Shown piece after piece: positions 1 through 64,000 of a DNA stretch of 64,000 nt (positions within the stretch are counted from its first letter, which is position 1; every line of letters begins with the position of its first letter). Source of the DNA: Wenzhouxiangella marina (lineage in GTDB: Bacteria > Pseudomonadota > Gammaproteobacteria > Xanthomonadales > Wenzhouxiangellaceae); the NCBI RefSeq assembly GCF_001187785.1, contig NZ_CP012154.1, positions 304,501 to 368,500 of the forward strand, read 5' to 3'. Below the pieces are notes generated by a model. That model did not search any database. It was given only the letters and a program-made list of their open reading frames with translations, and was not told where the DNA came from. A program made the position numbers and the translations under genes.

Positions 1-88
1 CAAGTCGCACCCGTTCTACACCGGTCAGCACAAGCTGGTGGACTCCGGCGGTCGCGTCGACAAGTTCAAGAAGCGCTACGGCAAGTAA
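1..88 (+). CDS. rpmE: 50S ribosomal protein bL31, C-terminal end (partial)
   Basis: Only the last 28 codons are inside the window; the gene begins upstream. The readable frame (codons from base 2, stop TAA at 86-88) contains HPFYTG, VDSGGRVDKFKKRYG and a final lysine, which is the conserved C-terminus of ribosomal protein bL31, a component of the large subunit at the subunit interface. Whether the upstream part has the zinc-binding cysteines cannot be seen. It converges with the next gene, whose stop codon lies inside it, so the two coding regions overlap by 13 bases. Confidence 0.9.
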   Translation, partial: KSHPFYTGQHKLVDSGGRVDKFKKRYGK

Positions 89-3000
89 GCCGGCTCGAGG
101 AGGGCGTTGGCGTACTCGCCGAGCACCTCCTCCAGAAATCGGACCTGGTCGGTCTCTTCGACCAGGCCGATGAACTCCAGGCGAAAGTCTTCCCAGCCCG
201 CGTAGTCCTCGCGGGCGAGATACACGGCCTGACCCGCGAGCCAGGCCTGTTCACTCAGATAGAGCCCCTCGGGTAGAGCGCCGTGCTCCAGCAGCTGCAT
301 CCAGCGCCGGCTCGCTTGTGCCAGGGCGTCCGGATCGTCCCCGACCAGCAAACTCGCCAGCGAGAGGGCGGCACCGATGCGATCGGGCAGCGCCGGGCAT
401 TCGAGCCAGCCTTGTCCGCCAAGCGCATCCGCATACTCCGCGCCCAGATACGGCACGAGGCTTTCGGCGGCGCTCGAATAGGCGTCCAGCCAGGCGATCT
501 GGCCGCTGTTCGAGGATAGCCATTCACAGTCCCGCGAGCGGCGCGCCAGCAATTCGATCGCCGGCTGCTCGATCACGGCCATCGCCCCGGAACGGAGTTC
601 CTTCAGGGCGCTGCGGGCGCTCGCCGTGGCGGGTTCGGCAGCGAAGTGCGTCAGCCTGGACGGACGAATCTCGGCCGGCAACGTGCCGCCGATGCCGAGG
701 ATCCGACGAGCCGGCGGCGGTTGTTCTGCCAGGCGAATCAGTCGCTCGGCTCGGCTGAACTGGAAGCGCGTACGCGGTGCCTCAAGGCTCAGGCGAGGGT
801 AGTACCAGGAATTGGGCGGCTCGGCGAGCGTTCGGGTGATGGCCTGCAGCCAGCGACGATCTCCGAACTCGCGCAGCCGGATCTGTTCGGGTTGAGTCAA
901 TCCGACCAGTGCAAGCTCGATGCCCAGCTCGCCTCTGAACAGGCGGGAGAGCTCGGGGTCTGGCAGTTCGTTCAGCGAGGCGACGATCAGCAGATCCGAG
1001 GAGTTCGCCATCCACGCCTGGAAATCCCCGAAATGGGGCGAGAGCGCGCTGAGCACGGAGCCCACGAGCGCTTCGTCGATTTCGTAGAGCTGGATCCACT
1101 GGACAAAAAGGCCCTGCTCGCTGAGGCGAGAGGCGGCGAAGCGATAGAACTCATCGGCAAACAGGCTGCCGACGCCCGCCATCCAGGGGTTCGATGGTTC
1201 CGAGACGATCAGATCGTAGCGGCGAGCGCTGGCGGCCAGTACGGCCATGGCGTCGTTGATGACGAGGTGCGAGCGCGGGTCCTCCAGCGCCCGCTCCACA
1301 CGATGCCCGAAATGGCGCGCACCCTCGATCATGCGCTCCTCGATCTCGATCGTGTCCACGCGCTCCAGCCCGGGATCGGCAAGCAGCGTATGCGTGGTCA
1401 GACCCGACCCGAAGCCGATCACCGCGGCTTCGCGAACGTTCTCGCGGTAGGCAAAGGGCAGGGCGCCGGCCAGCACCATGGTGGGCTCGTCCGGCGTGGG
1501 CGCGCCGGGCCGCATGCTCAGCGAGGCGTCGACCTTGCCGTTGTGGGTAATGAACCGGGTTTGTCCGTCGAAGCTTTCGTAGGTGGCAACGCTGGCGGTC
1601 TTGCCGTCGCGGTAGTAGACCATCCGCAGGTCGTCACCCAGGCGATCGGTGCCGGTTCGGAACACACCCGAGGCCAGGCGGTAGGGATCGAAGTGGACCT
1701 GACCGATCGCGATGAGGAGTCCGGCCAGCGCCACCGATGAGGCGGCCGTCAGTGCCAGCCGGCCGGGATGCTCCCGTGCAGATGCCAGGATCAGGGCCAG
1801 GCCGATCAGCAGGTCCACGCCGGCGGCGCTCAGCATCGCGTTGCGCAGACCGAGCAGGGGAATGAGTAGCTGGAGCGCCGCAAAGACGCCGACAATGGCG
1901 CCGAAAGTGTTCCAGGCGTAGACCTGTCCGATGACCCGTTCGCCGTGACCGCGACGCAGCAACAGACTCGTGAGCAGGGGCAGCAGCGCGCCGGCAAAGA
2001 AGGCGGCCGGCATCATGATGATGATCGCGGCCAGGCCGGTTCCGACGTTGAAGAAGGCGTAGCCGGCGGGCGAACGGCTCAGGCCCTGCATCAGCAAGCC
2101 GACCCACTCGAAGGCGCCATCGGCGTAGATCGCCAGGGAGATCAGGGCCGCCAGGCCCATGCCGACCTGCAGCCACCCGGCGGCACGCAGGGGGTCGCTG
2201 AACTGATCCGCCCGGCGCCGGACCCAGAGCCCGCCCAGTGCAATGCCGCCGATGAAGGCCGCCAGCATCAGCTCGAAGGCATGCAGGGTGGTGCCGAAGG
2301 CCAGCGAGAGCATGCGGATCCAGCCCAGCTCATAGACGAAGGAGGCGGCGCTGGAGAGCGCGGTGGCCAGAAGAACGAGACGAAGCAGCCCCCCGCGTTC
2401 CGCTGTTTCGTTCAGGGGCTGTGCATGCGGGGCGGGTGGGCGCTGCCGCTCTCCGCTACCGAGAACCCAGGCGGCGATGCCGACCAGGAGATTGAGCAGG
2501 CCGGCGAACTGAACCGTGCCGGGGAGGCCGATCCATGGCAGCACCAGAAAGATCGCCAGCAGCGCGCCGATGGCCGCGCCGAGGCTGTTGCTGAAGTACA
2601 GGCTGCCGAGGGTCTGCCCCCGTTCCGAGCCCTGCAGGCGGATCAGGCCGGCCGCGAGGAGCGGAAAGCTCATGCCGAGCAGAATCGATTGCGGCAGGAT
2701 CAGACCGGCGCCGAGAAGCCAACGAGCGGCCTCCGCGAGAACCTCGCCGGGGAGCAGGCCCAGCCACTGATCCGTCAGCATGGCATGGACCCGCACGAAC
2801 AGGCCGTGGAAGAGCAGGGCCGCGATGCCTAGCACGATCTCGACCAGGGCGTAGGCGCGAATCAGGCCCCGCCAGCCCTGGCTGCGTCGCGCCGCCAGCG
2901 CGGCACCGGCCCCCATGCCGCCCATGAACACGGCGATCACCAGGGCCTGCGCGTAGGCCGTATGCCCGAGCAGCAGCCCCAGATACTGCGCCCAGATCGA

Positions 3001-3105
3001 CTGGTAGATCAGGCCGGCCAGGCCCGAGGCGAAGAACACCAGAAGCAGCCCCGTACGGACCAGGGTCGGCGGCAGGTCGTGGCGGCGGGTCAGTAACTTG
3101 GCCAT
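76..3105 (-). CDS. Multi-pass membrane protein fused to a spermidine synthase-like domain
   Basis: About 1009 residues from the ATG at 3105 (an in-frame ATG at 3153 would add 16 proline-rich residues and is less likely). Residues 1 to about 480 form many hydrophobic segments resembling an MFS-type transporter. A Rossmann methyltransferase-like fold of the spermidine synthase (SpeE) family follows, with the glycine motif VIGFGSGLTT near residue 561 and SEPSNPWMAG near 636. The last 280 residues have no motif I recognise. In true polyamine synthases the loop after the motif-IV strand carries catalytic aspartate (D-x-x-D type). Here it reads SEPSNP, as in the family usually named fused MFS/spermidine synthase, so polyamine synthesis is doubtful. 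It is convergent with rpmE and divergent from the pilin operon. Confidence 0.8.
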   Translation of the reverse strand: MAKLLTRRHDLPPTLVRTGLLLVFFASGLAGLIYQSIWAQYLGLLLGHTAYAQALVIAVFMGGMGAGAALAARRSQGWRGLIRAYALVEIVLGIAALLFHGLFVRVHAMLTDQWLGLLPGEVLAEAARWLLGAGLILPQSILLGMSFPLLAAGLIRLQGSERGQTLGSLYFSNSLGAAIGALLAIFLVLPWIGLPGTVQFAGLLNLLVGIAAWVLGSGERQRPPAPHAQPLNETAERGGLLRLVLLATALSSAASFVYELGWIRMLSLAFGTTLHAFELMLAAFIGGIALGGLWVRRRADQFSDPLRAAGWLQVGMGLAALISLAIYADGAFEWVGLLMQGLSRSPAGYAFFNVGTGLAAIIIMMPAAFFAGALLPLLTSLLLRRGHGERVIGQVYAWNTFGAIVGVFAALQLLIPLLGLRNAMLSAAGVDLLIGLALILASAREHPGRLALTAASSVALAGLLIAIGQVHFDPYRLASGVFRTGTDRLGDDLRMVYYRDGKTASVATYESFDGQTRFITHNGKVDASLSMRPGAPTPDEPTMVLAGALPFAYRENVREAAVIGFGSGLTTHTLLADPGLERVDTIEIEERMIEGARHFGHRVERALEDPRSHLVINDAMAVLAASARRYDLIVSEPSNPWMAGVGSLFADEFYRFAASRLSEQGLFVQWIQLYEIDEALVGSVLSALSPHFGDFQAWMANSSDLLIVASLNELPDPELSRLFRGELGIELALVGLTQPEQIRLREFGDRRWLQAITRTLAEPPNSWYYPRLSLEAPRTRFQFSRAERLIRLAEQPPPARRILGIGGTLPAEIRPSRLTHFAAEPATASARSALKELRSGAMAVIEQPAIELLARRSRDCEWLSSNSGQIAWLDAYSSAAESLVPYLGAEYADALGGQGWLECPALPDRIGAALSLASLLVGDDPDALAQASRRWMQLLEHGALPEGLYLSEQAWLAGQAVYLAREDYAGWEDFRLEFIGLVEETDQVRFLEEVLGEYANALLEPAYLP

Positions 3106-3214
3106 GGGCGGACCGGGGCGGGAAGGGAGGCTCAGTGTAACCAAGGCGGTCAAGCCGTGGCCGCGGACGAGGGGGCCACTGGTCGGCGGATTCGCCCCGT
3201 TTGTCGCCCTGCGC

Positions 3215-3242
3215 TTGAATTCGACATGGCCATCGGTATTCT
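3215..3242 (+). promoter_or_regulatory. Candidate sigma-70 promoter of the minor pilin operon
   Basis: TTGAAT at 3215-3220 and TATTCT at 3237-3242 are separated by 16 bases and lie 27 bases before the first minor-pilin ATG, which has a GGAGG-type ribosome site. The match is moderate and read by eye. No convincing -24/-12 sigma-54 site was seen in the same gap. Confidence 0.35.
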
Positions 3243-3269
3243 GGAGCGTGACGAAGTGGAGGTCGTAGC

Positions 3270-3827
3270 ATGTCGAATCGCGCAGAACGCGCCCAGGCCG
3301 GGTTTACGCTGTTGGAGCTCATCATCACCGTGGCGCTCGCGGCGATCCTGCTGAGCCTCGCGCTCCCCTCCTTGCGAGCGGTGGTGCAGAACAATCGCTT
3401 GACCGTTCAGGCCAATGACCTGCAGACCGCGTTTCAGTTCGCCCGGTCGGAAGCGCTGAAGCGGTCTCGCCCGGTTTCCGTGTGCGCCAGCGACACCTCC
3501 AGCGCCGATGACGCCGATCTCGAGTGCGGCGCCGATTGGACCCTGGGGTGGATCGCTTACGTGGACGACGAGATCGAAGGTACGGACGCCACCGGCATCG
3601 ACGAGGTGCTTCGCCGCTGGCCGCCTCTGCGCGGTGACGCCACGTTGAATCACGATGGCGATGAAGACTTCGTTCGTTACCTGGCCGACGGGTCCGTGGA
3701 TGGCATCACCATGCCTGCTCCGCCACTCGTGTTCGAATTGAGAATTCCCGATTGTACGGGTGAGAACGCGCGTGACATTTCCATTGTGCTGACCGGCCGG
3801 TCGCACGTCGAGCGAGTGGAGTGTTGA
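3270..3827 (+). CDS. fimT: GspH/FimT-family minor pseudopilin
   Basis: This 185-residue type IV prepilin is the first gene of a minor-pilin operon. The class III leader ends at Gly11, followed by Phe12 and Glu16 (mature +5), so PilD would cut and N-methylate here. Residues 12-35 are the hydrophobic helix (GFTLLELIITVALAAILL). The rest fits the GspH/FimT head domain, with the typical segment NRLTVQANDLQTAFQFARSEA and two cysteine-containing strands. In Pseudomonas the same position is held by fimU, so the protein probably joins the pilus initiation complex with PilV, PilW, PilX and PilE. Its end overlaps the ribosome site region of pilV. Confidence 0.85.
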   Translation: MSNRAERAQAGFTLLELIITVALAAILLSLALPSLRAVVQNNRLTVQANDLQTAFQFARSEALKRSRPVSVCASDTSSADDADLECGADWTLGWIAYVDDEIEGTDATGIDEVLRRWPPLRGDATLNHDGDEDFVRYLADGSVDGITMPAPPLVFELRIPDCTGENARDISIVLTGRSHVERVEC

Positions 3828-3829
3828 AA

Positions 3830-4261
3830 ATGAGATTCAGGTTATCCGAGTTGCCTCTCCGCCGGTCCCGGGGGTTTTCCTTGATCGAGGTTCTCGTCAC
3901 CGTACTGGTGGTCTCGATCGGCCTGTTGGGCCTGGCAGCCTTGCAGGGGTTTTCTCTCAATGCCGGCCAGGGGGCGTATTTTCGCACCCAGGCGAACAAT
4001 CTGGCCTACGAGGTGATCGACTTCGCTCGCGTCAATCGTTCCCAGGTGGAAGTAGCCTGCGATCTCCCGCTGTTGGAGAGCTGGACGTTCTTCGTCGAGG
4101 ACCAACTACCGGGCGGTGCGCTGGCCATTGAAGTGGATGGCTGCGGAGAGGTGCCGAATTCGATTTCTGCCCAGGTGGCTGTCACGGTCACCTGGGCTGA
4201 AGACCGCATGGAAGACGCCGTGGGCGGCGAAGAGTCCCTAGTGGTTCAAACCAGGATCTGA
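3830..4261 (+). CDS. pilV: Type IV pilus minor pilin PilV
   Basis: A 143-residue prepilin with leader peptide ending at Gly15, Phe16 as mature +1 and Glu20 as +5, then the hydrophobic stretch SLIEVLVTVLVVSIGLLGLA typical of PilV. The segment GLAALQGFSLNAGQGAYFRTQA is the usual PilV continuation. The ATG at 3830 is chosen because GGAG lies eight bases upstream; a GTG at 3821 would overlap the stop of the preceding gene. The protein is expected in the inner membrane and then in the priming complex at the pilus tip. The tight order fimT-pilV-pilW-pilX-pilY1-pilE supports the assignment. Confidence 0.87.
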   Translation: MRFRLSELPLRRSRGFSLIEVLVTVLVVSIGLLGLAALQGFSLNAGQGAYFRTQANNLAYEVIDFARVNRSQVEVACDLPLLESWTFFVEDQLPGGALAIEVDGCGEVPNSISAQVAVTVTWAEDRMEDAVGGEESLVVQTRI

Positions 4262-4263
4262 AC

Positions 4264-5415
4264 ATGATGCATTTCTTTTCTGAGCCTGATCGGCAGCGTG
4301 GTGTCAGTCTGGTCGAGTTGATGGTTGCGCTGGTGCTCGGCCTTCTGGTCACCGCCGGCGTCCTGCAGCTCTTCGCTGGCCAGAAGATGACGTACATGAA
4401 CAACGAAGGCCTGGCTCGCGTACAGGAAAACGGCCGTTTTGCCATCGAGACGCTCAAGCGAGAAGTCCGCGCGGTGGGCGCGAACGGTTTCTGTGCGGCC
4501 CGCACCAACATCAACAACCATCTGCGTGAAGACTGTGCTGGCTACGTCGACGCCATCTTCGACCCGAACCAGAGTTTCACGGGCTGGGAGTTCGATGGCA
4601 CGGGACGGAACGAGGACTACACGCTTGATGTCATCGAAACCGCCGATTCGGGCGACTGGGGTTCCCTGGTCGATGGTGTAGTGATCGATCTCCCCGACAT
4701 TCTCGAAGACCGAGTGGTCAAGGGCAGCGACGTGCTGGTGATCCGTAGCCTGGAAGTGATCCCGGGTCTGACCGCCAAGAACAACAACAAGGCCAACTCC
4801 TCCAGCATCGTTCTCGAGGGGGACAGTCTGGTCGGCAAGAACGCGATCGTGCTGGTGACGAACTGCTCCAAGAGCGATCTGTTTCAGAACCGAACCAACG
4901 AGAATTCATCGTCCTTCAGTGCGGGCACCGGAAACTGTGCTTCGCCGGGGCCGGGAAACAACAACAAGGTCAATTTCAGTACGGCCTACGACGACAGCAT
5001 GCAGGTCTTTCGCGTGCGCGTGATGGCCTACTACATCGGCATCAATCAGGACACGGGCCAGCCCGGTCTCTACCGGGCCGATATGTCGCTGGGCACCGAG
5101 AACCCGGTCCATGAAGAGCTGGCTGAGGGGATCGAATCCCTGCAGGTGCTCTATGGCTACAGCCTGCCTGCGAATCAGGGCGGGGACGGTCAGAGCGTCG
5201 ACTTCTGGGTGCCGGGGGATGAAGTGCCGGATTGGGCCATGGTGATCGGCATCCGCATGTCGCTGCTGGTGCGCTCGCCGGATCTGGCCGGTGGCGCACC
5301 GGTGCAGCAGGTCTTCGATTTGTCGGGCACTCGCATCACGAACCCCAGTGACAATCGCATGCGGCGGCCTTTCCTGGCGACGGTGTCGCTGCGCAACCGC
5401 CAGATCACGCTCTAA
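4264..5415 (+). CDS. pilW: Type IV pilus minor pilin PilW
   Basis: A 383-residue prepilin-like protein. The leader ends at Gly13, and Glu18 is the +5 residue (RGVSLVELMVALVLGLLVT). The motif YMNNEGLARVQENGRFAIETL directly after the helix is characteristic of PilW, and the length is within the family range. The large C-terminal region contains stretches rich in asparagine and serine and ends with a domain carrying GIRMSLLVRS, as in other PilW proteins. It acts with PilV, PilX and FimT-type pilins to place PilY1 at the pilus tip. It starts two bases after the pilV stop and is followed by pilX after 13 bases. Confidence 0.87.
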   Translation: MMHFFSEPDRQRGVSLVELMVALVLGLLVTAGVLQLFAGQKMTYMNNEGLARVQENGRFAIETLKREVRAVGANGFCAARTNINNHLREDCAGYVDAIFDPNQSFTGWEFDGTGRNEDYTLDVIETADSGDWGSLVDGVVIDLPDILEDRVVKGSDVLVIRSLEVIPGLTAKNNNKANSSSIVLEGDSLVGKNAIVLVTNCSKSDLFQNRTNENSSSFSAGTGNCASPGPGNNNKVNFSTAYDDSMQVFRVRVMAYYIGINQDTGQPGLYRADMSLGTENPVHEELAEGIESLQVLYGYSLPANQGGDGQSVDFWVPGDEVPDWAMVIGIRMSLLVRSPDLAGGAPVQQVFDLSGTRITNPSDNRMRRPFLATVSLRNRQITL

Positions 5416-5428
5416 GGAGGGCTGATAG

Positions 5429-5974
5429 ATGAGTCGATCGATACGTCTTCCCCTTCGCCAGCGAGGCGCGGCCCTGCTGGTGGCGCTGATGGTGCTGTTG
5501 GTGCTGACCCTGGTGGGTCTGACCTCCAGCAACGTCAGCATCATGCAGGAGCGCATGGCCAGTAACGTGTCGGAAATGAATCTGGCGTTCCAGCAGGCCG
5601 AAGCCACGATTCGGGAAATCGAGCAAGCGGTAACCCAGCTTGCCACGGGCTCCGGGGATTTGGAGGTGATTCCGGTGTGGCCTGAAATGGGGCTCAAACG
5701 TTTTGACTGCAGCATGTCCGTCCCCGACCCTGCGCTCTGGAACTGGAACGGTGATCCGCCCCCGCCCTGGCGCGAGGCGCCGGAGTCGGGCAATGACTAC
5801 ATGATCGTCGATCTCAGCGACTACGAGCACAACGGTCTGGTTTATGGCTCTCCATGTCGCCCGATCGGAGAACAGATCCCCTCGGGAGAGTACTTTCTGA
5901 TCGTTGCGCGCGGGGAGAGTCCAACCGGCACGGCCGAAGCCATTGCCCAGACGATCTTCTTCTGGCCTCAGTAA
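5429..5974 (+). CDS. pilX: Type IV pilus assembly protein PilX
   Basis: A 181-residue PilX-type minor pilin. The N-terminus RQRGAALLVALMVLLVLTLVGL matches the PilX_N pattern. As in many PilX proteins the usual Glu at mature +5 is absent. The following helix (SSNVSIMQERMASNVSEMNLAFQQAEA) is the conserved PilX segment. The C-terminal head is short with two cysteines. A strong ribosome site (AAGGAGGG) precedes the ATG by about nine bases. It is co-transcribed with pilW and pilY1 and is expected in the inner-membrane priming complex. Confidence 0.87.
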   Translation: MSRSIRLPLRQRGAALLVALMVLLVLTLVGLTSSNVSIMQERMASNVSEMNLAFQQAEATIREIEQAVTQLATGSGDLEVIPVWPEMGLKRFDCSMSVPDPALWNWNGDPPPPWREAPESGNDYMIVDLSDYEHNGLVYGSPCRPIGEQIPSGEYFLIVARGESPTGTAEAIAQTIFFWPQ

Positions 5975-5989
5975 TCGAGGTAAGGAACA

Positions 5990-8900
5990 ATGATGAAACT
6001 ACGCTTTAATTCGATTGTTTTGACCGCCGTGTTCTGCTGCACAGTAGGCATCAGCGCGCCGGCCAGTGCTGATGACCTGGATATCGCTCAGACGCCTTTG
6101 TTCGTTGCGGTGAATATCGATCCCAACATCATGTTTACCCTCGACGATTCCGGATCGATGCAGTGGGAGTTCATGCCGGATGGTCCGGAGTTTCGCTACA
6201 CGCTCTTCATGTTCCCTCGCCCGAACGGTTTGTACGGAGGGGTCAACTATGCCAATCAGGTGCCATCTTTTCGCGATGACAGCTTGCACAACTATTTCGG
6301 ACGATCCGCCGCCAACAACGGCGTCTTCTACAACCCGGATTTGACATACAAGCCATGGAAGAATGCCGACGGCAGTTTCATGCCGGACGCCGATCCCCGG
6401 AATGCTCTCTACAATCCCCATATCCCGGGCCTCGGTGATCTGGATCTCCTCGATGAACAGACTCAGAGGGCCGTGTGGTTTCGAGGCAATGCGTTCGATC
6501 AGGCCTTCTGTGATCCCTGCAATGGCGACCACACGTACTGGCCGATCACCTACTACAACTACATCGGCGGCGATCGGACCGACCGCGACAGCTACGAGCG
6601 TGTCCAGATTCGCAACACCACCCCGGCGTCGGCCACCTTCACGAGCCCCGGCGGAATCACGCGGACCCGCAACGAGGAAATCCAGAACTTCGCCAACTGG
6701 TTCCAGTATTCCCGTTCGCGCATCCTGGCTGCGCGAAATGGCATCGGCCGCGCGTTCGCGGAGTTGCCCTCGCGCGCGCGAGTGGGTTTCGCCGCGATCA
6801 ACCAGGACTCGACTTCCGTGGATGGCGTGAACACCCGAACGATCATCGATGGTGTACGACCTTTCGATGGGCTGGATCGCGACAGATTCTACGAAGCCCT
6901 GTATGGGCGGGTCATCAACAATAACGGCACCCCGTTAAGAAGGGCGGCGGAAGATGTGGGTGAATACTTCCAGCGTTCGGATGCCCGTGGCCCCTGGTCC
7001 ACCCTGCCCGGATCGGCCGCGGGTCAGGACTTGTACTGTCGACAGAGCTTTCACATCCTCATGACCGATGGGTTCTGGAACGGTGGTGATCCTGACGTTG
7101 ACAATTCGGACAATACGGCCGGGCCAACGCATTCGAATTCTGCTGGTGACACTGGCGGCTATGTGCCGGTGGATCCTTATCGTGATACCCGTAGCAACAC
7201 CCTGGGCGATGTCGCCATGGAGTTCTGGAAGAACGACCTCCGGGGCGATCTTGAAAACCGGGTCCCCACGAATGACACGGACCCGGCCTTCTGGCAGCAC
7301 TTGACTACCTATGGTATCGGTCTGGGCGTTACTGGTGCGCTCGACCCCGAAGATGTCTTCGAGGCGGTGGAAAATGGCGATGCGGTGGATTGGGGTGACC
7401 CCGCAAACGATAATCCAGCGAAGATCGATGATCTGCTGCATTTCGGCATCAACGGACGAGGCGGGTACTTCAGTGCCTCCGATCCCGACAGCTTCGCCAA
7501 TCAGCTCGGAGCGATCCTGGCGGATATTGCCTCCCGTGCCAACGCCACTACCGGCGCGTCGGTGTCTGCGACCCGCTTGACGACCGGTTCGCTGATCTAC
7601 GCTGCATCCTTCGATACGCAGGGCTGGGTTGGAGAACTCGAGGCGATCGATCCGATTGAAGATGTGGTGGTCGCCGAGGCCAGCGAGCAACTCGCGCTCC
7701 TTGGTGCCGATAACCGCAATATCTGGTCCTGGGACCCGGACGCGGACGCTTCGGCGGAATTCATTTCGGGTAGCGGTGTGCAGGATCGCGTGATGGCCAA
7801 TGCACCGGGTTCTTACACGGCCGATGCGTTGTTCGCTTTCCTGAGAGGGGACAATGTTCCTGGAATGAGATTTCGGTCATCCATGCTGGGAGATATCGTC
7901 GGCTCTCGGCCTGTCTTTTCGGGTCCGGGGAACGAGGGTTGGGCTCGTGTCGATCTTGGATACTTGGGATACATAGACGCAGTCAAACGCGACCCCAGGG
8001 ATCCCTGTGAACAAGAAGATCCGGCGGACTGCGCGGCCGCTCGCTACGATACGGTTTTTGTCGGCTCGAACGATGGCATGCTGCATGCGTTTGATGCACG
8101 GACCATGGACGAGCTGTTCGCCTACGTTCCCGCGGCGGTGCATGAGAATCTTTGGCAGTTGGCGGACCCCGACTATAACCACCGGTTCTACGTTGACGGT
8201 CAAGTGGCGGTGGCGGACGCACTCGAAGGCAGTGGCTGGGGGACTTTTCTGGTGGGAACGCTCGGAGCCGGTGGGCGTGGTGTGTATGCCCTCGATGTAT
8301 CCACGCCGCAGAATTTTGGAGAGAATGATGTGCGGTGGGAGTTCACGGCGGAAGATGACCCTGATCTTGGATATACGTACGGAGATCCTCTGATCACTCG
8401 CCTGGAAAATGAGGAATGGGTAGCCATTTTCGGCAATGGATACAATTCGGCAGATGGGCAGGCCTACCTCTACGTCTTGAACCTCTTCAGCGGCGCAGTG
8501 CTTCACAAGGTTCCCCTTGGTGATCCTGGAGGAAACGGCCTTTCCGGCGTGGCGGGATGGCGAGAGGCAGCAACACGCTCGTACATCGATCGGGTCTATG
8601 CGGGCGATCTCAATGGAACAATGTGGCGCATCGACTTCGAGGGTAGCGAGCCCGTGGTGGTTTACGATGACGGACTGTTCACCGACCCGAACGGTCGGCC
8701 AATCACGGCCACACCCACGATCGCTGCGAACCCGGACGGAGGCTTGAACGTATTCTTCGGTACCGGAAAATTGATCGAGAACAGCGACCGCTTGACCGTG
8801 AACCTGGACCGTTTCTTCGCGATCCGCGACTTGAATGAGCCCGTGAGTAACCTGACTCGCTTGTCGAAAGGCGAAATCGCTTCGGAAGGTGTAGGAGTGA

Positions 8901-9400
8901 GAAGCGTCATCAACGAGGGTAACGGGCCTGAAGGCTGGTACGTTGATCTGGAAGTTGGTGGCCCCAGCGGCGAGCGCGTGATGGCTAAAGCCGTGATTCA
9001 GTTCGGGATCTTGATTATCGCGACCTACGAGCCGGTTGATGACCCTTGCACTCCAGGAGGGATCCAGAGGCTCTATGTCCTGGATGCAGCAACAGGCAAT
9101 GGAGCCTTTCCGGGGTGTACAAACTGCGGCGCTATCGAAGTGGGCATCGGAGCTCCGATCAGTCCCCCCATCGTCATCAAGCAGCACACTCGGACACAGC
9201 CGGATGGTCTGATCGACTTCCCGGGCATCCCCAACCCCGAGGAGCCGGAAGATCCGGGCGTCCCGCCGGAAGTCACCGACGATGCCTTGCGCGAGGAATG
9301 GTGCTCTGTATATGGAATTCCCCCGTTGGTGGAGGGTGCAACCTTCACTGCGCTGGGGTCCATTTGTGAAGGCCGTCAGGTCTGGATTCAGCGTCGATAG
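5990..9400 (+). CDS. pilY1: PilY1-type pilus tip adhesin / pilus biogenesis factor
   Basis: 1136 residues. A signal peptide covers roughly residues 1-27 (cleavage near SAPASA). A von Willebrand A-like region starts at once with FTLDDSGSM, so D52, S54 and S56 form a MIDAS-type metal site; HILMTDGFWNGG further on fits a later metal-site loop. The C-terminal half is a PilC/PilY1 beta-propeller, shown by TVFVGSNDGMLHAFDARTM and VYAGDLNGTMWRIDF. PilY1 proteins sit at the pilus tip, tune extension and retraction and can act as adhesins or surface sensors. Two adjacent ATG codons begin the gene, with AAGGA upstream. The pathway role comes from family knowledge; ligand and calcium dependence are not shown here. 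Confidence 0.9.
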   Translation: MMKLRFNSIVLTAVFCCTVGISAPASADDLDIAQTPLFVAVNIDPNIMFTLDDSGSMQWEFMPDGPEFRYTLFMFPRPNGLYGGVNYANQVPSFRDDSLHNYFGRSAANNGVFYNPDLTYKPWKNADGSFMPDADPRNALYNPHIPGLGDLDLLDEQTQRAVWFRGNAFDQAFCDPCNGDHTYWPITYYNYIGGDRTDRDSYERVQIRNTTPASATFTSPGGITRTRNEEIQNFANWFQYSRSRILAARNGIGRAFAELPSRARVGFAAINQDSTSVDGVNTRTIIDGVRPFDGLDRDRFYEALYGRVINNNGTPLRRAAEDVGEYFQRSDARGPWSTLPGSAAGQDLYCRQSFHILMTDGFWNGGDPDVDNSDNTAGPTHSNSAGDTGGYVPVDPYRDTRSNTLGDVAMEFWKNDLRGDLENRVPTNDTDPAFWQHLTTYGIGLGVTGALDPEDVFEAVENGDAVDWGDPANDNPAKIDDLLHFGINGRGGYFSASDPDSFANQLGAILADIASRANATTGASVSATRLTTGSLIYAASFDTQGWVGELEAIDPIEDVVVAEASEQLALLGADNRNIWSWDPDADASAEFISGSGVQDRVMANAPGSYTADALFAFLRGDNVPGMRFRSSMLGDIVGSRPVFSGPGNEGWARVDLGYLGYIDAVKRDPRDPCEQEDPADCAAARYDTVFVGSNDGMLHAFDARTMDELFAYVPAAVHENLWQLADPDYNHRFYVDGQVAVADALEGSGWGTFLVGTLGAGGRGVYALDVSTPQNFGENDVRWEFTAEDDPDLGYTYGDPLITRLENEEWVAIFGNGYNSADGQAYLYVLNLFSGAVLHKVPLGDPGGNGLSGVAGWREAATRSYIDRVYAGDLNGTMWRIDFEGSEPVVVYDDGLFTDPNGRPITATPTIAANPDGGLNVFFGTGKLIENSDRLTVNLDRFFAIRDLNEPVSNLTRLSKGEIASEGVGVRSVINEGNGPEGWYVDLEVGGPSGERVMAKAVIQFGILIIATYEPVDDPCTPGGIQRLYVLDAATGNGAFPGCTNCGAIEVGIGAPISPPIVIKQHTRTQPDGLIDFPGIPNPEEPEDPGVPPEVTDDALREEWCSVYGIPPLVEGATFTALGSICEGRQVWIQRR

Positions 9401-9414
9401 CAGGAGATTCCCTT

Positions 9415-9777
9415 ATGAACGTACTTGCTTGTTTGAGAGCCATGGTCGTCGCCTTGACGCTCACCGGATCTTCCTTGGGTCTTGCCCAGGACTCGAGCGC
9501 CATCGATCGCGATCTGGCATTGAGCCTCCCGCAGCCCATGACCGTGGATTCGATCAATGTCAGAACAGGCGAGATCGTCCTGGATGGCCGTCGCTACCAA
9601 TACGCCGAGGGTTCCACGGGGGCGCGGCTCGCGGGCATGACCGAAGAGTCGGACGATGATGGTCTGCGGCTCAGCCAGTTGCGGCCCGGCATGCAGGTGA
9701 TGATCCAGACGGACGGGACGGAACCGTCCGCGGATCACCGGCCGCTCGTGATCAGGATCTGGAGGGCAGAACGATGA
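9415..9777 (+). CDS. Small secreted protein in the pilY2 position
   Basis: A 120-residue protein with a signal peptide (residues 1-24, cleavage near SLGLAQ) and a small beta-rich remainder: a repeated pattern of VRTGEIVLDGRRYQY followed by LRPGMQVMI. I do not recognise a named domain with certainty. It sits between pilY1 and pilE and overlaps pilE by the four bases ATGA, exactly where Pseudomonas has pilY2, so a PilY2-like auxiliary role in pilus biogenesis is the best guess. This rests on position and size more than on sequence identity. Confidence 0.6.
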   Translation: MNVLACLRAMVVALTLTGSSLGLAQDSSAIDRDLALSLPQPMTVDSINVRTGEIVLDGRRYQYAEGSTGARLAGMTEESDDDGLRLSQLRPGMQVMIQTDGTEPSADHRPLVIRIWRAER

Positions 9778-10214
9778 AGGCCGGTGCCCGCTTCCGGAAT
9801 CCCGCAGCTGGCTTCACGCTCATCGAGCTGATGGTGGCGCTGGCCATTCTGGCCATCGTCATGGCGATCGCCATTCCGTCCTACAGCAACTATGTCATCC
9901 GGACCAATCGGACCGAAGGCAAGGCAGCCATCATGGATGCCGCCCAGGCGCTCGAGCGATGCTATTCTCGTTTCAATCGCTATAACGATGCCGCCAACTG
10001 CACCGTGGTCACTCCTCTGGGGGGAGACGGCATCGGGTCAGAGACCGGGACCTATCTGGTGACCTCGGTCGCCATGACCGGGACGACTTACACTCTGCGC
10101 GCCACCCCTCAGGGCACGCAGGCCACTCGAGACACTGAATGCGGCAACTTTCAGATCACGCATACGGGCCAGCGCTCGATCAGTGGTACGGGCACCGTCG
10201 AGGATTGCTGGTAG
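9774..10214 (+). CDS. pilE: PilE-type minor type IV pilin
   Basis: A 146-residue type IVa prepilin. The leader ends at Gly13, Phe14 is +1 and Glu18 is +5 (AGFTLIELMVALAILAIVMAIAIP). The segment YSNYVIRTNRTEGKAAIMDAAQALERCY is typical of PilE minor pilins. Cysteines occur near residues 63 and 76 and again near the C-terminus (EDCW), suggesting a disulfide-bonded D-region. It is the last gene of the minor-pilin operon, translationally coupled to the preceding gene by an ATGA overlap. In this operon order PilE is a minor rather than the major pilin; the major pilin gene is not in the window. Confidence 0.85.
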   Translation: MKAGARFRNPAAGFTLIELMVALAILAIVMAIAIPSYSNYVIRTNRTEGKAAIMDAAQALERCYSRFNRYNDAANCTVVTPLGGDGIGSETGTYLVTSVAMTGTTYTLRATPQGTQATRDTECGNFQITHTGQRSISGTGTVEDCW

Positions 10215-10272
10215 GCTCATCGAGTTTTCGGCTCCGGGGTGATCACCGGGCATCCCGGGCCCTCTGTCGAAA

Positions 10273-11307
10273 GTGAAAGGGCGGTCGTCAGCCACGGCGG
10301 CTTCATCGGGTGATCTCTGTTCACCCGGTTCCTTGTTGTTGGCCGTCCTGCTGTCGGCGCTGTTGGCGATGCTGGTTTCTGCCGGCGGGCCGCTGTCTGT
10401 CGACGCCTTCTGGGCTCGTTTCGGCCTTGCGCTGCCGTTCATTCTCTTCAACGCCTTTCTGTCGCTCGGTGTGCTCTGCCGCTTGCTGCAGCGGCCATCC
10501 GCGCGCCGGGCCCTGCGCTTGACGCTGATCGTCATGGCGGTCTGCACCGGCTTGGTGCTCATCAGCAGTGCCGCCGTGGTCTGGATCGCTCCATTCGAAA
10601 CGGCGACCTCTCAGTCCTGGTTCATCCTGCGCAATACGTTGATGGCCTTGCTCTTGTCCTTTCTCCTGGCGCGCTTCCTCGTGCTGCAGAATCAGTGGCG
10701 CATGCAGGTTGCCCTCGAATCCCGAGTCCGTCTGGAGGCCCTGCAGGCGAGAATTCACCCGCACTTTCTGTTCAACGCGCTCAACGCCGTCTCGGAGTTG
10801 ATTCATCGTCAGCCGGACCAGGCCGAGGACGCCCTGATCGACCTTTCCGACCTCCTGCGCACCGGTCTTCGCGGGGATACGCGTCACCGCCTGGCCGAGG
10901 AGATCGAACTGATCCGCGCCTACCTGCGCATCGAATCCCTGCGGCTGGGCGATCGGTTGGTGGTCGAATGGGAGATCGATCCGAAGGTGGATCAGGGCAT
11001 GCAGCTGCCCGCGTTGCTGATTCAACCCCTGGTGGAGAATGCGGTGCTGCATGGCATCGCCCCCAGTCCCGAGGGCGGCGTCCTGCAGCTTCGGATTCAG
11101 GCCATGCGCTTCGGCCGAGTCCGCGTGGTCGTCGAGAATCCGCTTCCATCCGAGAACGCACGTCCCCATGCCGGCAATCGAACCGCACTGGAAAACATCC
11201 GCCAGCGCCTGGCCCTGGCCTATGAGGAGGGTGCCAGTCTCAAGGTCGAATCGAAGGATCAGCGATTCCGAGCTCAGCTGGTGTTGCCATCGGCTGCGCG
11301 TTCCTGA
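10273..11307 (+). CDS. Orphan LytS/AlgZ (FimS)-type sensor histidine kinase
   Basis: 344 residues, GTG start. Four hydrophobic segments occupy residues about 18-140 with no periplasmic sensor domain. The kinase core follows, with the H-box HPHFLFNALNAVSELIH typical of the His_kinase family (LytS/AlgZ) and the nucleotide-binding N-box LIQPLVENAVLHGI. The glycine region GNRTALENIRQRLALAYEEG lacks the usual GIGL form. No response regulator gene lies beside it, unlike the common algZ-algR pair. In Pseudomonas, AlgZ/FimS with AlgR controls the fimU-pilVWXY1Y2E operon, and here the kinase is directly downstream of the equivalent operon, 58 bases after pilE. Its end overlaps the convergent MFS gene by 34 bases. 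Confidence 0.8.
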   Translation: MKGRSSATAASSGDLCSPGSLLLAVLLSALLAMLVSAGGPLSVDAFWARFGLALPFILFNAFLSLGVLCRLLQRPSARRALRLTLIVMAVCTGLVLISSAAVVWIAPFETATSQSWFILRNTLMALLLSFLLARFLVLQNQWRMQVALESRVRLEALQARIHPHFLFNALNAVSELIHRQPDQAEDALIDLSDLLRTGLRGDTRHRLAEEIELIRAYLRIESLRLGDRLVVEWEIDPKVDQGMQLPALLIQPLVENAVLHGIAPSPEGGVLQLRIQAMRFGRVRVVVENPLPSENARPHAGNRTALENIRQRLALAYEEGASLKVESKDQRFRAQLVLPSAARS

Positions 11308-12587
11308 TCCGAGCCCGAGACCCGGTCATCCGTCATCGTGTCCCCCTCCGGTGGCGATTCCGGGCCCTCTACCGAATCCGGGTGCATTTCCAGCACCGCC
11401 GGTGACGTGGCGAACTGGGGAACCCACTCGCTCTGCTGCTCGGTGGGCAGCGCCGGCCGGATGCGCATCCGCCACAGGGCGAAGAGTGCCGGAACCAGGG
11501 CTGCGGCACTCATGAAGGGCAGGAGCGTGGCCGGGCCGCTCCACTGCATCAGGCTGCCGGCCAGCAATGGGCCGATGATCGCGCCGGCTCCGTACAGCAG
11601 CTGCAGGCTGGAGGCCGCCTCGAGCATGTGCTGGCTGTCGACGTGGTCGTTGGTGTGCGAGGCCGCCAGCGCATAGGTGCTGAAGCCGAAGGCGCCGTAG
11701 ACGAAGCCCGTGAGCATGATCAGCTGCAGACGGATGTCGAGCAGCCACCACCCGGCCAGGGCGGCCAGGGCGGTGATCAGGCTGACGATGGCGAGCACGC
11801 TTCGCCGATCGAAGCGGTCGGACAGTCGGCCCAGCGGCCACATCATGAGGATCCCACCTAGGATGCTGAGGCTCATGAAGCCGGCCACGCCCCTGGCATC
11901 GAGCCCCAGGCCCGAAGCCATCACCGGCGCCAGACCCCAGAAGGCGCCGGTGCCGACGCCCGCGAACAGGGCGCCGATCACGCCCAGGGGCGAGATCCGA
12001 TAGAGCTGACCGAGGCCCAGGCGGTGCGTGTCGACCAGGGGCGGTTCCTTGACCCGCGTCAGCGCCACCGGCACCAGGCCGATCGACATCAGCACCGAGC
12101 CCAGGGCGAACAGTTCCAGGGTCGAGATGTCGCCGGCCAGCAGCAGGGTCTGGCCGAGCCCCAGGCCGATCAGGGTGGTGGTCATGTAGGCCGAGAAGAT
12201 ATGGCCGCGCTGCTCGTTGCTGGTCTGTTCGTTCAGCCAGCTTTCGATCACGATGTAGATGCCGACGATGCAGATGCCGGCGATGGCCCGTGCGACCAGC
12301 CAGACCAGCGGATGGATGAACAGGCCGTGGACGAGCACCGTGACCGAGCAGATCGAGGCCAACGCGGCGAAGCAGCGCACATGCCCGGCGCTGCGAATGA
12401 TCCGGGGGACGATGAAGGTGCCGGCGACGAAGCCGGAAAAGTAGCCGGCCATGATCACGCCCAGCACGCCGCTGGAAAAGCCTTCCATGCCGCCGCGCAC
12501 GCCGAGCAGGGTGCCGACCAGGCCGTTGCCCGCCAGCAGGATGGCGATGCCGAGGAGCAGGGTGATGATCGCGAAGATGCCGCGCAT
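11274..12587 (-). CDS. MFS transporter (YcaD/YfkF-like)
   Basis: A 437-residue protein with 12 predicted hydrophobic segments, beginning MRGIFAIITLLLGIAILLAGNGL. The segment VARAIAGICIVGIYIVIESWLNEQTS with a following RG is characteristic of the YcaD/YfkF branch of major facilitator transporters. A second-half motif GRLSDRFDRRSVL matches the MFS loop signature. The last 60 residues are a hydrophilic, acidic cytoplasmic tail without a recognised domain. Substrate is unknown; the family is usually annotated as a drug or metabolite exporter. It lies 53 bases downstream of hemW on the same strand and may be co-transcribed with it. Confidence 0.8.
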   Translation of the reverse strand: MRGIFAIITLLLGIAILLAGNGLVGTLLGVRGGMEGFSSGVLGVIMAGYFSGFVAGTFIVPRIIRSAGHVRCFAALASICSVTVLVHGLFIHPLVWLVARAIAGICIVGIYIVIESWLNEQTSNEQRGHIFSAYMTTTLIGLGLGQTLLLAGDISTLELFALGSVLMSIGLVPVALTRVKEPPLVDTHRLGLGQLYRISPLGVIGALFAGVGTGAFWGLAPVMASGLGLDARGVAGFMSLSILGGILMMWPLGRLSDRFDRRSVLAIVSLITALAALAGWWLLDIRLQLIMLTGFVYGAFGFSTYALAASHTNDHVDSQHMLEAASSLQLLYGAGAIIGPLLAGSLMQWSGPATLLPFMSAAALVPALFALWRMRIRPALPTEQQSEWVPQFATSPAVLEMHPDSVEGPESPPEGDTMTDDRVSGSDQERAADGNTS

Positions 12588-12640
12588 GTGAATGGCTTGA
12601 TCAGGGTTCCTCTGGAGTATGCCAGAGCGGCCTGACGGCT

Positions 12641-13834
12641 TCAGGCCGAGTCGAGAAACAGGGCCTGCAGGTCGTTGAGGAAGCGCTGGCCTCGCTCCGT
12701 GCGAACGATCCGCTGGTGGGCACGGCTGCCGGATTCCAGCGGGTCGCAGACCGGGTCGAGCTCGATCAGTTCGAGCTCCAGCGCGCGCTGCAGCGCGGCT
12801 TCGATCGTCTGGCTGGACAGGCCCGTGAAGGCTTCGAAATCGGCCAGCGGCACCGGCTCGTCGAGGCGGAAGCGGTTGAGGAAATATTCGAAGGGCAGTT
12901 CGGCCTCGGGAACGGGCCGGGCTTCGGCGATGAAGTCCCGGGTCTCGGGGGCCTTCAGATACGGTCGGGGGTGGGACTTGCGGCGGGTTCTCAGGACCTG
13001 CTGCTCGGCGGGCAGGGTCAGCTTGCCGTGCGCGCCCGCGCCGATGCCGAGGTAGTCACCGAAGCGCCAGTAGTTCAGGTTGTGCCGGCTGGCCTGGCCG
13101 GGACCGGCCCAGGCCGAAATCTCGTAGTGTTCCAGGCCGGCCGCCAGCAGGCGCTCGGCGCAGGCGTCCTGCATGTCGATCACTGTGTCTTCGTCCGGCA
13201 GTGCGGGCGGGCGCGCGGCAAAGAGCGTGTTCGGTTCCAGGGTCAGCTGGTAGTGGGACAGATGGGTCGGTTCGAAGGCCAGGGCCTGCTCCAGATCGGC
13301 CAGGGCCTGCTCGGTGGTCTGGCCCGGCAGGGCCCACATCAGGTCGAGGTTGAAACGCTCGAAGCCGGCGCCTTGGACAGCCTCGATGGCCCGCATGGCT
13401 TCTTCGCCGCCGTGGATCCGCCCCAGGGTCTTGAGCTGCCGATCATCGAAGCTCTGTACCCCTAAGCTGATCCGGTTGACGCCGGCCTCGCGATAGGCTT
13501 CGAAGCGATCGTGTTCGACGGTGCCGGGGTTGGCCTCCATGGTGATTTCGGCGCCCGGCGCCAGGTTCAAGCGCGCGCGCAGCCCGGTCAGCAGGCGATC
13601 GATGGCCTGGCCGGAAAACAGGCTCGGCGTCCCGCCGCCGAGAAACACGCTGTGCACCGTGCGGCCCCAGACCCTCGGCAGATCGACCTCGAGGTCGGCC
13701 AGAAGCGCGTCGATGTAGCGCGCTTCGGGCAGTTCACCGTTCAGCGCGTGCGAGTTGAAGTCGCAGTAGGGGCACTTGGCGACGCACCAGGGCAGGTGGA
13801 CGTACAGGGAAAGTGGTGGGAGGCGCAGGATCAA
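12641..13834 (-). CDS. hemW: Radical SAM heme chaperone HemW
   Basis: 397 residues with the radical-SAM cluster motif C17-x3-C21-x2-C24 (WCVAKCPYC), GGGTPS near residue 64, the long HemW signature MEANPGTVE and GVNRISLGVQSFDD, and a C-terminal winged-helix HemN-C domain. The CPYCDF form of the cluster motif fits HemW, a heme-binding chaperone, rather than the oxygen-independent coproporphyrinogen oxidase HemN. In proteobacteria hemW commonly follows rph-rdgB, as here (rph, rdgB, hemW in transcription order), separated by a 338-base gap that contains a repeat. Family assignment is firm; the exact client heme protein is not indicated. Confidence 0.9.
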   Translation of the reverse strand: MILRLPPLSLYVHLPWCVAKCPYCDFNSHALNGELPEARYIDALLADLEVDLPRVWGRTVHSVFLGGGTPSLFSGQAIDRLLTGLRARLNLAPGAEITMEANPGTVEHDRFEAYREAGVNRISLGVQSFDDRQLKTLGRIHGGEEAMRAIEAVQGAGFERFNLDLMWALPGQTTEQALADLEQALAFEPTHLSHYQLTLEPNTLFAARPPALPDEDTVIDMQDACAERLLAAGLEHYEISAWAGPGQASRHNLNYWRFGDYLGIGAGAHGKLTLPAEQQVLRTRRKSHPRPYLKAPETRDFIAEARPVPEAELPFEYFLNRFRLDEPVPLADFEAFTGLSSQTIEAALQRALELELIELDPVCDPLESGSRAHQRIVRTERGQRFLNDLQALFLDSA

Positions 13835-14172
13835 GGGGAAATCAGGGATTCAAGGGTTCAGGGTTCGGGGTTCAGGGTTGCTCGATGCTGGGCGAAGACA
13901 CCCCGGATTACCGGAGGCCATCGCCCATCCCGTTATCGAAATGACTCGATAGGAACCCTGGGTAGGTCGGGCCCACGTGCCCGACGGTCCATGCTTCAGA
14001 CATCGCGGTCAACTCGACGACGGCGCATTATCGCAGGCTTCGCGGCACATCCGACACACACATAACGCAGGCAACTCTGCGAATGCGACGACTGCCCCCA
14101 GTCTGCTGTTCCCGGTTCTCGGGGCTCCATTCTGAACGCTGAAACCTTCAATCCGAGTCCTTAAACCGGTCG
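13835..14172. other. 338-base intergenic region with repeats
   Basis: No gene is seen here. Next to hemW is a run of short direct repeats of the form GGGTTCA/GGGTTCG (13847-13880). A stand-alone GTAG-headed repeat unit occupies 13962-14070. The remainder, 14075-14165, contains no clear promoter or terminator. Confidence 0.7.
13962..14070 (+). repeat. GTAG-headed REP-like unit, type I, solitary
   Basis: Begins GTAG, then GTCGGGC-CCACGT-GCCCGAC, a perfect 7-bp stem with a 6-base loop, then GGTCCATG and a tail ending in a CATAACGCAG variant of the CATATTGCAG end seen in other copies. It is more diverged in its tail than the clustered copies. Confidence 0.75.
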
Positions 14173-14778
14173 TCAAGCTTCCTTGATGGCTTCGATCAAT
14201 CTGGCCAGGGCCCGGCCACGGTGGCTGACCCGGGCCTTTTCTTCCATCCGGAGTTCCGCGGCCGTGGCGCCGAGCTGCGGATCGTAGAACAGCGGGTCGT
14301 AGCCAAAGCCGTGCTCGCCGCGCGGGTCGTCCAGGATCTGCCCGTGCCAGACTCCGTGGGCGATGATCGGTGCCGGGTCCTCGGGGCTTCTCAGCAGCAC
14401 CAGGCAGCAGTGGAAACAGGCCGTGCGCCGATCCCGGGGCAGATCGGCCAGGGCTTCGAGCAGCTGCCGATTGTTGTCTTCGTCGCTGGCCTGTTCGCCG
14501 GCGAAGCGAGCCGAGCGGATGCCGGGACGGCCTTCGAGGGCGTCGACCACCAGGCCGGAATCGTCGCCCAGGGCCGGCTGGCCGCTGGCTCGGGCCGCGG
14601 CGCGGGCCTTGAGGAGGGCGTTCTCGACGAAGGTCAGGCCCGTTTCCTCGACGGGCTCGACCGCGAACTCGGCCTGCGAGACGACGTCGATATGCAGGGG
14701 CTGGAGCAGGTGCGCCAGCTCCCTGAGTTTGCCGGCGTTGCCGCTGGCCAGCACCAGAGTCTTGCCTTCAAGCGCCAT
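14173..14778 (-). CDS. rdgB: XTP/dITP diphosphatase (RdgB/HAM1)
   Basis: A 201-residue nucleotide pyrophosphatase of the HAM1 family that removes dITP, dXTP and XTP from the nucleotide pool. Visible family motifs are [16 protein letters not shown] near the N-terminus (SxNxxK substrate loop), [26 protein letters not shown] in the centre, and [11 protein letters not shown] with [11 protein letters not shown] at the C-terminus, which complete the base-binding pocket. Length is normal. The start overlaps the rph stop by 11 bases, indicating translational coupling in an rph-rdgB operon. Confidence 0.93.
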
Positions 14779-15487
14779 TGAGTGCGGCCTCCTGGATGGC
14801 GATCAATTCGCTGATGCCCTTTTCCGCCAGCGCCAGCATCGCGTCGAGTTCGTCGCGGCGGAAGGCATGGCCTTCGGCCGTGCCCTGGACTTCGATGAAG
14901 CCGCCGCCGTCGTTCATGACGACATTGAGATCCGTGTCGGCCGAGGAGTCTTCGGCGTAGTCGAGATCGAGCACGGCCTCCGAGCCGAGCATGCCCACCG
15001 AGACCGCGGCCACGTGGCCGTGCACCGGGCTGCGCTTGACCTTGCCGGCGTCGAACAGGCCGTCCATGGCATCGACCAGGGCCACATAGGCGCCGGTAAT
15101 CGAGGCGGTGCGGGTGCCACCGTCGGCCTGCAGCACGTCACAGTCCAGGGTGACGGTGCGCTCGCCGAGGGCCTGGAGGTCGATGACCGAGCGCAGGCTG
15201 CGGCCGATCAGGCGCTGGATTTCCAGGGTGCGGCCACCCTGCTTGCCGCGGCTGGCCTCGCGCATGTTGCGCGTGCCCGTGGCGCGGGGCAGCATGCCGT
15301 ACTCCGCGGTGATCCATCCCGAACCCTTGCCACGCAGCCAGGGCGGGACGCGCTCTTCGACGCTGGCCGTGCACAGGACGCGGGTGTTGCCGCAGGCGAT
15401 CAGGACCGAGCCTTCGGCGTGCATGGTGTAGTGGCGCTCGATGGTCACGGGCCGCAATTCGTCGGCCTGGCGTCCGGAAGGTCGCAT
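14768..15487 (-). CDS. rph: Ribonuclease PH
   Basis: 239 residues from the ATG at 15487 ([14 protein letters not shown]), the start that matches family length; an in-frame upstream ATG would run into the yicC region. RNase PH is a phosphorolytic 3' exoribonuclease that trims tRNA precursors. Motifs: [19 protein letters not shown], the long region [18 protein letters not shown] with nearby arginines, [22 protein letters not shown] with the catalytic-region aspartate, and [13 protein letters not shown]. First gene of the rph-rdgB unit, divergent from yicC with 73 bases between the starts. Confidence 0.93.
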
Positions 15488-15560
15488 GCGGAGTCCTTTG
15501 TCTGGGCGAGCCGGCAAGGTTACCATGTCGGGCTTGTTTCGATGCCCGCAGGGACCCGCC

Positions 15561-16430
15561 ATGATCCGCAGCATGACCGCCTACGCCGCACGCAGCACGG
15601 CCACCACGCGTGGCACGCTCAGCTGGGAGTTGCGATCGGTCAATCACCGCTATCTCGACGTCAGCCTGCGCCTGCCCGAAGACTTCCGCGCCCTCGAACC
15701 GGCGATCCGCCAGCGCTTCAAGGAGGCGCTCTCGCGGGGCAAGGTCGAGGCCGGCCTGCGCTTCCAGGCCGATGCCGCGGCGGCCAGTGCCGATCTGCGC
15801 CTGAACGGGGATCTGGCGCGGGCGCTGGTTCGCGTCCATGACGAGCTGGCGGGCCTGAGCGGTGGCGCGGCCAGCCCGGACCTGGTCCATCTGCTCGACT
15901 GGCCCGGCCTGATCGTCAGCGAGCGGCCGGACTTCGAGGCCGAGCGCGACGCGGCCATGGCCCTGCTCGACGAGGCCATCGAAGCCTTCGTCGAGGCCCG
16001 TGAAGGCGAAGGAGCTGCCATTGCCGAGATGATCGAGTCGCGGCTGGCCGGGATCGAGCATCAGGTCGCCGAAGTGCGACGTCATCTGCCGGAAATCCGT
16101 ACCGCCCTGGACACGCGCTTTCGGGAGCGCCTGGCCGCGCTCAGTCAGCCCGTCGAACCGGGCCGGATCGAACAGGAGCTGGTCCTGCAGCTGCAGAAGC
16201 TCGACGTCGATGAGGAGCTGGATCGCCTCGACGCGCACGTGGCCGAGATTCGTCGGGTGCTGGTCCTGGACGAGCCGGTCGGTCGTCGTCTGGATTTCCT
16301 GATGCAGGAGCTCAATCGAGAAGCCAATACCCTGGGCTCCAAGGCTGCCGTCGTCGAGACCGGCCAGGCCGCCGTCGAGCTGAAGGTGTTGATCGAACAG
16401 ATGCGGGAGCAGGTGCAGAATGTCGAGTAA
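15561..16430 (+). CDS. yicC: YicC-family endoribonuclease
   Basis: 289 residues starting at the ATG at 15561 (MIRSMTAYA), the classical YicC N-terminus. The protein has the YicC_N domain ([33 protein letters not shown]) and the DUF1732 C-terminal domain ([22 protein letters not shown]). YicC proteins are described as stress-associated endoribonucleases acting on RNA ends or small RNAs; the substrate here is unknown. The last 11 bases overlap gmk, a common arrangement in proteobacteria. Confidence 0.92.
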
Positions 16431-17055
16431 GGGCGAGCTCTACGTCATTGCCGCTCCGTCCGGGGCGGGCAAGACCAGTCTGATGCGCGGGCTTCTCAAG
16501 CGTTGCCCACGCCTGTCCCTGTCGGTGTCCGACACGACCCGTCCGGCGCGCGCCGGCGAGGTCGACGGCGAGCAGTACCACTTCGTCAGCGTCGAGGAGT
16601 TCAAGGCCGGCATCGAGGCCGGCGACTACCTCGAATACGCCGAGGTCTACGGCAATTTCTACGGCACCCGTCGTGATCGCGTCGAGGCGCTCTGGGCGGC
16701 GGGCCGTGATGTCCTGCTGGAGATCGACGTCCAGGGCGCCCGCTCCGTGCGGGCCCAGTTCCCGGGCCTGTGCAGCATGTTCATCCTGCCGCCGTCGATG
16801 AAGATCCTCGCCGAGCGCCTCAAGGGCCGCGGCTCCGACGCGCCCGAGGTGATCGAGCGACGCCTCGGGGAGGCGCGGGCCGAGCTCGAGGCCTGCGGGG
16901 ATTTCCGCTGGATGGTGGTCAATGACGATTTCGACACGGCCCTCGAAGAGCTGACCTCGATCGTCAAGGTCTGGCCGCTGCGCCGGGCCCGCCAGGCAAA
17001 GCGGGTCACCAGGCTCTTGGACGAAATCCCGGCACGCGATACAATGAAAGATTGA
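16420..17055 (+). CDS. gmk: Guanylate kinase
   Basis: 211 residues; converts GMP to GDP with ATP. The P-loop APSGAGKTS is at residues 12-20. The GMP-binding region has SVSDTTRPARAGEVDGEQYHFVS and later YAEVYGNFYGTRRD. LLEIDVQGARSVRAQFP completes the fold. The gene overlaps yicC by 11 bases and is followed by rpoZ and spoT, the usual gmk-rpoZ-spoT order that links guanine nucleotide supply and (p)ppGpp metabolism. Confidence 0.95.
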   Translation: MSSKGELYVIAAPSGAGKTSLMRGLLKRCPRLSLSVSDTTRPARAGEVDGEQYHFVSVEEFKAGIEAGDYLEYAEVYGNFYGTRRDRVEALWAAGRDVLLEIDVQGARSVRAQFPGLCSMFILPPSMKILAERLKGRGSDAPEVIERRLGEARAELEACGDFRWMVVNDDFDTALEELTSIVKVWPLRRARQAKRVTRLLDEIPARDTMKD

Positions 17056-17181
17056 CTTCCGTCCGCGGTGACTCCGGTTCGGGGCATTCGCTGCCCGCTC
17101 GAACCGCAATACCGACGGCCGGTGGCACGACACCGGGCAGTCGCGATGAGCGCGTCTGCCAGCAGACAATCAGGACACAGC

Positions 17182-17451
17182 ATGGCCCGAGTAACCGTAG
17201 AAGACTGTATCGAAGCCGTTCCGAATCGCTTCGAACTGGTCATCACCGCTGCCCAGCGCGCTCGCATGATCGCCAACGGCGCGGACCCGCTGATCGAGGA
17301 ATCCTCCGACAAGCCGACCGTCATCGCCCTGCGCGAGATCGCCGAAGGCCAGGTCAACGATGAGAACATCGGCGCCCTGCAGGCCGATCTCGACGCGCGC
17401 CTGGCGGCGATGCAGGCTGAAGTGCCGCCGCCGCCCGAAGACGACGACTGA
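17182..17451 (+). CDS. rpoZ: RNA polymerase omega subunit
   Basis: An 89-residue omega subunit starting at ATG 17182 ([20 protein letters not shown]). The core motif [13 protein letters not shown] binds the beta-prime C-terminal tail, and [15 protein letters not shown] follows. The acidic proline tail (PPPPEDDD) is typical of gammaproteobacterial omega. Omega contributes to one ppGpp site of RNA polymerase, which fits its location next to spoT. An in-frame upstream ATG at 17068 is not used in my call because the added residues are not omega-like. Confidence 0.94.
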
Positions 17452-17515
17452 TCGGTCGGGATCGTTTCACGGGATCGCTTCATGACTGCACGCGCCTGAT
17501 GCGAGGGCAAGGCTG

Positions 17516-19630
17516 ATGCTGCCCGCCCCGGTCCGGCAACTGCGCGACCTGCTCAACACCTATCTGGAGCCCGAGCAGGTCGCCCAGGTCCTGCGTGCCT
17601 ACGAAGTCGGCGAGGAGGCCCATCGCGGCCAGACCCGCCGTTCCGGAGAGCCCTACATCTTCCACCCGGTGGCGGTGGCTCAGATTCTGGCCGGCATGCG
17701 GATGGACCATCAGACCATCACGGCCGCCATCCTGCACGACACGGTCGAAGACACCCCCCTCGAGCACCAGGACCTGGCCCGCGAGTTCGGCGAGGAAGTC
17801 GCCAAGCTCGTCGACGGCGTCACCAAACTGGACAAGATGAAGTTCCGCACCCGGCGCGAGGCCGATGCGGAGAGCTTCCGCAAGCTGCTGCTGGCCATGA
17901 GCCGTGACCTCCGGGTCATCTTCATCAAGCTCGCCGATCGCCTGCACAACATGCGCACGATCGGCGCCATGTCGGCCGAGTCGCGCCGCCGGATCTCCTC
18001 CGAGACCCTCGACATCTATTCGCCGATCGCCGAGCGCCTGGGCATGAACGCGCTCAAGGAAGAGCTCGAGGAGCAGGGCTTCAAGAATCTCTACCCGCGT
18101 CGCTACCGCGTCATCAGCCAGCGCGTGGCGGCCGTGGCCGGCAATCGCCAGGAGGTGATCGACTCGATCACCGCCGAGCTGAAGAAGCGCCTGAGCGAAG
18201 CCGGCATTCCCTGCCGCGTGGAAGGCCGCACCAAGACGGCCTATTCGATCTACTGCAAGATGCGCGACAAGTCCCTGAGCTACGAGCAGGTCTCGGATCT
18301 GTTCGCGTTCCGCATCATCACCCACTCCGAGCCGCACTGCTACCAGGCCCTCGGCGTGGCGCACAGCCTGTACCGGCCCAAGCCGGGTAGCTTCAAGGAC
18401 TACATCGCCCTGCCCAAGCCGAACGGCTACCAGTCCCTGCACACGGTGCTCAATTCCACCTACGGCGTGCCGGTGGAAATCCAGATCCGCACCGAGGAGA
18501 TGGACCTGGTGGCCGAGAAGGGCGCGGCCGCACACTGGCTCTACAAGGCCACGCCGGACCGCTCGACCGCCGTTCGCGCCCGCGAGTGGCTGCTCAAACT
18601 GGTCGATACCCAGTATCGCTCGCCCGATTCGAGCGAGTTCATGGACACGGCCAAGGCCGAGCTGTTCCCGGACGAGATCTTCGTGTTCACGCCGCGCGGC
18701 AAGATCATCGATCTGAAGTCGGAGTCGACGGCGCTGGATTTTGCCTACGCCATCCACACCGACGTCGGCAACCAGGCCGTGGCCGCGAGGATCGACCAGC
18801 AGCGCCTGCCCCTGCGCACGCGCCTGGAGAACGGTCAGACCGTCGAGATCATCACCGACAAGTCGCACAAGCCCCTGCCGGAATGGCTGGAGTTCGTCGT
18901 GACGTCCAAGGCGCGGACGGCGATCCGTTCGCACCTGAAGAACCTCGAGCAGGCCGATTCCGTGGCGATCGGCGATCGCCTGCTCGACCAGGCGCTCATT
19001 CGCCGCGGTTCCTCGCTGGAGAAGATTTCCCAGCGCCGCATCGATCGCTACCTGGCCAAGCTCGGTCTGGAGCGCTTCGAGGACCTGCTGATCCGGATCG
19101 CGAGGGGCGACATGCTGGCGGGCATGGTGGCGCAGAAGTTGCTGCCGCTGACCCAGCGCCGCCGGGCCGAGGAAGACACGGTCACCACCCTGTCCGTCGG
19201 TGGCACCGAGGGCAGCGCGATCAGCTATGCGGCCTGCTGTCATCCGATTCCCGGTGATCCGGTCATGGGCTATCTGTCGCCGGGCAAGGGCATCGTGATC
19301 CATCGCCAGCGCTGCCCGAACGTGCCGGGCCTGTACAAGAACCACGCCGAACGCTGCATCGACGTGACCTGGGAACCGCTGACCCGCGGTCAGTTTCCGG
19401 TGCTGCTGAAACTGCTGACGGTCAACGGCCCGGGCGTGCTGGCCTCGGTCTCGACCACGCTCAGCCAGGTCGGCGCCAACATCGAGCGCGTCGAGCAGAA
19501 GGACGCCAATCAGGAAACGGCCACCCTGTTCTTCGTGCTCAGCGTGACCGACCGTGTCCAGCTGGCCCGCGTCATGCGTCGCCTGAAGCGCAACCCGAAC
19601 GTGATTCGCGTTTCCCGCGAAATGGCCTGA
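17516..19630 (+). CDS. spoT: Bifunctional (p)ppGpp synthetase/hydrolase SpoT
   Basis: 704 residues, the usual SpoT length. The HD hydrolase domain has [14 protein letters not shown] and the metal motif ILHDTVEDT near residues 71-79, followed by [11 protein letters not shown]. The synthetase domain contains [23 protein letters not shown] ([16 protein letters not shown]) follows, then a conserved-cysteine region [13 protein letters not shown] near residue 570 and a C-terminal ACT domain. The intact HD motif predicts hydrolase activity. Operon context gmk-rpoZ-spoT supports SpoT rather than RelA. The gene where trmH sits in E. coli is replaced by ridA here. Confidence 0.94.
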
Positions 19631-19727
19631 TGATTGCTATCCTGCCACGGCCTTCGCCGAGGCAGTAATGGCCGGGAAGGACCTCGGCCCAAGTCACTTA
19701 CCCATAGCGAAAGCGAGATCGAACTCC

Positions 19728-20129
19728 ATGGCCAAGACTCCGATCCACAGTCATGATGCCCCGGCCGCCATCGGCCCCTACTCCCAGGCGGTGCGCGCTG
19801 GCGACACGGTCTATCTCTCCGGTCAGATTCCGCTGGACCCGGCCGACGGCGAACTGATCACCGGTGAATTCGGTGATCGCTGTCGTCGCGTCTTCGACAA
19901 TCTCGCGGCCGTGGCCCGAGCCGCCGGCGGCAGCCTGGACGACATCGTCAAACTGAACGTCTTCCTGACCGATCTCGGTCGCTTCGCCGAAGTCAACGAG
20001 ATCATGGCCGGCTATTTCAGCGAGCCCTATCCTGCCCGAGCGGCGGTTCAGGTTGCCGCCCTGCCCAAGGGCGTGGACGTGGAAATGGATGCCGTGCTGG
20101 TCCTGTCCGAGGGCGGTGAGCGCGGCTGA
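19728..20129 (+). CDS. ridA: RidA family enamine/imine deaminase
   Basis: 133 residues starting at ATG 19728 ([22 protein letters not shown]). RidA proteins hydrolyse reactive 2-aminoacrylate and related imines from PLP enzymes. Signature segments: [24 protein letters not shown], the region [32 protein letters not shown], and [24 protein letters not shown], where the arginine of PARAAVQV binds the carboxylate. It overlaps the predicted recG start by 14 bases and lies about 100 bases after spoT. Confidence 0.92.
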
Positions 20130-22191
20130 GCCGGAAACGGCGTCGGGGCGGCCGGTCACGGCGCTCGATGGCGTCGGTGAACGGGTTGCCTCCAGGCTGA
20201 AGGCCCTGGGCATCGAGCGCGAGCTCGATCTGCTCTTCCACCTGCCCCTGCGCTACGAGGATCGAACCCGGATCACGCCCCTGAACCGGGTGCGCAATGG
20301 CGTGACCGTGCAGGTCGAGGGGCAGGTCGTTCACCAGGAGATCCGCTTCGGTCGCCGCCGCATGCTGCTGGCGACCCTGGCCGACGACAGCGGCCAGATC
20401 ATCCTGCGCTTCTTCCGCTTCTATCCCAGTCAGCAGCGCCTGCTCAAGGAAGGGCAGTACCTGCGCTGCTTCGGTGAGGCGCGCTTCGGGCCCGAGGGCT
20501 TCGAGCTGATCCACCCCCAGTGCCAGGCCTTTCAGCCCGATCGCCCGCTGGAGCTGCCGGAATCGCTGACGCCGGTCTACCCCACCACCCAGGGCCTGGG
20601 CCAGGCCACCCTGCAGCGTCTCGTCGGCGATACCGTGGCCCGGCTCGAGCGTGCCGAGCTGAGCCTGGAGGATCCGCTGGCGGGCACTCTCGGCGGGCCC
20701 AGCCTGGCCTCGGCCCTGATCACCGTGCACGGGCCCGCAGCAAGCGATGACCTGAACGCCTTGATCGAGGGTGATCACCCGGCGGTGCAGCGCCTGGCGC
20801 TCGAGGAACTGACCGCCCATCACCTGGCTCTGGCGCGTCTGAATCGGGCCCGGGCCCGGCAGCGGGCGCCGAAGCTGGTCGACGAGCGGCGGCTGGTGCC
20901 GGCATTGCTGGCGCAGCTGCCCTTCGAGCCGACGGGGGCTCAGGACCGGGTCATGGCCGAGATTGCCCAGGACCTGGCTCGAACGCGGCCGATGCGGCGA
21001 CTGGTCCAGGGCGACGTCGGCTCGGGCAAGACAGTGGTGGCGGCCGCGGCCCTGGTGACCGCCGCTTCGTCGGGTCGCCAGGCGGCGATCGTGGCGCCGA
21101 CGGAGATTCTCGCCGAACAGCACTACCAGAACCTGAAGCCCTGGCTGGATGCCCTGGGCCTGGAATCGGTCTGGCTGGCCGGCAAGGTCAAGGGCAAGGC
21201 GCGCCAGGCCGCGCTGGAGGCCTTGAAGACTTCAGCCGACATCGCCATCGGCACCCACGCCCTGTTTCAGGACGCGGTGGCCTTTCGTGACCTCGGGCTG
21301 GTCATCGTCGATGAGCAGCACCGTTTCGGGGTGCATCAGCGCCTGGCCCTGGCGGCGAAGGGCCAGCGGGGCCAGCGGCTGCCCCATCAGCTGGTGATGA
21401 CGGCCACGCCGATCCCCCGCACCCTGGCGATGACGGCCTATGCCGGTCTGGACATTTCGGTGATCGACGAACTGCCGCCGGGGCGCAAGCCGGTGACCAC
21501 CGTGGCGGCCAGCCAGCAGCGCCGCGAGCAGGTGGTCGAGCGCCTGCGACACGCCCTTGGCCAGGGGCGACAGGCCTATTGGGTCTGCCCCTTGATCGAG
21601 GAATCCGAAGTGCTCGAGGCCGAAGCCGCCGAGACCCGATCGAAGGAGCTTGCGCGCGTATTGCCCGAGTTCAGGGTCGGGCTGATCCATGGCCGAATGA
21701 AGCCGGTCGAGAAGCAGGCGATCATGGCCGAATTCAGCGCGGGGGAGATCGATCTGCTGGTCGCCACGACCGTGATCGAAGTGGGTGTCGATGTGCCCAA
21801 TGCCAGCGTGATGATCATCGAGAACGCGGAGCGTCTCGGCCTGTCCCAGCTGCACCAGCTACGCGGCCGGGTCGGGCGGGGCAGTGACCAGGCCAGCTGC
21901 GTGCTGCTCTACAAGCCGCCCCTGGGGCCGATGGCCGAGGCGCGCCTGGGCGTGATGCGCGAAACCACCGATGGCTTTCTCATCGCCGAGAAGGATCTGG
22001 AACTGCGCGGACCGGGCGAGGTCCTGGGCACCCGCCAGACGGGGATGCTGCGCTTTCGTGTCGCCGACCTCGCGCGGGATGCTGAGCTGATCGAGCAGGT
22101 GGCCGATGTGGCCGCCGGCCTCGATGCCGAGGCCGGCGAAACACTCATCCAGCGCTGGATCGGCGCCGCCGAACAGTTCGTTGACGTCTGA
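20116..22191 (+). CDS. recG: ATP-dependent DNA helicase RecG
   Basis: 691 residues from a GTG at 20116, chosen because it gives the family length and lies inside the ridA 3' end; the true start could be a few codons different. An N-terminal wedge/OB region begins [18 protein letters not shown]. Helicase motifs are GDVGSGKT near residue 300, DEQHRFG near 398, [29 protein letters not shown], and C-terminal [34 protein letters not shown]. RecG remodels stalled forks and Holliday junctions. It closes the gmk-rpoZ-spoT-ridA-recG series. Confidence 0.94.
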
Positions 22192-23688
22192 TCACTCGCC
22201 CTGGCCGAGGGAGAAGCCCGGGACGCCGTCGAAGGCGTAGAGCTGCTCGGTCTTGATGAAGTCCAGGCCGGCGTCCGCGAAACGCTGCAGCAGGGCAATG
22301 ACGTCCTTGTGCTCGATGGTCTGCCCGTCCTCGGCGCGGAAGCGGCAGCGCCAGTGATCGGTGCAGCGGGTTTCCGGCAGTCCCTCCGGAAACACCTTCA
22401 CGCCGCGGTTGGTGATCAGGCTGAGGCGGACCGGCAGGCCCTCGTCCAGGGCTCTGACCTGCTCGCCGAGCACCTTCGGATCGCGGTCGGCCTGGTCCCA
22501 GTCGAGGAACACGTCCACACCGATCAGGGTCTTCTCGGCGCGCGCCGGTTCAGGCCAGCTCGACTTCACGTTCGGCCAGGCGGTCGCTTCGGCCTGACGC
22601 GCGGCCTCGCTCGATTCGTCGAGGCGTTCGATGACCGCGTCGGCGAAGGCGCGCGTGCCGAGGCGCTCGCGGCTGTGGCCCGGTCGGTGGATGTCGGCGG
22701 TGTGCAGGCCGTCGGCCAGGGTGGCGGTCCAGGCGGCGAAGACGCGGTTGGCGGTTTCGCCATCACCGATGTAGCGCAGCATCTCGATGGCCGCGAGCAG
22801 CAGGCCCGAGGGATTGGCCAGGTCCTGGCCGGCGATGTCCGGAGCCGAGCCATGCACGGCCTCGAACATGGCGATGCCTTCGCCGATGTTCGCCGAGCCA
22901 CCGAGGCCGACGGAGCCGGTGATCTGTGCAGCCACGTCGGAGATGATGTCACCGTAGAGGTTGGGCGCGACGATGACGTCGAAGCGTTCCGGACGATCCG
23001 CCAGCAGCGCGGTGCCGATGTCGATGATCATGTGGCCGGACTCGATGTCCGGGTACTCTTCGGCCACGCGGTCGAAGATCCGATGGAACAGGCCATCGGT
23101 GAGTTTCATGATGTTGTCCTTGGAGAAGCAGTCGACGCGCTTGCGACCCTGCGCCCGTGCCAGTTCGAAGGCATAGCGGATCAGGCGCTCCGAGCCGGGC
23201 GAGGAGATCAGTTTCAGGCACTGGGTGACCTCGTTGGTCTGGCGGTGCTCGATGCCGGCGTAGGTGTCTTCCTCGTTCTCGCGCACGATCAGCACATCCA
23301 TGTCCGGATGGCGCGTCTCGATCCAGGGGTGCCAGGCGCGGCACGGCCGGACGTTGGCGAACAGACCCAGGGCCTTGCGGAGGGTGACGTTGAGGCTCTT
23401 GTAGCCGCCGCCCTGCGGGGTGGTGATCGGCCCCTTCAGGAGCACGCCGTGCTTGCGGATCACGTCCCAGGCTTCGGCCGGGATGCCCGAGCTGACGCCA
23501 TCCAGATAGCAGCGCTCGCCCATGGTCACGGGGACGAAGCGCACGCGCGCACCGGCTGCATCGAGAATGCGGCAGACGGCGTCGGTGATTTCGGGGCCGA
23601 TGCCATCGCCCTGTGCGAGAGCGACGTCGACGGGCTGGGTGAGCTTCGAAGCGGGCTGGGGTCGGCGGTCGTGATCGGGGCGGTACAT
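22192..23688 (-). CDS. icd: Type II isocitrate dehydrogenase with C-terminal extension
   Basis: 498 residues from ATG 23688, preceded by AGGAG six bases upstream. The first 350 residues are an isocitrate/isopropylmalate dehydrogenase fold: ALAQGDGIGPEITDAV, LGLFANVRPCRAW, VLIVRENEEDTYAGIEHRQT, and LYGDIISDVAAQITGSVGLGGSANIG with the metal-binding aspartates. About 125 C-terminal residues resemble the extra domain of Rickettsia/Thermus-type enzymes. The cofactor loop reads FEAVHGSAPDIAGQDLANP; Asp-Ile at the positions that are Lys-Tyr in NADP enzymes suggests NAD preference. It is divergent from a LysR gene and near gltA, consistent with TCA-cycle function. The stop abuts recG. Confidence 0.85.
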   Translation of the reverse strand: MYRPDHDRRPQPASKLTQPVDVALAQGDGIGPEITDAVCRILDAAGARVRFVPVTMGERCYLDGVSSGIPAEAWDVIRKHGVLLKGPITTPQGGGYKSLNVTLRKALGLFANVRPCRAWHPWIETRHPDMDVLIVRENEEDTYAGIEHRQTNEVTQCLKLISSPGSERLIRYAFELARAQGRKRVDCFSKDNIMKLTDGLFHRIFDRVAEEYPDIESGHMIIDIGTALLADRPERFDVIVAPNLYGDIISDVAAQITGSVGLGGSANIGEGIAMFEAVHGSAPDIAGQDLANPSGLLLAAIEMLRYIGDGETANRVFAAWTATLADGLHTADIHRPGHSRERLGTRAFADAVIERLDESSEAARQAEATAWPNVKSSWPEPARAEKTLIGVDVFLDWDQADRDPKVLGEQVRALDEGLPVRLSLITNRGVKVFPEGLPETRCTDHWRCRFRAEDGQTIEHKDVIALLQRFADAGLDFIKTEQLYAFDGVPGFSLGQGE

Positions 23689-23741
23689 GAAGAACTCCTG
23701 GTGTGTCGAGGCGGGCGCCACTCTACCTGCGCCGATGAATA

Positions 23742-23785
23742 AGATAAAGTTAAAATCTATTGTCCTTTGCATAGATAAAGATCTA
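23742..23785. promoter_or_regulatory. AT-rich divergent control region with inverted repeats
   Basis: Between icd and the LysR gene an AT-rich stretch contrasts with the GC-rich surroundings. It contains TAGAT-AAAG-ATCTA at 23772-23785 (perfect 5-bp inverted repeat) and a looser AGAT...ATCT pair at 23742-23758. LysR-type regulators bind such dyads between divergent genes, so this is the likely binding site of the neighbouring regulator. Promoter elements are not resolved. Confidence 0.5.
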
Positions 23786-23802
23786 ATCAACCAGGCGCAT
23801 CG

Positions 23803-24786
23803 ATGAAACCGACCCTGCATCAGCTCCGGATCCTCCAGGTCGTCGCCGACGAGGGTTCGATCGCGGCGGCCGCCCGGAGGCTCCACCTGACTCCGCCCAC
23901 CCTGTCGATCCAGCTCGGGCAGCTGGCCGAGGCCCTGGGCATGCCCCTGCACCGGGTCAGTGGCCGGCGCCTGCAGCTGACCGAGGCGGGGCAGGATGCC
24001 CTGGAGGCCGCCCGTCGCATCGACGCCGAACTCAAGCGCCTCGATCAGCGCCTGGCGGCCCGGCGTGGCATCGAACGAGGGCGCCTTCGCATCGCCGCCG
24101 TCTCGACGGCCGAGTACGTCCTGCCGAGTCTGCTCGGTCGATTCCGTACCGCGCATCCCGGCATCGAAGCCAGCCTGACGATCCTGCCGCGCGATCGCCT
24201 GATCGAGCGCCTGAACGAAGGGCGGGACGATGGCTATCTGATGACCCGCCCGCCCGCCTCGGAGCGTCTTCGCATCGAGACCGTCGGCCTCAATCCCCTG
24301 GTGATGATCGCGGCGCCCGACCATCCCTGGGCAAGGCAGCCCGAACTCGCCTTCTCGGCCGTCACCGAGGCCAGCTTCGTCGTTCGCGAACCCGGTTCCG
24401 GCACTCGACTCTGGACCGCCGACTGGCTGGCTCGCTTCGGTGCCGAACTTCAGCCGGCGCTGGAGCTGGGCAGCAACGAGGCGATCAAGCAGGCGGTCAT
24501 GGCCGGCCACGGCCTGGCCGTGATTTCCCTGCACGCCGTGACCCTCGAACTCGAGGCCGGGCGTCTGACCCTGCTGCGCGTGCCGCACTTCCCGGCACCG
24601 GTCCGCTGGTCACTGGTTCAGGGCCGTGGGGTGGAACCCACGCCGGCGGCGCTGGCCTTCCGGGACCACCTGCACGATCAGTTCCCGGCCCTGGACGCCA
24701 CCATGCACGAGGTCCTTGCCCGTCACGGCCTGGCGTTCCCCGAGGATGCCTTGACCGAACCCAGCGAAGTCGACGCTGCGCGCTGA
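23803..24786 (+). CDS. LysR-family transcriptional regulator (CbbR-like)
   Basis: 327 residues. The N-terminal winged helix-turn-helix reads LHQLRILQVVADEGSIAAAARRLHLTPPTLSIQLGQLAEALGMPLHRV, followed by a linker helix and a LysR substrate-binding domain (GRLRIAAVSTAEYVLPSLLGRFRTAHPGIEASL; VREPGSGTR). The HTH is of the CbbR/CysB-like sort, but this does not define the ligand. It is divergent from isocitrate dehydrogenase, with an AT-rich operator-like gap of 114 bases, so control of icd and of itself is the natural hypothesis. A metabolite of the TCA cycle could be the effector; that is inference. Confidence 0.88.
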   Translation: MKPTLHQLRILQVVADEGSIAAAARRLHLTPPTLSIQLGQLAEALGMPLHRVSGRRLQLTEAGQDALEAARRIDAELKRLDQRLAARRGIERGRLRIAAVSTAEYVLPSLLGRFRTAHPGIEASLTILPRDRLIERLNEGRDDGYLMTRPPASERLRIETVGLNPLVMIAAPDHPWARQPELAFSAVTEASFVVREPGSGTRLWTADWLARFGAELQPALELGSNEAIKQAVMAGHGLAVISLHAVTLELEAGRLTLLRVPHFPAPVRWSLVQGRGVEPTPAALAFRDHLHDQFPALDATMHEVLARHGLAFPEDALTEPSEVDAAR

Positions 24787-24882
24787 TCGCTTTCATCGAA
24801 AGCACGGATGCGCCGGGCGAACGGCCTTGGCATACTGGGCAAGAGGGACAGAAAGGGCTGACGATCGAGTCCGGAGGAGCCA

Positions 24883-25719
24883 ATGAACGAGCCAGCGAAG
24901 CAAGCCCGCCCGCCGGAGGAGTTGCCGATGGCGGCGCCCTGCCGGCGGCTGCCGACGAGAGCACCGCTGGACTGGCTCGCGCGCGGCTGGGTGGATCTGC
25001 GCCGCGCACCTCGTCAGAGCCTGAGCTGGGGAGCCGTCGTACTGGCGCTCAGCTACCTGATCACGGCGGCGACCTGGCGCTGGGGCAATCTCGGCCTGTA
25101 CCTGGGCCTGGTCAGCGGCTTCGTCTTCATCGGCCCCTGGCTGGCGATGACCCTGTACGCCATCAGCCGACGCCTGGAGCTGGACCGTGGCGTCAGCCTG
25201 AGGCGAAGCATCGCCGATGCGGGTCAGTCGATCCGCGGCGCCATGGTCTTCGCCGTCATCCTGATCATCGTGCTGCTGGTCTGGGCCCGGGCGGCCAACA
25301 CCCTGTACATCTTCTTTCCGGCCCTGGCGAATCCCGGTTGGCGGGATCTGCTTCTGTTCCTGACCGTCGGCAGCGCGGTCGGCGCGGTGTTCTCGGCGGT
25401 GGTGTTCGCGGTCTCGGCCTTTTCCCTGCCGATGCTGATGGACCGGCGCGCCGACGCGGTAACGGCGGTGATCACCAGCATCAACGCGGTGCTGCGCAAC
25501 AAGCGCACGATGCTGCTCTGGGCGGCGATCATCGTGAGCTGCGTGCTGTTGGGCGCGGCAACGGCCTGGCTCGGCTTCCTGATCCTGATCCCGCTGCTGG
25601 GGCATGCCACCTGGCACGCCTATCGGGACACGATCGATGCCTCGGAATGGCCCGCCCGTCCACCGGTGGACTTCAAGGCCCGTGAGCAGGCTGTCATGCA
25701 GAAAAAGCGGGACTTGTGA
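24883..25719 (+). CDS. DUF2189 integral membrane protein
   Basis: 278 residues with about six transmembrane segments. Segments WLARGWVDLRRAPRQSLSWGAVVLALSYLI, FVFIGPWLAMTLYAISRRLE and a C-terminal LLGHATWHAYRDTI match the DUF2189 family of proteobacterial membrane proteins of unknown function. A GGAGGAG ribosome site precedes the ATG. It lies between the LysR regulator and gltA with gaps of 96 and 114 bases; whether it shares their transcript is unclear. I cannot assign a function; the family is often found near respiratory or central metabolism genes. Confidence 0.8.
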   Translation: MNEPAKQARPPEELPMAAPCRRLPTRAPLDWLARGWVDLRRAPRQSLSWGAVVLALSYLITAATWRWGNLGLYLGLVSGFVFIGPWLAMTLYAISRRLELDRGVSLRRSIADAGQSIRGAMVFAVILIIVLLVWARAANTLYIFFPALANPGWRDLLLFLTVGSAVGAVFSAVVFAVSAFSLPMLMDRRADAVTAVITSINAVLRNKRTMLLWAAIIVSCVLLGAATAWLGFLILIPLLGHATWHAYRDTIDASEWPARPPVDFKAREQAVMQKKRDL

Positions 25720-25833
25720 GATACTAGGGGGCTCCATACGGCTTCGTACAGGGCCGCGCGCCGAAAACCGGTGCCCGCGGCGGCCGCGATGCCCCGACAG
25801 AACCAACCGATTGCACTGCTGAGGAGACCAACG

Positions 25834-27123
<1,290 letters not shown>

Positions 27124-27150
27124 TCCCGTTCAGCGAACCGAGACAGGAAA

Positions 27151-27180
27151 ACGCCCCCGCCATCGGTCGGGGGCGTTTTT
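27151..27180 (+). terminator. Intrinsic terminator after gltA
   Basis: ACGCCCCC (27151-27158) pairs with GGGGGCGT (27169-27176) around a 10-base loop and is followed by a T-run. It lies 27 bases after the gltA stop. Confidence 0.9.
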
Positions 27181-27265
27181 CGTTGCGGCCGGCCCGCAAC
27201 TTCGGTGGGATCCTCGATCGAGGCCTCTGGCCCCATCCACTCCGCGGTCGACCGGAGCCCCGACG

Positions 27266-27371
27266 GTAGGTCGGCCCCACGTGGCCGACGGTCCATGTCT
27301 CAGGAATCTCCACCAACCCGACGGCGCAATGCCGCCGCCATCGCATGGAACCCGACGCACGCATATCGCAG
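27266..27371 (+). repeat. GTAG-headed REP-like unit, type I, solitary
   Basis: GTAG head, GTCGGCC / GGCCGAC stem around CCACGT-like loop bases, GGTCCATG, then a tail with ACCCGACGG and ACCCGACGC and a CGCATATCGCAG end. It lies between the gltA terminator and the end of the convergent SDR gene. Confidence 0.78.
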
Positions 27372-27414
27372 CCGCCGCCGGCAATTCGACAGGACACCGG
27401 ACCCACCCGCATCC

Positions 27415-28236
27415 CTACAGGAACAGATCCGGCAACAAGCGCTCCCCCGGCTTGACCGCGTAGTGCTCCAGATCGGTCACGCCGGCGCGCGCCAGGGCCT
27501 CCTCGTCGATCATGAATTCACCGGTGAGCTCCGATGAGGGCTGGCTGAGCATCCAGTGGGCCGCGTCGGCCATGATCTCCGGCCTGCGGCAGTTCTCGGG
27601 TCTGACCGCGCCCCCGAGCATGGCCAGGGCGGCGGTGGCGATGACGGTCTTCGGCCACAGCGCGTTGACCGCGATGCCCTCGGAGCGGAATTCTTCCGCC
27701 ATGCCGAGCGCGCACTGGCTCATGCCGTACTTGGCCATGGTGTAGGCCACGTGCGGGGCGAACCACTTCGGGTCCATGTTCAACGGCGGCGACAGGTTGA
27801 GGATGTGCGGATTCTTTGCCTGGCGCAGGTAGGGAAGGGCGGCCTGCGAGCAGACGAAGGTGCCCCGCACGTTGACACCGAACATCAGATCGAAGCGCTT
27901 CATCGGCACCTCCGGAGTCGGTGCGAGGTAGATCGCCGAGGCATTGTTGACCAGGATGTCGATGCCGCCGAAGTGCTCGGCCGCCTTCGCCATGGCCTCG
28001 TTGACGGCCTGGTCGTCGCGGATGTCGAGCTTGATGGCCAGTGCCTGCCCGCCGGCGGCCTCGACTTCGGCCGCGGCGTCGTGAATGGTGCCGGGCAGTT
28101 TCGGGTGCTTGCGATCACTCTTGGCGGCAATGACGACGTTGGCGCCGTCGGCAGCGGCCCGAAGCGCGATCGCCTTGCCGATGCCACGCGATGCACCGGT
28201 GATGAACAGGGTCTTGCCCTCGAGAGGCTGGCTCAT
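27415..28236 (-). CDS. Short-chain dehydrogenase, HSDL2-like
   Basis: 273 residues from ATG 28236 (MSQPLEGKTLFITGASRGIGKAIA). The Rossmann motif TGASRGIG binds NAD(P); NNAS (ILVNNASAI) and a YxxxK pair (AYTMAKYG) are present. The segment DRKHPKLPGTIHDAAAEVEAAGG and the GVNVRGTFVCSQAALPYL region match the hydroxysteroid dehydrogenase-like 2 branch of SDRs. The usual catalytic Ser region reads ILNLSPPLNM, as in that branch. Substrate is unknown. It is divergent from the DedA/PAP2 gene and has the solitary repeat at its 3' side. Confidence 0.85.
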   Translation of the reverse strand: MSQPLEGKTLFITGASRGIGKAIALRAAADGANVVIAAKSDRKHPKLPGTIHDAAAEVEAAGGQALAIKLDIRDDQAVNEAMAKAAEHFGGIDILVNNASAIYLAPTPEVPMKRFDLMFGVNVRGTFVCSQAALPYLRQAKNPHILNLSPPLNMDPKWFAPHVAYTMAKYGMSQCALGMAEEFRSEGIAVNALWPKTVIATAALAMLGGAVRPENCRRPEIMADAAHWMLSQPSSELTGEFMIDEEALARAGVTDLEHYAVKPGERLLPDLFL

Positions 28237-28312
28237 GTCGAAGCTCCGTCGTGAGGTATGGGGGTATCCTACCCGGATCATGGAGACGTCGGTCGGGGAT
28301 CAGCGGTGAGTC

Positions 28313-30295
28313 ATGGGTGAGCAGGCGCTCGGCATCCTGACCGGCCTGGCCGAGACGCATCCGATCTGGCTGGTGCTCCTGGCCTTCATCGTGGCCTTCC
28401 TCGAATCCCTGGCCATCGTCGGTATCCTGGTTCCCGGAATCATCCTGCTGTTCATCGTCGGTACCCTGATCGGCCCCGAGTGGACGGTCTTCATGGCCTG
28501 CTGGCTGGCGGCCTCGGGCGGCGCCCTGCTGGGCGATGGTCTGAGCTTCTGGCTGGGCTGGCGGTATCGGGCGCGCGTGCCCACGCTCTGGCCCTTCAGT
28601 CGACGCCCGGAGTTGCTCAGCCGCGCCCGCGATCAGTTCCATAGGCACGGCGGCAAGGCGATCGTGATCGCTCGCTTCATCGGGCCGATGCGGCCGATCG
28701 TGCCCATGATCGCCGGTTCCATGCACGTGTCCAATGCGCTGTTCTACCGTTACGCCATCCCCGCCTGCATCGCCTGGGCGCCGCTCTACCTGCTGCCTGG
28801 CGCCTTGTTCGGCGCATCGCTGGAACTGGCCGCGGAATTCGCCGGACGACTGGCCTCCTTGCTCGCCATTCTGGTCATCGGTCTGTGGCTGCTGCTCTGG
28901 GTCACGCGCCAGATCTACGAGTTCACGGCTCGGCGTTCGGGTTGGTGGCTGCGCTCCCTGATCCGCTGGCTTCGGAGCCATCCGCGCCTGGGCCGGCTGT
29001 TCGGTCCGCTGCTCGAGCCGGGCGGACGCGAGGTGCTTTCCGTCACGCTTCTGGGTCTGCTCTGGCTGGCCTGTCTGGCCGTGCTTCTGGCGGTGCTGTT
29101 GGCCGCACCCTTCGCCGACACGCACTGGGATGCCGATCGGCAGATCGCCAGCTGGGCGGGCAGCCTGCGCAATCACTTTGCCGACCCGGTGCTGGCCGCC
29201 ATTGCCCTGGCCACGGGCAGCCGGGCGATGCTTTTCCTGGCCGGTGCCTTTGCCGTGATCCTGCTCGGCCTGGGTCGGATCAACGCGACCTGGCATTGGG
29301 CCATGGCCATGATCGGAGGCTGGTTCAGCGGCGAGTTGCTGATCCTGCTCACCGGCCTGATGATGGAGCGCCCGGAGGTCATGCCGTCGCTGGGCGAAGT
29401 GCCCTTCCGCCCCTATCTGCTCGCCTGTCTGGTGTTCGGTTTCTTCGCCGTCCTGCTGGCCAAGGACCTTGGGGCGCGCCGCCGCAAGTGGCCCTACCTG
29501 GCGACGACGCTGATCCTGGGTCTGTCCGGCTTTGCTCATTTCTATCTGGGCCGGGCGTCTCTGCCCGGCCTGCTGGCCGCGCTGGCGCTGGGCCTGGGTT
29601 GGGTGGCGATGATCGGTATCGCCTACCGGCAGCGGGCCAGCCGCCGACCGCATGCGCCCGGCCTGGTGCTGGCCTTCTACGGCCTGGCGCTGGGGGCGGC
29701 CGTCGTCAATGCGCGCAGCGGTCTCGAGGCCTTGCTCGAGGCGACCGAGCTACGTCCCCCGGCCCAGTCGATCAGTCGCCAGGCCTGGCAGGCGGGCGAC
29801 TGGCGCAAACTGCCCGATCGAATCTCCAGCCTGGGGCCCTTCGAGCGGCATCGCTTCGATCTGCAGCTGGCCGCGCCGATGGAAGCGATCGAACAGGCGC
29901 TCCTGGCAGCGGGTTGGCAGCCGGTGCCGGAGGTCAGACTCGGCGACCTCGGGTCCATTCTGATCGGTCGCCCCGATCGTGCCGAGTTGCCGCATCTGAA
30001 CAAGGACTTCGCCGGCCGACCGGACGATCGCATGCTCCGTTTCGACACGCAGGAGGGGCCGGTGGTCCTGCTTCGCCTGTGGGCCTCGGGGGCGCGACTG
30101 ACGCCGGATGGAGAGCCGGTCTGGCTGGGTCAGGTGCGTGCCGTCGAGCCCGGGCTGTTTCTGGGCGGGTTGACACGCTGGTACGAGCTCGGCGATCGGA
30201 CGGACGACGCCGCTTCGATTCTCGATCGCGCCCTGCCGAATTGGTGGCAGGCGGCGCCGGAGGGCGGGCCCAGGCTCTACGCGCTTCCGGACTGA
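28313..30295 (+). CDS. DedA / PAP2-like / LssY-C fusion membrane protein
   Basis: 660 residues in three parts. Residues about 15-200 are a DedA domain (FLESLAIVGILVPGIILLF; ARFIGPMRPIVPMIAGSMH), a family linked to lipid-carrier flipping. Residues about 235-450 are membrane-spanning and aligned by position with a PAP2 phosphatase domain, but the catalytic motifs look lost: the PSGH region reads MPSLGEVPFRP and the SRxxxGxHxxxD region reads AHFYLGRASLPGL. Residues about 470-650 form an LssY-C type domain (LNKDFAGRPDDRMLRF). The whole resembles LssY-like bifunctional proteins. Its end overlaps the convergent LON-domain gene by 19 bases. Confidence 0.8.
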   Translation: MGEQALGILTGLAETHPIWLVLLAFIVAFLESLAIVGILVPGIILLFIVGTLIGPEWTVFMACWLAASGGALLGDGLSFWLGWRYRARVPTLWPFSRRPELLSRARDQFHRHGGKAIVIARFIGPMRPIVPMIAGSMHVSNALFYRYAIPACIAWAPLYLLPGALFGASLELAAEFAGRLASLLAILVIGLWLLLWVTRQIYEFTARRSGWWLRSLIRWLRSHPRLGRLFGPLLEPGGREVLSVTLLGLLWLACLAVLLAVLLAAPFADTHWDADRQIASWAGSLRNHFADPVLAAIALATGSRAMLFLAGAFAVILLGLGRINATWHWAMAMIGGWFSGELLILLTGLMMERPEVMPSLGEVPFRPYLLACLVFGFFAVLLAKDLGARRRKWPYLATTLILGLSGFAHFYLGRASLPGLLAALALGLGWVAMIGIAYRQRASRRPHAPGLVLAFYGLALGAAVVNARSGLEALLEATELRPPAQSISRQAWQAGDWRKLPDRISSLGPFERHRFDLQLAAPMEAIEQALLAAGWQPVPEVRLGDLGSILIGRPDRAELPHLNKDFAGRPDDRMLRFDTQEGPVVLLRLWASGARLTPDGEPVWLGQVRAVEPGLFLGGLTRWYELGDRTDDAASILDRALPNWWQAAPEGGPRLYALPD

Positions 30296-30882
30296 AGGTC
30301 TTCGTCGGCTCGGGCCAGCTGGTCGATGATCTCGATCAGGGCGTCCAGGCGCTCGCTGGCAGCGGTGCTTTCCAGCAGGCCTTGCGCCTGCCGTCGATCG
30401 ATCGGCAGGATGCTGGAGAGCGCAAAGCTCAGTGAGGCCGGGTCATCGGCATCGGCGTCGAGGCGCTCGGCCAGTTCGCGGTGGGTCTGGATTTCTCGCA
30501 GCAGGGACTGCAGGGCCGCATGCCTCGGGGCGATCGCTTCGGCTGCCTGATCGTGCAGCCAGTCCACATCGCCGATCAGCAGGCCGTTGTCGCGGCAGCG
30601 GGTTGAGCGAACGAGAAAGCGGCGCTCGCCCCGGCACTCGATGCCGAGCAGGCCGTCTTCGAGGGTGGAAAAGTCGGTGATCCTGGCCTCGGTGCCGACG
30701 CGGGCATGGCCCACGCCGGATTGTTCGTCACCCTCAAGGCGCCAGATCACACCGAAACCGGACTCGGCGCGCAGGCATTCGCGAACCATGTCGATGTAGC
30801 GGGATTCGAAGATCCGCAGGGGCAGACGCGCGCCCGGAAACAGCACGACGTTGAGCGGGAACAGCGGCAGGGTGTCAGTCAT
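30277..30882 (-). CDS. LON substrate-binding domain protein
   Basis: 201 residues with only the N-terminal LON domain: LPLFPLNVVLFPGARLPLRIFESRYIDMVRECL is the family hallmark, followed by GFGVIWRLEG. No AAA+ or peptidase part of Lon protease is present, so this is the stand-alone LON-domain type (often called YcaP/LonB-like peptidase S16 domain protein) with unknown role, possibly substrate recognition. The C-terminal 70 residues are helical. It is 50 bases downstream of mpl on the same strand and may share its transcript. Confidence 0.85.
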   Translation of the reverse strand: MTDTLPLFPLNVVLFPGARLPLRIFESRYIDMVRECLRAESGFGVIWRLEGDEQSGVGHARVGTEARITDFSTLEDGLLGIECRGERRFLVRSTRCRDNGLLIGDVDWLHDQAAEAIAPRHAALQSLLREIQTHRELAERLDADADDPASLSFALSSILPIDRRQAQGLLESTAASERLDALIEIIDQLARADEDLQSGSA

Positions 30883-30932
30883 CAGGCAAGGTTGCCGTAA
30901 ACCCGGTCAGGCAAGCGTCAATACGTCCGCCG

Positions 30933-32309
30933 TCAGTCCGCGTAGCGTTTCTCCAGGGCCTCGAGAAAGCGTCGTGACGCATTGCCGAAGCCCTGGTTGC
31001 TCATGAACACGACATGGTCGCCCGGACGGGCGATCTCGAGCATGTCCTCGACCAGGTTTTCGACCTGGGCACGCGGCCGGCCCTGCCCGTCGAGCTTACC
31101 GAGCACTTCATGCGGATTCCAGTCCATCGCGTCCGAAGTCTTGATCCAGACGTGGTCGGCGGCCATCAGGGCATTCGGCAGGTCCGCGACATGGTGACTG
31201 GCCCGCATCGTATTGCTGGCCGGTTCGAGGGCCACCAGGATGCGCGCATTGCCAACGCTTCGACGCAGGCCTTCCAGGGTCAGGCGGATGGCCGTGGGGT
31301 GGTGGGCGAAGTCATCATAGACGCGAATCTCCTCCACGTCGCCGAGCTGCTCCATGCGCCGCTTCACCCCAGTGAAACGGGCGAGCGCATTGATGGCCAG
31401 GTCGGGATCCACGCCGGCGGCGTCGGCGGCGGCGAGGGCGGCCAGGGCATTGAGGGCATTGTGTCGGCCACTCAGGGTCCAGCTCAGTTCGCCCAGTTCC
31501 TCGCCATCCCGGAAGAAGACCAGCCGCCGGCCCCCGGGTTCGGCCAGCTTGACCTGCCAGCCCTGGCTCGGCTCTGCTTCGCACAGGTCGAAGGCGGCCC
31601 TTCGGCTCCAGCAGCCCATGTCCAATACGTCTCCTAGGGCTGCATCGGCGTCGTTGACGACCAGGGTGCCGTTGCCGGGCACGGTGCGGATCAGGTGATG
31701 GAACTGGGTCTGGATCGCGGCGAGATCCGGATAGATGTCCGCGTGATCGAATTCCAGATTGTTCAGGATCGCGATTTCGGGACGGTAATGGACGAACTTG
31801 GCCCGCTTGTCGAAGAAGGCCGTGTCGTATTCATCCGCTTCGACCACGAACCACTCGGACCCGCTGCGCGCGGATACGCCGAAATTGTTCGGGATGCCGC
31901 CGATCAGGAAGCCGGGCTCGTAGCCGGCCTGGTCGAGAATCCAGGTCAACAGGCTCGAGGTCGTCGTCTTGCCGTGCGTGCCCGCCACGGCCAGCACGCG
32001 GCGCTGACTGAGGTAGTTCTCCCCCAGCCAGCGAGGCCCGGAGGTGTACGGGATGCGTTGATTGAGAACGGCTTCCACGGCGGGGTTGCCGCGGCTGAGC
32101 GCATTGCCGATCAGGACCAGATCGGGTCTGGGGTCGAGCTGGGCCGGGTCGTAGCCTTCGGTCAGCTCGATGCCCAGGGCTTCGAGCTGGGTGCTCATCG
32201 GCGGGTAGACGTTCTTGTCCGATCCGGTCACTTCATGACCGTCGGCGCGGGCCAGGGCGGCCAGTCCACCCATGAACGTGCCGCAGATGCCAAGGATATG
32301 GATTTTCAC
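30933..32309 (-). CDS. mpl: UDP-N-acetylmuramate:tripeptide ligase Mpl
   Basis: 458 residues from GTG 32309 (MKIHILGICGTFMGGLAALA), the family length. Mpl reattaches the recycled tripeptide L-Ala-gamma-D-Glu-meso-DAP to UDP-MurNAc. Mur ligase motifs: GICGTFMGG at the N-terminal Rossmann domain, the ATP loop VAGTHGKTTTSSLL, LNNLEFDHADIY, GRHNALNALAA and the C-terminal VYDDFAHHPTAIRLTL. The start codon overlaps the stop of the upstream membrane protein gene (GTGA), so the two are translationally coupled. Confidence 0.93.
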   Translation of the reverse strand: MKIHILGICGTFMGGLAALARADGHEVTGSDKNVYPPMSTQLEALGIELTEGYDPAQLDPRPDLVLIGNALSRGNPAVEAVLNQRIPYTSGPRWLGENYLSQRRVLAVAGTHGKTTTSSLLTWILDQAGYEPGFLIGGIPNNFGVSARSGSEWFVVEADEYDTAFFDKRAKFVHYRPEIAILNNLEFDHADIYPDLAAIQTQFHHLIRTVPGNGTLVVNDADAALGDVLDMGCWSRRAAFDLCEAEPSQGWQVKLAEPGGRRLVFFRDGEELGELSWTLSGRHNALNALAALAAADAAGVDPDLAINALARFTGVKRRMEQLGDVEEIRVYDDFAHHPTAIRLTLEGLRRSVGNARILVALEPASNTMRASHHVADLPNALMAADHVWIKTSDAMDWNPHEVLGKLDGQGRPRAQVENLVEDMLEIARPGDHVVFMSNQGFGNASRRFLEALEKRYAD

Positions 32310-32803
32310 AATGGGCCAGCCAGAGACGTGATCAGGAACAGGGAGAAAAGAAACATTAGCACGGCCACGGCCAGGCCGGCGGCGAAGCTGATCTCCAGCG
32401 CGCTTCGCCAGATATGGGCGTCGACGGCAAAGGACCAGAAGAAACTCAGCAGCAGCAGAAAGGCCAGAGGATTCGCCGCCGAGCCGCTCATCGCCAGGCT
32501 CAGGGGCAGGGTCAGGATCGACAGCAGGGCGCTGGTCCCGAACAGCGCGGACAGGGTCTGCTCCCAACGCGCCGGACGATGTCTGAGCTTGAGTACAATC
32601 CAGACCAGAAGCAGCGGCAGGCCCACGGCCAGCAGCAGCACGAGCACCGGTTGGGGATGGGGTTCGCCGCGGCCCAGGTTGATCGCCGTGATGGCGACGT
32701 AGGCTGTGACGCAGAACAGCAGGGTGCTACGGCCCGCCGGCAGGTCCTGGGGGCCGAGTCGTAACAGCAGGATGCCGGCCAGGCGAGCGATCAGATCGGA
32801 CAT
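32306..32803 (-). CDS. Small integral membrane protein of unknown function
   Basis: 165 residues with about four hydrophobic segments (residues about 28-42, 52-70, 84-104, 112-160) separated by short polar loops. No family recognised. Its stop overlaps the GTG start of mpl, so it is probably co-expressed with cell-wall recycling. Its own start lies only three bases from the start codon proposed for the divergent tusA, leaving almost no room for separate promoters; one of the two starts may be further inside. Confidence 0.65.
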   Translation of the reverse strand: MSDLIARLAGILLLRLGPQDLPAGRSTLLFCVTAYVAITAINLGRGEPHPQPVLVLLLAVGLPLLLVWIVLKLRHRPARWEQTLSALFGTSALLSILTLPLSLAMSGSAANPLAFLLLLSFFWSFAVDAHIWRSALEISFAAGLAVAVLMFLFSLFLITSLAGPL

Positions 32804-32806
32804 GGA

Positions 32807-33097
32807 ATGAAGTCGATGACGAATGCAGGCAGCCTATCAGACTCGAAGCCCGTCGAGCCGACGCGTCGGCTCGACACCTCCGGCAAGCTCTGCCCGGTGC
32901 CGGTGGTCGAGGCGCGCTCGATGCTCGCCGAGATGCGGCCGGGTGAGGTGCTGGATGTCATCGCAACCGATCCCCTGGCTGAACTCGACCTGGCGGTGAT
33001 GTGCGAACGGACCGGACATCGACTGCTCAGCGCGGTCACCCGGGACGGCGTGGTCCGGGTGCGCATCGAAGTCGGCGTCGATTCCCGCGCCCGCTAG
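32807..33097 (+). CDS. tusA: TusA-type sulfur carrier protein
   Basis: 96 residues as drawn. The core LDTSGKLCPVPVVEARSMLAEMRPGEVL carries the active cysteine in the C-P-x-P motif of TusA, which relays sulfur from a cysteine desulfurase. The downstream strand pattern (DVIATDPLAELDLAVMC) fits the family. TusA is usually near 80 residues; about 20 extra polar N-terminal residues suggest that the real start is ATG 32816 or later. It converges with adk. A sulfide-oxidising flavoprotein lies about 4 kb away, but linkage is not shown. Confidence 0.85.
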   Translation: MKSMTNAGSLSDSKPVEPTRRLDTSGKLCPVPVVEARSMLAEMRPGEVLDVIATDPLAELDLAVMCERTGHRLLSAVTRDGVVRVRIEVGVDSRAR

Positions 33098-33131
33098 TGC
33101 GCCATGCGGCGAATCAGGGCGACGATCCGCG

Positions 33132-33692
33132 TCAGTCCAGGGCGTCGACGAGGCGCTGGTTGATCTCTTCGATCGAGCCCAGGCCGTCGACATCCGCCAG
33201 CAGATTACGCGATTCGTAGTAGCCGGTGACGGGCGCCGTCTGTTCCCGATAGACCGCGAGGCGATTGCGAACGACTTCTTCCGTGTCATCGGAGCGGTTT
33301 TCTTCGGCGGCTCGCTTGGCCAGGCGCTGGACGATCTGTTCTTCGTCGACCCCAAGCGCCAGGGCCTTTTCGACCGGCAGCTCGATGCGTTCGAGCACCT
33401 CGTCCAGCGCGCGGGCCTGGGCGAGGTTGCGGGGGTAGCCGTCGAGGATGTATCCGGCCTTGACGTCGTCGGCGCCCATGCGCTCTTCGATCAGGCCGAG
33501 CATCAGCTCGTCGGAGACCAGTTCGCCGGCATCCATGGCCGCCTTGGCCTTCTGCCCCAACGGGGTGCCGGCGGCAACGGCCGCGCGCAGCAGTTCACCG
33601 GTGGAGATATGGGGTACGCCCAGGCGTTCCTTGAGCAGGGCGGCCTGCGTGCCCTTGCCCGATCCGGGCGGGCCGAGAAGTACGATTCGCAT
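33132..33692 (-). CDS. adk: Adenylate kinase, short form
   Basis: 186 residues. P-loop GPPGSGKGTQ at residues 7-16, STGELLRAAV, YILDGYPRN and a short LID region (RLAKRAAEENRSDDTEEVVRNRLAVYREQT). Short-type enzymes lack the zinc-bearing LID found in long bacterial forms, and this one is short, as in Xanthomonas relatives. It catalyses AMP + ATP = 2 ADP. It is convergent with tusA and divergent from the phosphofructokinase gene. Confidence 0.95.
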   Translation of the reverse strand: MRIVLLGPPGSGKGTQAALLKERLGVPHISTGELLRAAVAAGTPLGQKAKAAMDAGELVSDELMLGLIEERMGADDVKAGYILDGYPRNLAQARALDEVLERIELPVEKALALGVDEEQIVQRLAKRAAEENRSDDTEEVVRNRLAVYREQTAPVTGYYESRNLLADVDGLGSIEEINQRLVDALD

Positions 33693-33882
33693 GGTGGTGA
33701 AGCGGGAATTCCGGGGGTTTCAGAACAAGCCGTTAAAAGTACTTGGGATGGCCCCGAGTGTCAAATCACATCGGTCCTGGCCAGGCGCCTTCAATCGCCC
33801 TCCGGGCCTGGCCTGCGCTGCCACCGGCCCAGCCCCCGGTGCTATGCTTCGAGGCGATGCCCTGAAAGGAAGAAGAGGCCCG

Positions 33883-35145
33883 ATGGCCGGTAACAATCTG
33901 CTCTATGCCCAGTCCGGCGGCGTGACGCCGGTGATCAACGCCACGGCAGCGGCCCTGATCGAAGCGGCGCGCGGACACAGCGATCGTCTGGGGAAGGTCT
34001 TCGCCGCCCGCGACGGCATCCTGGGCGTGCTCGAAGAGCGCCTCATCGATACCTCCACACTAACCGCGACCGATCTGCAGGCCCTGGCCAAGACCCCGGG
34101 CGGCACCTTCGGCTCCTGCCGCTACAAGCTCAAGGGCATGGACGAGAATCGACGCGAGTACGAGCGTCTGATCGAGGTCTTTCGCGCCCATGACATCGGC
34201 TACTTCTTCTACAACGGCGGCAATGATTCGGCCGACACGGCGCTGAAGATCTCCGAGATGGCTCGCAGTCACGAGCTGCCGCTGCAGTGCATCGCCGTGC
34301 CCAAGACCATCGACAACGATCTGGCCGTCACCGACAACTGTCCCGGCTTCGGCTCCGTGGCCAAGTACATCGCCGTCTCGATCCGGGAAGCCAGCCTGGA
34401 CGTGATGGCCATGGCTTCCACCTCGACCAAGGTCTTCATCCTCGAGGTGATGGGCCGGCACGCGGGCTGGATCGCCGCCGCCGGCGGTCTCGCCGCGCGT
34501 CGGGCCGGCGATCCGCCGCAGATCATCCTGTTCCCGGAAGTGCCCTTCGAGGAAGCGGACTTCCTGGCCGCGGTGAGGGACTCGGTCGAGCGCCATGGCT
34601 ACTGCTCCATCGTCGTCTCGGAGGGCGCACGCTGGTCCGATGGACGCTTTCTGGCCGATTCCGGCACCACCGACGCCTTCGGCCACAAGCAGCTCGGCGG
34701 CGTGGCCCCGGTGGTCGCGGACCTGGTCAAATCGCAGACCGGCTTCAAGTGCCACTGGGCGGTCAGCGACTACCTGCAGCGTTCGGCCCGCCATCTGGCC
34801 TCGGCCACCGATGTCGCCCATGCCCGAGCGGTCGGCGAAGCGGCCGTGGAGTTCGCCCTGGCCGGCCGTTCCGGGGTCATGCCGGTGATCAAGCGCCTGA
34901 GTGATGCGCCCTACAGCTGGACCATCGACAGCGCCGAACTCGGCGACATCGCCAATCGGGAAAAGACCGTGCCGAGGGATTTCATCAGTCCTGACGGCTT
35001 CGGTATCACGGAGGCCGCTCGCGCCTATCTCGAGCCACTGATCCGAGGCGAGGACTACCCCGCCTACGGCAGCGATGGTCAGCCGCTCTATCTCACGCCG
35101 GACTTCGACTACCTGAGTCCCCGCCTGCCCGCCTTCGAGGTCTGA
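33883..35145 (+). CDS. pfp: Pyrophosphate-dependent 6-phosphofructokinase
   Basis: 420 residues from ATG 33883 (MAGNNLLYAQSGGVTPVINA). The phosphoryl-donor loop reads YNGGNDSADTALKI, and the substrate loop reads VPKTIDNDL: Lys in PKTIDND marks PPi-dependent enzymes, whereas ATP enzymes have PGTIDND. MGRHAGWIAAAGGLA is the fructose-6-phosphate motif. The Asn in GGND replaces the more usual Asp of GGDD forms, a variant worth noting. The enzyme works reversibly in glycolysis and gluconeogenesis. The nucleoside transporter starts three bases after its stop. Confidence 0.9.
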   Translation: MAGNNLLYAQSGGVTPVINATAAALIEAARGHSDRLGKVFAARDGILGVLEERLIDTSTLTATDLQALAKTPGGTFGSCRYKLKGMDENRREYERLIEVFRAHDIGYFFYNGGNDSADTALKISEMARSHELPLQCIAVPKTIDNDLAVTDNCPGFGSVAKYIAVSIREASLDVMAMASTSTKVFILEVMGRHAGWIAAAGGLAARRAGDPPQIILFPEVPFEEADFLAAVRDSVERHGYCSIVVSEGARWSDGRFLADSGTTDAFGHKQLGGVAPVVADLVKSQTGFKCHWAVSDYLQRSARHLASATDVAHARAVGEAAVEFALAGRSGVMPVIKRLSDAPYSWTIDSAELGDIANREKTVPRDFISPDGFGITEAARAYLEPLIRGEDYPAYGSDGQPLYLTPDFDYLSPRLPAFEV

Positions 35146-35148
35146 GCG

Positions 35149-36411
35149 ATGATCGACGTCCTGCACGGCCTGCTCGGTATCGCGGTGATCCTCGCTCTGG
35201 CCTGGGCCCTGTCGGAAAGACGATCGGCGATTTCCTGGCAGACCATCGGGGTCGGCGTGGCCCTGCAGTTCAGCCTGGCCGTGTTCGTGCTCTGGGTGCC
35301 CTTCGGACAGGTCGTATTCGATCGATTGGGTGCCTTGTTCGTGACCCTGATCGGCTACACCTCGGCCGGTTCGAGCTTCATCTTCGGCGACTTCGCCAAC
35401 CCCGAGGCCTTCGGCTTCATCTTCGCCTTCCAGGTGTTGCCCACCATCATCTTCTTTGCCGCCCTGATGGCCTGCCTGTACCACCTCGGGCTCATGCAGA
35501 AGCTGGTCGAAGGCATGGCCTGGGTGATGACGCGGCTGATGAAGGTGTCGGGTTCGGAATCCCTGGCCACCGCCGCCAATGTCTTCGTCGGCCAGACCGA
35601 AGCGCCATTGGTGGTGCGTCCCTTCATCGCGGGCATGACCCGTTCCGAGCTGTTCGCCCTGATGACCGGTGGCATGGCCACCATCGCCGGCGGCGTGCTG
35701 GCCGCCTATGTGCTGCTGCTCGGTGGCGCCAGCGCCGAGGAGCAGGCCTTTTTCGCCAAGCACCTGATCTCGGCCTCGATCATGGCCGCGCCCGCCGCTC
35801 TGGTCATGGCCAAGCTGATCATCCCCGAGACCGCCGAATCGGAGACCGTCGGCACGGTGCGCACGGCCATCGATCGGCCGCACGTCAACCTCATCGAAGC
35901 CGCCGCCGGCGGGGCCGGCGAGGGTCTGAAGCTGGCCTTGAACGTCGGCGCCATGCTGTTGGCCTTCCTTGCCCTGATTGCCCTGGTCAACGGTCCGCTG
36001 GGCTGGCTCGGCGCCATCAGCGGCCTCGAGGCCTGGCTGGGGCAGCCGCTCAGCCTCGAGCTGATCCTGGGCTGGGTCTTCGCGCCGCTGGCGTTTCTTG
36101 TCGGTGTGCCGCTGGACGAGTGCGTGGCGGTGGGCGGACTGATCGGGCAGAAGATCGTCGCCAACGAATTCGTCGCCTACGTGGCCCTGTCCGAAGCGCA
36201 GGTGAATCTCAGTGATCGCTCGGTGCTGATCGCCACCTATGCCTTGTGTGGCTTCGCGAATTTCTCTTCGATCGCCATCCAGATCGGCGGTGTGGGCTCG
36301 ATCTCCCCGTCCCGCCGCCCGGACCTGGCGCGGCTCGGGCTCAAGGCCGTGCTGGCCGGCGCCCTCGTTTCTCTACTGAACGCCGCCTGGGCGGGGATCC
36401 TGGTGGGCTAG
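35149..36411 (+). CDS. Concentrative nucleoside transporter (NupC/CNT)
   Basis: 420 residues with about ten hydrophobic segments. CNT family features: [50 protein letters not shown] (the conserved nucleoside-binding helix hairpin), [19 protein letters not shown], and [15 protein letters not shown] with the second binding hairpin. It imports nucleosides with Na+ or H+. Start ATG is three bases after pfp, so the two are probably one transcript; a functional link could be ribose phosphate feeding into the glycolytic pool, which is inference. Confidence 0.9.
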
Positions 36412-36599
36412 CGGATTCCGCGATCTCGGGTTTGTCGATGGGGTTCGGCGGCTCCGAACGATCGCATCCCGCGTTCTCGAGCGCCCGGACGTTTCCCTGT
36501 ATCGGAACACCTTGATGCGGCCTGCAGTCGGTCGGCCCGGCGCAAGCCGGAGGTCGAGTGCGGGTCGCCCGACACTCTGGCTCATCGGAGCCCTGGGAA

Positions 36600-37874
36600 T
36601 CAGCCCCGCAGGCGCTTGATGCCGAGGGCTTTCAGCACGTAGCGTTCGTAGACCGGTTCCGCATGGCCCTTGCGGACCTTGCGCATGAAGTACTTCTCGA
36701 AGGCGATCTTGGCCCAGTGCACCCACTTGCCCTGCTTGGCCCAGGTGACGTTGCGCGGTGGGATCTGCGGCAGCGCGACGAAGGCCACGCCCGTGTCGCC
36801 GAGGTCGGCGAGGCAGATGGCGTTCCATGTGGCCTGGGCCTCGGCCGGTTCGCCGGCCAGGTCGGCTTCGATGTTCTTGACGATGGCAGAGACCATGGAC
36901 TCGATCATGTAGCCGGTCTTGGGCGCTCCCACGGGTAGTGGTGTGACTTCCACTGGAGGGATGGCGACGCAGACGCCGGCGGAGAAGATGTTGCGGTACT
37001 TCGGGTTGCGCTGGTGGGCGTCGATCTCGACGAAGCCCTTCGGGTTGCAAAGACCCTCGGTACTGGCGACGGCGGAGACGCCGCGGAAGGACGGCAGCAT
37101 CATCGAGAAGCTGAAGGGAAGCTCGATGGACTTGACCGCCTCGCCCTCGTCGTTGACCTGGCTGCAGTGCATCGTGCCCTGCTCGACCTTGTCGACCCGC
37201 GTGTTGACGTGCCAGTGGATGTGGCGTTCGCGCAGTTCATGCTCCATCAGGGACTTCGAATCACCCACGCCACCCAGGCCCAGATGCCCGACGTAGGGCT
37301 CGCTGGTGACGAAGGTCATCGGCACGCGATCGCGCAGCTTGCGCTTGCGCAGGTCGGCGTCGACGATCATGGCGAATTCGTAGGCAGGGCCGAAGCAGCT
37401 GGCCCCCTGGACCGCACCGATCACGATCGGGCCGGGGTTCTCCAGCACCCGCTGATAGGCCTCCCAGGCCTGCGCGGCGTGATCCCGGGTGCAGATCGAA
37501 TGGGTATGGCCATTGACCGGCCCGAGGCCCTCGATGGCGTCGAAGGCCAGGTCCGGGCCGGTGGTGATGACCAGGTAGTCGTAGTCGAGGCGTTCGCCGT
37601 CGGCCAGTTCCAGCGCCGAGTTCTCGGCGTCGATGGATCTGGCGGCCTGGGTGATCAGCCGGATTCCGCGCTTCTCCATCGGCCGCTGCAGCGGGACGCT
37701 GATGGCTTCCGGTGAGCGCCAGCCCACGGCCACCCAGGGATTGGAGGGGGTGAAATGAAAGTCCGGATAGGGGCTGACCACGACGACTTCGTGTTCCTTG
37801 CCCAGATGATCACGCAATTCATAGGCGGCTTGAACGCCACCCAGACCGGCTCCGAGAACGACGATTCGCGACAT
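36600..37874 (-). CDS. Sulfide:quinone oxidoreductase-like flavoprotein
   Basis: 424 residues from ATG 37874 (MSRIVVLGAGLGGVQAAYELR); a TTG 33 bases upstream is less likely. FAD motif GAGLGG at residues 8-13. Cysteine regions typical of SQR are present: GAVQGASCFGPAYEF and SAGVCVAIPPVEVTPLPVGAPKTGYMIE; a third cysteine occurs in HSICTRDHA. The pattern fits the sulfide:quinone oxidoreductase family, peripheral to the inner membrane face and reducing quinone. Final proof of sulfide use needs the three redox cysteines aligned. No sulfur-oxidation partner gene is adjacent. Confidence 0.75.
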   Translation of the reverse strand: MSRIVVLGAGLGGVQAAYELRDHLGKEHEVVVVSPYPDFHFTPSNPWVAVGWRSPEAISVPLQRPMEKRGIRLITQAARSIDAENSALELADGERLDYDYLVITTGPDLAFDAIEGLGPVNGHTHSICTRDHAAQAWEAYQRVLENPGPIVIGAVQGASCFGPAYEFAMIVDADLRKRKLRDRVPMTFVTSEPYVGHLGLGGVGDSKSLMEHELRERHIHWHVNTRVDKVEQGTMHCSQVNDEGEAVKSIELPFSFSMMLPSFRGVSAVASTEGLCNPKGFVEIDAHQRNPKYRNIFSAGVCVAIPPVEVTPLPVGAPKTGYMIESMVSAIVKNIEADLAGEPAEAQATWNAICLADLGDTGVAFVALPQIPPRNVTWAKQGKWVHWAKIAFEKYFMRKVRKGHAEPVYERYVLKALGIKRLRG

Positions 37875-37905
37875 GACAGGACCCCGACGATTGTTGTATT
37901 CACTC

Positions 37906-37927
37906 AATATAAGCTCAGCCTAATATT
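37906..37927. promoter_or_regulatory. AT-rich inverted repeat upstream of the SQR-like gene
   Basis: AATATAAGC-TCA-GCCTAATATT is an inverted repeat with a one-base bulge, centred about 42 bases upstream of the SQR-like ATG, in an AT-rich patch that contrasts with the GC-rich flanks. It may bind a repressor, for example an ArsR-type sulfide sensor; no such gene is in the window. Confidence 0.4.
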
Positions 37928-37947
37928 GATTACAAGCGCTCCGGGAT

Positions 37948-37975
37948 AAAAAAGGGCCCGTGCATGCGGGCCCTT
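37948..37975 (-). terminator. Intrinsic terminator after the PDZ protein gene
   Basis: Read on the minus strand: AAGGGCCC, loop GCATGCAC, GGGCCC, then six T residues. It begins about 20 bases beyond the stop of the PDZ gene and lies just upstream of the SQR-like gene. Confidence 0.85.
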
Positions 37976-37995
37976 GGGAGTTCGATGTTGCTCGA

Positions 37996-39084
37996 TCAGA
38001 GCGGCGTGCCCGGGGGGGCGGGCGGCGCCGGAGGCGGTGCCTCGCCATCGTCGCGGTGCATGATGACCTCGAAATGACGACTCATGGGCGCGGCCGCCGT
38101 GGCTTCGGGGATCGTGCCGTAGACCTCGGTGGGCCGGCGCTCGCGCATCACGCTGACCGTGACCTGATCACCGGCATCGCGGCCGAGCAGGATGCGGCCC
38201 AGATCGACCGGGCGGTTGACCGTCTCTCCGTCGATGGCCAGGATCACGTCACCCGATTCCAGATTGAGCGGGTTGTCATCGGCGATCCGCAGCACCAGCA
38301 CGCCTTCGCCGGTCCCGAAATAGGGCGCCAGTCCTTCGTGGTTGGTGATGAGGTCCGTGTCATGGCCCAGGCCGGCCAGACGCGGGGGCATCGGCGGGGC
38401 GGGCGGTACGGGCATGCCTTCCGGCATTGGGTGGATACGTACGATCTCTCGCTCCATCTGCTCGCCCATTGGCGCCAGGCGGTGGCCGATGACCTGGATG
38501 TCGCGCAGGGGCGAGGAGACTTCGACGCCCATGGCCAGTTCCGTGCCTTCACCGCGCTGGATGATCACGTCGACGGTGTCACCCGGTTCGAGGCCGCTCA
38601 AGGCCTCACGGATCCGGTTCGGCGTATTCTCGGTGACGTCGCGACCGGCAACGGAGATAAGGCGGTCATCCTTGCGGATGCCGGCGGCCTCGGCGCCGCC
38701 GCCGGGGGTGACGCCGATGACCAGGTTCTGATCTGCAGAATCCGGCCCGCCCAGTAGCACGCCCAGTCGCGGCGGGAATCCTGCCAGGACCATGGTGCGA
38801 ATGGCACTCTCGTCTACGTCGAAGCTGCCTTCCTCGAAGTGGAATTCGAACTCGCGCAGTTCATCGCCGCCTTCGCTCTGCCAGATCCAGTGCTGGCCGT
38901 CGCCCTCGGCATCGACCAGTTCGCGCTGCAGGCGGGCGAGGCGTTGGGCGGCCTCGGCCACTTCGAGGCGGGCTTGTTCGAGCTCGGCCCGCAGCTGCTC
39001 CATATCGGCCGCATCGCTGTCCTGGGCCAGGGCCATGGGGCTGGCCAGGCACAGAGCCAGCAGGGTGGATTTCATCGTGTTCAT
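37996..39084 (-). CDS. Periplasmic protein with two PDZ domains and a coiled coil
   Basis: 362 residues from ATG 39084, preceded by AAGGAG at good spacing. Signal peptide residues 1-21 (cleavage near PMALAQ). Residues about 22-60 form a heptad-like coiled coil (LRAELEQARLEVAEAAQRLARLQREL). Two PDZ domains follow: residues about 90-190 (LGVLLGG; GGGAEAAGIRKDDRLISVAGRDV) and about 240-325 (GVLVLRIADDNPLNLESGDVILAIDGETV). There is no trypsin-like protease domain, so it is not a complete DegP-type protease. A proline-rich tail ends the protein. It lies directly downstream of the anti-sigma and ECF sigma genes in the same direction, suggesting a role in envelope sensing. Confidence 0.75.
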   Translation of the reverse strand: MNTMKSTLLALCLASPMALAQDSDAADMEQLRAELEQARLEVAEAAQRLARLQRELVDAEGDGQHWIWQSEGGDELREFEFHFEEGSFDVDESAIRTMVLAGFPPRLGVLLGGPDSADQNLVIGVTPGGGAEAAGIRKDDRLISVAGRDVTENTPNRIREALSGLEPGDTVDVIIQRGEGTELAMGVEVSSPLRDIQVIGHRLAPMGEQMEREIVRIHPMPEGMPVPPAPPMPPRLAGLGHDTDLITNHEGLAPYFGTGEGVLVLRIADDNPLNLESGDVILAIDGETVNRPVDLGRILLGRDAGDQVTVSVMRERRPTEVYGTIPEATAAAPMSRHFEVIMHRDDGEAPPPAPPAPPGTPL

Positions 39085-39121
39085 CGTCTTGCTCCTTGCG
39101 TGATTCAAAGCGGTCGGACCG

Positions 39122-39637
39122 TCAGAAGCTCGTCAGCTGCATCTCGGTCTGCCAGTTGTTTCGGCCGTACAGTCGATTCATTTCGTCGAGCAACTCGACC
39201 CGGCGCTGCCAGAGGTCGAGGTTGTCGGGTTGGCTGGCCAGACGGATGTCCAGCCAGTGCAATTCGTTTTCCACATAGACCAGGCGCTCGACCGAACTGG
39301 TGTTGATCGCGCCCATGTTCTGCTGGCGCAGGCGCGACTCCAGCAGGGCGGAAATCTGCCGCGCCTGGACCAGGGCCGGGTCGGTGGCGTCGGCGACCAT
39401 GGGTTCACCGCTGGCTGGCATCGGCAGCTCCGGCGAGTTCAGGACGCCGAGCAGAACCACCAGCACGGCGGCCGCCGCCAGGCCGGAGCTGATCCAGCCC
39501 AGGCGGCGGTGGCGGCGAGAGGCAGCGCGCTGGTCGAGTTCGGTCCGGATCGCCGACCACAGGGCCGGCGGCGGGTCGATCATGGGCAGCTCGTCGAAGC
39601 CGGCGAGTCGCTCCTGGCGGGAGTCTGAGGTGTTCAT
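39122..39637 (-). CDS. Putative membrane anti-sigma factor
   Basis: 171 residues. A short cytoplasmic N-terminus (about 46 residues), one transmembrane segment at about 47-67 (WISSGLAAAAVLVVLLGVL) and a periplasmic helical domain. There is no HxxxCxxC zinc anti-sigma motif in the N-terminus. The start overlaps the stop of the ECF sigma gene by ATGA, the typical sigma/anti-sigma coupling, and this context is the main evidence. A PDZ protein gene follows 37 bases downstream and could act in the same signalling chain. Confidence 0.65.
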   Translation of the reverse strand: MNTSDSRQERLAGFDELPMIDPPPALWSAIRTELDQRAASRRHRRLGWISSGLAAAAVLVVLLGVLNSPELPMPASGEPMVADATDPALVQARQISALLESRLRQQNMGAINTSSVERLVYVENELHWLDIRLASQPDNLDLWQRRVELLDEMNRLYGRNNWQTEMQLTSF

Positions 39638-40182
39638 GAGGCATTCACCTGTCGGGCCGGCCGTAGGCCGGGGTCGAGAAGGGGACGGATGCGCGCGCGG
39701 GCCCGGCTCAGCCGGGACTTGGACCAGGACACGGTCTGGCCGGCCATTTCGGCGATTTCGGCATGGGTCATGCCTTCGGCGTCGTGCAGCCAGACGACAC
39801 TTCGATCGATCGGGTCGAGGCAGGCCAGGGCCCGCTCGAGATCCAGCTGCTCATCGTGGCTCGGGGTTTCCGAAAGCGCGGGCCCCTCGTCGTCGTCCAG
39901 TGCGTCGAAGCGCTGGCGGTGCTGGTCCATCACCTGGTTGACGATGATCCGCTTCAGCCAGGCCCCGAAGCGGGCCGGTTCGCGCAGCTGGCGGACCCGT
40001 TCGAAAGCGCGGACGAAGCCCGCCTGGACCGCATCCCAGGCCTGGGCCTCGCAGCCGGACAGGCGAACCGCCAGGCTCCAGGCGGCCGGTGCGAAGGTCC
40101 GGTACACCTTTTCCTGCGTGCGCCGGCAATCCTTCTTCAGGGCGGCCAGGCTGATCTCGTCGAGGGGCGTAGAAAAGTTCAT
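39634..40182 (-). CDS. ECF-family RNA polymerase sigma factor
   Basis: 182 residues. Region 2 covers about residues 22-95 (VRAFERVRQLREPARFGAWLKRIIVNQVMDQHRQR) and region 4 about 115-170 (LACLDPIDRSVVWLHDAEGMTHAEIAEMAGQTVSWSKSRLSRARARI), separated by a short acidic linker, with no region 1.1 or 3: a minimal extracytoplasmic-function sigma factor. It is first in a three-gene unit with the putative anti-sigma protein and the PDZ protein. The target genes are unknown; autoregulation is usual for the family. Confidence 0.9.
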   Translation of the reverse strand: MNFSTPLDEISLAALKKDCRRTQEKVYRTFAPAAWSLAVRLSGCEAQAWDAVQAGFVRAFERVRQLREPARFGAWLKRIIVNQVMDQHRQRFDALDDDEGPALSETPSHDEQLDLERALACLDPIDRSVVWLHDAEGMTHAEIAEMAGQTVSWSKSRLSRARARIRPLLDPGLRPARQVNAS

Positions 40183-40222
40183 GTCGAGCCTTAGACGGTC
40201 GAGGGCGCGAAAGGGTCGCAGC

Positions 40223-40246
40223 GGGTGTCGAATATTCCCGACACCC
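40223..40246. promoter_or_regulatory. Inverted repeat between the ECF sigma operon and a GNAT gene
   Basis: GGGTGTCG (40223-40230) and CGACACCC (40239-40246) form a perfect 8-bp dyad with an 8-base centre in a divergent gap of 133 bases. On the minus strand the centre plus arm reads GGAATATTCGACACCC, where GGAAT resembles the -35 of ECF promoters; a matching -10 was not clear. It could be an operator or a hairpin. Confidence 0.4.
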
Positions 40247-40315
40247 TGCCGATCGGACTATTGTCGCTCAGTGGGTCCGAGGCCATACTGGCCCGCCCGA
40301 TGAGGACAGACCGGC

Positions 40316-40849
40316 ATGGAATTCCAGTTCGAGACCGAACGCCTGCGCATCCGTCCCTGGCGGGACGAAGACCGGCGAGCGCTGGAGCGCATGGTGTTCG
40401 ACGAGGAGATGATGCGTTACGTCACCCAGGGCCGGACCTGGAGCGATGCGGACGTCGACGAGTTTCTCGAGCGCCAGGCACGGCATCTTCAGCAGGACGG
40501 GGTCTGTTTCGGGGCCGTTGAGCTGCTCGACTCCGCTGAGGTCATTGGCACGGCCGGTATGCAGCGCCTGGACAATGGCGATTTCGAGATCGGCTGGTGG
40601 ATCTGGAAAGACCACTGGGGCCAGGGCCTGGCCACGGAAGCGATGCTGCCGGTCGTCGAACACGCTCGAACCACGATGGCGCTCGATCGCCTGGTGGCCG
40701 TGATCGACCCGCCCAACCTGGCTTCGCGCCGGGTGGCCGAAAAACTCGGCATGGCCTTCGAATGCGAGAAGAGCGCCCGGGAAACCATCGCCAAGCGCCC
40801 GGATCAGCGCATCGCCTACTATTCGATGTCACTTGCGAAAGGAGTCTGA
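40316..40849 (+). CDS. GNAT acetyltransferase (RimJ/RimL-like)
   Basis: 177 residues of the Acetyltransf_3 type: N-terminus [32 protein letters not shown], acceptor-side segment [34 protein letters not shown] with the acetyl-CoA pyrophosphate loop (QGLATEA) and [19 protein letters not shown]. RimJ/RimL relatives acetylate N-termini or small amines; the substrate here is open. The SDR gene starts directly after it, so they are likely co-transcribed. Confidence 0.85.
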
Positions 40850-40850
40850 A

Positions 40851-41669
40851 TTGTCCGAGCGAATGAAAGGCAAGATCGCCCTGGTCACCGGAGCGGCGCG
40901 CGGTATCGGCGAAGCCATCGCCCGGGCCTTTGTCGACGAGGGTGCGCGCGTCGTACTGACGGACATCGACGATGCCGCCGGTCAGGCGGCGGCCGAGCGT
41001 CTGGGTTCAGCCGCCCGCTACCAGCGCCTGGACGTGCGCGAAGCCGACGACTGGGATGAGGCCATCGAGGGCGTGTTGACCAATGAAGGTCGGCTGGACG
41101 TCCTGGTCAACAATGCCGGCATCACCGGATTCGAGCAGGGCATGGTGGCGCACGACCCGGAGCACGCCGAACTGGCCGACTGGCGCGCCGTGCATGCAAC
41201 GAATCTGGACGGCGTCTTCCTGGGCTGTCGCGCCGCGATCCGGGCGATGCGCCCGAGCGGGCAGGGCTCGATCATCAATATTGCCTCGCGTTCGGGCCAG
41301 GTCGGCATCCCGGGTGCCGCTGCCTATGCCTCCTCGAAGGCGGCGGTTCGCAATCACTCGAAGACGGTCGCCCTCTACTGCGCCGAACAGGGCCTGGCGA
41401 TCCGCTGCAATGCCATCTTCCCGGCAGCCATCCTGACGCCGATGTGGGAACCGATGCTGGGTGACGGACCGGAACGCGAGGCGCGGATGGCCGAGTTCGT
41501 CGCCGACTGCCCCCTGCGCCGCTTCGGCCGGCCCGAAGAAGTCGCGGCGCTTGCCGTGATGCTCGCCTCCGACGAAGCCAGCTACATGACCGGCGCCGAA
41601 CTGATCATCGATGGCGGCATGCTCGCGGGCACTGCCACACCCAGCGTCGACCTGGGTCCAAAGGAATAA
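40851..41669 (+). CDS. Short-chain dehydrogenase/reductase
   Basis: 272 residues from a TTG at 40851, chosen because GGAG lies six bases upstream and overlaps the end of the GNAT gene; the in-frame ATG at 40863 would be 18 bases from that site. Classical [15 protein letters not shown] near residue 12, NNAG ([14 protein letters not shown]), catalytic Ser region [10 protein letters not shown], and YxxxK (AYASSKAA). The C-terminus GGMLAGT closes the fold. Substrate unknown; the family includes 3-oxoacyl- and alcohol-type enzymes. A perfect 20-bp inverted repeat follows the stop. Confidence 0.88.
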
Positions 41670-41746
41670 TTCACCACAGAGGCACAGAGGTCACGGAGAA
41701 AAAACTGTTTTGATTTGCTCTGTGTTCTCTGTGCCTCTGTGGTGAA
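41670..41746. repeat. CACAGAG long inverted repeat, copy 1 (also bidirectional terminator-like)
   Basis: TTCACCACAGAGGCACAGAG at 41670-41689 has its exact reverse complement at 41727-41746, a 20-bp perfect stem with a short AT-rich interior. It lies between the convergent ends of the SDR and msrB genes. A second related copy occurs at 53910-53988. This resembles a dispersed intergenic element known from many bacteria and may act as a transcription terminator. Confidence 0.85.
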
Positions 41747-41756
41747 CCTGCCTTTT

Positions 41757-42158
41757 CTAACCTTGCCTAGGCTTGAATTCCAGACACACTGAATTGATGC
41801 AGTAGCGCTGGCCCGTCGGCGGCGGGCCGTCGTCGAAGATGTGGCCGAGGTGGGCATCGCAGCGCGGGCAGAGCAGCTCGATCCGGCGCATGCCGAAGGA
41901 GTCGTCGAAGCGTTGCTTGATGCCCGCATCGGCCAGTTCCGAGTGATAGCTCGGCCAGCCACAGCCCGAGTGGAATTTCGAGCTGGAATCGAACAGCGGG
42001 TGGTCACAGCAGACGCAGTGGTAGACGCCGTCTTCGAAGTGTTCGTTGTATTCGCCGGTGAAGGGGCGCTCGGTGCCGGCCTGGCGGGTTACACGGAACT
42101 GCTCCTCGGTCAGCTGCTCGCGCCATTCCCCTTCGCTCTTCTCGATTCGATCGTTCAT
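41757..42158 (-). CDS. msrB: Peptide methionine-R-sulfoxide reductase MsrB
   Basis: 133 residues. Zinc-site CxxC pairs are visible (YHCVCCDHPLF and LLCPRCDAHLGHIF), then the catalytic region QRYCINSVCLEFKP with the reactive cysteine in RYCIN. FHSGCGWPSY is the family core motif. It reduces methionine-R-sulfoxide in proteins, normally in the cytoplasm (no signal peptide seen). It is followed by a long inverted repeat and lies 24 bases after folK on the same strand. Confidence 0.95.
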   Translation of the reverse strand: MNDRIEKSEGEWREQLTEEQFRVTRQAGTERPFTGEYNEHFEDGVYHCVCCDHPLFDSSSKFHSGCGWPSYHSELADAGIKQRFDDSFGMRRIELLCPRCDAHLGHIFDDGPPPTGQRYCINSVCLEFKPRQG

Positions 42159-42182
42159 CTCGTGTGCCTCTCTCGGATGGAC

Positions 42183-42689
42183 TCATCCGTTCTCATCGAT
42201 TCTGCTCAGGTTTCGATCGCCCTCGAAGCTCGCCCAATGCTCGGCGAAGCTTCGACCGCTGACCGGGTGAACCAGCTCCGGGGCGAGATCCGCCATCGGC
42301 TGCAGGACGTGGGCGAACTTCAGGATTTCATCGCGCGGTAGCTCCAGGCCGTCGACCATGCCCGTCTGTTCACCGTGCAACAGGATGTCGATATCGAGCG
42401 AGCGATCGGAGAACTTGGGCTGGCTGCGATCGCGGCCGTGCCGGTTCTCGAGCTCGGTCAGCCAGGCCTTGAGCTGCCCGACCGACCAGTCCGTGTGGAT
42501 TCGGGCCACGCCATTGAGGAAATCCGAGCCCGAGAAGCCGACGGCGGCCGACCGGTAGAAGGGCGAGACGCTGACCTCCCCGAAGGTCCCCGCCAGGGCG
42601 CTGATCCCGCTCAGCAGATGCCGCGCCGGGTCCTGATTGCTGCCCAGTCCGAGATAGACGTCAACGCTGCCGTGGTCGGTCGAGCCCAT
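42183..42689 (-). CDS. folK: 7,8-dihydro-6-hydroxymethylpterin pyrophosphokinase
   Basis: 168 residues. HPPK motifs: VYLGLGSNQDPARHL at the N-terminus, VSPFYRSAAVG, and the catalytic loop RHGRDRSQPKFSDRSLDIDILLHG with the metal-binding Asp pair in LDIDIL. The proline-arginine segment LPRDEILKFAHVL matches LPHPR...R-type positions loosely. It acts in folate synthesis directly after FolB, which is encoded by the next upstream gene on the same strand. Confidence 0.92.
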   Translation of the reverse strand: MGSTDHGSVDVYLGLGSNQDPARHLLSGISALAGTFGEVSVSPFYRSAAVGFSGSDFLNGVARIHTDWSVGQLKAWLTELENRHGRDRSQPKFSDRSLDIDILLHGEQTGMVDGLELPRDEILKFAHVLQPMADLAPELVHPVSGRSFAEHWASFEGDRNLSRIDENG

Positions 42690-42755
42690 GGGTGGTCCTC
42701 AATCCGGGGGATCGCAAAACCCCATTGTCTCAGATTGTTCGTCCCGCGGCGCCGC

Positions 42756-43112
42756 TCAGGGGCGCTGGCCGCGTTCGATGATCACGCCGACGGAGCGGGA
42801 GCCGCGCACGGCGCCCGGCTTGTCGAGCTTGAGCCGCAGCCACTGGACCGGGAACTCGCTCAGGATGATCTCCGCGCAGCGCTCGGCCAGGGTCTCGACC
42901 AGGCCGAACTCGCTTTTCTCGACGAAGCCGATCAGACGCTTGGCCACGGCCTTGTAGTCGAGCGTGTCGTCGATGTGGTCGGTGGCGGCGGCACGCGCGA
43001 TGTCGGCATTCATTTCGATGTTCAGGCGCACGGTCTGACGGATCTCGCGCTCCCAGTCGTAGATGCCGATCACGGTGTCGATGTCGAGGTCGGAGATGAA
43101 GACGATGTCCAT
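42756..43112 (-). CDS. folB: Dihydroneopterin aldolase
   Basis: 118 residues from ATG 43112 (MDIVFISDLDIDTVIGIYDWERE). The FolB signature IDTVIGIYDWEREIRQTV is at the N-terminus, DDTLDYKAVAKRLIGFVE in the middle with the conserved Tyr, and GVIIERG at the end. The enzyme cleaves dihydroneopterin and passes product to FolK, encoded 66 bases downstream. The gene is 70 bases downstream of tsaD on the same strand, so transcription order is tsaD, folB, folK, msrB. Confidence 0.93.
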   Translation of the reverse strand: MDIVFISDLDIDTVIGIYDWEREIRQTVRLNIEMNADIARAAATDHIDDTLDYKAVAKRLIGFVEKSEFGLVETLAERCAEIILSEFPVQWLRLKLDKPGAVRGSRSVGVIIERGQRP

Positions 43113-43181
43113 GGGCAAGGCTCGATTCAGAAGCGGCACAGGGTAGCCGGCGAAGGGTGAAGGCGGTTGAAGTGTTCGGTC

Positions 43182-44210
43182 TCAGGCCGTTTCCGCGGCG
43201 CGCTCGGCAGCCTCGGGCGCCGGGGGCAGCTCCTCCAGCGGCCAGCGCGGGCGCACGGCGATCAGGCCGTCGCGCCGGCCTTCGTGGCGGCGATACCAGC
43301 CGGCATGCGCGATCATCGCGCCGTTGTCCGTGCAAAGCGACGGTCGCGGGTAGAAGACCTGGCCGGGCAGGGCCCGATCCAGGGCCTGGCGCAGACGCTG
43401 GTTGGCGCTGACGCCGCCGGCAATCACCAGACGCTTGAGCCGGGCCTGCTTGAGGGCCCGTTTGCACTTGATCACCAGAGTGTCGACCACGGCGCGCTCG
43501 AAGCCAGCGGCGATGTCCGCGTGATCGGCCTTCTCGCTGCGTTCGACCAGCTCCCGGGTATGGGTCTTCAGCCCGGAGAAGCTGAAGTCGAGTCCGGGCC
43601 GATTGACCATCGGGCGGGGAAAGTCGAAGCGTTCCGGGTCCCCTTGTTCGGCCAGGCGAGCCACTTCGGGCCCGCCTGGGTAGCCCAGGCCCAGCAGGCG
43701 GGCGGTCTTGTCGAAGGCCTCGCCGGCGGCATCGTCCAGGGTCTCGCCCAGCAGGCGGTAGCGTCCGAGGCCGGCGACTTCGACCAGCATCGTGTGGCCG
43801 CCGGACACGAGCAGGGCCAGGAAGGGGAATGCCGGGGCGTTGGCTTCGAGCAGCGGCGAGAGCAGGTGCCCTTCCATGTGATGGACGGCGATCGCCGGGA
43901 TATCCAGTGCCCGGGCCAGGGCGACGCCGGTGGAGGCGCCGACCAGCAGGGCGCCGGCCAGGCCGGGGCCGGCCGTGTAGGCGACCGCGCCGAGCTCGTC
44001 GGGAGACAGGCTGGCCTGGTCGAGCAGCTCCCGGATCATGCCGGGCAGCTTGCGAACATGGTCCCTGGAGGCCAGCTCCGGGACCACGCCGCCGTAGGCC
44101 GCGTGGTCGGCCTGGGTGTACACGAGCTCGGCCACGATGCCGCCGTCGGGCCGATAAATGGCCACGCCCGTTTCATCGCAGGAGGATTCGATGCCCAGAA
44201 TGCTTTGCAT
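43182..44210 (-). CDS. tsaD: tRNA N6-adenosine threonylcarbamoyltransferase
   Basis: 342 residues from ATG 44210 ([19 protein letters not shown]), the conserved start. Metal-binding HxxxH occurs in [13 protein letters not shown], and the ATP/carbamoyl-adenylate pocket is shown by [30 protein letters not shown] and [11 protein letters not shown]. TsaD completes t6A at position 37 of ANN-decoding tRNAs. It is divergent from rpsU, as in most gammaproteobacteria; the rpsU -35 box overlaps its first codons. Confidence 0.95.
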
Positions 44211-44234
44211 CGACGCAGAATACCACGCTATAAT
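44205..44234 (+). promoter_or_regulatory. Sigma-70 promoter of the rpsU-dnaG-rpoD operon
   Basis: TTGCAT at 44205-44210 and a consensus TATAAT at 44229-44234 are separated by 18 bases, 38 bases before the rpsU ATG. The -35 box overlaps the tsaD start codon on the opposite strand. This is the best promoter match I saw in the window. Confidence 0.8.
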
Positions 44235-44272
44235 GGGCGACTTTCCACGCAAAACATGGACCGGGAATTTTA

Positions 44273-44488
44273 ATGCCGAGTGTCAAGGTCAAGGAAAACG
44301 AGCCGTTCGAGTACGCCCTGCGTCGCTTCAAGCGCTCGTGTGAAAAAGCTGGCGTCGTCGCCGAATCTCGCCGCCGCGAGTTCTTCGAAAAGCCGACCCA
44401 GGAGCGCAAGCGCAAGAAGGCTGCCGCCGTCAAGCGTCACCTGCGCAAGCTGTCTCGCGAGCGCGTCAACCGTCGCCGCCTGTACTGA
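44273..44488 (+). CDS. rpsU: 30S ribosomal protein bS21
   Basis: 71 residues: [20 protein letters not shown] and the very basic C-terminus [18 protein letters not shown]. bS21 is at the 30S platform and helps initiation. It is the first gene of the macromolecular-synthesis operon (rpsU, yqeY, dnaG, rpoD) that joins translation, replication priming and transcription, with a consensus promoter just upstream. Confidence 0.96.
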
Positions 44489-44540
44489 TTGATCGTGGAT
44501 CGGCCCCTCGGCCGGTCCTCCCAGCCAAGGATCGTCTGCT

Positions 44541-44987
44541 TTGTCCCTCAAGGTCACCATCCAGGACGACGTCAAGCAGGCCATGCGCGCGGGCGACAAG
44601 GGCCGTCTGAAGACCCTGCGCATGGCGACCGCCGCCATCAAGCAACGCGAGGTCGATGAACGCATCGAGCTCGATGATGCGCAGGTGCTGGCGATCCTGG
44701 AAAAGATGATCAAGCAGCGACGCGAGTCCTCCGAGCAGTACCGTGCCGGCCAGCGCCCCGAGCTGGCCGAAGTCGAAGAAGCCGAAATCGCCATCCTCCA
44801 GACCTACCTGCCCGAACCCCTGGGTGAGGCGGAGCTGGATGCGTTGATCGACAAGGCGATTGCCAACGCCGGCGTCACCGGCATGGCCGCCATGGGTGCC
44901 GTGATGGGCACATTGAAAGATCAGGTGCAGGGCCGCGCGGACATGCGCGAGGTCTCGGCCCGGGTGCGCGCCCGCCTGAACGCTTGA
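44541..44987 (+). CDS. yqeY: GatB/YqeY domain-containing protein
   Basis: 148 residues from TTG 44541; AAGGA lies about nine bases upstream. The protein is all-helical with the YqeY signature VKQAMRAGDKGRLKTLRMATAAIKQREVDER and a C-terminal GatB-like domain (GVTGMAAMGAVMGTLKDQVQGRADM). The C-terminal domain resembles the tRNA-binding tail of amidotransferase subunit GatB, but the function of stand-alone YqeY is not settled. It occupies the position between rpsU and dnaG, a common arrangement in gammaproteobacteria. Confidence 0.92.
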   Translation: MSLKVTIQDDVKQAMRAGDKGRLKTLRMATAAIKQREVDERIELDDAQVLAILEKMIKQRRESSEQYRAGQRPELAEVEEAEIAILQTYLPEPLGEAELDALIDKAIANAGVTGMAAMGAVMGTLKDQVQGRADMREVSARVRARLNA

Positions 44988-45006
44988 TCGCCACCGGGCA
45001 CGCCTC

Positions 45007-46743
45007 TTGTCCGGACGGATACCCGAAGACTTCATCGAAACCCTCCTCGAGCGGATCGATATCGCCGAAGTGATCGGCCATCGCGTCCAGCTCAAGAATG
45101 CCGGCCGCGGTGAATTCAAGGGCCTCTGCCCGTTTCATAACGAGAAGACTCCCTCCTTCACGGTCAGTACCGACAAGCAGTTCTATCACTGCTTCGGCTG
45201 TGGCGCCCATGGCACAGCCATCGGGTTCCTGATGGAAAACGACGGCCTCGAGTTTCCTGCGGCCATCGAAGAATTGGCGCATATGGTGGGTCTCGAGGTC
45301 CCTCGCGAGGGCGGGGCGCAAGCGCCTGCGCGCAAGAACGACCGTCTCTACCTGGCTCTGCAGGAAGCCCAGACCTGGTTTCGCCACCAGCTGGCGGCCA
45401 GTGAGCCGGCGCGCGACTATCTGAAGCAGCGTGGCTTCGACAAGGCCACCGTCGATGAATTCGGCGTCGGCTGGGCGCCCCAGAGCTGGCAGGGCCTGTC
45501 CGACCATCTGAGTCGCGAGGGTTTCAAGCCGGCCGAGCTCGAGGCCGCCGGTCTGGTGACACGCAAGAACGATCGCATCACCGACAAGTTTCGCGGTCGC
45601 ATCATGTTTCCTATCCACGACCGCCGCGGACGCGTGATCGCCTTCGGCGGTCGGGTGATCGACGATGGCCAGCCGAAGTACATGAACTCGCCGGAAACGC
45701 CGGTCTTTCACAAGGGGCGAGAGCTCTACCGCCTGCACCAGGTCCGCCGCGGTGGCCTGCCGTCGCGCATCCTGGTGGTCGAGGGCTACATGGACGCGGC
45801 CGCCCTGCATCAGTTCGGCTTCCCCGACGCCGTCGCCACCCTGGGCACGGCGGTGACGCCGGACCACCTCGAGGCCCTGTTTCGGGCCACGCCCCTGGTG
45901 GTGTTCTGCTTCGACGGCGACCGGGCCGGCCGCCAGGCGGCCTGGCGCGGGCTCGAGGCGGCGTTGCCGCAGATGAAGGACAACCGCGAGCTGCGCTTTC
46001 TGTTCCTGCCCGAGGGCGAGGACCCGGACAGCCTGGTGCGCGAGCAGGGCAAGGAAGCGCTTGAGGCCCTGATCGACCAGGCCCAGCCCCTGTCGGACTT
46101 CTTTTTCGATCACTTCGCCGCCGAGCTCGACCTGCGCTCTCTCGATGGAAGGGCGCGCCTCGTGGCCCTGGCCGAGCCGCATCTGGACAGGCTTCCGCCC
46201 GGTCCCTTTGCCGATCTGATGCGTGCGGAGCTCAAGTCGCGGGCTGGTCATTCGGGACGCGCGGTGGCGTCTTCACCGGCTCCGATCCGACGGCCGAGCG
46301 GTCTTGATGACGATCGCCCGCTGACCCCGGTACAATACGCGGTCGCCTTGCTCGTGCAGCGCCCTGAACTGGCGACGAGCGATGCGGTCTATCTGCTGGA
46401 GAGCCTGGGATCGATCAAGGGCCTGAATTTCCTTCAGGAATTGATTGACTTTTGCCGCGAAAGGCCCCACCTTTCCACGGCTAAGCTTCTTGAGCTGTGG
46501 CGCGAGCGTCCGGAACAGCCCTGGCTGGCCCGGTTGGCCGCGCGTGACGTGTGTCAGGAAGCAGAACAGATGCCGGCGGCACTGGCGCAAACCCTGGCCA
46601 GAATCCGCCGTATGCAGGTACAGGCACGCGTCCGCGAGCTCCAGCAGGCCCAGATGAACGAAGGGGGGCTGGATGGAACCAGGGCCGCCGAATTGCGCGA
46701 GTTGTTGAGCTTGCGCCTGGAAGACAGTGACCAACCGAATTAG
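45007..46743 (+). CDS. dnaG: DNA primase
   Basis: 578 residues from TTG 45007. Zinc-binding domain with C41, H44, C62 and C65 ([21 protein letters not shown]). The catalytic TOPRIM core has [16 protein letters not shown] and the metal-binding [18 protein letters not shown]. The C-terminal region that binds DnaB helicase is present. It synthesises primers at replication forks. The gene is followed by rpoD after eight bases. No strong Shine-Dalgarno is visible, so the start might instead be slightly different. Confidence 0.94.
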
Positions 46744-46751
46744 TAGTTGAT

Positions 46752-48614
<1,863 letters not shown>

Positions 48615-48663
48615 GTTCGAGCGCCGAAAGGCGGCCTCTCGCGGAGACGCAGAGAAAGTCAGG

Positions 48664-48691
48664 AAAAAGGGGTGCTTCGGCGCCCCTTTTT
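48664..48691 (+). terminator. Intrinsic terminator after rpoD
   Basis: AAAAAGGGGTGC, UUCG tetraloop and GCGCCCCTTTTT form a stem with one G-U pair and a T-run. The A-run before the stem makes it bidirectional-looking. Just upstream, 48632-48660 carries a short CGGAGACGCAGAGAAAG segment like other dispersed intergenic elements. Confidence 0.93.
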
Positions 48692-48792
48692 CATTGCGTT
48701 GCCTGACAGCTTCGAGGGCCATGCCCCGAACATTCCCGTCCGGCCGACGACCGAAACCCGCCGTCCACACCACGCCTGACCGAAGCCCCGAC

Positions 48793-48916
48793 GTAGGTCG
48801 GGCCAGTGCAGGTCGGAGGCGTAGCGCGATTGGCCGGAGGCCAGAAGCGCTGCGCCGAAGACCGACCGCGCGTGCGCCCGACGGACCATGCGCCCGCTAT
48901 CTCCGTCAACCCGACG
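48793..48916 (+). repeat. GTAG-headed unit, type II (expanded loop)
   Basis: Starts GTAGGTCGGGCC, then about 80 bases of loop insert containing GGCCGGAGGCC, then CGCCCGACGGACCATG and a short part of the tail. First unit of the array. Confidence 0.8.
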
Positions 48917-48958
48917 ATCCAGCCCGCCATCCGCACCACGCTTGACCGACGCCCCGAC

Positions 48959-49064
48959 GTAGGTCGGGCCCACGCGCCCGACGGTCCATCTCTCAGCCAT
49001 CTCCGCAAACCGGACGGCGCAATCGCGCAGCCTTCGCGAAGAACCCGACGCACGCATATTGCAG
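48959..49064 (+). repeat. GTAG-headed unit, type I, opens cassette 1
   Basis: 106 bases: GTAG head, GTCGGGC / GCCCGAC stem, GGTCCATC, two ACCCGACG-like boxes and the end CGCATATTGCAG. Almost the same as the units at 49502 and 51977. Confidence 0.88.
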
Positions 49065-49175
49065 CCATCGCCGGCCACCCTACAGCCGATGGTTCCCCAA
49101 CACGCTGCGCCCGATGAGCACCCGGTCAGGAATCGTCGAATCAACGCAGCGCGGGCTCCGTTCGGTTTCATGTGC

Positions 49176-49284
49176 TGGCCGCGATATCCGCGCGTCGGGT
49201 TTTCGGTGGGGATTGCAGCATCTCGCCGTCGAGTTGTTGGAGATGGTTGGGGCATGGACCGTCGGGGACGTGGCCCCGACCTAC
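49176..49284 (-). repeat. GTAG-headed unit, type I, inverted, cassette 1
   Basis: Reverse complement reads GTAGGTCGGGGCCACGTCC, CCGACGGTCCATG, then the tail to GATATCGCGG. With the forward unit at 48959 it forms a large inverted pair around a spacer of about 110 bases. Confidence 0.85.
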
Positions 49285-49371
49285 CGTGGGCTTCGATCGG
49301 GCCTTGTCGATCGTGGGTTTGGCAACGGCATCCGGCAATCCGGGTTGCCTTCGTTCGGCATCGAGCCCAAT

Positions 49372-49421
49372 GTAGGTCGGCCCAGCGCAGATCGGAGGCG
49401 TAGTGCGGTTGGCTGTAGGCC
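49372..49421 (+). repeat. GTAG-headed unit, type II, truncated
   Basis: GTAGGTCGGCCCAGCGCAG followed by the type II insert as far as GGCTGTAGGCC; the closing stem and tail are missing or replaced. Confidence 0.7.
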
Positions 49422-49501
49422 AGGTGCTCCAATGGCTGGAGAAACCTGGCAGCTCCGTCTGGGTTTGCCGATCCGTACCACGCTCATTCGAAGCCCATCG
49501 A

Positions 49502-49607
49502 GTAGGTCGGCCCCACGTGGCCGACGGTCCATCTCTCAGCCATCTCCGCAAACCCGACGGCGCAATCGCGCAGCATTAGCGAAGAACCCGACGCAAGCAT
49601 ATTGCAG
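49502..49607 (+). repeat. GTAG-headed unit, type I, opens cassette 2
   Basis: 106 bases, GTCGGCC / GGCCGAC stem; tail nearly identical to the 48959 unit, with GCATTAGCGAAG in place of CCTTCGCGAAG. Confidence 0.88.
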
Positions 49608-49717
49608 CCATCGCCGGCCACCCTACAGCCGATGGTTCCCCAACACGCTGCGCCCGATGAGCACCCGGTCAGGAATCGTCGAATCAACGCAGCGCGGGCT
49701 CCGTTCGGTTTCATGTG

Positions 49718-49834
49718 CTGGCCGCGATATCCGCGCGTCGGATGTTCGGTGGGGATTGCAGCATCTCGCCGTCGAGTTGTTGGAGATGGTTGGGGCATGG
49801 ACCGTCGGGGACGTGGACAGTGGCCCCGACCTAC
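49718..49834 (-). repeat. GTAG-headed unit, type I, inverted, cassette 2
   Basis: Inverted copy matching 49176-49284 but with an insert of about 8 bases (ACAGTGGC region) inside the hairpin loop. Confidence 0.84.
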
Positions 49835-49921
49835 CGCAGGCTTCGATCGGGCGCTGTCGATCGTGGGTTTGGCAACGGCATCCGTAAATCCGGGTTGCCT
49901 TCGTTCGACATCGAGCCCAAT

Positions 49922-50000
49922 GTAGGTCGGCCTAGCGCAGGCCGGAGGCGTAGTGCGGTTGGTCGTAGGACCATACGCCCGCTATCTCCGTCAACCCGAC
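49922..50000 (+). repeat. GTAG-headed unit, type II, internally deleted
   Basis: Head GTAGGTCGGCCTAGCGCAG and insert start as in other type II units, then a jump to GACCATACGCCCGCTATC; most of the closing stem is missing. Confidence 0.75.
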
Positions 50001-50043
50001 TATCCAGCCCGCCATCCGCACCACGCCTGACCGAAGCCCCGAC

Positions 50044-50149
50044 GTAGGTCGGCCCCACGTGGCCGACGGACCATGTTGCAGACATCTCCGTCGCCTCGAC
50101 GACGAGATGATGAATCCACCACCAGGAACCCGACGCACGCATATTGCAG
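50044..50149 (+). repeat. GTAG-headed unit, type I, end of left array
   Basis: 106 bases with GTCGGCC / GGCCGAC stem and a distinct tail centre (GACGAGATGATGAATCCACC), the same variant as the unit at 52568. Ends CGCATATTGCAG. Confidence 0.86.
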
Positions 50150-50368
50150 ACCAAGTTGCAGACACCTCCGTAAACTTGACGGCTGAGCACCGGGGCTCGC
50201 ACCACGCTCGGTAAAAGGCCGGCATGATCGGATTCCGCCTGCTTGTCTATCTCGTTTCTTGCCCCAAGCTCTTTGATGAGACGCCGGCCGATCGGATCGC
50301 TGATCGGGGAGTGAGGTCTCTGTAAGCGATTGGCTATAAATGCCCGTTGCCGTTATCAGGAGGGTTTC

Positions 50369-51121
50369 ATGAACAAGCCGTGGTGGATTCGTTATTCCAG
50401 CCTTCTCGTACTTCTGGGTGGCCTGTCGCTGGGGCTGCATACACCGCCCGCGTCGGCGCAGCTGAGTCTTCCGCTGGACTATCCCGAGAGCATCTACCTG
50501 TGTCCCGCTTTTACGGAGGCCGATCGTGACAGCCATCGCTTTCCCTTCGGCCTGGGGCTGGATGGAAGGCGCCAGGACTTCGATCGTCTGTTCGAGGCGG
50601 AGCCCTATGTGGCCTTGGCCATGCTGTTGTTCGCGCCGGTGGAGGGCTGGTTGCAGTCGCACGCCGGTCGCGGGGGTGGGTCAGCGTCGTTCAATTTCGA
50701 CGTCGATGCGCTCGACCTGAGTGTCGCCTTCGATGAACTGTTTGCTTCCTATCGGTCCGAGCGGGGTTTCTCCCTCGAGGCCTACGAGGGCTTCTGGTTG
50801 AACGTTGACCGCCTGATCGCGGCCGCCGACGCGAAGCTGGAGGGCAACATCGGAGTCCTGGTCGAGTTCTCCACCCCGGTCGATGTGGGCCCGGGGGACC
50901 AGGGCCGGATTCGCGTGCAGCTCGTTCAGGAGTTCATCGATGTCGAATCGAGGACCCTGCAGGCGCTGGAGGAGACTCGGCGCGTCTTCGATCTGTTTCT
51001 TGATGAACCCGGCTCGACCTCGTTTCCCATCATGAGCCGTTACGGCGTCAGCGCCGATGCCAGGCTCCATGCCTTCGAACTGAAGCCGGTTTCGCTGTTG
51101 CAAGACGTCGGTCCGCGATAG
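50369..51121 (+). CDS. Secreted protein of unknown function
   Basis: 250 residues from ATG 50369 with a strong CAGGAGGG ribosome site. Signal peptide residues about 1-31 (cleavage near PASAQ). The mature protein has no motif I recognise: it is acidic and contains aromatic residues and regular helical stretches (LQALEETRRVFDLFLDEPG). Two cysteines at most; one (CPAF) follows the mature N-terminus. It forms a pair with the gene 26 bases downstream, and the pair is bordered on both sides by repeat arrays. The localisation is predicted to be periplasmic or outer membrane; the function is unknown. Confidence 0.7.
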   Translation: MNKPWWIRYSSLLVLLGGLSLGLHTPPASAQLSLPLDYPESIYLCPAFTEADRDSHRFPFGLGLDGRRQDFDRLFEAEPYVALAMLLFAPVEGWLQSHAGRGGGSASFNFDVDALDLSVAFDELFASYRSERGFSLEAYEGFWLNVDRLIAAADAKLEGNIGVLVEFSTPVDVGPGDQGRIRVQLVQEFIDVESRTLQALEETRRVFDLFLDEPGSTSFPIMSRYGVSADARLHAFELKPVSLLQDVGPR

Positions 51122-51147
51122 GTGCTGGTTTCCGTCGAGCGTTGCCT

Positions 51148-51939
51148 GTGAACCGCCTTCGTCTTGCGATTGCATTGCTTGTTGGCTTCGCTCTGCTGCT
51201 GGCGTGGCTTTTTCGGCTGCAGGGTCCGGCACCGATGCCTCCGCCCCAGGGCGCGCCCGCAACGTCCGTCCCGGCGCTCGAGCCGATGCTGTCGGACTCG
51301 AGCGATGCGCTTGTGCTCGAGTCCCCGGAATCCGCTCCAATATCGAATTCGGCCCCGGAGCCTGGCCAGGCTCGCTCCGAGCCGACAGCGTCCGCTGACG
51401 ACAGACGGCCCACCCTGCCACCCGCCGAAGCGGCCATGGCCGAATGGCGCGAAGCCACGCTGCAGGTGCCCATGCGCGTGCGCGATGCCGTTGTTCGGAT
51501 GAGCGACGAGGAACTTCGGGCCCTGGCGGAAGCCGGCGATCCCTTCGCCCAGTTCGAGTTCGGGGTACGTCTGGCGCACAACCGCGACCGGGGTGTCGAG
51601 GGCATCGAGTGGTTCATGGAGGCAGCCTCTCAGGGCAGCATCGAGGCGGCCCAGCAGATTGCGATGATCTACCTGGCCGGGGCCGGCGGGGTCGAGCGGG
51701 ACCGGCTGGCAGCGGTCGCCTGGCTGCAGGTCGCGCAGGCGATGGGAGATTGGACAGCAATGTACCCTGGCTATAACCTCCGGCGCGAGTTCAGTCGTGA
51801 AGAGCTCATGCTCCTCGACATCTTCGAATCCGAGCTGCTGCAGGAGCTCAACCGTCGGCATGTCGAACGGACGGGTCAGCCGCTGCCTTATCGCCCTCGA
51901 CCGGGAACGGACCAGCTTCTGGATCCAGGCGACGGCTAG
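51148..51939 (+). CDS. Membrane-anchored protein with Sel1-like repeats
   Basis: 263 residues from GTG 51148 (MNRLRLAIALLVGFALLLAWLF); a TTG two codons earlier is possible. One N-terminal hydrophobic segment (residues about 5-23) would anchor it, followed by a long proline/serine-rich linker (to about residue 95). The C-terminal part has two Sel1/TPR-like helices pairs: LAEAGDPFAQFEFGVRLAH and AASQGSIEAAQQIAMIYLAGAGG. Sel1 repeats usually mediate protein-protein contact. Its partner may be the secreted protein encoded just upstream. The right repeat array begins 37 bases after the stop. Confidence 0.7.
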   Translation: MNRLRLAIALLVGFALLLAWLFRLQGPAPMPPPQGAPATSVPALEPMLSDSSDALVLESPESAPISNSAPEPGQARSEPTASADDRRPTLPPAEAAMAEWREATLQVPMRVRDAVVRMSDEELRALAEAGDPFAQFEFGVRLAHNRDRGVEGIEWFMEAASQGSIEAAQQIAMIYLAGAGGVERDRLAAVAWLQVAQAMGDWTAMYPGYNLRREFSREELMLLDIFESELLQELNRRHVERTGQPLPYRPRPGTDQLLDPGDG

Positions 51940-51976
51940 CTCCGGCCTGCGCCGTGCCCGATCGAAGCCGCGACGA

Positions 51977-52094
51977 GTAGGTCGGGCTCACACGCCCGAC
52001 GGACCATGTCCCTGTCCATCTCTCAGCCATCTCCGCAAACCCGACGGCGCAATCGCGCAGCATTAGCGAAGAACCCGACGCACGCATATTGCAG
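51977..52094 (+). repeat. GTAG-headed unit, type I, opens cassette 3
   Basis: 118 bases. Stem GTCGGGC / GCCCGAC around TCACAC. Contains an extra 12 bases (GTCCCTGTCCAT region) after GGACCATG, otherwise as the 48959 and 49502 units. Confidence 0.85.
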
Positions 52095-52204
52095 CCATCG
52101 CCGACCACCCTACGGCCGATGGTTCCCCAACACGCTGCGCCCGATGAGCACCCGGTCAGGAATCGTCGAATCAACGCAGCGTGGGCTCCGTTCGGTTTCA
52201 TGTG

Positions 52205-52314
52205 CTGGCCGCGATATCCGCGCGTCGGGTTTTCGGTGGGGATTGCAGCATCTCGCCGTCGAGTTGTTGGAGATGGTTGGGGCATGGACCGTCGGGGACG
52301 TGGCCCCGACCTAC
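52205..52314 (-). repeat. GTAG-headed unit, type I, inverted, cassette 3
   Basis: Almost identical to the inverted unit at 49176-49284, including the GTCGGGGACGTGGCCCCGAC core. Confidence 0.85.
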
Positions 52315-52401
52315 CGTGGGCTTCGATCGGACGTTGTCGATCGTGGTTTTGGCAACGGCATCCGTAAATCCGGGTTGCCTTCGTTCGACATCGAGCCCAA
52401 T

Positions 52402-52524
52402 GTAGGTCGGCCCAGCGCAGATCGGAGGCGTAGTGCGGTTGGCCGGAGGCCAGAAGCGCTGCGCCGAAGACCGACCGCGTGTGCGCCCGACGGACCATAC
52501 GCCCGCTATCTCCGTCAACCCGAC
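52402..52524 (+). repeat. GTAG-headed unit, type II (expanded loop)
   Basis: Full-length type II unit nearly identical to 48793-48916, with the GGCCGGAGGCC insert and closing CGCCCGACGGACCAT. Confidence 0.8.
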
Positions 52525-52567
52525 GATCCAGCCCGCCGTCCACACCACGCCTGACCGAAGCCCCGAG

Positions 52568-52673
52568 GTAGGTCGGGCCCACGCGCCCGACGGACCATGT
52601 TGCAGACATCTCCGTCGCCTCGACGACGAGATGATGAATCCACCACCAGGAACCCGACGCACGCATATTGCAG
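52568..52673 (+). repeat. GTAG-headed unit, type I, opens truncated cassette
   Basis: 106 bases, same tail variant as 50044-50149. After it the cassette spacer (CCCAACACGCTGCGCCCGAT) continues to about 52760 and then stops. Confidence 0.85.
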
Positions 52674-52822
52674 CCATCGCCGACCACCCTACGGCCGATG
52701 GCTCCCCAACACGCTGCGCCCGATAGGTACCCGGTCTGGATCGTCGAATCAATGCAGGACCATGTCCCAGCGATCTCCGTCAACGCGACGATCGACAAGA
52801 CGATCGACGCCCCCGGACCCCT

Positions 52823-53878
52823 TCAGAAGGTCCGGCTTCTGACCGTCTCCACCAGCACCTCGACGTGCTCCGGCGGCACCTCGGGGGTGATCCCGTGGCC
52901 CAGATTGAAGATATGGCCCGGGCCGTCGCCGAAGCTGTCGAGGACGCGGCGGGTCTCGGCCTGGATGATCTCCGGGCTGGTCAGTAGCACTGCGGGGTCG
53001 AGGTTGCCCTGCAGGGCCACGCGATGGCCGACGCGCTCGCGCGCTTCGCTCAGGTCCATGGTCCAGTCCACGCCCAGGCCCTGGCAGCCCGTGTCGGCGA
53101 GTAGCTCCAGGTGCTGGCCACAGCCCTTGCCGAACAGGATCAGCGGGGTGTCAGGGCAGCGCTCCTTCAGCCGGTCGACGATGCGCTGCTGCGAGGCCAG
53201 GGAATAGTCCCGATACAGCGTTGGCGACAGGGCACCGCCCCAGGAGTCGAAGATCATCAGGGCATCGGCGCCGGCCTCGACCTGGGCGGCGAGGTAATCG
53301 GCGGTGGTGTCGGCCAGGTGGTTCATCAGCTGATGGGCGGCCTCGGGCGCGCCGAGGAGCAGCTTCTTGGCGTTGGCGAAGTCCTTGCTCGAGCGACCCT
53401 CGATCATGTAGGTGGCCACGGTCCAGGGGCTGCCGGCGAAGCCGATCAGGGGCGTGCCCTCGGGCAGGTCCCGGCGGATCAGGCGCACGGCCTCCATGAC
53501 ATAGCCCGTGTCGTCTTTGGGGTCCGGCGTGGGCAGGGCGGCGACGTCGTCGGGCGTTCGCACGGGACGCTCGAAGTAGGGGCCTTCGCCGGCCTGGAAA
53601 CCCAGCCCGAGCCCCATCGCGTGCGGCAGGATCAGGATGTCGGAAAACAGGATCGCCGCATCGAAGCCGTAGCGTTCGATCGGCTGCAGCGTGACCTCGC
53701 AGGCGAGCTCCGGGTTGCCGGCCAGCTTCAGAAAGCTGCCGGCCTTGGCGCGGGTGGCGCGGTATTCCGGCAGGTAGCGCCCGGCCTGGCGCATCAGCCA
53801 CATCGGGCGGCGTTCGGTGGGCTCGCGCCGAAGCGCCTTCATGAACAGGGAGTCTTTGATCGAAGAACTAGAAGTCAT
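52823..53878 (-). CDS. hemE: Uroporphyrinogen decarboxylase
   Basis: 351 residues from ATG 53878 with AGGA seven bases upstream. Family motifs: PMWLMRQAGRYLPEYRATRAKAGSFL (the RQAGR substrate motif), AAILFSDILILPHAMGLGLGF with the catalytic Asp, GFAGSPWTVATYMIEG and FGKGCGQHL; the C-terminus has NLGHGITPEVPPEHV. It decarboxylates uroporphyrinogen III to coproporphyrinogen III. Order aroK-aroB-hemE on the minus strand; a long inverted repeat separates aroB from hemE. Confidence 0.95.
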   Translation of the reverse strand: MTSSSSIKDSLFMKALRREPTERRPMWLMRQAGRYLPEYRATRAKAGSFLKLAGNPELACEVTLQPIERYGFDAAILFSDILILPHAMGLGLGFQAGEGPYFERPVRTPDDVAALPTPDPKDDTGYVMEAVRLIRRDLPEGTPLIGFAGSPWTVATYMIEGRSSKDFANAKKLLLGAPEAAHQLMNHLADTTADYLAAQVEAGADALMIFDSWGGALSPTLYRDYSLASQQRIVDRLKERCPDTPLILFGKGCGQHLELLADTGCQGLGVDWTMDLSEARERVGHRVALQGNLDPAVLLTSPEIIQAETRRVLDSFGDGPGHIFNLGHGITPEVPPEHVEVLVETVRSRTF

Positions 53879-53909
53879 TGCAGTGTCCTGAACTCCTAAA
53901 AAAATGCAT

Positions 53910-53988
53910 TCACCACAGAGGCACGGAGACACGGAGAAAAAGAAATTTGATCACTTTTCTCTCTGTGTACTCTGTGCCTCTGTGGTGA
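53910..53988. repeat. CACAGAG long inverted repeat, copy 2
   Basis: TCACCACAGAGGCAC at 53910-53924 pairs with GTGCCTCTGTGGTGA at 53974-53988; the inner part (CGGAGACACGGAGAAAA against TTTTCTCTCTGTGT) pairs imperfectly. It lies between aroB and hemE, both read leftwards, so here it would be a partial terminator rather than a convergent one. Related to 41670-41746. Confidence 0.85.
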
Positions 53989-54019
53989 GTCTGTTTTTGA
54001 ATTTGACTTTGTTTTTTCG

Positions 54020-55087
54020 TCACTTGACCAGCACTTCGCGGATATCGTCAGCCGGGCAGGGTGTGACGCTGGCCTGTCCGATGTCGTCGAGCAGGATCAG
54101 GCGGATCTGGTCGGCCCGGTTCTTCTTGTCCAGGCGCATCAGGTTGAGCAGGCGGTCGGGGTCGGCATCGGCCGGCAGGCGGGTGTCGAGGCCGAGTCGC
54201 TGGAGCAGCCTTTCGAGGCGGTCGCTGGTGCCGGTCGGGCAGCGGCCCAGGAATTCGCTCAGGCGGGCGGCCAGGACCATGCCGATGGCTACCGCTTCAC
54301 CATGGCGATAGCGCTGGTAGGCGGTGAAGGTCTCCAGGGCATGGCCGAAGGTGTGGCCGAAGTTCAGCAGGGCGCGCTGGCCGGCCTCCTTCTCGTCGGC
54401 GGCGACCACTTCGGCCTTGTTGCGCACCGACTGGTAGACCGCTTCGACCAGGGCGTCGGGGACGCGAGCGGCCAGGGCGTCGGCGCGGGCGTCCAGCCAG
54501 GCGAAGAAACCCGGGTCGCGGATGGCGCCGTACTTGACCACTTCGGCCAGGCCGGCCCGATAGTCGCGCTCGTCGAGGGTCTGCAGCGTATCGAGGTCGG
54601 CGATCACGGCAGCGGGCTGGTGGAAGGCGCCGATCAGATTCTTGCCCTGGGGGTGATTGACGCCGGTCTTGCCGCCGACCGCCGCGTCGACCTGGGCGAG
54701 CAGGGTAGTCGGCATCTGGATCACGCGAATGCCGCGCATGTAGCTGGCCGCGGCAAAGCCCGCCATGTCGCCGACCACGCCACCGCCGAGGGCGAGAATG
54801 GTCGCGTCGCGCTGGGCCTTCAGCTCGACCAGTTCATCGAGGATGCGTTGCCAGCTGGCGACCGTCTTGTATTCCTCGCCGGCTGGCAGAATGATCTTGC
54901 GCTTGTGCTGGATCCTGCTCAGGGTCGGGCGCAGTCGATCCAGATAGTGCTTCGCGACGTTCTGGTCGCTGACCACCAGCACTCGGCCTTCGAGGTGGCG
55001 GTCGAGGATGCTGGTCATGCCCAGCAGGCCCTGACCGACGTAGACCGGGTATTCGCCCCCGGCATGACGAACCTGGATGACTTTCAT
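54020..55087 (-). CDS. aroB: 3-dehydroquinate synthase
   Basis: 355 residues. NAD-binding region VLVVSDQNVAKHYLDRLRPTL, substrate motif LALGGGVVGDMAGFAAASYMRGI, TTLLAQVDAAVGGKTGVNHPQGKNLIGAFHQP, and zinc-ligand region LNFGHTFGHALET. AroB makes 3-dehydroquinate from DAHP in the shikimate pathway. It starts immediately after the aroK stop, so aroK and aroB are translationally linked. Confidence 0.96.
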   Translation of the reverse strand: MKVIQVRHAGGEYPVYVGQGLLGMTSILDRHLEGRVLVVSDQNVAKHYLDRLRPTLSRIQHKRKIILPAGEEYKTVASWQRILDELVELKAQRDATILALGGGVVGDMAGFAAASYMRGIRVIQMPTTLLAQVDAAVGGKTGVNHPQGKNLIGAFHQPAAVIADLDTLQTLDERDYRAGLAEVVKYGAIRDPGFFAWLDARADALAARVPDALVEAVYQSVRNKAEVVAADEKEAGQRALLNFGHTFGHALETFTAYQRYRHGEAVAIGMVLAARLSEFLGRCPTGTSDRLERLLQRLGLDTRLPADADPDRLLNLMRLDKKNRADQIRLILLDDIGQASVTPCPADDIREVLVK

Positions 55088-55615
55088 CTAAGGGCTTCCC
55101 TGGTTCAGGTGGGCACGGATCTGCTGTTCGGCTCGGGCGGCCATCTGCACGGGCACGACGTTGTCGGAACGGATCACCAGATGGGCGCATTCGGCGTACA
55201 GGGGGTCGCGCTCCCTGGCCAGCCGCTGCAGTCGTTCTTCCCGATCAGGAGCCTGTAGCAGGGGTCGGCGCTGGTCCTTCTCCAGCCGCCGAATCTGCTG
55301 ATCGACCCGGGTCTTCAACCAGACCACCAGACCGCGCTCGCGCAGCAGGCGGCGATTCTCCGCGTCGAGGATGCTGCCACCGCCCGTGGCCAGCAGCACG
55401 TCATCGCGCTGGGTCAATTCGTCGAGCATGGCCTGCTCGCGGGCGCGAAAGCCCTGTTCGCCTTCGATGTCGAAGATCGTACGGACTTCCACGCCGCAGC
55501 GGCGCTCGATGGCCTGGTCGAGGTCGATGAATTCCAGACCCAGACGTTCGGCCAGAAACCGGCCCACGGTGGTCTTGCCCGATCCCATCGGACCGATCAG
55601 GAAGATGCGCGGCAT
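55088..55615 (-). CDS. aroK: Shikimate kinase
   Basis: 175 residues from ATG 55615 (MPRIFLIGPMGSGKTTVGRFLAERLG). The P-loop is at residues 8-15. FIDLDQAIERR and FDIEGEQGFRAREQAML bind shikimate; ATGGGSIL and the LID region KDQRRPLLQAPDREERL are present. It phosphorylates shikimate. The gene is directly upstream of aroB. Between it and the divergent xrtH is a 159-base gap without a clear regulatory site. Confidence 0.94.
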   Translation of the reverse strand: MPRIFLIGPMGSGKTTVGRFLAERLGLEFIDLDQAIERRCGVEVRTIFDIEGEQGFRAREQAMLDELTQRDDVLLATGGGSILDAENRRLLRERGLVVWLKTRVDQQIRRLEKDQRRPLLQAPDREERLQRLARERDPLYAECAHLVIRSDNVVPVQMAARAEQQIRAHLNQGSP

Positions 55616-55774
55616 GAGCGTCGGTGAATCCGTGCGGGACGTCGTTGGTAACAGCACGCATGCTACCACGTTCGCTTCGATTCGCCGGGCCTCGCGTGTC
55701 GGCCTGGACGTGACAAGTCGGTGGCGGGCATTTGCTAAACTGCCGCTTCCTGTTGCTGGCTTTCGTGTGCCCCG

Positions 55775-56317
55775 ATGCTGCGTTTTTCCATCCTGTTCGT
55801 GGTTCTGATTCTCGGCCTGTTCACGATCGAAGTGCTCAAACCCGTGCAGGACCATGTGATCCTGCCGTTCACGGCGGTCATCGCTCATATCAGCGTGTTC
55901 ATCATCGAATTGTTCGACGATGGGGTGACCTCGGCCGGCAAGCAGATCTGGGACAACGCGACGGGCTTCGGCATCAGCATCGAGCCCGGTTGCAACGGGG
56001 TCGAAGCCCTGATCATCCTGTTCGCGGCGATCTTCGCCTTTCCCGCCTCGTTCAAGCGCAAGCTGATCGGCTTCTTCATCGGTTTCGTGGCCATCCAGGG
56101 CCTCAACCTGGTTCGCATCATCAGCCTGTTCTACATGGGCCAGTGGAACATGACCTGGTTCGAGTGGTTCCACCTGTATCTCTGGCAGGCCCTGATCATC
56201 CTCGATGCCCTGGTGGTCTGGCTGATCTGGCTGAGAACCCTGCCGCCGCGTGAAGGGCCCCCGCGAAACGATGATCCGGGTGCCGGCAACGACGATCTGG
56301 CCACGGCCAACTCATGA
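55775..56317 (+). CDS. xrtH: Exosortase H (IPTL-CTERM type)
   Basis: 180 residues with about four or five transmembrane helices. The small exosortase form has the three catalytic residues expected for the family: Cys73 in IEPGCNGVEALIILFAAIFAFP, Arg114 in GLNLVRIISLFYMG, and His133 in WFHLYLWQALI. This short form matches exosortase H, which processes proteins with IPTLxxWG-like C-terminal signals. Exosortases act in the inner membrane as transpeptidase-like sorters. A polar tail after residue 155 is not conserved. The next gene overlaps its stop by ATGA. A likely substrate with a VPALSP tail is encoded near 62.2-63.1 kb. Confidence 0.85.
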   Translation: MLRFSILFVVLILGLFTIEVLKPVQDHVILPFTAVIAHISVFIIELFDDGVTSAGKQIWDNATGFGISIEPGCNGVEALIILFAAIFAFPASFKRKLIGFFIGFVAIQGLNLVRIISLFYMGQWNMTWFEWFHLYLWQALIILDALVVWLIWLRTLPPREGPPRNDDPGAGNDDLATANS

Positions 56318-57132
56318 AGCGCCTCCTGATCGCCGGCTGCGGTGATCTGGGGCAACGCCTGGCGGATCGACTGGACCCGGACCTCTGGGAGGTCACCGGA
56401 CTCCGTCGTGATCCTTCTCGCCTGCCATCCCGAATCCGTCCCCTGGCGGCTGACCTGACGCGCCCTGCAACGCTCGCGGGTCTTGCGTCCGACTACGATG
56501 CGATCGTCTATCAGGCCACACCTCCCGAGCGCAGGCCGGAGGCGTATCGGGCCATCTACGTCGAGGGCCTTCGCCACCTGCTCGCGGCAAGCCGCTTCCG
56601 TGACCTGATCATGGTCTCGAGCACGGCCGTCTATGGCCAGGACGATGGCGCCTGGGTCGATGAGGAGTCCGCCACCGAGCCCGCTGGCTTCAACGGCAGG
56701 ATCCTGCTCGAAGCGGAGGCACTGGCGCGGGAGGCCGGCGGTCGCGTCCTGCGCTGTTCCGGCATCTACGGCCCGGGCCGGACCTGGTTGCTGCGCCAGC
56801 TCGCCGGCGGTCAGGCGCGGTGCCGAGAACGGCCACCAGAGTGGACCAATCGGATACATGCCGACGATGTGGCGGGCGTATTGGCCCATCTGCTCGAACG
56901 ACCGGACCTGGGCCCCGTGCTCTGCGCCAGCGACGATCGACCCAGCCCCCGATGCGAGGTGCTGGACTGGTTGGCCGCCGAGCTCGGCCTCGCCGCCCCC
57001 CGGCGCGATCCCGACGGAGCCGGAGCTGCCGGCAAGCGCATCCGCAACCAGCGCCTGCGAGACAGCGGTTACGACTTCATTCACCCCGACTACCGCTCGG
57101 GCTATCGAGAACTGATCGAGGAGCAATCATGA
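56314..57132 (+). CDS. NAD-dependent epimerase/dehydratase (YeeZ-like)
   Basis: 272 residues. Rossmann motif LLIAGCGDLGQRLADRL, then STAVYGQDDGAWVDEES and LRCSGIYGPGRTWLLRQL, typical of the YeeZ-like SDR-extended branch. The YxxxK catalytic pair is not obvious; the Tyr in STAVYG is present. Function is unknown, perhaps nucleotide-sugar related. It overlaps xrtH by four bases upstream and pdxH by four bases downstream (ATGA), so the three genes are probably co-transcribed. Confidence 0.82.
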   Translation: MKRLLIAGCGDLGQRLADRLDPDLWEVTGLRRDPSRLPSRIRPLAADLTRPATLAGLASDYDAIVYQATPPERRPEAYRAIYVEGLRHLLAASRFRDLIMVSSTAVYGQDDGAWVDEESATEPAGFNGRILLEAEALAREAGGRVLRCSGIYGPGRTWLLRQLAGGQARCRERPPEWTNRIHADDVAGVLAHLLERPDLGPVLCASDDRPSPRCEVLDWLAAELGLAAPRRDPDGAGAAGKRIRNQRLRDSGYDFIHPDYRSGYRELIEEQS

Positions 57133-57719
57133 ATCAGCAAATGACCGAAGCCATGCTGCAGCGTTTCCGGGAAGGTTTCGAGCGCGCCAGGGCGGCCAAT
57201 CTGCCCGAGCCGACGGCCATGAACCTGTCCACGGTGGATGCGGAAGGTCGGCCCGCGGCGCGCACGGTGCTGCTCAAGGACGCCGACCTGGACGGCTTCG
57301 TGTTCTACACCAACCTGAACTCGCGCAAGGGCCGCCATCTGGCCCAGTGCCCGCATGTGTCACTGGTGTTCTGGTGGCGCGAGCTGGAAGAACAGGTGCT
57401 GGTCGATGGCGTGGCCGAACCGGTCAGCCCGGTCGAGGCCGATGCGTACTTCGCGAGCCGGCCGCGAGGCAGCCAGATCGGCGCCTGGGCCTCGCGTCAG
57501 TCCCAGGCCCTGGAAAGCCGCCAGGAGCTGCTCGATCGCATCGCCGAGATCGAGGCCCGTTTCGAAGGCCGTGAGGTCCCGCGGCCGGAACACTGGTCGG
57601 GTTTCCGAGTCCGTCCGCGCCGCGTCGAGTTCTGGTACGGGCGGGAATTCCGCCTGCACGAGCGCGTGTGTTTCGAGTTGAGTGACGGGGTCTGGAACGA
57701 GACGCTGCTGTATCCATGA
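57129..57719 (+). CDS. pdxH: Pyridoxamine 5'-phosphate oxidase
   Basis: 196 residues from ATG 57129. FMN-binding segments: RTVLLKDADLDGFVFYTNLNSRKGRHL and LVFWWRELEEQVLVDG; SRPRGSQIGAWASRQSQ and the C-terminal HWSGFRVRPRRVEFWYGREFRLHER with conserved Arg/His residues match the PNPOx family. It makes pyridoxal 5'-phosphate. The ATGA overlap with the epimerase gene shows coupling; its stop is followed by 70 bases before the convergent trmH. Confidence 0.94.
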   Translation: MNQQMTEAMLQRFREGFERARAANLPEPTAMNLSTVDAEGRPAARTVLLKDADLDGFVFYTNLNSRKGRHLAQCPHVSLVFWWRELEEQVLVDGVAEPVSPVEADAYFASRPRGSQIGAWASRQSQALESRQELLDRIAEIEARFEGREVPRPEHWSGFRVRPRRVEFWYGREFRLHERVCFELSDGVWNETLLYP

Positions 57720-57789
57720 GCAGGGTTCGTCGGGCGCCCGAGCATGGTTATTCAGAGCTTCCCTACCCGATCTCGCCTTCGGTCGGCCT

Positions 57790-58404
57790 CTACGGACGCT
57801 TCGGGGCTGGCTTCCTGTAGCGGTCGAGGTCGCGTTGGATCCAGTCGGTGGCGAGGGATTTCCAGGGCTCTTCGGCCAGTGATCGGGGTTCGTACATGCC
57901 GGCGCCGCGACGCTGGCGCTCGGCTTCGTACAGCACCAGGGCGGTAGCGACCGAGACATTGAGCGACTGCGCCATGCCGTGCATCGGGATGGCGATGTGT
58001 TCATCGACCAGCGTGGCGGTTTCGTCGCTGACGCCGAATTTTTCCGTGCCCAGAACAATCGCCGTGGGTTTCGTGTAGTCCGGCGTGCGAAAGTCGATCG
58101 CCTGCTCGGAAAAATGCGCCGCGTACAGGCGGAAGCCCTGTTGCTTGAGTGCCTTCAGGCCTTCTGCGCTGTCCCGATGGCGCACCAGCTCGATCCATCG
58201 CTGGGCACCGCCGGAGGTGTGGTTGAGCTTGGGCAGGGTGCCTCCGGCGGGTACGGCATGGGCGCGCATGATGCCGACGGCATCGCAGGTGCGCAGAACG
58301 GCGGAGACGTTGTGCGGTTTGTGCACCCGCTCCATGAACACGGTCAGGTCGGGTTGCCGGCAGGCAGCGATGGCCTCGATCCGGGCTTTGCGTTGCGGGG
58401 TCAT
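57790..58404 (-). CDS. trmH: tRNA (guanosine-2'-O-)-methyltransferase TrmH
   Basis: 204 residues of the SPOUT class. N-terminal AACRQPDLTVFMERVHKPHNVSAVLRTCDAVGI is the TrmH signature, followed by AIVLGTEKFGVSD and IPMHGMAQSLNVSVATALVLYEAERQR, the trefoil-knot SAM-binding motifs. TrmH methylates Gm18 of tRNAs. In E. coli the gene sits between spoT and recG; here it is 38 kb away and its place is taken by ridA. It is convergent with pdxH and divergent from a small secreted protein gene. Confidence 0.92.
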   Translation of the reverse strand: MTPQRKARIEAIAACRQPDLTVFMERVHKPHNVSAVLRTCDAVGIMRAHAVPAGGTLPKLNHTSGGAQRWIELVRHRDSAEGLKALKQQGFRLYAAHFSEQAIDFRTPDYTKPTAIVLGTEKFGVSDETATLVDEHIAIPMHGMAQSLNVSVATALVLYEAERQRRGAGMYEPRSLAEEPWKSLATDWIQRDLDRYRKPAPKRP

Positions 58405-58422
58405 CCGGGTATGGTAGCGCCA

Positions 58423-58965
58423 ATGAGCTGCCTGCGCCCCTTCGGATGGATCCTGCTGCTGTGCCTGAGCGCATCACTGTCTGCTCAGGACGATCCCGAT
58501 TTCACCCGCCTGACGAGCCTCCTCTCCGAGACTCTGGCCCAGGCCGGACCGGCGCGGCAGACCGGAGATCGGAGCGAAATGTACCGCTACACCGACGATG
58601 GCTGGGAGATGCAGCTGCTCGCGGCCTGGTCGGGTCAGCGCTGGCTGCTGCTGGCCGCCCACCTCGATCATCCCGAGCGCCGGGTCGGCAGCCCCGGCCG
58701 GTGGGAGGAGCGCTATCGCGAGCTACTGCGGGCCTATGCGCCGGAGTGGTTGGAGCGCCTGCCGCTGCCCGATCTGTTCGAAGTGCCGCCGCCCGGCTAC
58801 AACCCCGCCGTGCCCGGCGAAGTTCGCAGCCGGCGCTTCACCTGGCAGGGCTATTGGTACGAGGCGCGCTGGATCAACAGCGGTGGGGTCGACGACGATG
58901 CCGAGTGGTCACTGGTCAGCTACGATCTGGTCGCGCAGCCGCCGCCCGAGGACACGCAGGGCGAT

Positions 58966-58980
<15 letters not shown>
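58423..58980 (+). CDS. Secreted protein of unknown function
   Basis: 185 residues from ATG 58423. Signal peptide residues 1-22 (cleavage near LSAQD). The remainder is tryptophan/tyrosine-rich (GYWYEARWINSGGVDDDAEWSLVSYDL), with no cysteines after the signal and no recognised domain. The start lies 18 bases from the trmH start on the other strand. Its 3' end overlaps the convergent recQ gene by 15 bases. Probably periplasmic; the function cannot be assigned. Confidence 0.65.
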
Positions 58981-60777
<1,797 letters not shown>

Positions 60778-60877
60778 GGGGTTCTCGTCAAGCCGCTTCG
60801 GATGAGACAGCTTGCCGCGAGGCGATTCGAGCGGCATCGGCTGATTGCGGTGCACTGACGTAGGACATCGGCTCGAA

Positions 60878-62011
60878 TCAACCCAGATTCAGGCGTTCGG
60901 CGGCCTGGTCGGCACGTTCGACGCGCGCTTTCAGCGCGTCCTCGCCCGCGGCCCGCTGGCCGGCGAATTCCGGCCAGCCCTGGCCGTGCTTGCGGCACAG
61001 ATTGGCCAGCAGCTTGACGTGGGCCGGGCTGTCGTTCAGGCAGGGAATGTATTCGAGTTCCTGACCGCCCGCCTCGATGAACTCTTCGCGATTCTCCTCG
61101 GCGATCTCCTCCAGGGTTTCCAGGCAGTCGATGGAAAAGCCCGGGCAGATGACCTGGACCCGCTTGACGCCGTTCTTCGCCATCGTGCGCAGAGTCTCGT
61201 CGGTGTAGGGCTTGAGCCACTCGGCCTTGCCCAGGCGCGACTGGAAGCTGAGCTTCCATTGGCTGTCGGGCATCTGCAGGCGCTCGGCGATCTGGCGTGC
61301 GCTGGCCTGGCATTGGCAGTAGTAAGGGTCGCCGGCCTGGAGATTGCGCTTCGGAATGCCGTGAAAGGAGAACAGCAGTTGATCGGCCTGGCCGTGCTGG
61401 CTCTGATGATCTCGAATGCTGGCGGCGATCGCGTCCAGCCAGTCCGGCTCGTTGCAGTAGTCATTGATGAAGCGGACTTCCGGCAGCCAGCGCAGGCGGC
61501 CGAGTGAGCGGGTCACTGCATCGAAGACCGAGGCCGTGGTCGTGGCCGAGTATTGCGGGTACAGCGGCAGGACCAGCAGCCGCTGGATGTTCTCGGCGCG
61601 CAGGCGGTCGATGGCCTGGTCGATGGAGGGCTGGCCGTAGCTCATGGCGAGCATGACATCGACCCGGGGCAGGGTCCTGTGCAACTCGCGCTGCAGTTCG
61701 TCGGCCAGGCGGCGGTTGTTGATCAGCAGCGGTGAGCCGTGTTCGGTCCAGATCGACGCATAGGCCCTGGCCGACTTCGGCGCGCGGAAGGGCAGGATGA
61801 TGCCGTTGAGGATGAACCACCAGATCGGCTTCGGGACCTCGATCACCCGCGGATCGCTGAGGAACTGGCGCAGGTAGCGTCGCAGCGCGGGTGCCGTGGG
61901 CTCGTCCGGCGTTCCCAGATTGACCATCAGGATCGCTGCTCTCGGGGCCTTGCAGTGGGCCGGGACCTGGCGGGTGGCTTCGCGCGTGGTGATCAGCTTG
62001 GCTTTGCTCAT
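60878..62011 (-). CDS. hemH: Ferrochelatase
   Basis: 377 residues from ATG 62011. Motifs: AILMVNLGTPDEPTAPALRRYLRQFLSDPRVIE, YGQPSIDQAIDRL, LPLYPQYSATTTASVFDAV, the catalytic LFSFHGIPKRNLQAGDPYYCQCQ and CPGFSIDCLETLEEIAEENR with the metal-site Glu. It inserts iron into protoporphyrin IX. The N-terminal 25 residues before the catalytic fold are a little longer than usual. It is divergent from the predicted exosortase substrate gene. Confidence 0.94.
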   Translation of the reverse strand: MSKAKLITTREATRQVPAHCKAPRAAILMVNLGTPDEPTAPALRRYLRQFLSDPRVIEVPKPIWWFILNGIILPFRAPKSARAYASIWTEHGSPLLINNRRLADELQRELHRTLPRVDVMLAMSYGQPSIDQAIDRLRAENIQRLLVLPLYPQYSATTTASVFDAVTRSLGRLRWLPEVRFINDYCNEPDWLDAIAASIRDHQSQHGQADQLLFSFHGIPKRNLQAGDPYYCQCQASARQIAERLQMPDSQWKLSFQSRLGKAEWLKPYTDETLRTMAKNGVKRVQVICPGFSIDCLETLEEIAEENREEFIEAGGQELEYIPCLNDSPAHVKLLANLCRKHGQGWPEFAGQRAAGEDALKARVERADQAAERLNLG

Positions 62012-62156
62012 TTCGTTTTCCGGGACCGAGTCTTCATCGATGACCACCATTCTACCGGCCGCGCAGTGAGCGCTGACGGTCTCCGGCGCGCCGCCCCGAG
62101 GCTGTGGGCTTTTGACGCGGACTCTGCTATGCTTCTGGCCCCAGTCTCGGATGGAA

Positions 62157-63119
62157 ATGCCCGACGTGCGTAGCGCACCCATGGCCCTGCTTCGTTCGCT
62201 TGCCCTGCTCGCCCTTCTGGCGTGCAGTGTTCTCGCGTGGGCGGGGCCTTATGGTCTGGCGGTCAATTCCCGTGGCAACGAAGTCGATTCACAGCGCGTG
62301 GACGCGCTATGGCGAGTCGATCTGGCCACCGGCGAGGCGGAGTACATCGGCTGGACCGGCTTCTTCGATCTGGAGGGCCTGGCCCTGGATGCCTCCGGCA
62401 CCCTGTTCGGTGCCGACGATGACAGCAAGACCCTGGTCCGGGTCAGTCAGACTTCCGGTCTGGCCATCCCGGTCGGCGGACAGACCAATCGCTCCAACAT
62501 GGGCGTGGCCCAGTCTGAAAACCTCGATTTCGGGATGGCCATGGATTGTTCGGGGCGTGCCTGGGTCATTTCGAGCGGTCAGCAGCGATTGTTCCGGGCC
62601 GACCTGGCTTCCGGTGAATTGACGGCCGTCGGTGAGGCCGGCGACCTCGGTGCGCCGATCTCCGATCTGGCCATCATCGGTGACCGTGCCTACGGCATCG
62701 GCGTGGGACTGGACGCGGCTGGCCGCGCGCTGGCCCCCAACCTGTATTCGATCGACCTGAACTCCGGCTCCGCACAGCTGGTCGGCCCGCTCGGCGACGC
62801 GGCCTTGCCCTACAACAACGCCGGGCTGGCCTTCGACGAAGACGGAGTGCTCTGGGCGATCACCGATCGTCGGGCCGTTCCGGGTGGCGATTTCCCCAGC
62901 GCGATTCTGCGCATCGACCCCGAATCGGGGCGAGCCGAACAGGTGGCCGAGACCATCGTCGGCTTCGAATCCCTGGCCGTGAGTTCGCCGGTCGGTTGCG
63001 GCCTGGCAGGGGCCGGATCCCCGCTGGCCGTTCCCGCGCTGTCACCGGCCGCCATATTGAGCCTGATGCTCGTACTGCTCGGCCTGGCCGTCGTGCAGCT
63101 GCGCAGTCGCCACAGCTGA
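62157..63119 (+). CDS. Propeller-like secreted protein with exosortase-type C-terminal signal
   Basis: 320 residues from ATG 62157; an ATG at 62181 giving 312 residues fits the signal peptide (MALLRSLALLALLACSVLAWA) equally well. The mature part has at least four blade-like repeats: LWRVDLATGEAEYIG, LFRADLASGELTAVG, LYSIDLNSGSAQLVG and ILRIDPESGRAEQVA, similar to beta-propeller proteins. The C-terminus is a tripartite sorting-like signal: VPALSP motif, a hydrophobic helix (ILSLMLVLLGLAVVQL) and RSRHS. This resembles the IPTL-CTERM signal of exosortase H substrates. A possible extended -10 (TGCTATGCT) is at 62125-62133. Confidence 0.75.
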   Translation: MPDVRSAPMALLRSLALLALLACSVLAWAGPYGLAVNSRGNEVDSQRVDALWRVDLATGEAEYIGWTGFFDLEGLALDASGTLFGADDDSKTLVRVSQTSGLAIPVGGQTNRSNMGVAQSENLDFGMAMDCSGRAWVISSGQQRLFRADLASGELTAVGEAGDLGAPISDLAIIGDRAYGIGVGLDAAGRALAPNLYSIDLNSGSAQLVGPLGDAALPYNNAGLAFDEDGVLWAITDRRAVPGGDFPSAILRIDPESGRAEQVAETIVGFESLAVSSPVGCGLAGAGSPLAVPALSPAAILSLMLVLLGLAVVQLRSRHS

Positions 63120-63157
63120 TACACTGACGAACCACGGCCACTTCGAGTTCTACCGCC

Positions 63158-63361
63158 ATGCCTATCAGCCCGTTTCAACTGGTCATCATTCTTCTGATCG
63201 TCCTACTGGTCTTCGGCACCAAGAAGATTCGCAGCCTGGGCAGTGATCTGGGCGGCGCGATCCGCGAGTTCCGCAAGGGCGTGGGCGAAAATGCCGACGA
63301 CGATCAGAATCGCTCCGACGCCGGATCCGATTCCTCGGACCAGTCTCCCAAGAATCCCTGA
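63158..63361 (+). CDS. tatA: Sec-independent protein translocase TatA
   Basis: 67 residues: one transmembrane helix ([20 protein letters not shown]) with the FGTKK motif, an amphipathic helix ([16 protein letters not shown]) and a short acidic tail. TatA oligomers form the translocation pore for folded proteins. It is first in a tatA-tatB-tatC operon, nine bases ahead of tatB. Confidence 0.93.
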
Positions 63362-63370
63362 TCGCTCCCG

Positions 63371-63670
63371 ATGGGGAACATCGGCTTCACCGAGCTGATG
63401 CTGCTTGCCGTGATCGCCCTGCTGGTGGTCGGGCCGCGTCGGCTGCCCGAGCTCGCCCGCGGAGTGGGCAAGATGCATCGCATGGCTTCCGGTGCCTGGC
63501 AGAACCTGCGCCGGGAGTTCCAGGCCGAGCTCGATAACGAGCACAATCGCCGCATCATGGAGGCCGCGCGCAAGGCGCGCGCCGACGTCGAGGCGGCCGT
63601 GACGGGCAAGGAAATCACTCGCGATCAGCCGGGCGCCAGCAAGGATGTGGAGCGTGAGCGAGACGAGTGA
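63371..63670 (+). CDS. tatB: Sec-independent protein translocase TatB
   Basis: 99 residues. N-terminal helix GFTELMLLAVIALLVVGPRRLPELAR with the conserved Glu of the TatB helix and GPRRLP motif, then a long amphipathic and charged helix. With TatC it forms the receptor for twin-arginine signal peptides. Its end overlaps the tatC start by 17 bases. Confidence 0.93.
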   Translation: MGNIGFTELMLLAVIALLVVGPRRLPELARGVGKMHRMASGAWQNLRREFQAELDNEHNRRIMEAARKARADVEAAVTGKEITRDQPGASKDVERERDE

Positions 63671-64000
63671 GACCGATCGCGAGCTGACCCTGATCGAGCA
63701 CCTGCTCGAACTGCGCGGTCGCGTGCTCAAGGCCCTGCTGGCCGTCACCGTGGCGGTGCTGGTGCTGGTGCCCTTCTCGCGGCCACTCTACACCCTGTTT
63801 TCCGAGCCCCTGGTGCGTCAGCTGCCGGAAGGCTCGAGCATGATCGCGATCGACGTGACCTCGCCGTTCTTCGCGCCCTTCAAGCTGGTCATGCTGCTCG
63901 GCATCCTGTTGGCCATGCCGGCCGTGCTCTATCAGCTCTGGGCTTTCGTGGCCCCAGGCCTGTATCGCCACGAACAGCGCCTCGCCCGCCCCCTGCTGGC
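63654..64000 (+). CDS. tatC: Sec-independent protein translocase TatC (partial)
   Basis: The first 115 codons are inside the window, from a GTG at 63654. Readable features are the conserved N-terminus LIEHLLELRGRVLKALL, the first transmembrane helix, FFAPFKLVMLLGILLAMPAVLYQLWAFVAPGLYRHE and the start of the next loop. These are TatC hallmarks, including the LEH/LR segment that recognises the twin-arginine signal. The C-terminal half lies beyond the window. Confidence 0.94.
   Translation, partial: MSETSETDRELTLIEHLLELRGRVLKALLAVTVAVLVLVPFSRPLYTLFSEPLVRQLPEGSSMIAIDVTSPFFAPFKLVMLLGILLAMPAVLYQLWAFVAPGLYRHEQRLARPLL

Follow-up and report, generated by a model that had tools for sequence, protein, structure and literature searches.

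GTAG-tagged REP sequences in a periodic, probably BIME/REPIN-type array between rpoD and hemE of Wenzhouxiangella marina

The DNA between rpoD and hemE of Wenzhouxiangella marina carries a periodic array of GTAG-tagged REPs, identified as such by hairpins with compensatory changes in their stems. The array is probably of the BIME/REPIN type and belongs with the only RAYT gene of the genome, for which the GTAG hairpins would be the target, while exchange between direct copies would account for the period. Less usual here is that some REP hairpins hold a second conserved hairpin in their loop. REP/RAYT systems are widespread in bacteria, and both the spread of REPs and the formation of their arrays are unsettled. 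Since this one closed genome combines several arrays, each with its own period, with a single RAYT, dispersal and local amplification can be distinguished in it. The long-form REP with its covarying nested hairpin widens the range of known REP structures and is directly testable against RAYT.

Organisation of the array and its REP units

The window, i.e. the whole stretch of 64,000 nucleotides that was analysed, corresponds to bases 304501-368500 of a closed contig of 3,675,202 bases. The array is located between the convergent genes rpoD (46752-48614, plus strand) and hemE (52823-53932, minus strand), and is split into a left and a right part by two plus-strand ORFs, g1 (50369-51121, 250 aa, no family) and g2 (51148-51939, 263 aa, weak Sel1-type similarity). 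A 33-nt unit headed by GTAG is found at 48959, 49502, 50044, 51977 and 52568, with spacings of 543, 542, 1933 and 591 nt. The first-pass annotation had reported the first three of these units and the two intervals between them, and both were recovered, the inverted partners extending to 49284 and 49834. The order proposed for each interval was likewise found in both: forward unit, spacer (108 nt for a predicted length of about 110), inverted unit and a third element referred to as type II. The latter had been taken for a separate unit; it is in fact a long form of the REP.

The left array opens with a full-length, 90-nt long-form REP on the plus strand (48793-48882; fold z -5.5, recognized by the module model). 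It is followed by a first inverted REP pair of 326 nt (48959-49284) with the GTAG ends outside, whose cores (48959-48982, plus; 49261-49284, minus) flank the 108-nt spacer and whose 109-nt arms are 73% complementary. An 87-nt linker (49285-49371), which according to the linker comparison recurs within the array and in those of other loci of this genome, leads to a truncated long-form REP with the junction to the following unit (49372-49501, plus). The second inverted pair (49502-49834, 333 nt) has cores at 49502-49525 (plus) and 49804-49834 (minus). The latter carries a 7-nt duplication in its loop; the strict REP pattern missed it and it was entered by hand in the pair comparison. A second truncated long-form REP with its junction (49922-50043, plus) and a third, truncated forward REP unit (50044-50149, plus) end the left array. 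The right array (51977-52591) is a related copy, in which the array resumes past the two ORFs. It comprises an inverted pair of 338 nt (51977-52314; cores 51977-52000, plus, and 52291-52314, minus), a full-length long-form REP (52402-52491, plus) and a last forward REP unit (52568-52695, plus; core 52568-52591). The two long-form REPs within the intervals extend over 130 and 122 nt up to the next unit, compared to 166 nt for the full-length ones at 48793 and 52402. Over a 300-nt stretch of the cassette, the copies at 49527 and 52014 are, ungapped, 95% and 98% identical to that at 48984. When gaps are included, identity is 94.2% between the cassettes of the two intervals, and 92.7 and 90.9% between these and the copy on the right.

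The short REP has a 24-nt core made of GTAG, a perfect 7-bp stem and a 6-nt loop. One hundred cores were found in 259,019 bases, i.e. the window and 20 stretches picked for their BLAST matches, and none in each of five first-order Markov shuffles. All seven stem pairs are intact in 99 of the 100 cores; the exception, at 2779976, has broken pairs and is probably a chance match. Five of the pairs are fixed by the core pattern and the two that it leaves free covary (G-C 69 and C-G 30 for one; C-G 59 and G-C 40 for the other). Genome-wide, a covariance model returned at least 116 matches (E up to 0.1), a lower bound since 150 of 7880 candidates were scored. Once the two weakest were excluded, the remaining 114 fell into 35 loci. 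The REP identity and the hairpin that had been proposed from the GTAG head are borne out by these stems and copy numbers. Within the window, to which this assessment applies, the REPs lie between likely genes of the ORF list, including two single short cores away from the array (13962-13985 and 27266-27289, both plus). A second class of tail was also observed after the stem of 11 of the 100 cores, with GACCGGAG or GTCCGGAG in place of GGTCCATG or GGACCATG. Such cores are often one partner of an inverted pair (L042:3495-4166; L047; L039; L032:6748-6876).

Dispersal, local amplification and the RAYT gene

The inverted pairs are repeated and fold as single long hairpins, in keeping with the BIME organisation suggested earlier. 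The pair at 48959-49284 forms one hairpin over nearly its full length (about 320 nt), with a z of -6.5 and none of 100 shuffles folding as well; the pair at L037:11211-11564 reaches -8.9, and an unplanned control stretch outside the arrays -0.7. Thirty-nine inverted pairs with GTAG ends outside, spanning 138-417 nt, were compared. The mean identity of copies was 0.918 within a locus (35 comparisons) and 0.680 between loci (706), the two L045 sites, 8.7 kb apart, being treated as one locus, and some copies at different loci were as alike as 0.946. In a tree of the pairs, copies from the same locus mostly cluster together, and relatives of the same size class are also present at distant loci, such as those of 207-208 nt at 1006836, 2472013 and 2859386. 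The arrays of the window, L034 and L035 have the 87-nt linker in common, with 93-94% identity among the copies of the window and 81-89% in the best matches between the window and the others. The composite of pair and linker is found at several loci and in local tandem copies, and is thus dispersed as well as locally amplified. The tandem cassette had initially been opposed to scattered pairs, an opposition that does not hold because the composite, linker included, is itself scattered to other loci.

Periodic arrangement is not unique to the window. At other loci of the same genome, periods of 484-485 nt (three pairs), 408 (four pairs), 461-463, 396-397, 380-381, 210 and 208 nt were measured, and arrays are present in three relatives of the genus: G027 (224-228 and 166 nt, beside RAYT), G016 (204) and G005 (376). 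In L037, non-neighbouring units are most alike (98.9, 95.8 and 95.1%, versus 87.6-94.0% for neighbours), as an exchange of blocks would predict. This pattern is not general, however, as the most similar units of L034 (99.4%) are adjacent. The first-pass annotation had proposed a recent expansion. Local expansion is upheld by the identities within and between loci, by the linkers repeated along with the pairs and by L037, but that it was recent is less clear from the copies of the window, which are 91-94% identical, or 95-98% over the best 300 nt.

A single Y1_Tnp gene exceeds the Pfam cut-off in this genome (G000:C1:2854940-2855449). Together with the further REP copies, whose GTAG head and stem are conserved, it provides both elements that a genome search was expected to reveal. 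The NCBIfam model REP_Tyr_transpos scores it at 139.2 bits for a cut-off of 80. Its sole relative in the PDB at E up to 0.001 is TnpAREP (4er8, E 2.9e-19), with which the HMH motif is aligned and Tyr120 stands opposite Tyr115; Y115F is named as a catalytic mutant of TnpAREP in the accessible text of PMC8266576. Inverted REPs flank the gene (L032:6941-7450) at 6853-6876 (plus) and 7629-7652 (minus). Around it (G000:C1:2756314-2912905), 9 of the 35 REP loci lie within 100 kb where 1.9 were expected, a post hoc enrichment evaluated at four radii (p 0.001, 5e-5, 0.002 and 0.04) with the RAYT locus itself counted. Preferential formation of REPs near RAYT has been reported (PMC2817692, text available in part). 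Among eight RAYT loci examined, short-form matches occur within 2 kb of the gene in seven, and long-form matches at that distance in three (L032, L053, L057). The RAYT locus of G011 and that of Wenzhouxiangella sp. 15190 (L102) have equal REP scores and spacing (718 nt), and L058 and L102 among the eight are probably one locus. In the genus, REPs were detected by the R2 core model in all nine genomes with a RAYT match, two of which are fragments. They were also detected in 13 of the 21 genomes devoid of such a match, including two that are 99% complete (G003 with 12 REPs and G013 with 59), and were lacking in the other 8. The association is weak (one-sided Fisher p 0.035, fragments counted as RAYT). 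In the 13 genomes, either REPs are maintained in the absence of RAYT or its gene escaped detection.

According to the proposed mechanism, RAYT would act on single-stranded GTAG hairpins and contribute to the dispersal of the composites to intergenic sites. Where direct copies have become adjacent, their number could be altered by unequal exchange or slippage among repeats of 200-540 bp, processes that could also keep the period constant at each locus and shuffle blocks of REP and tail among cassettes. The composite, which may be mobile, is present at several loci, and the whole interval is missing from the seven relatives described below. The periodic arrays might instead have been made by RAYT itself, either through repeated insertion into an existing array or through rolling copy-out, and not by recombination between direct repeats. 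The composite and its linker at several loci, the density of REP loci near RAYT and the dense array of one orientation that surrounds the RAYT of G027 are in favor of this origin. Nevertheless, linkers and truncated long-form REPs repeat with the cassette and the period is particular to each locus, as expected if a local segment was duplicated, which makes an origin through RAYT itself unlikely. In the closed genome of G027, the 23 REP cores that surround RAYT in this array (L226:4957-13445) all point the same way, and lower-scoring model matches are interspersed among them on the opposite strand.

In the window, REPs alternate in orientation and are repeated in tandem with their flanks, as in BIME/REPIN clusters. 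Since tandem arrays of this type are already published, that of the window belongs to a known kind. In Pseudomonas fluorescens SBW25, inverted REP pairs are likewise repeated in tandem with their flanks and higher-order clusters lie beside RAYT genes; REPIN doublets peak there at 71 and 110 bp, in contrast to the 138-417 nt found here, where the linker itself is dispersed and the cassette includes long-form REPs with a module in their loop (PMC3116915, as far as its text is accessible). The GTAG REP families share the tag, a stem within the 5-13 bp range, dimers with GTAG ends outside or inside, and clusters repeating dimers with flanking DNA (PMC3733652, in part). Inverted REPs around RAYT, REPs commoner near the gene and alternating REPs with regular spacing are also features of the BIMEs and REP-rayt-REP elements of PMC2817692; differences from the portion of that paper at hand are the composite of about 408-540 bp, the several locus-specific periods in a single genome and the nested loop module. 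The E. coli system has a homologous transposase with aligned HUH and Tyr residues, GTAG hairpins and tandem BIMEs, but its REPs need a bulge, unlike the perfect 7-bp stems of the short REPs described here (PDB 4er8; PMC8266576, partial text).

History of the locus

Of 30 genomes of the genus, 23 gave a hemE match, W. marina included, and 19 of the 22 relatives among them were examined; in the three others the match was partial or lay at the end of a contig. In all seven relatives in which the region could be read, rpoD is the immediate neighbor of hemE, the ends of the tblastn matches being 19-112 nt apart, and neither the array nor g1 and g2 are present; ten others have no rpoD match in the stretch and two contigs end too soon. 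No match to g1 was found in 100 relatives. For g2, matches in 18 of the 100 were distant and none was found among 29 relatives of the genus; the one full-length relative (L229) has no g1 alongside. As far as seen, the approximately 4.2 kb formed by the arrays and the two ORFs are therefore particular to this lineage, and would have come to sit between rpoD and hemE with the ORFs between the arrays. Direct repeats of roughly 300 nt flank the ORFs (50369-51939), whose deletion or duplication could thus result from recombination. An assignment of g1 and g2 to phage genes was rejected, as g1 has no PHROG match and g2 falls in a family of unknown function. A g1-g2 operon elsewhere was rejected as well, from the neighborhood of L229.

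A position between convergent genes could also mean that some host function preserves the array at this site, such as transcription end, mRNA stability or the binding of gyrase or IHF, and gyrase binding, IHF binding and effects on termination are reported for BIMEs and REPs in the available part of PMC2817692. This is quite improbable given that the array is missing here in the seven readable relatives and that rpoD possesses a separate hairpin with a T run behind it (48669-48691, identified by eye and not listed by the pattern scan). Entry of g1-g2 and the flanking direct copies as one composite unit, with the arrays as its ends, would account for the direct orientation of the arrays on either side, for the restricted distribution of both ORFs and for the absence of the interval in the readable relatives, but is very doubtful: the two arrays have different numbers of units and different ends, neither a second copy nor a target duplication was observed, and the g2 relative L229 has no neighboring g1.

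The long-form REP and its nested module

The element termed type II, a long-form REP of 90 nt, combines the usual GTAG and outer stem with 66 extra nucleotides in the loop that extend the hairpin. A REP-unrelated unit was therefore rejected. Four examples fold with z of -5.5, -1.9, -4.2 and -2.5. Among the 12 copies of this genome, 96.2% of 420 cells pair (94.4% in shuffles), and four of five measures exceed the shuffles, the exception being further pair types (333 of 500 shuffles). A set of 33 distinct rows, drawn largely from relatives, has pairing in 92.7% of 1129 cells, compared to 76.9% in shuffles and at most 45.2% with slid partners, and changes on both sides occur in 170 cells (51.6 in shuffles), the alignment being fitted to the model itself. 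The underlying alignment has 35 rows, of which 12 have no GTAG head, one is the reverse strand of another and one is a truncated unit.

Within the genus, 20 of the 30 genomes contain the module (E up to 0.001). When 299 genomes of the order were searched under stricter filters (E up to 1e-4), it was recovered from 18 genomes within the genus and from a single genome of a different genus in the family, which is the scope of the module family so far. In several relatives, long forms outnumber the short forms recognized by R2 (34 versus 2 in G028, 10 versus 1 in G012, 14 versus 0 in G006), a model trained on the stems of W. marina that may miss short REPs elsewhere. Six copies of W. marina carry a diverged module in reverse orientation. 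In relatives, the module stands in tandem inside one outer stem (L275, L278), and it also exists without a GTAG stem, both in a relative (L277:368-439) and in W. marina (L283:441-703, L285:409-493). Its two orientations and the copies outside REPs favor insertion of the module into short REPs over the formation of short REPs by module loss. Tentatively, a family of palindromic modules of about 66-72 nt may live mainly in REP loops, in both orientations and at times as tandem copies, and move or be copied there, as a nested parasite or an accessory arm of the RAYT/REP system that would turn 24-nt REPs into 90-nt long forms.

The published loop range of 2-20 bp includes the 6-nt loop of the short form and is exceeded by the long form. 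It comes from the table of PMC3733652, in the accessible text of which repeats with unusual loops are discarded; compared to the families described there, the long form has its 66 extra nucleotides as a conserved hairpin. RepRanger has a default loop limit of 11 nt, and Wenzhouxiangella is absent from the text of it that is accessible. In the open-access literature, no title on nested hairpins in REP loops was found among those listed, nor any paper combining Wenzhouxiangella with repetitive extragenic palindromic sequences, and one Wenzhouxiangella paper that mentions repeats has no transposon or palindrome terms in its available text. Judged from this literature, the long-form REP, with the covarying hairpin nested in its loop, is undescribed.

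Additional observations concern the module and the surroundings of the array. The module without GTAG occurs twice with the same flanks in L283 and in tandem at L273:473-678. Assignment to an Rfam family was rejected for the module, 14 loci of which matched rRNA alone (E up to 0.05). It was also rejected for the array, as positions 46000-54000 gave four microRNA-family matches near 53.9 kb, all below gathering scores. These sub-threshold matches fall on a separate long inverted repeat (CACCACAGAGGCACGGAGACACGGAG...CTCTGTGCCTCTGTGGTG) at 53906-53996, at the 5' end of hemE. Long inverted repeats of this kind are common in bacterial intergenic DNA.
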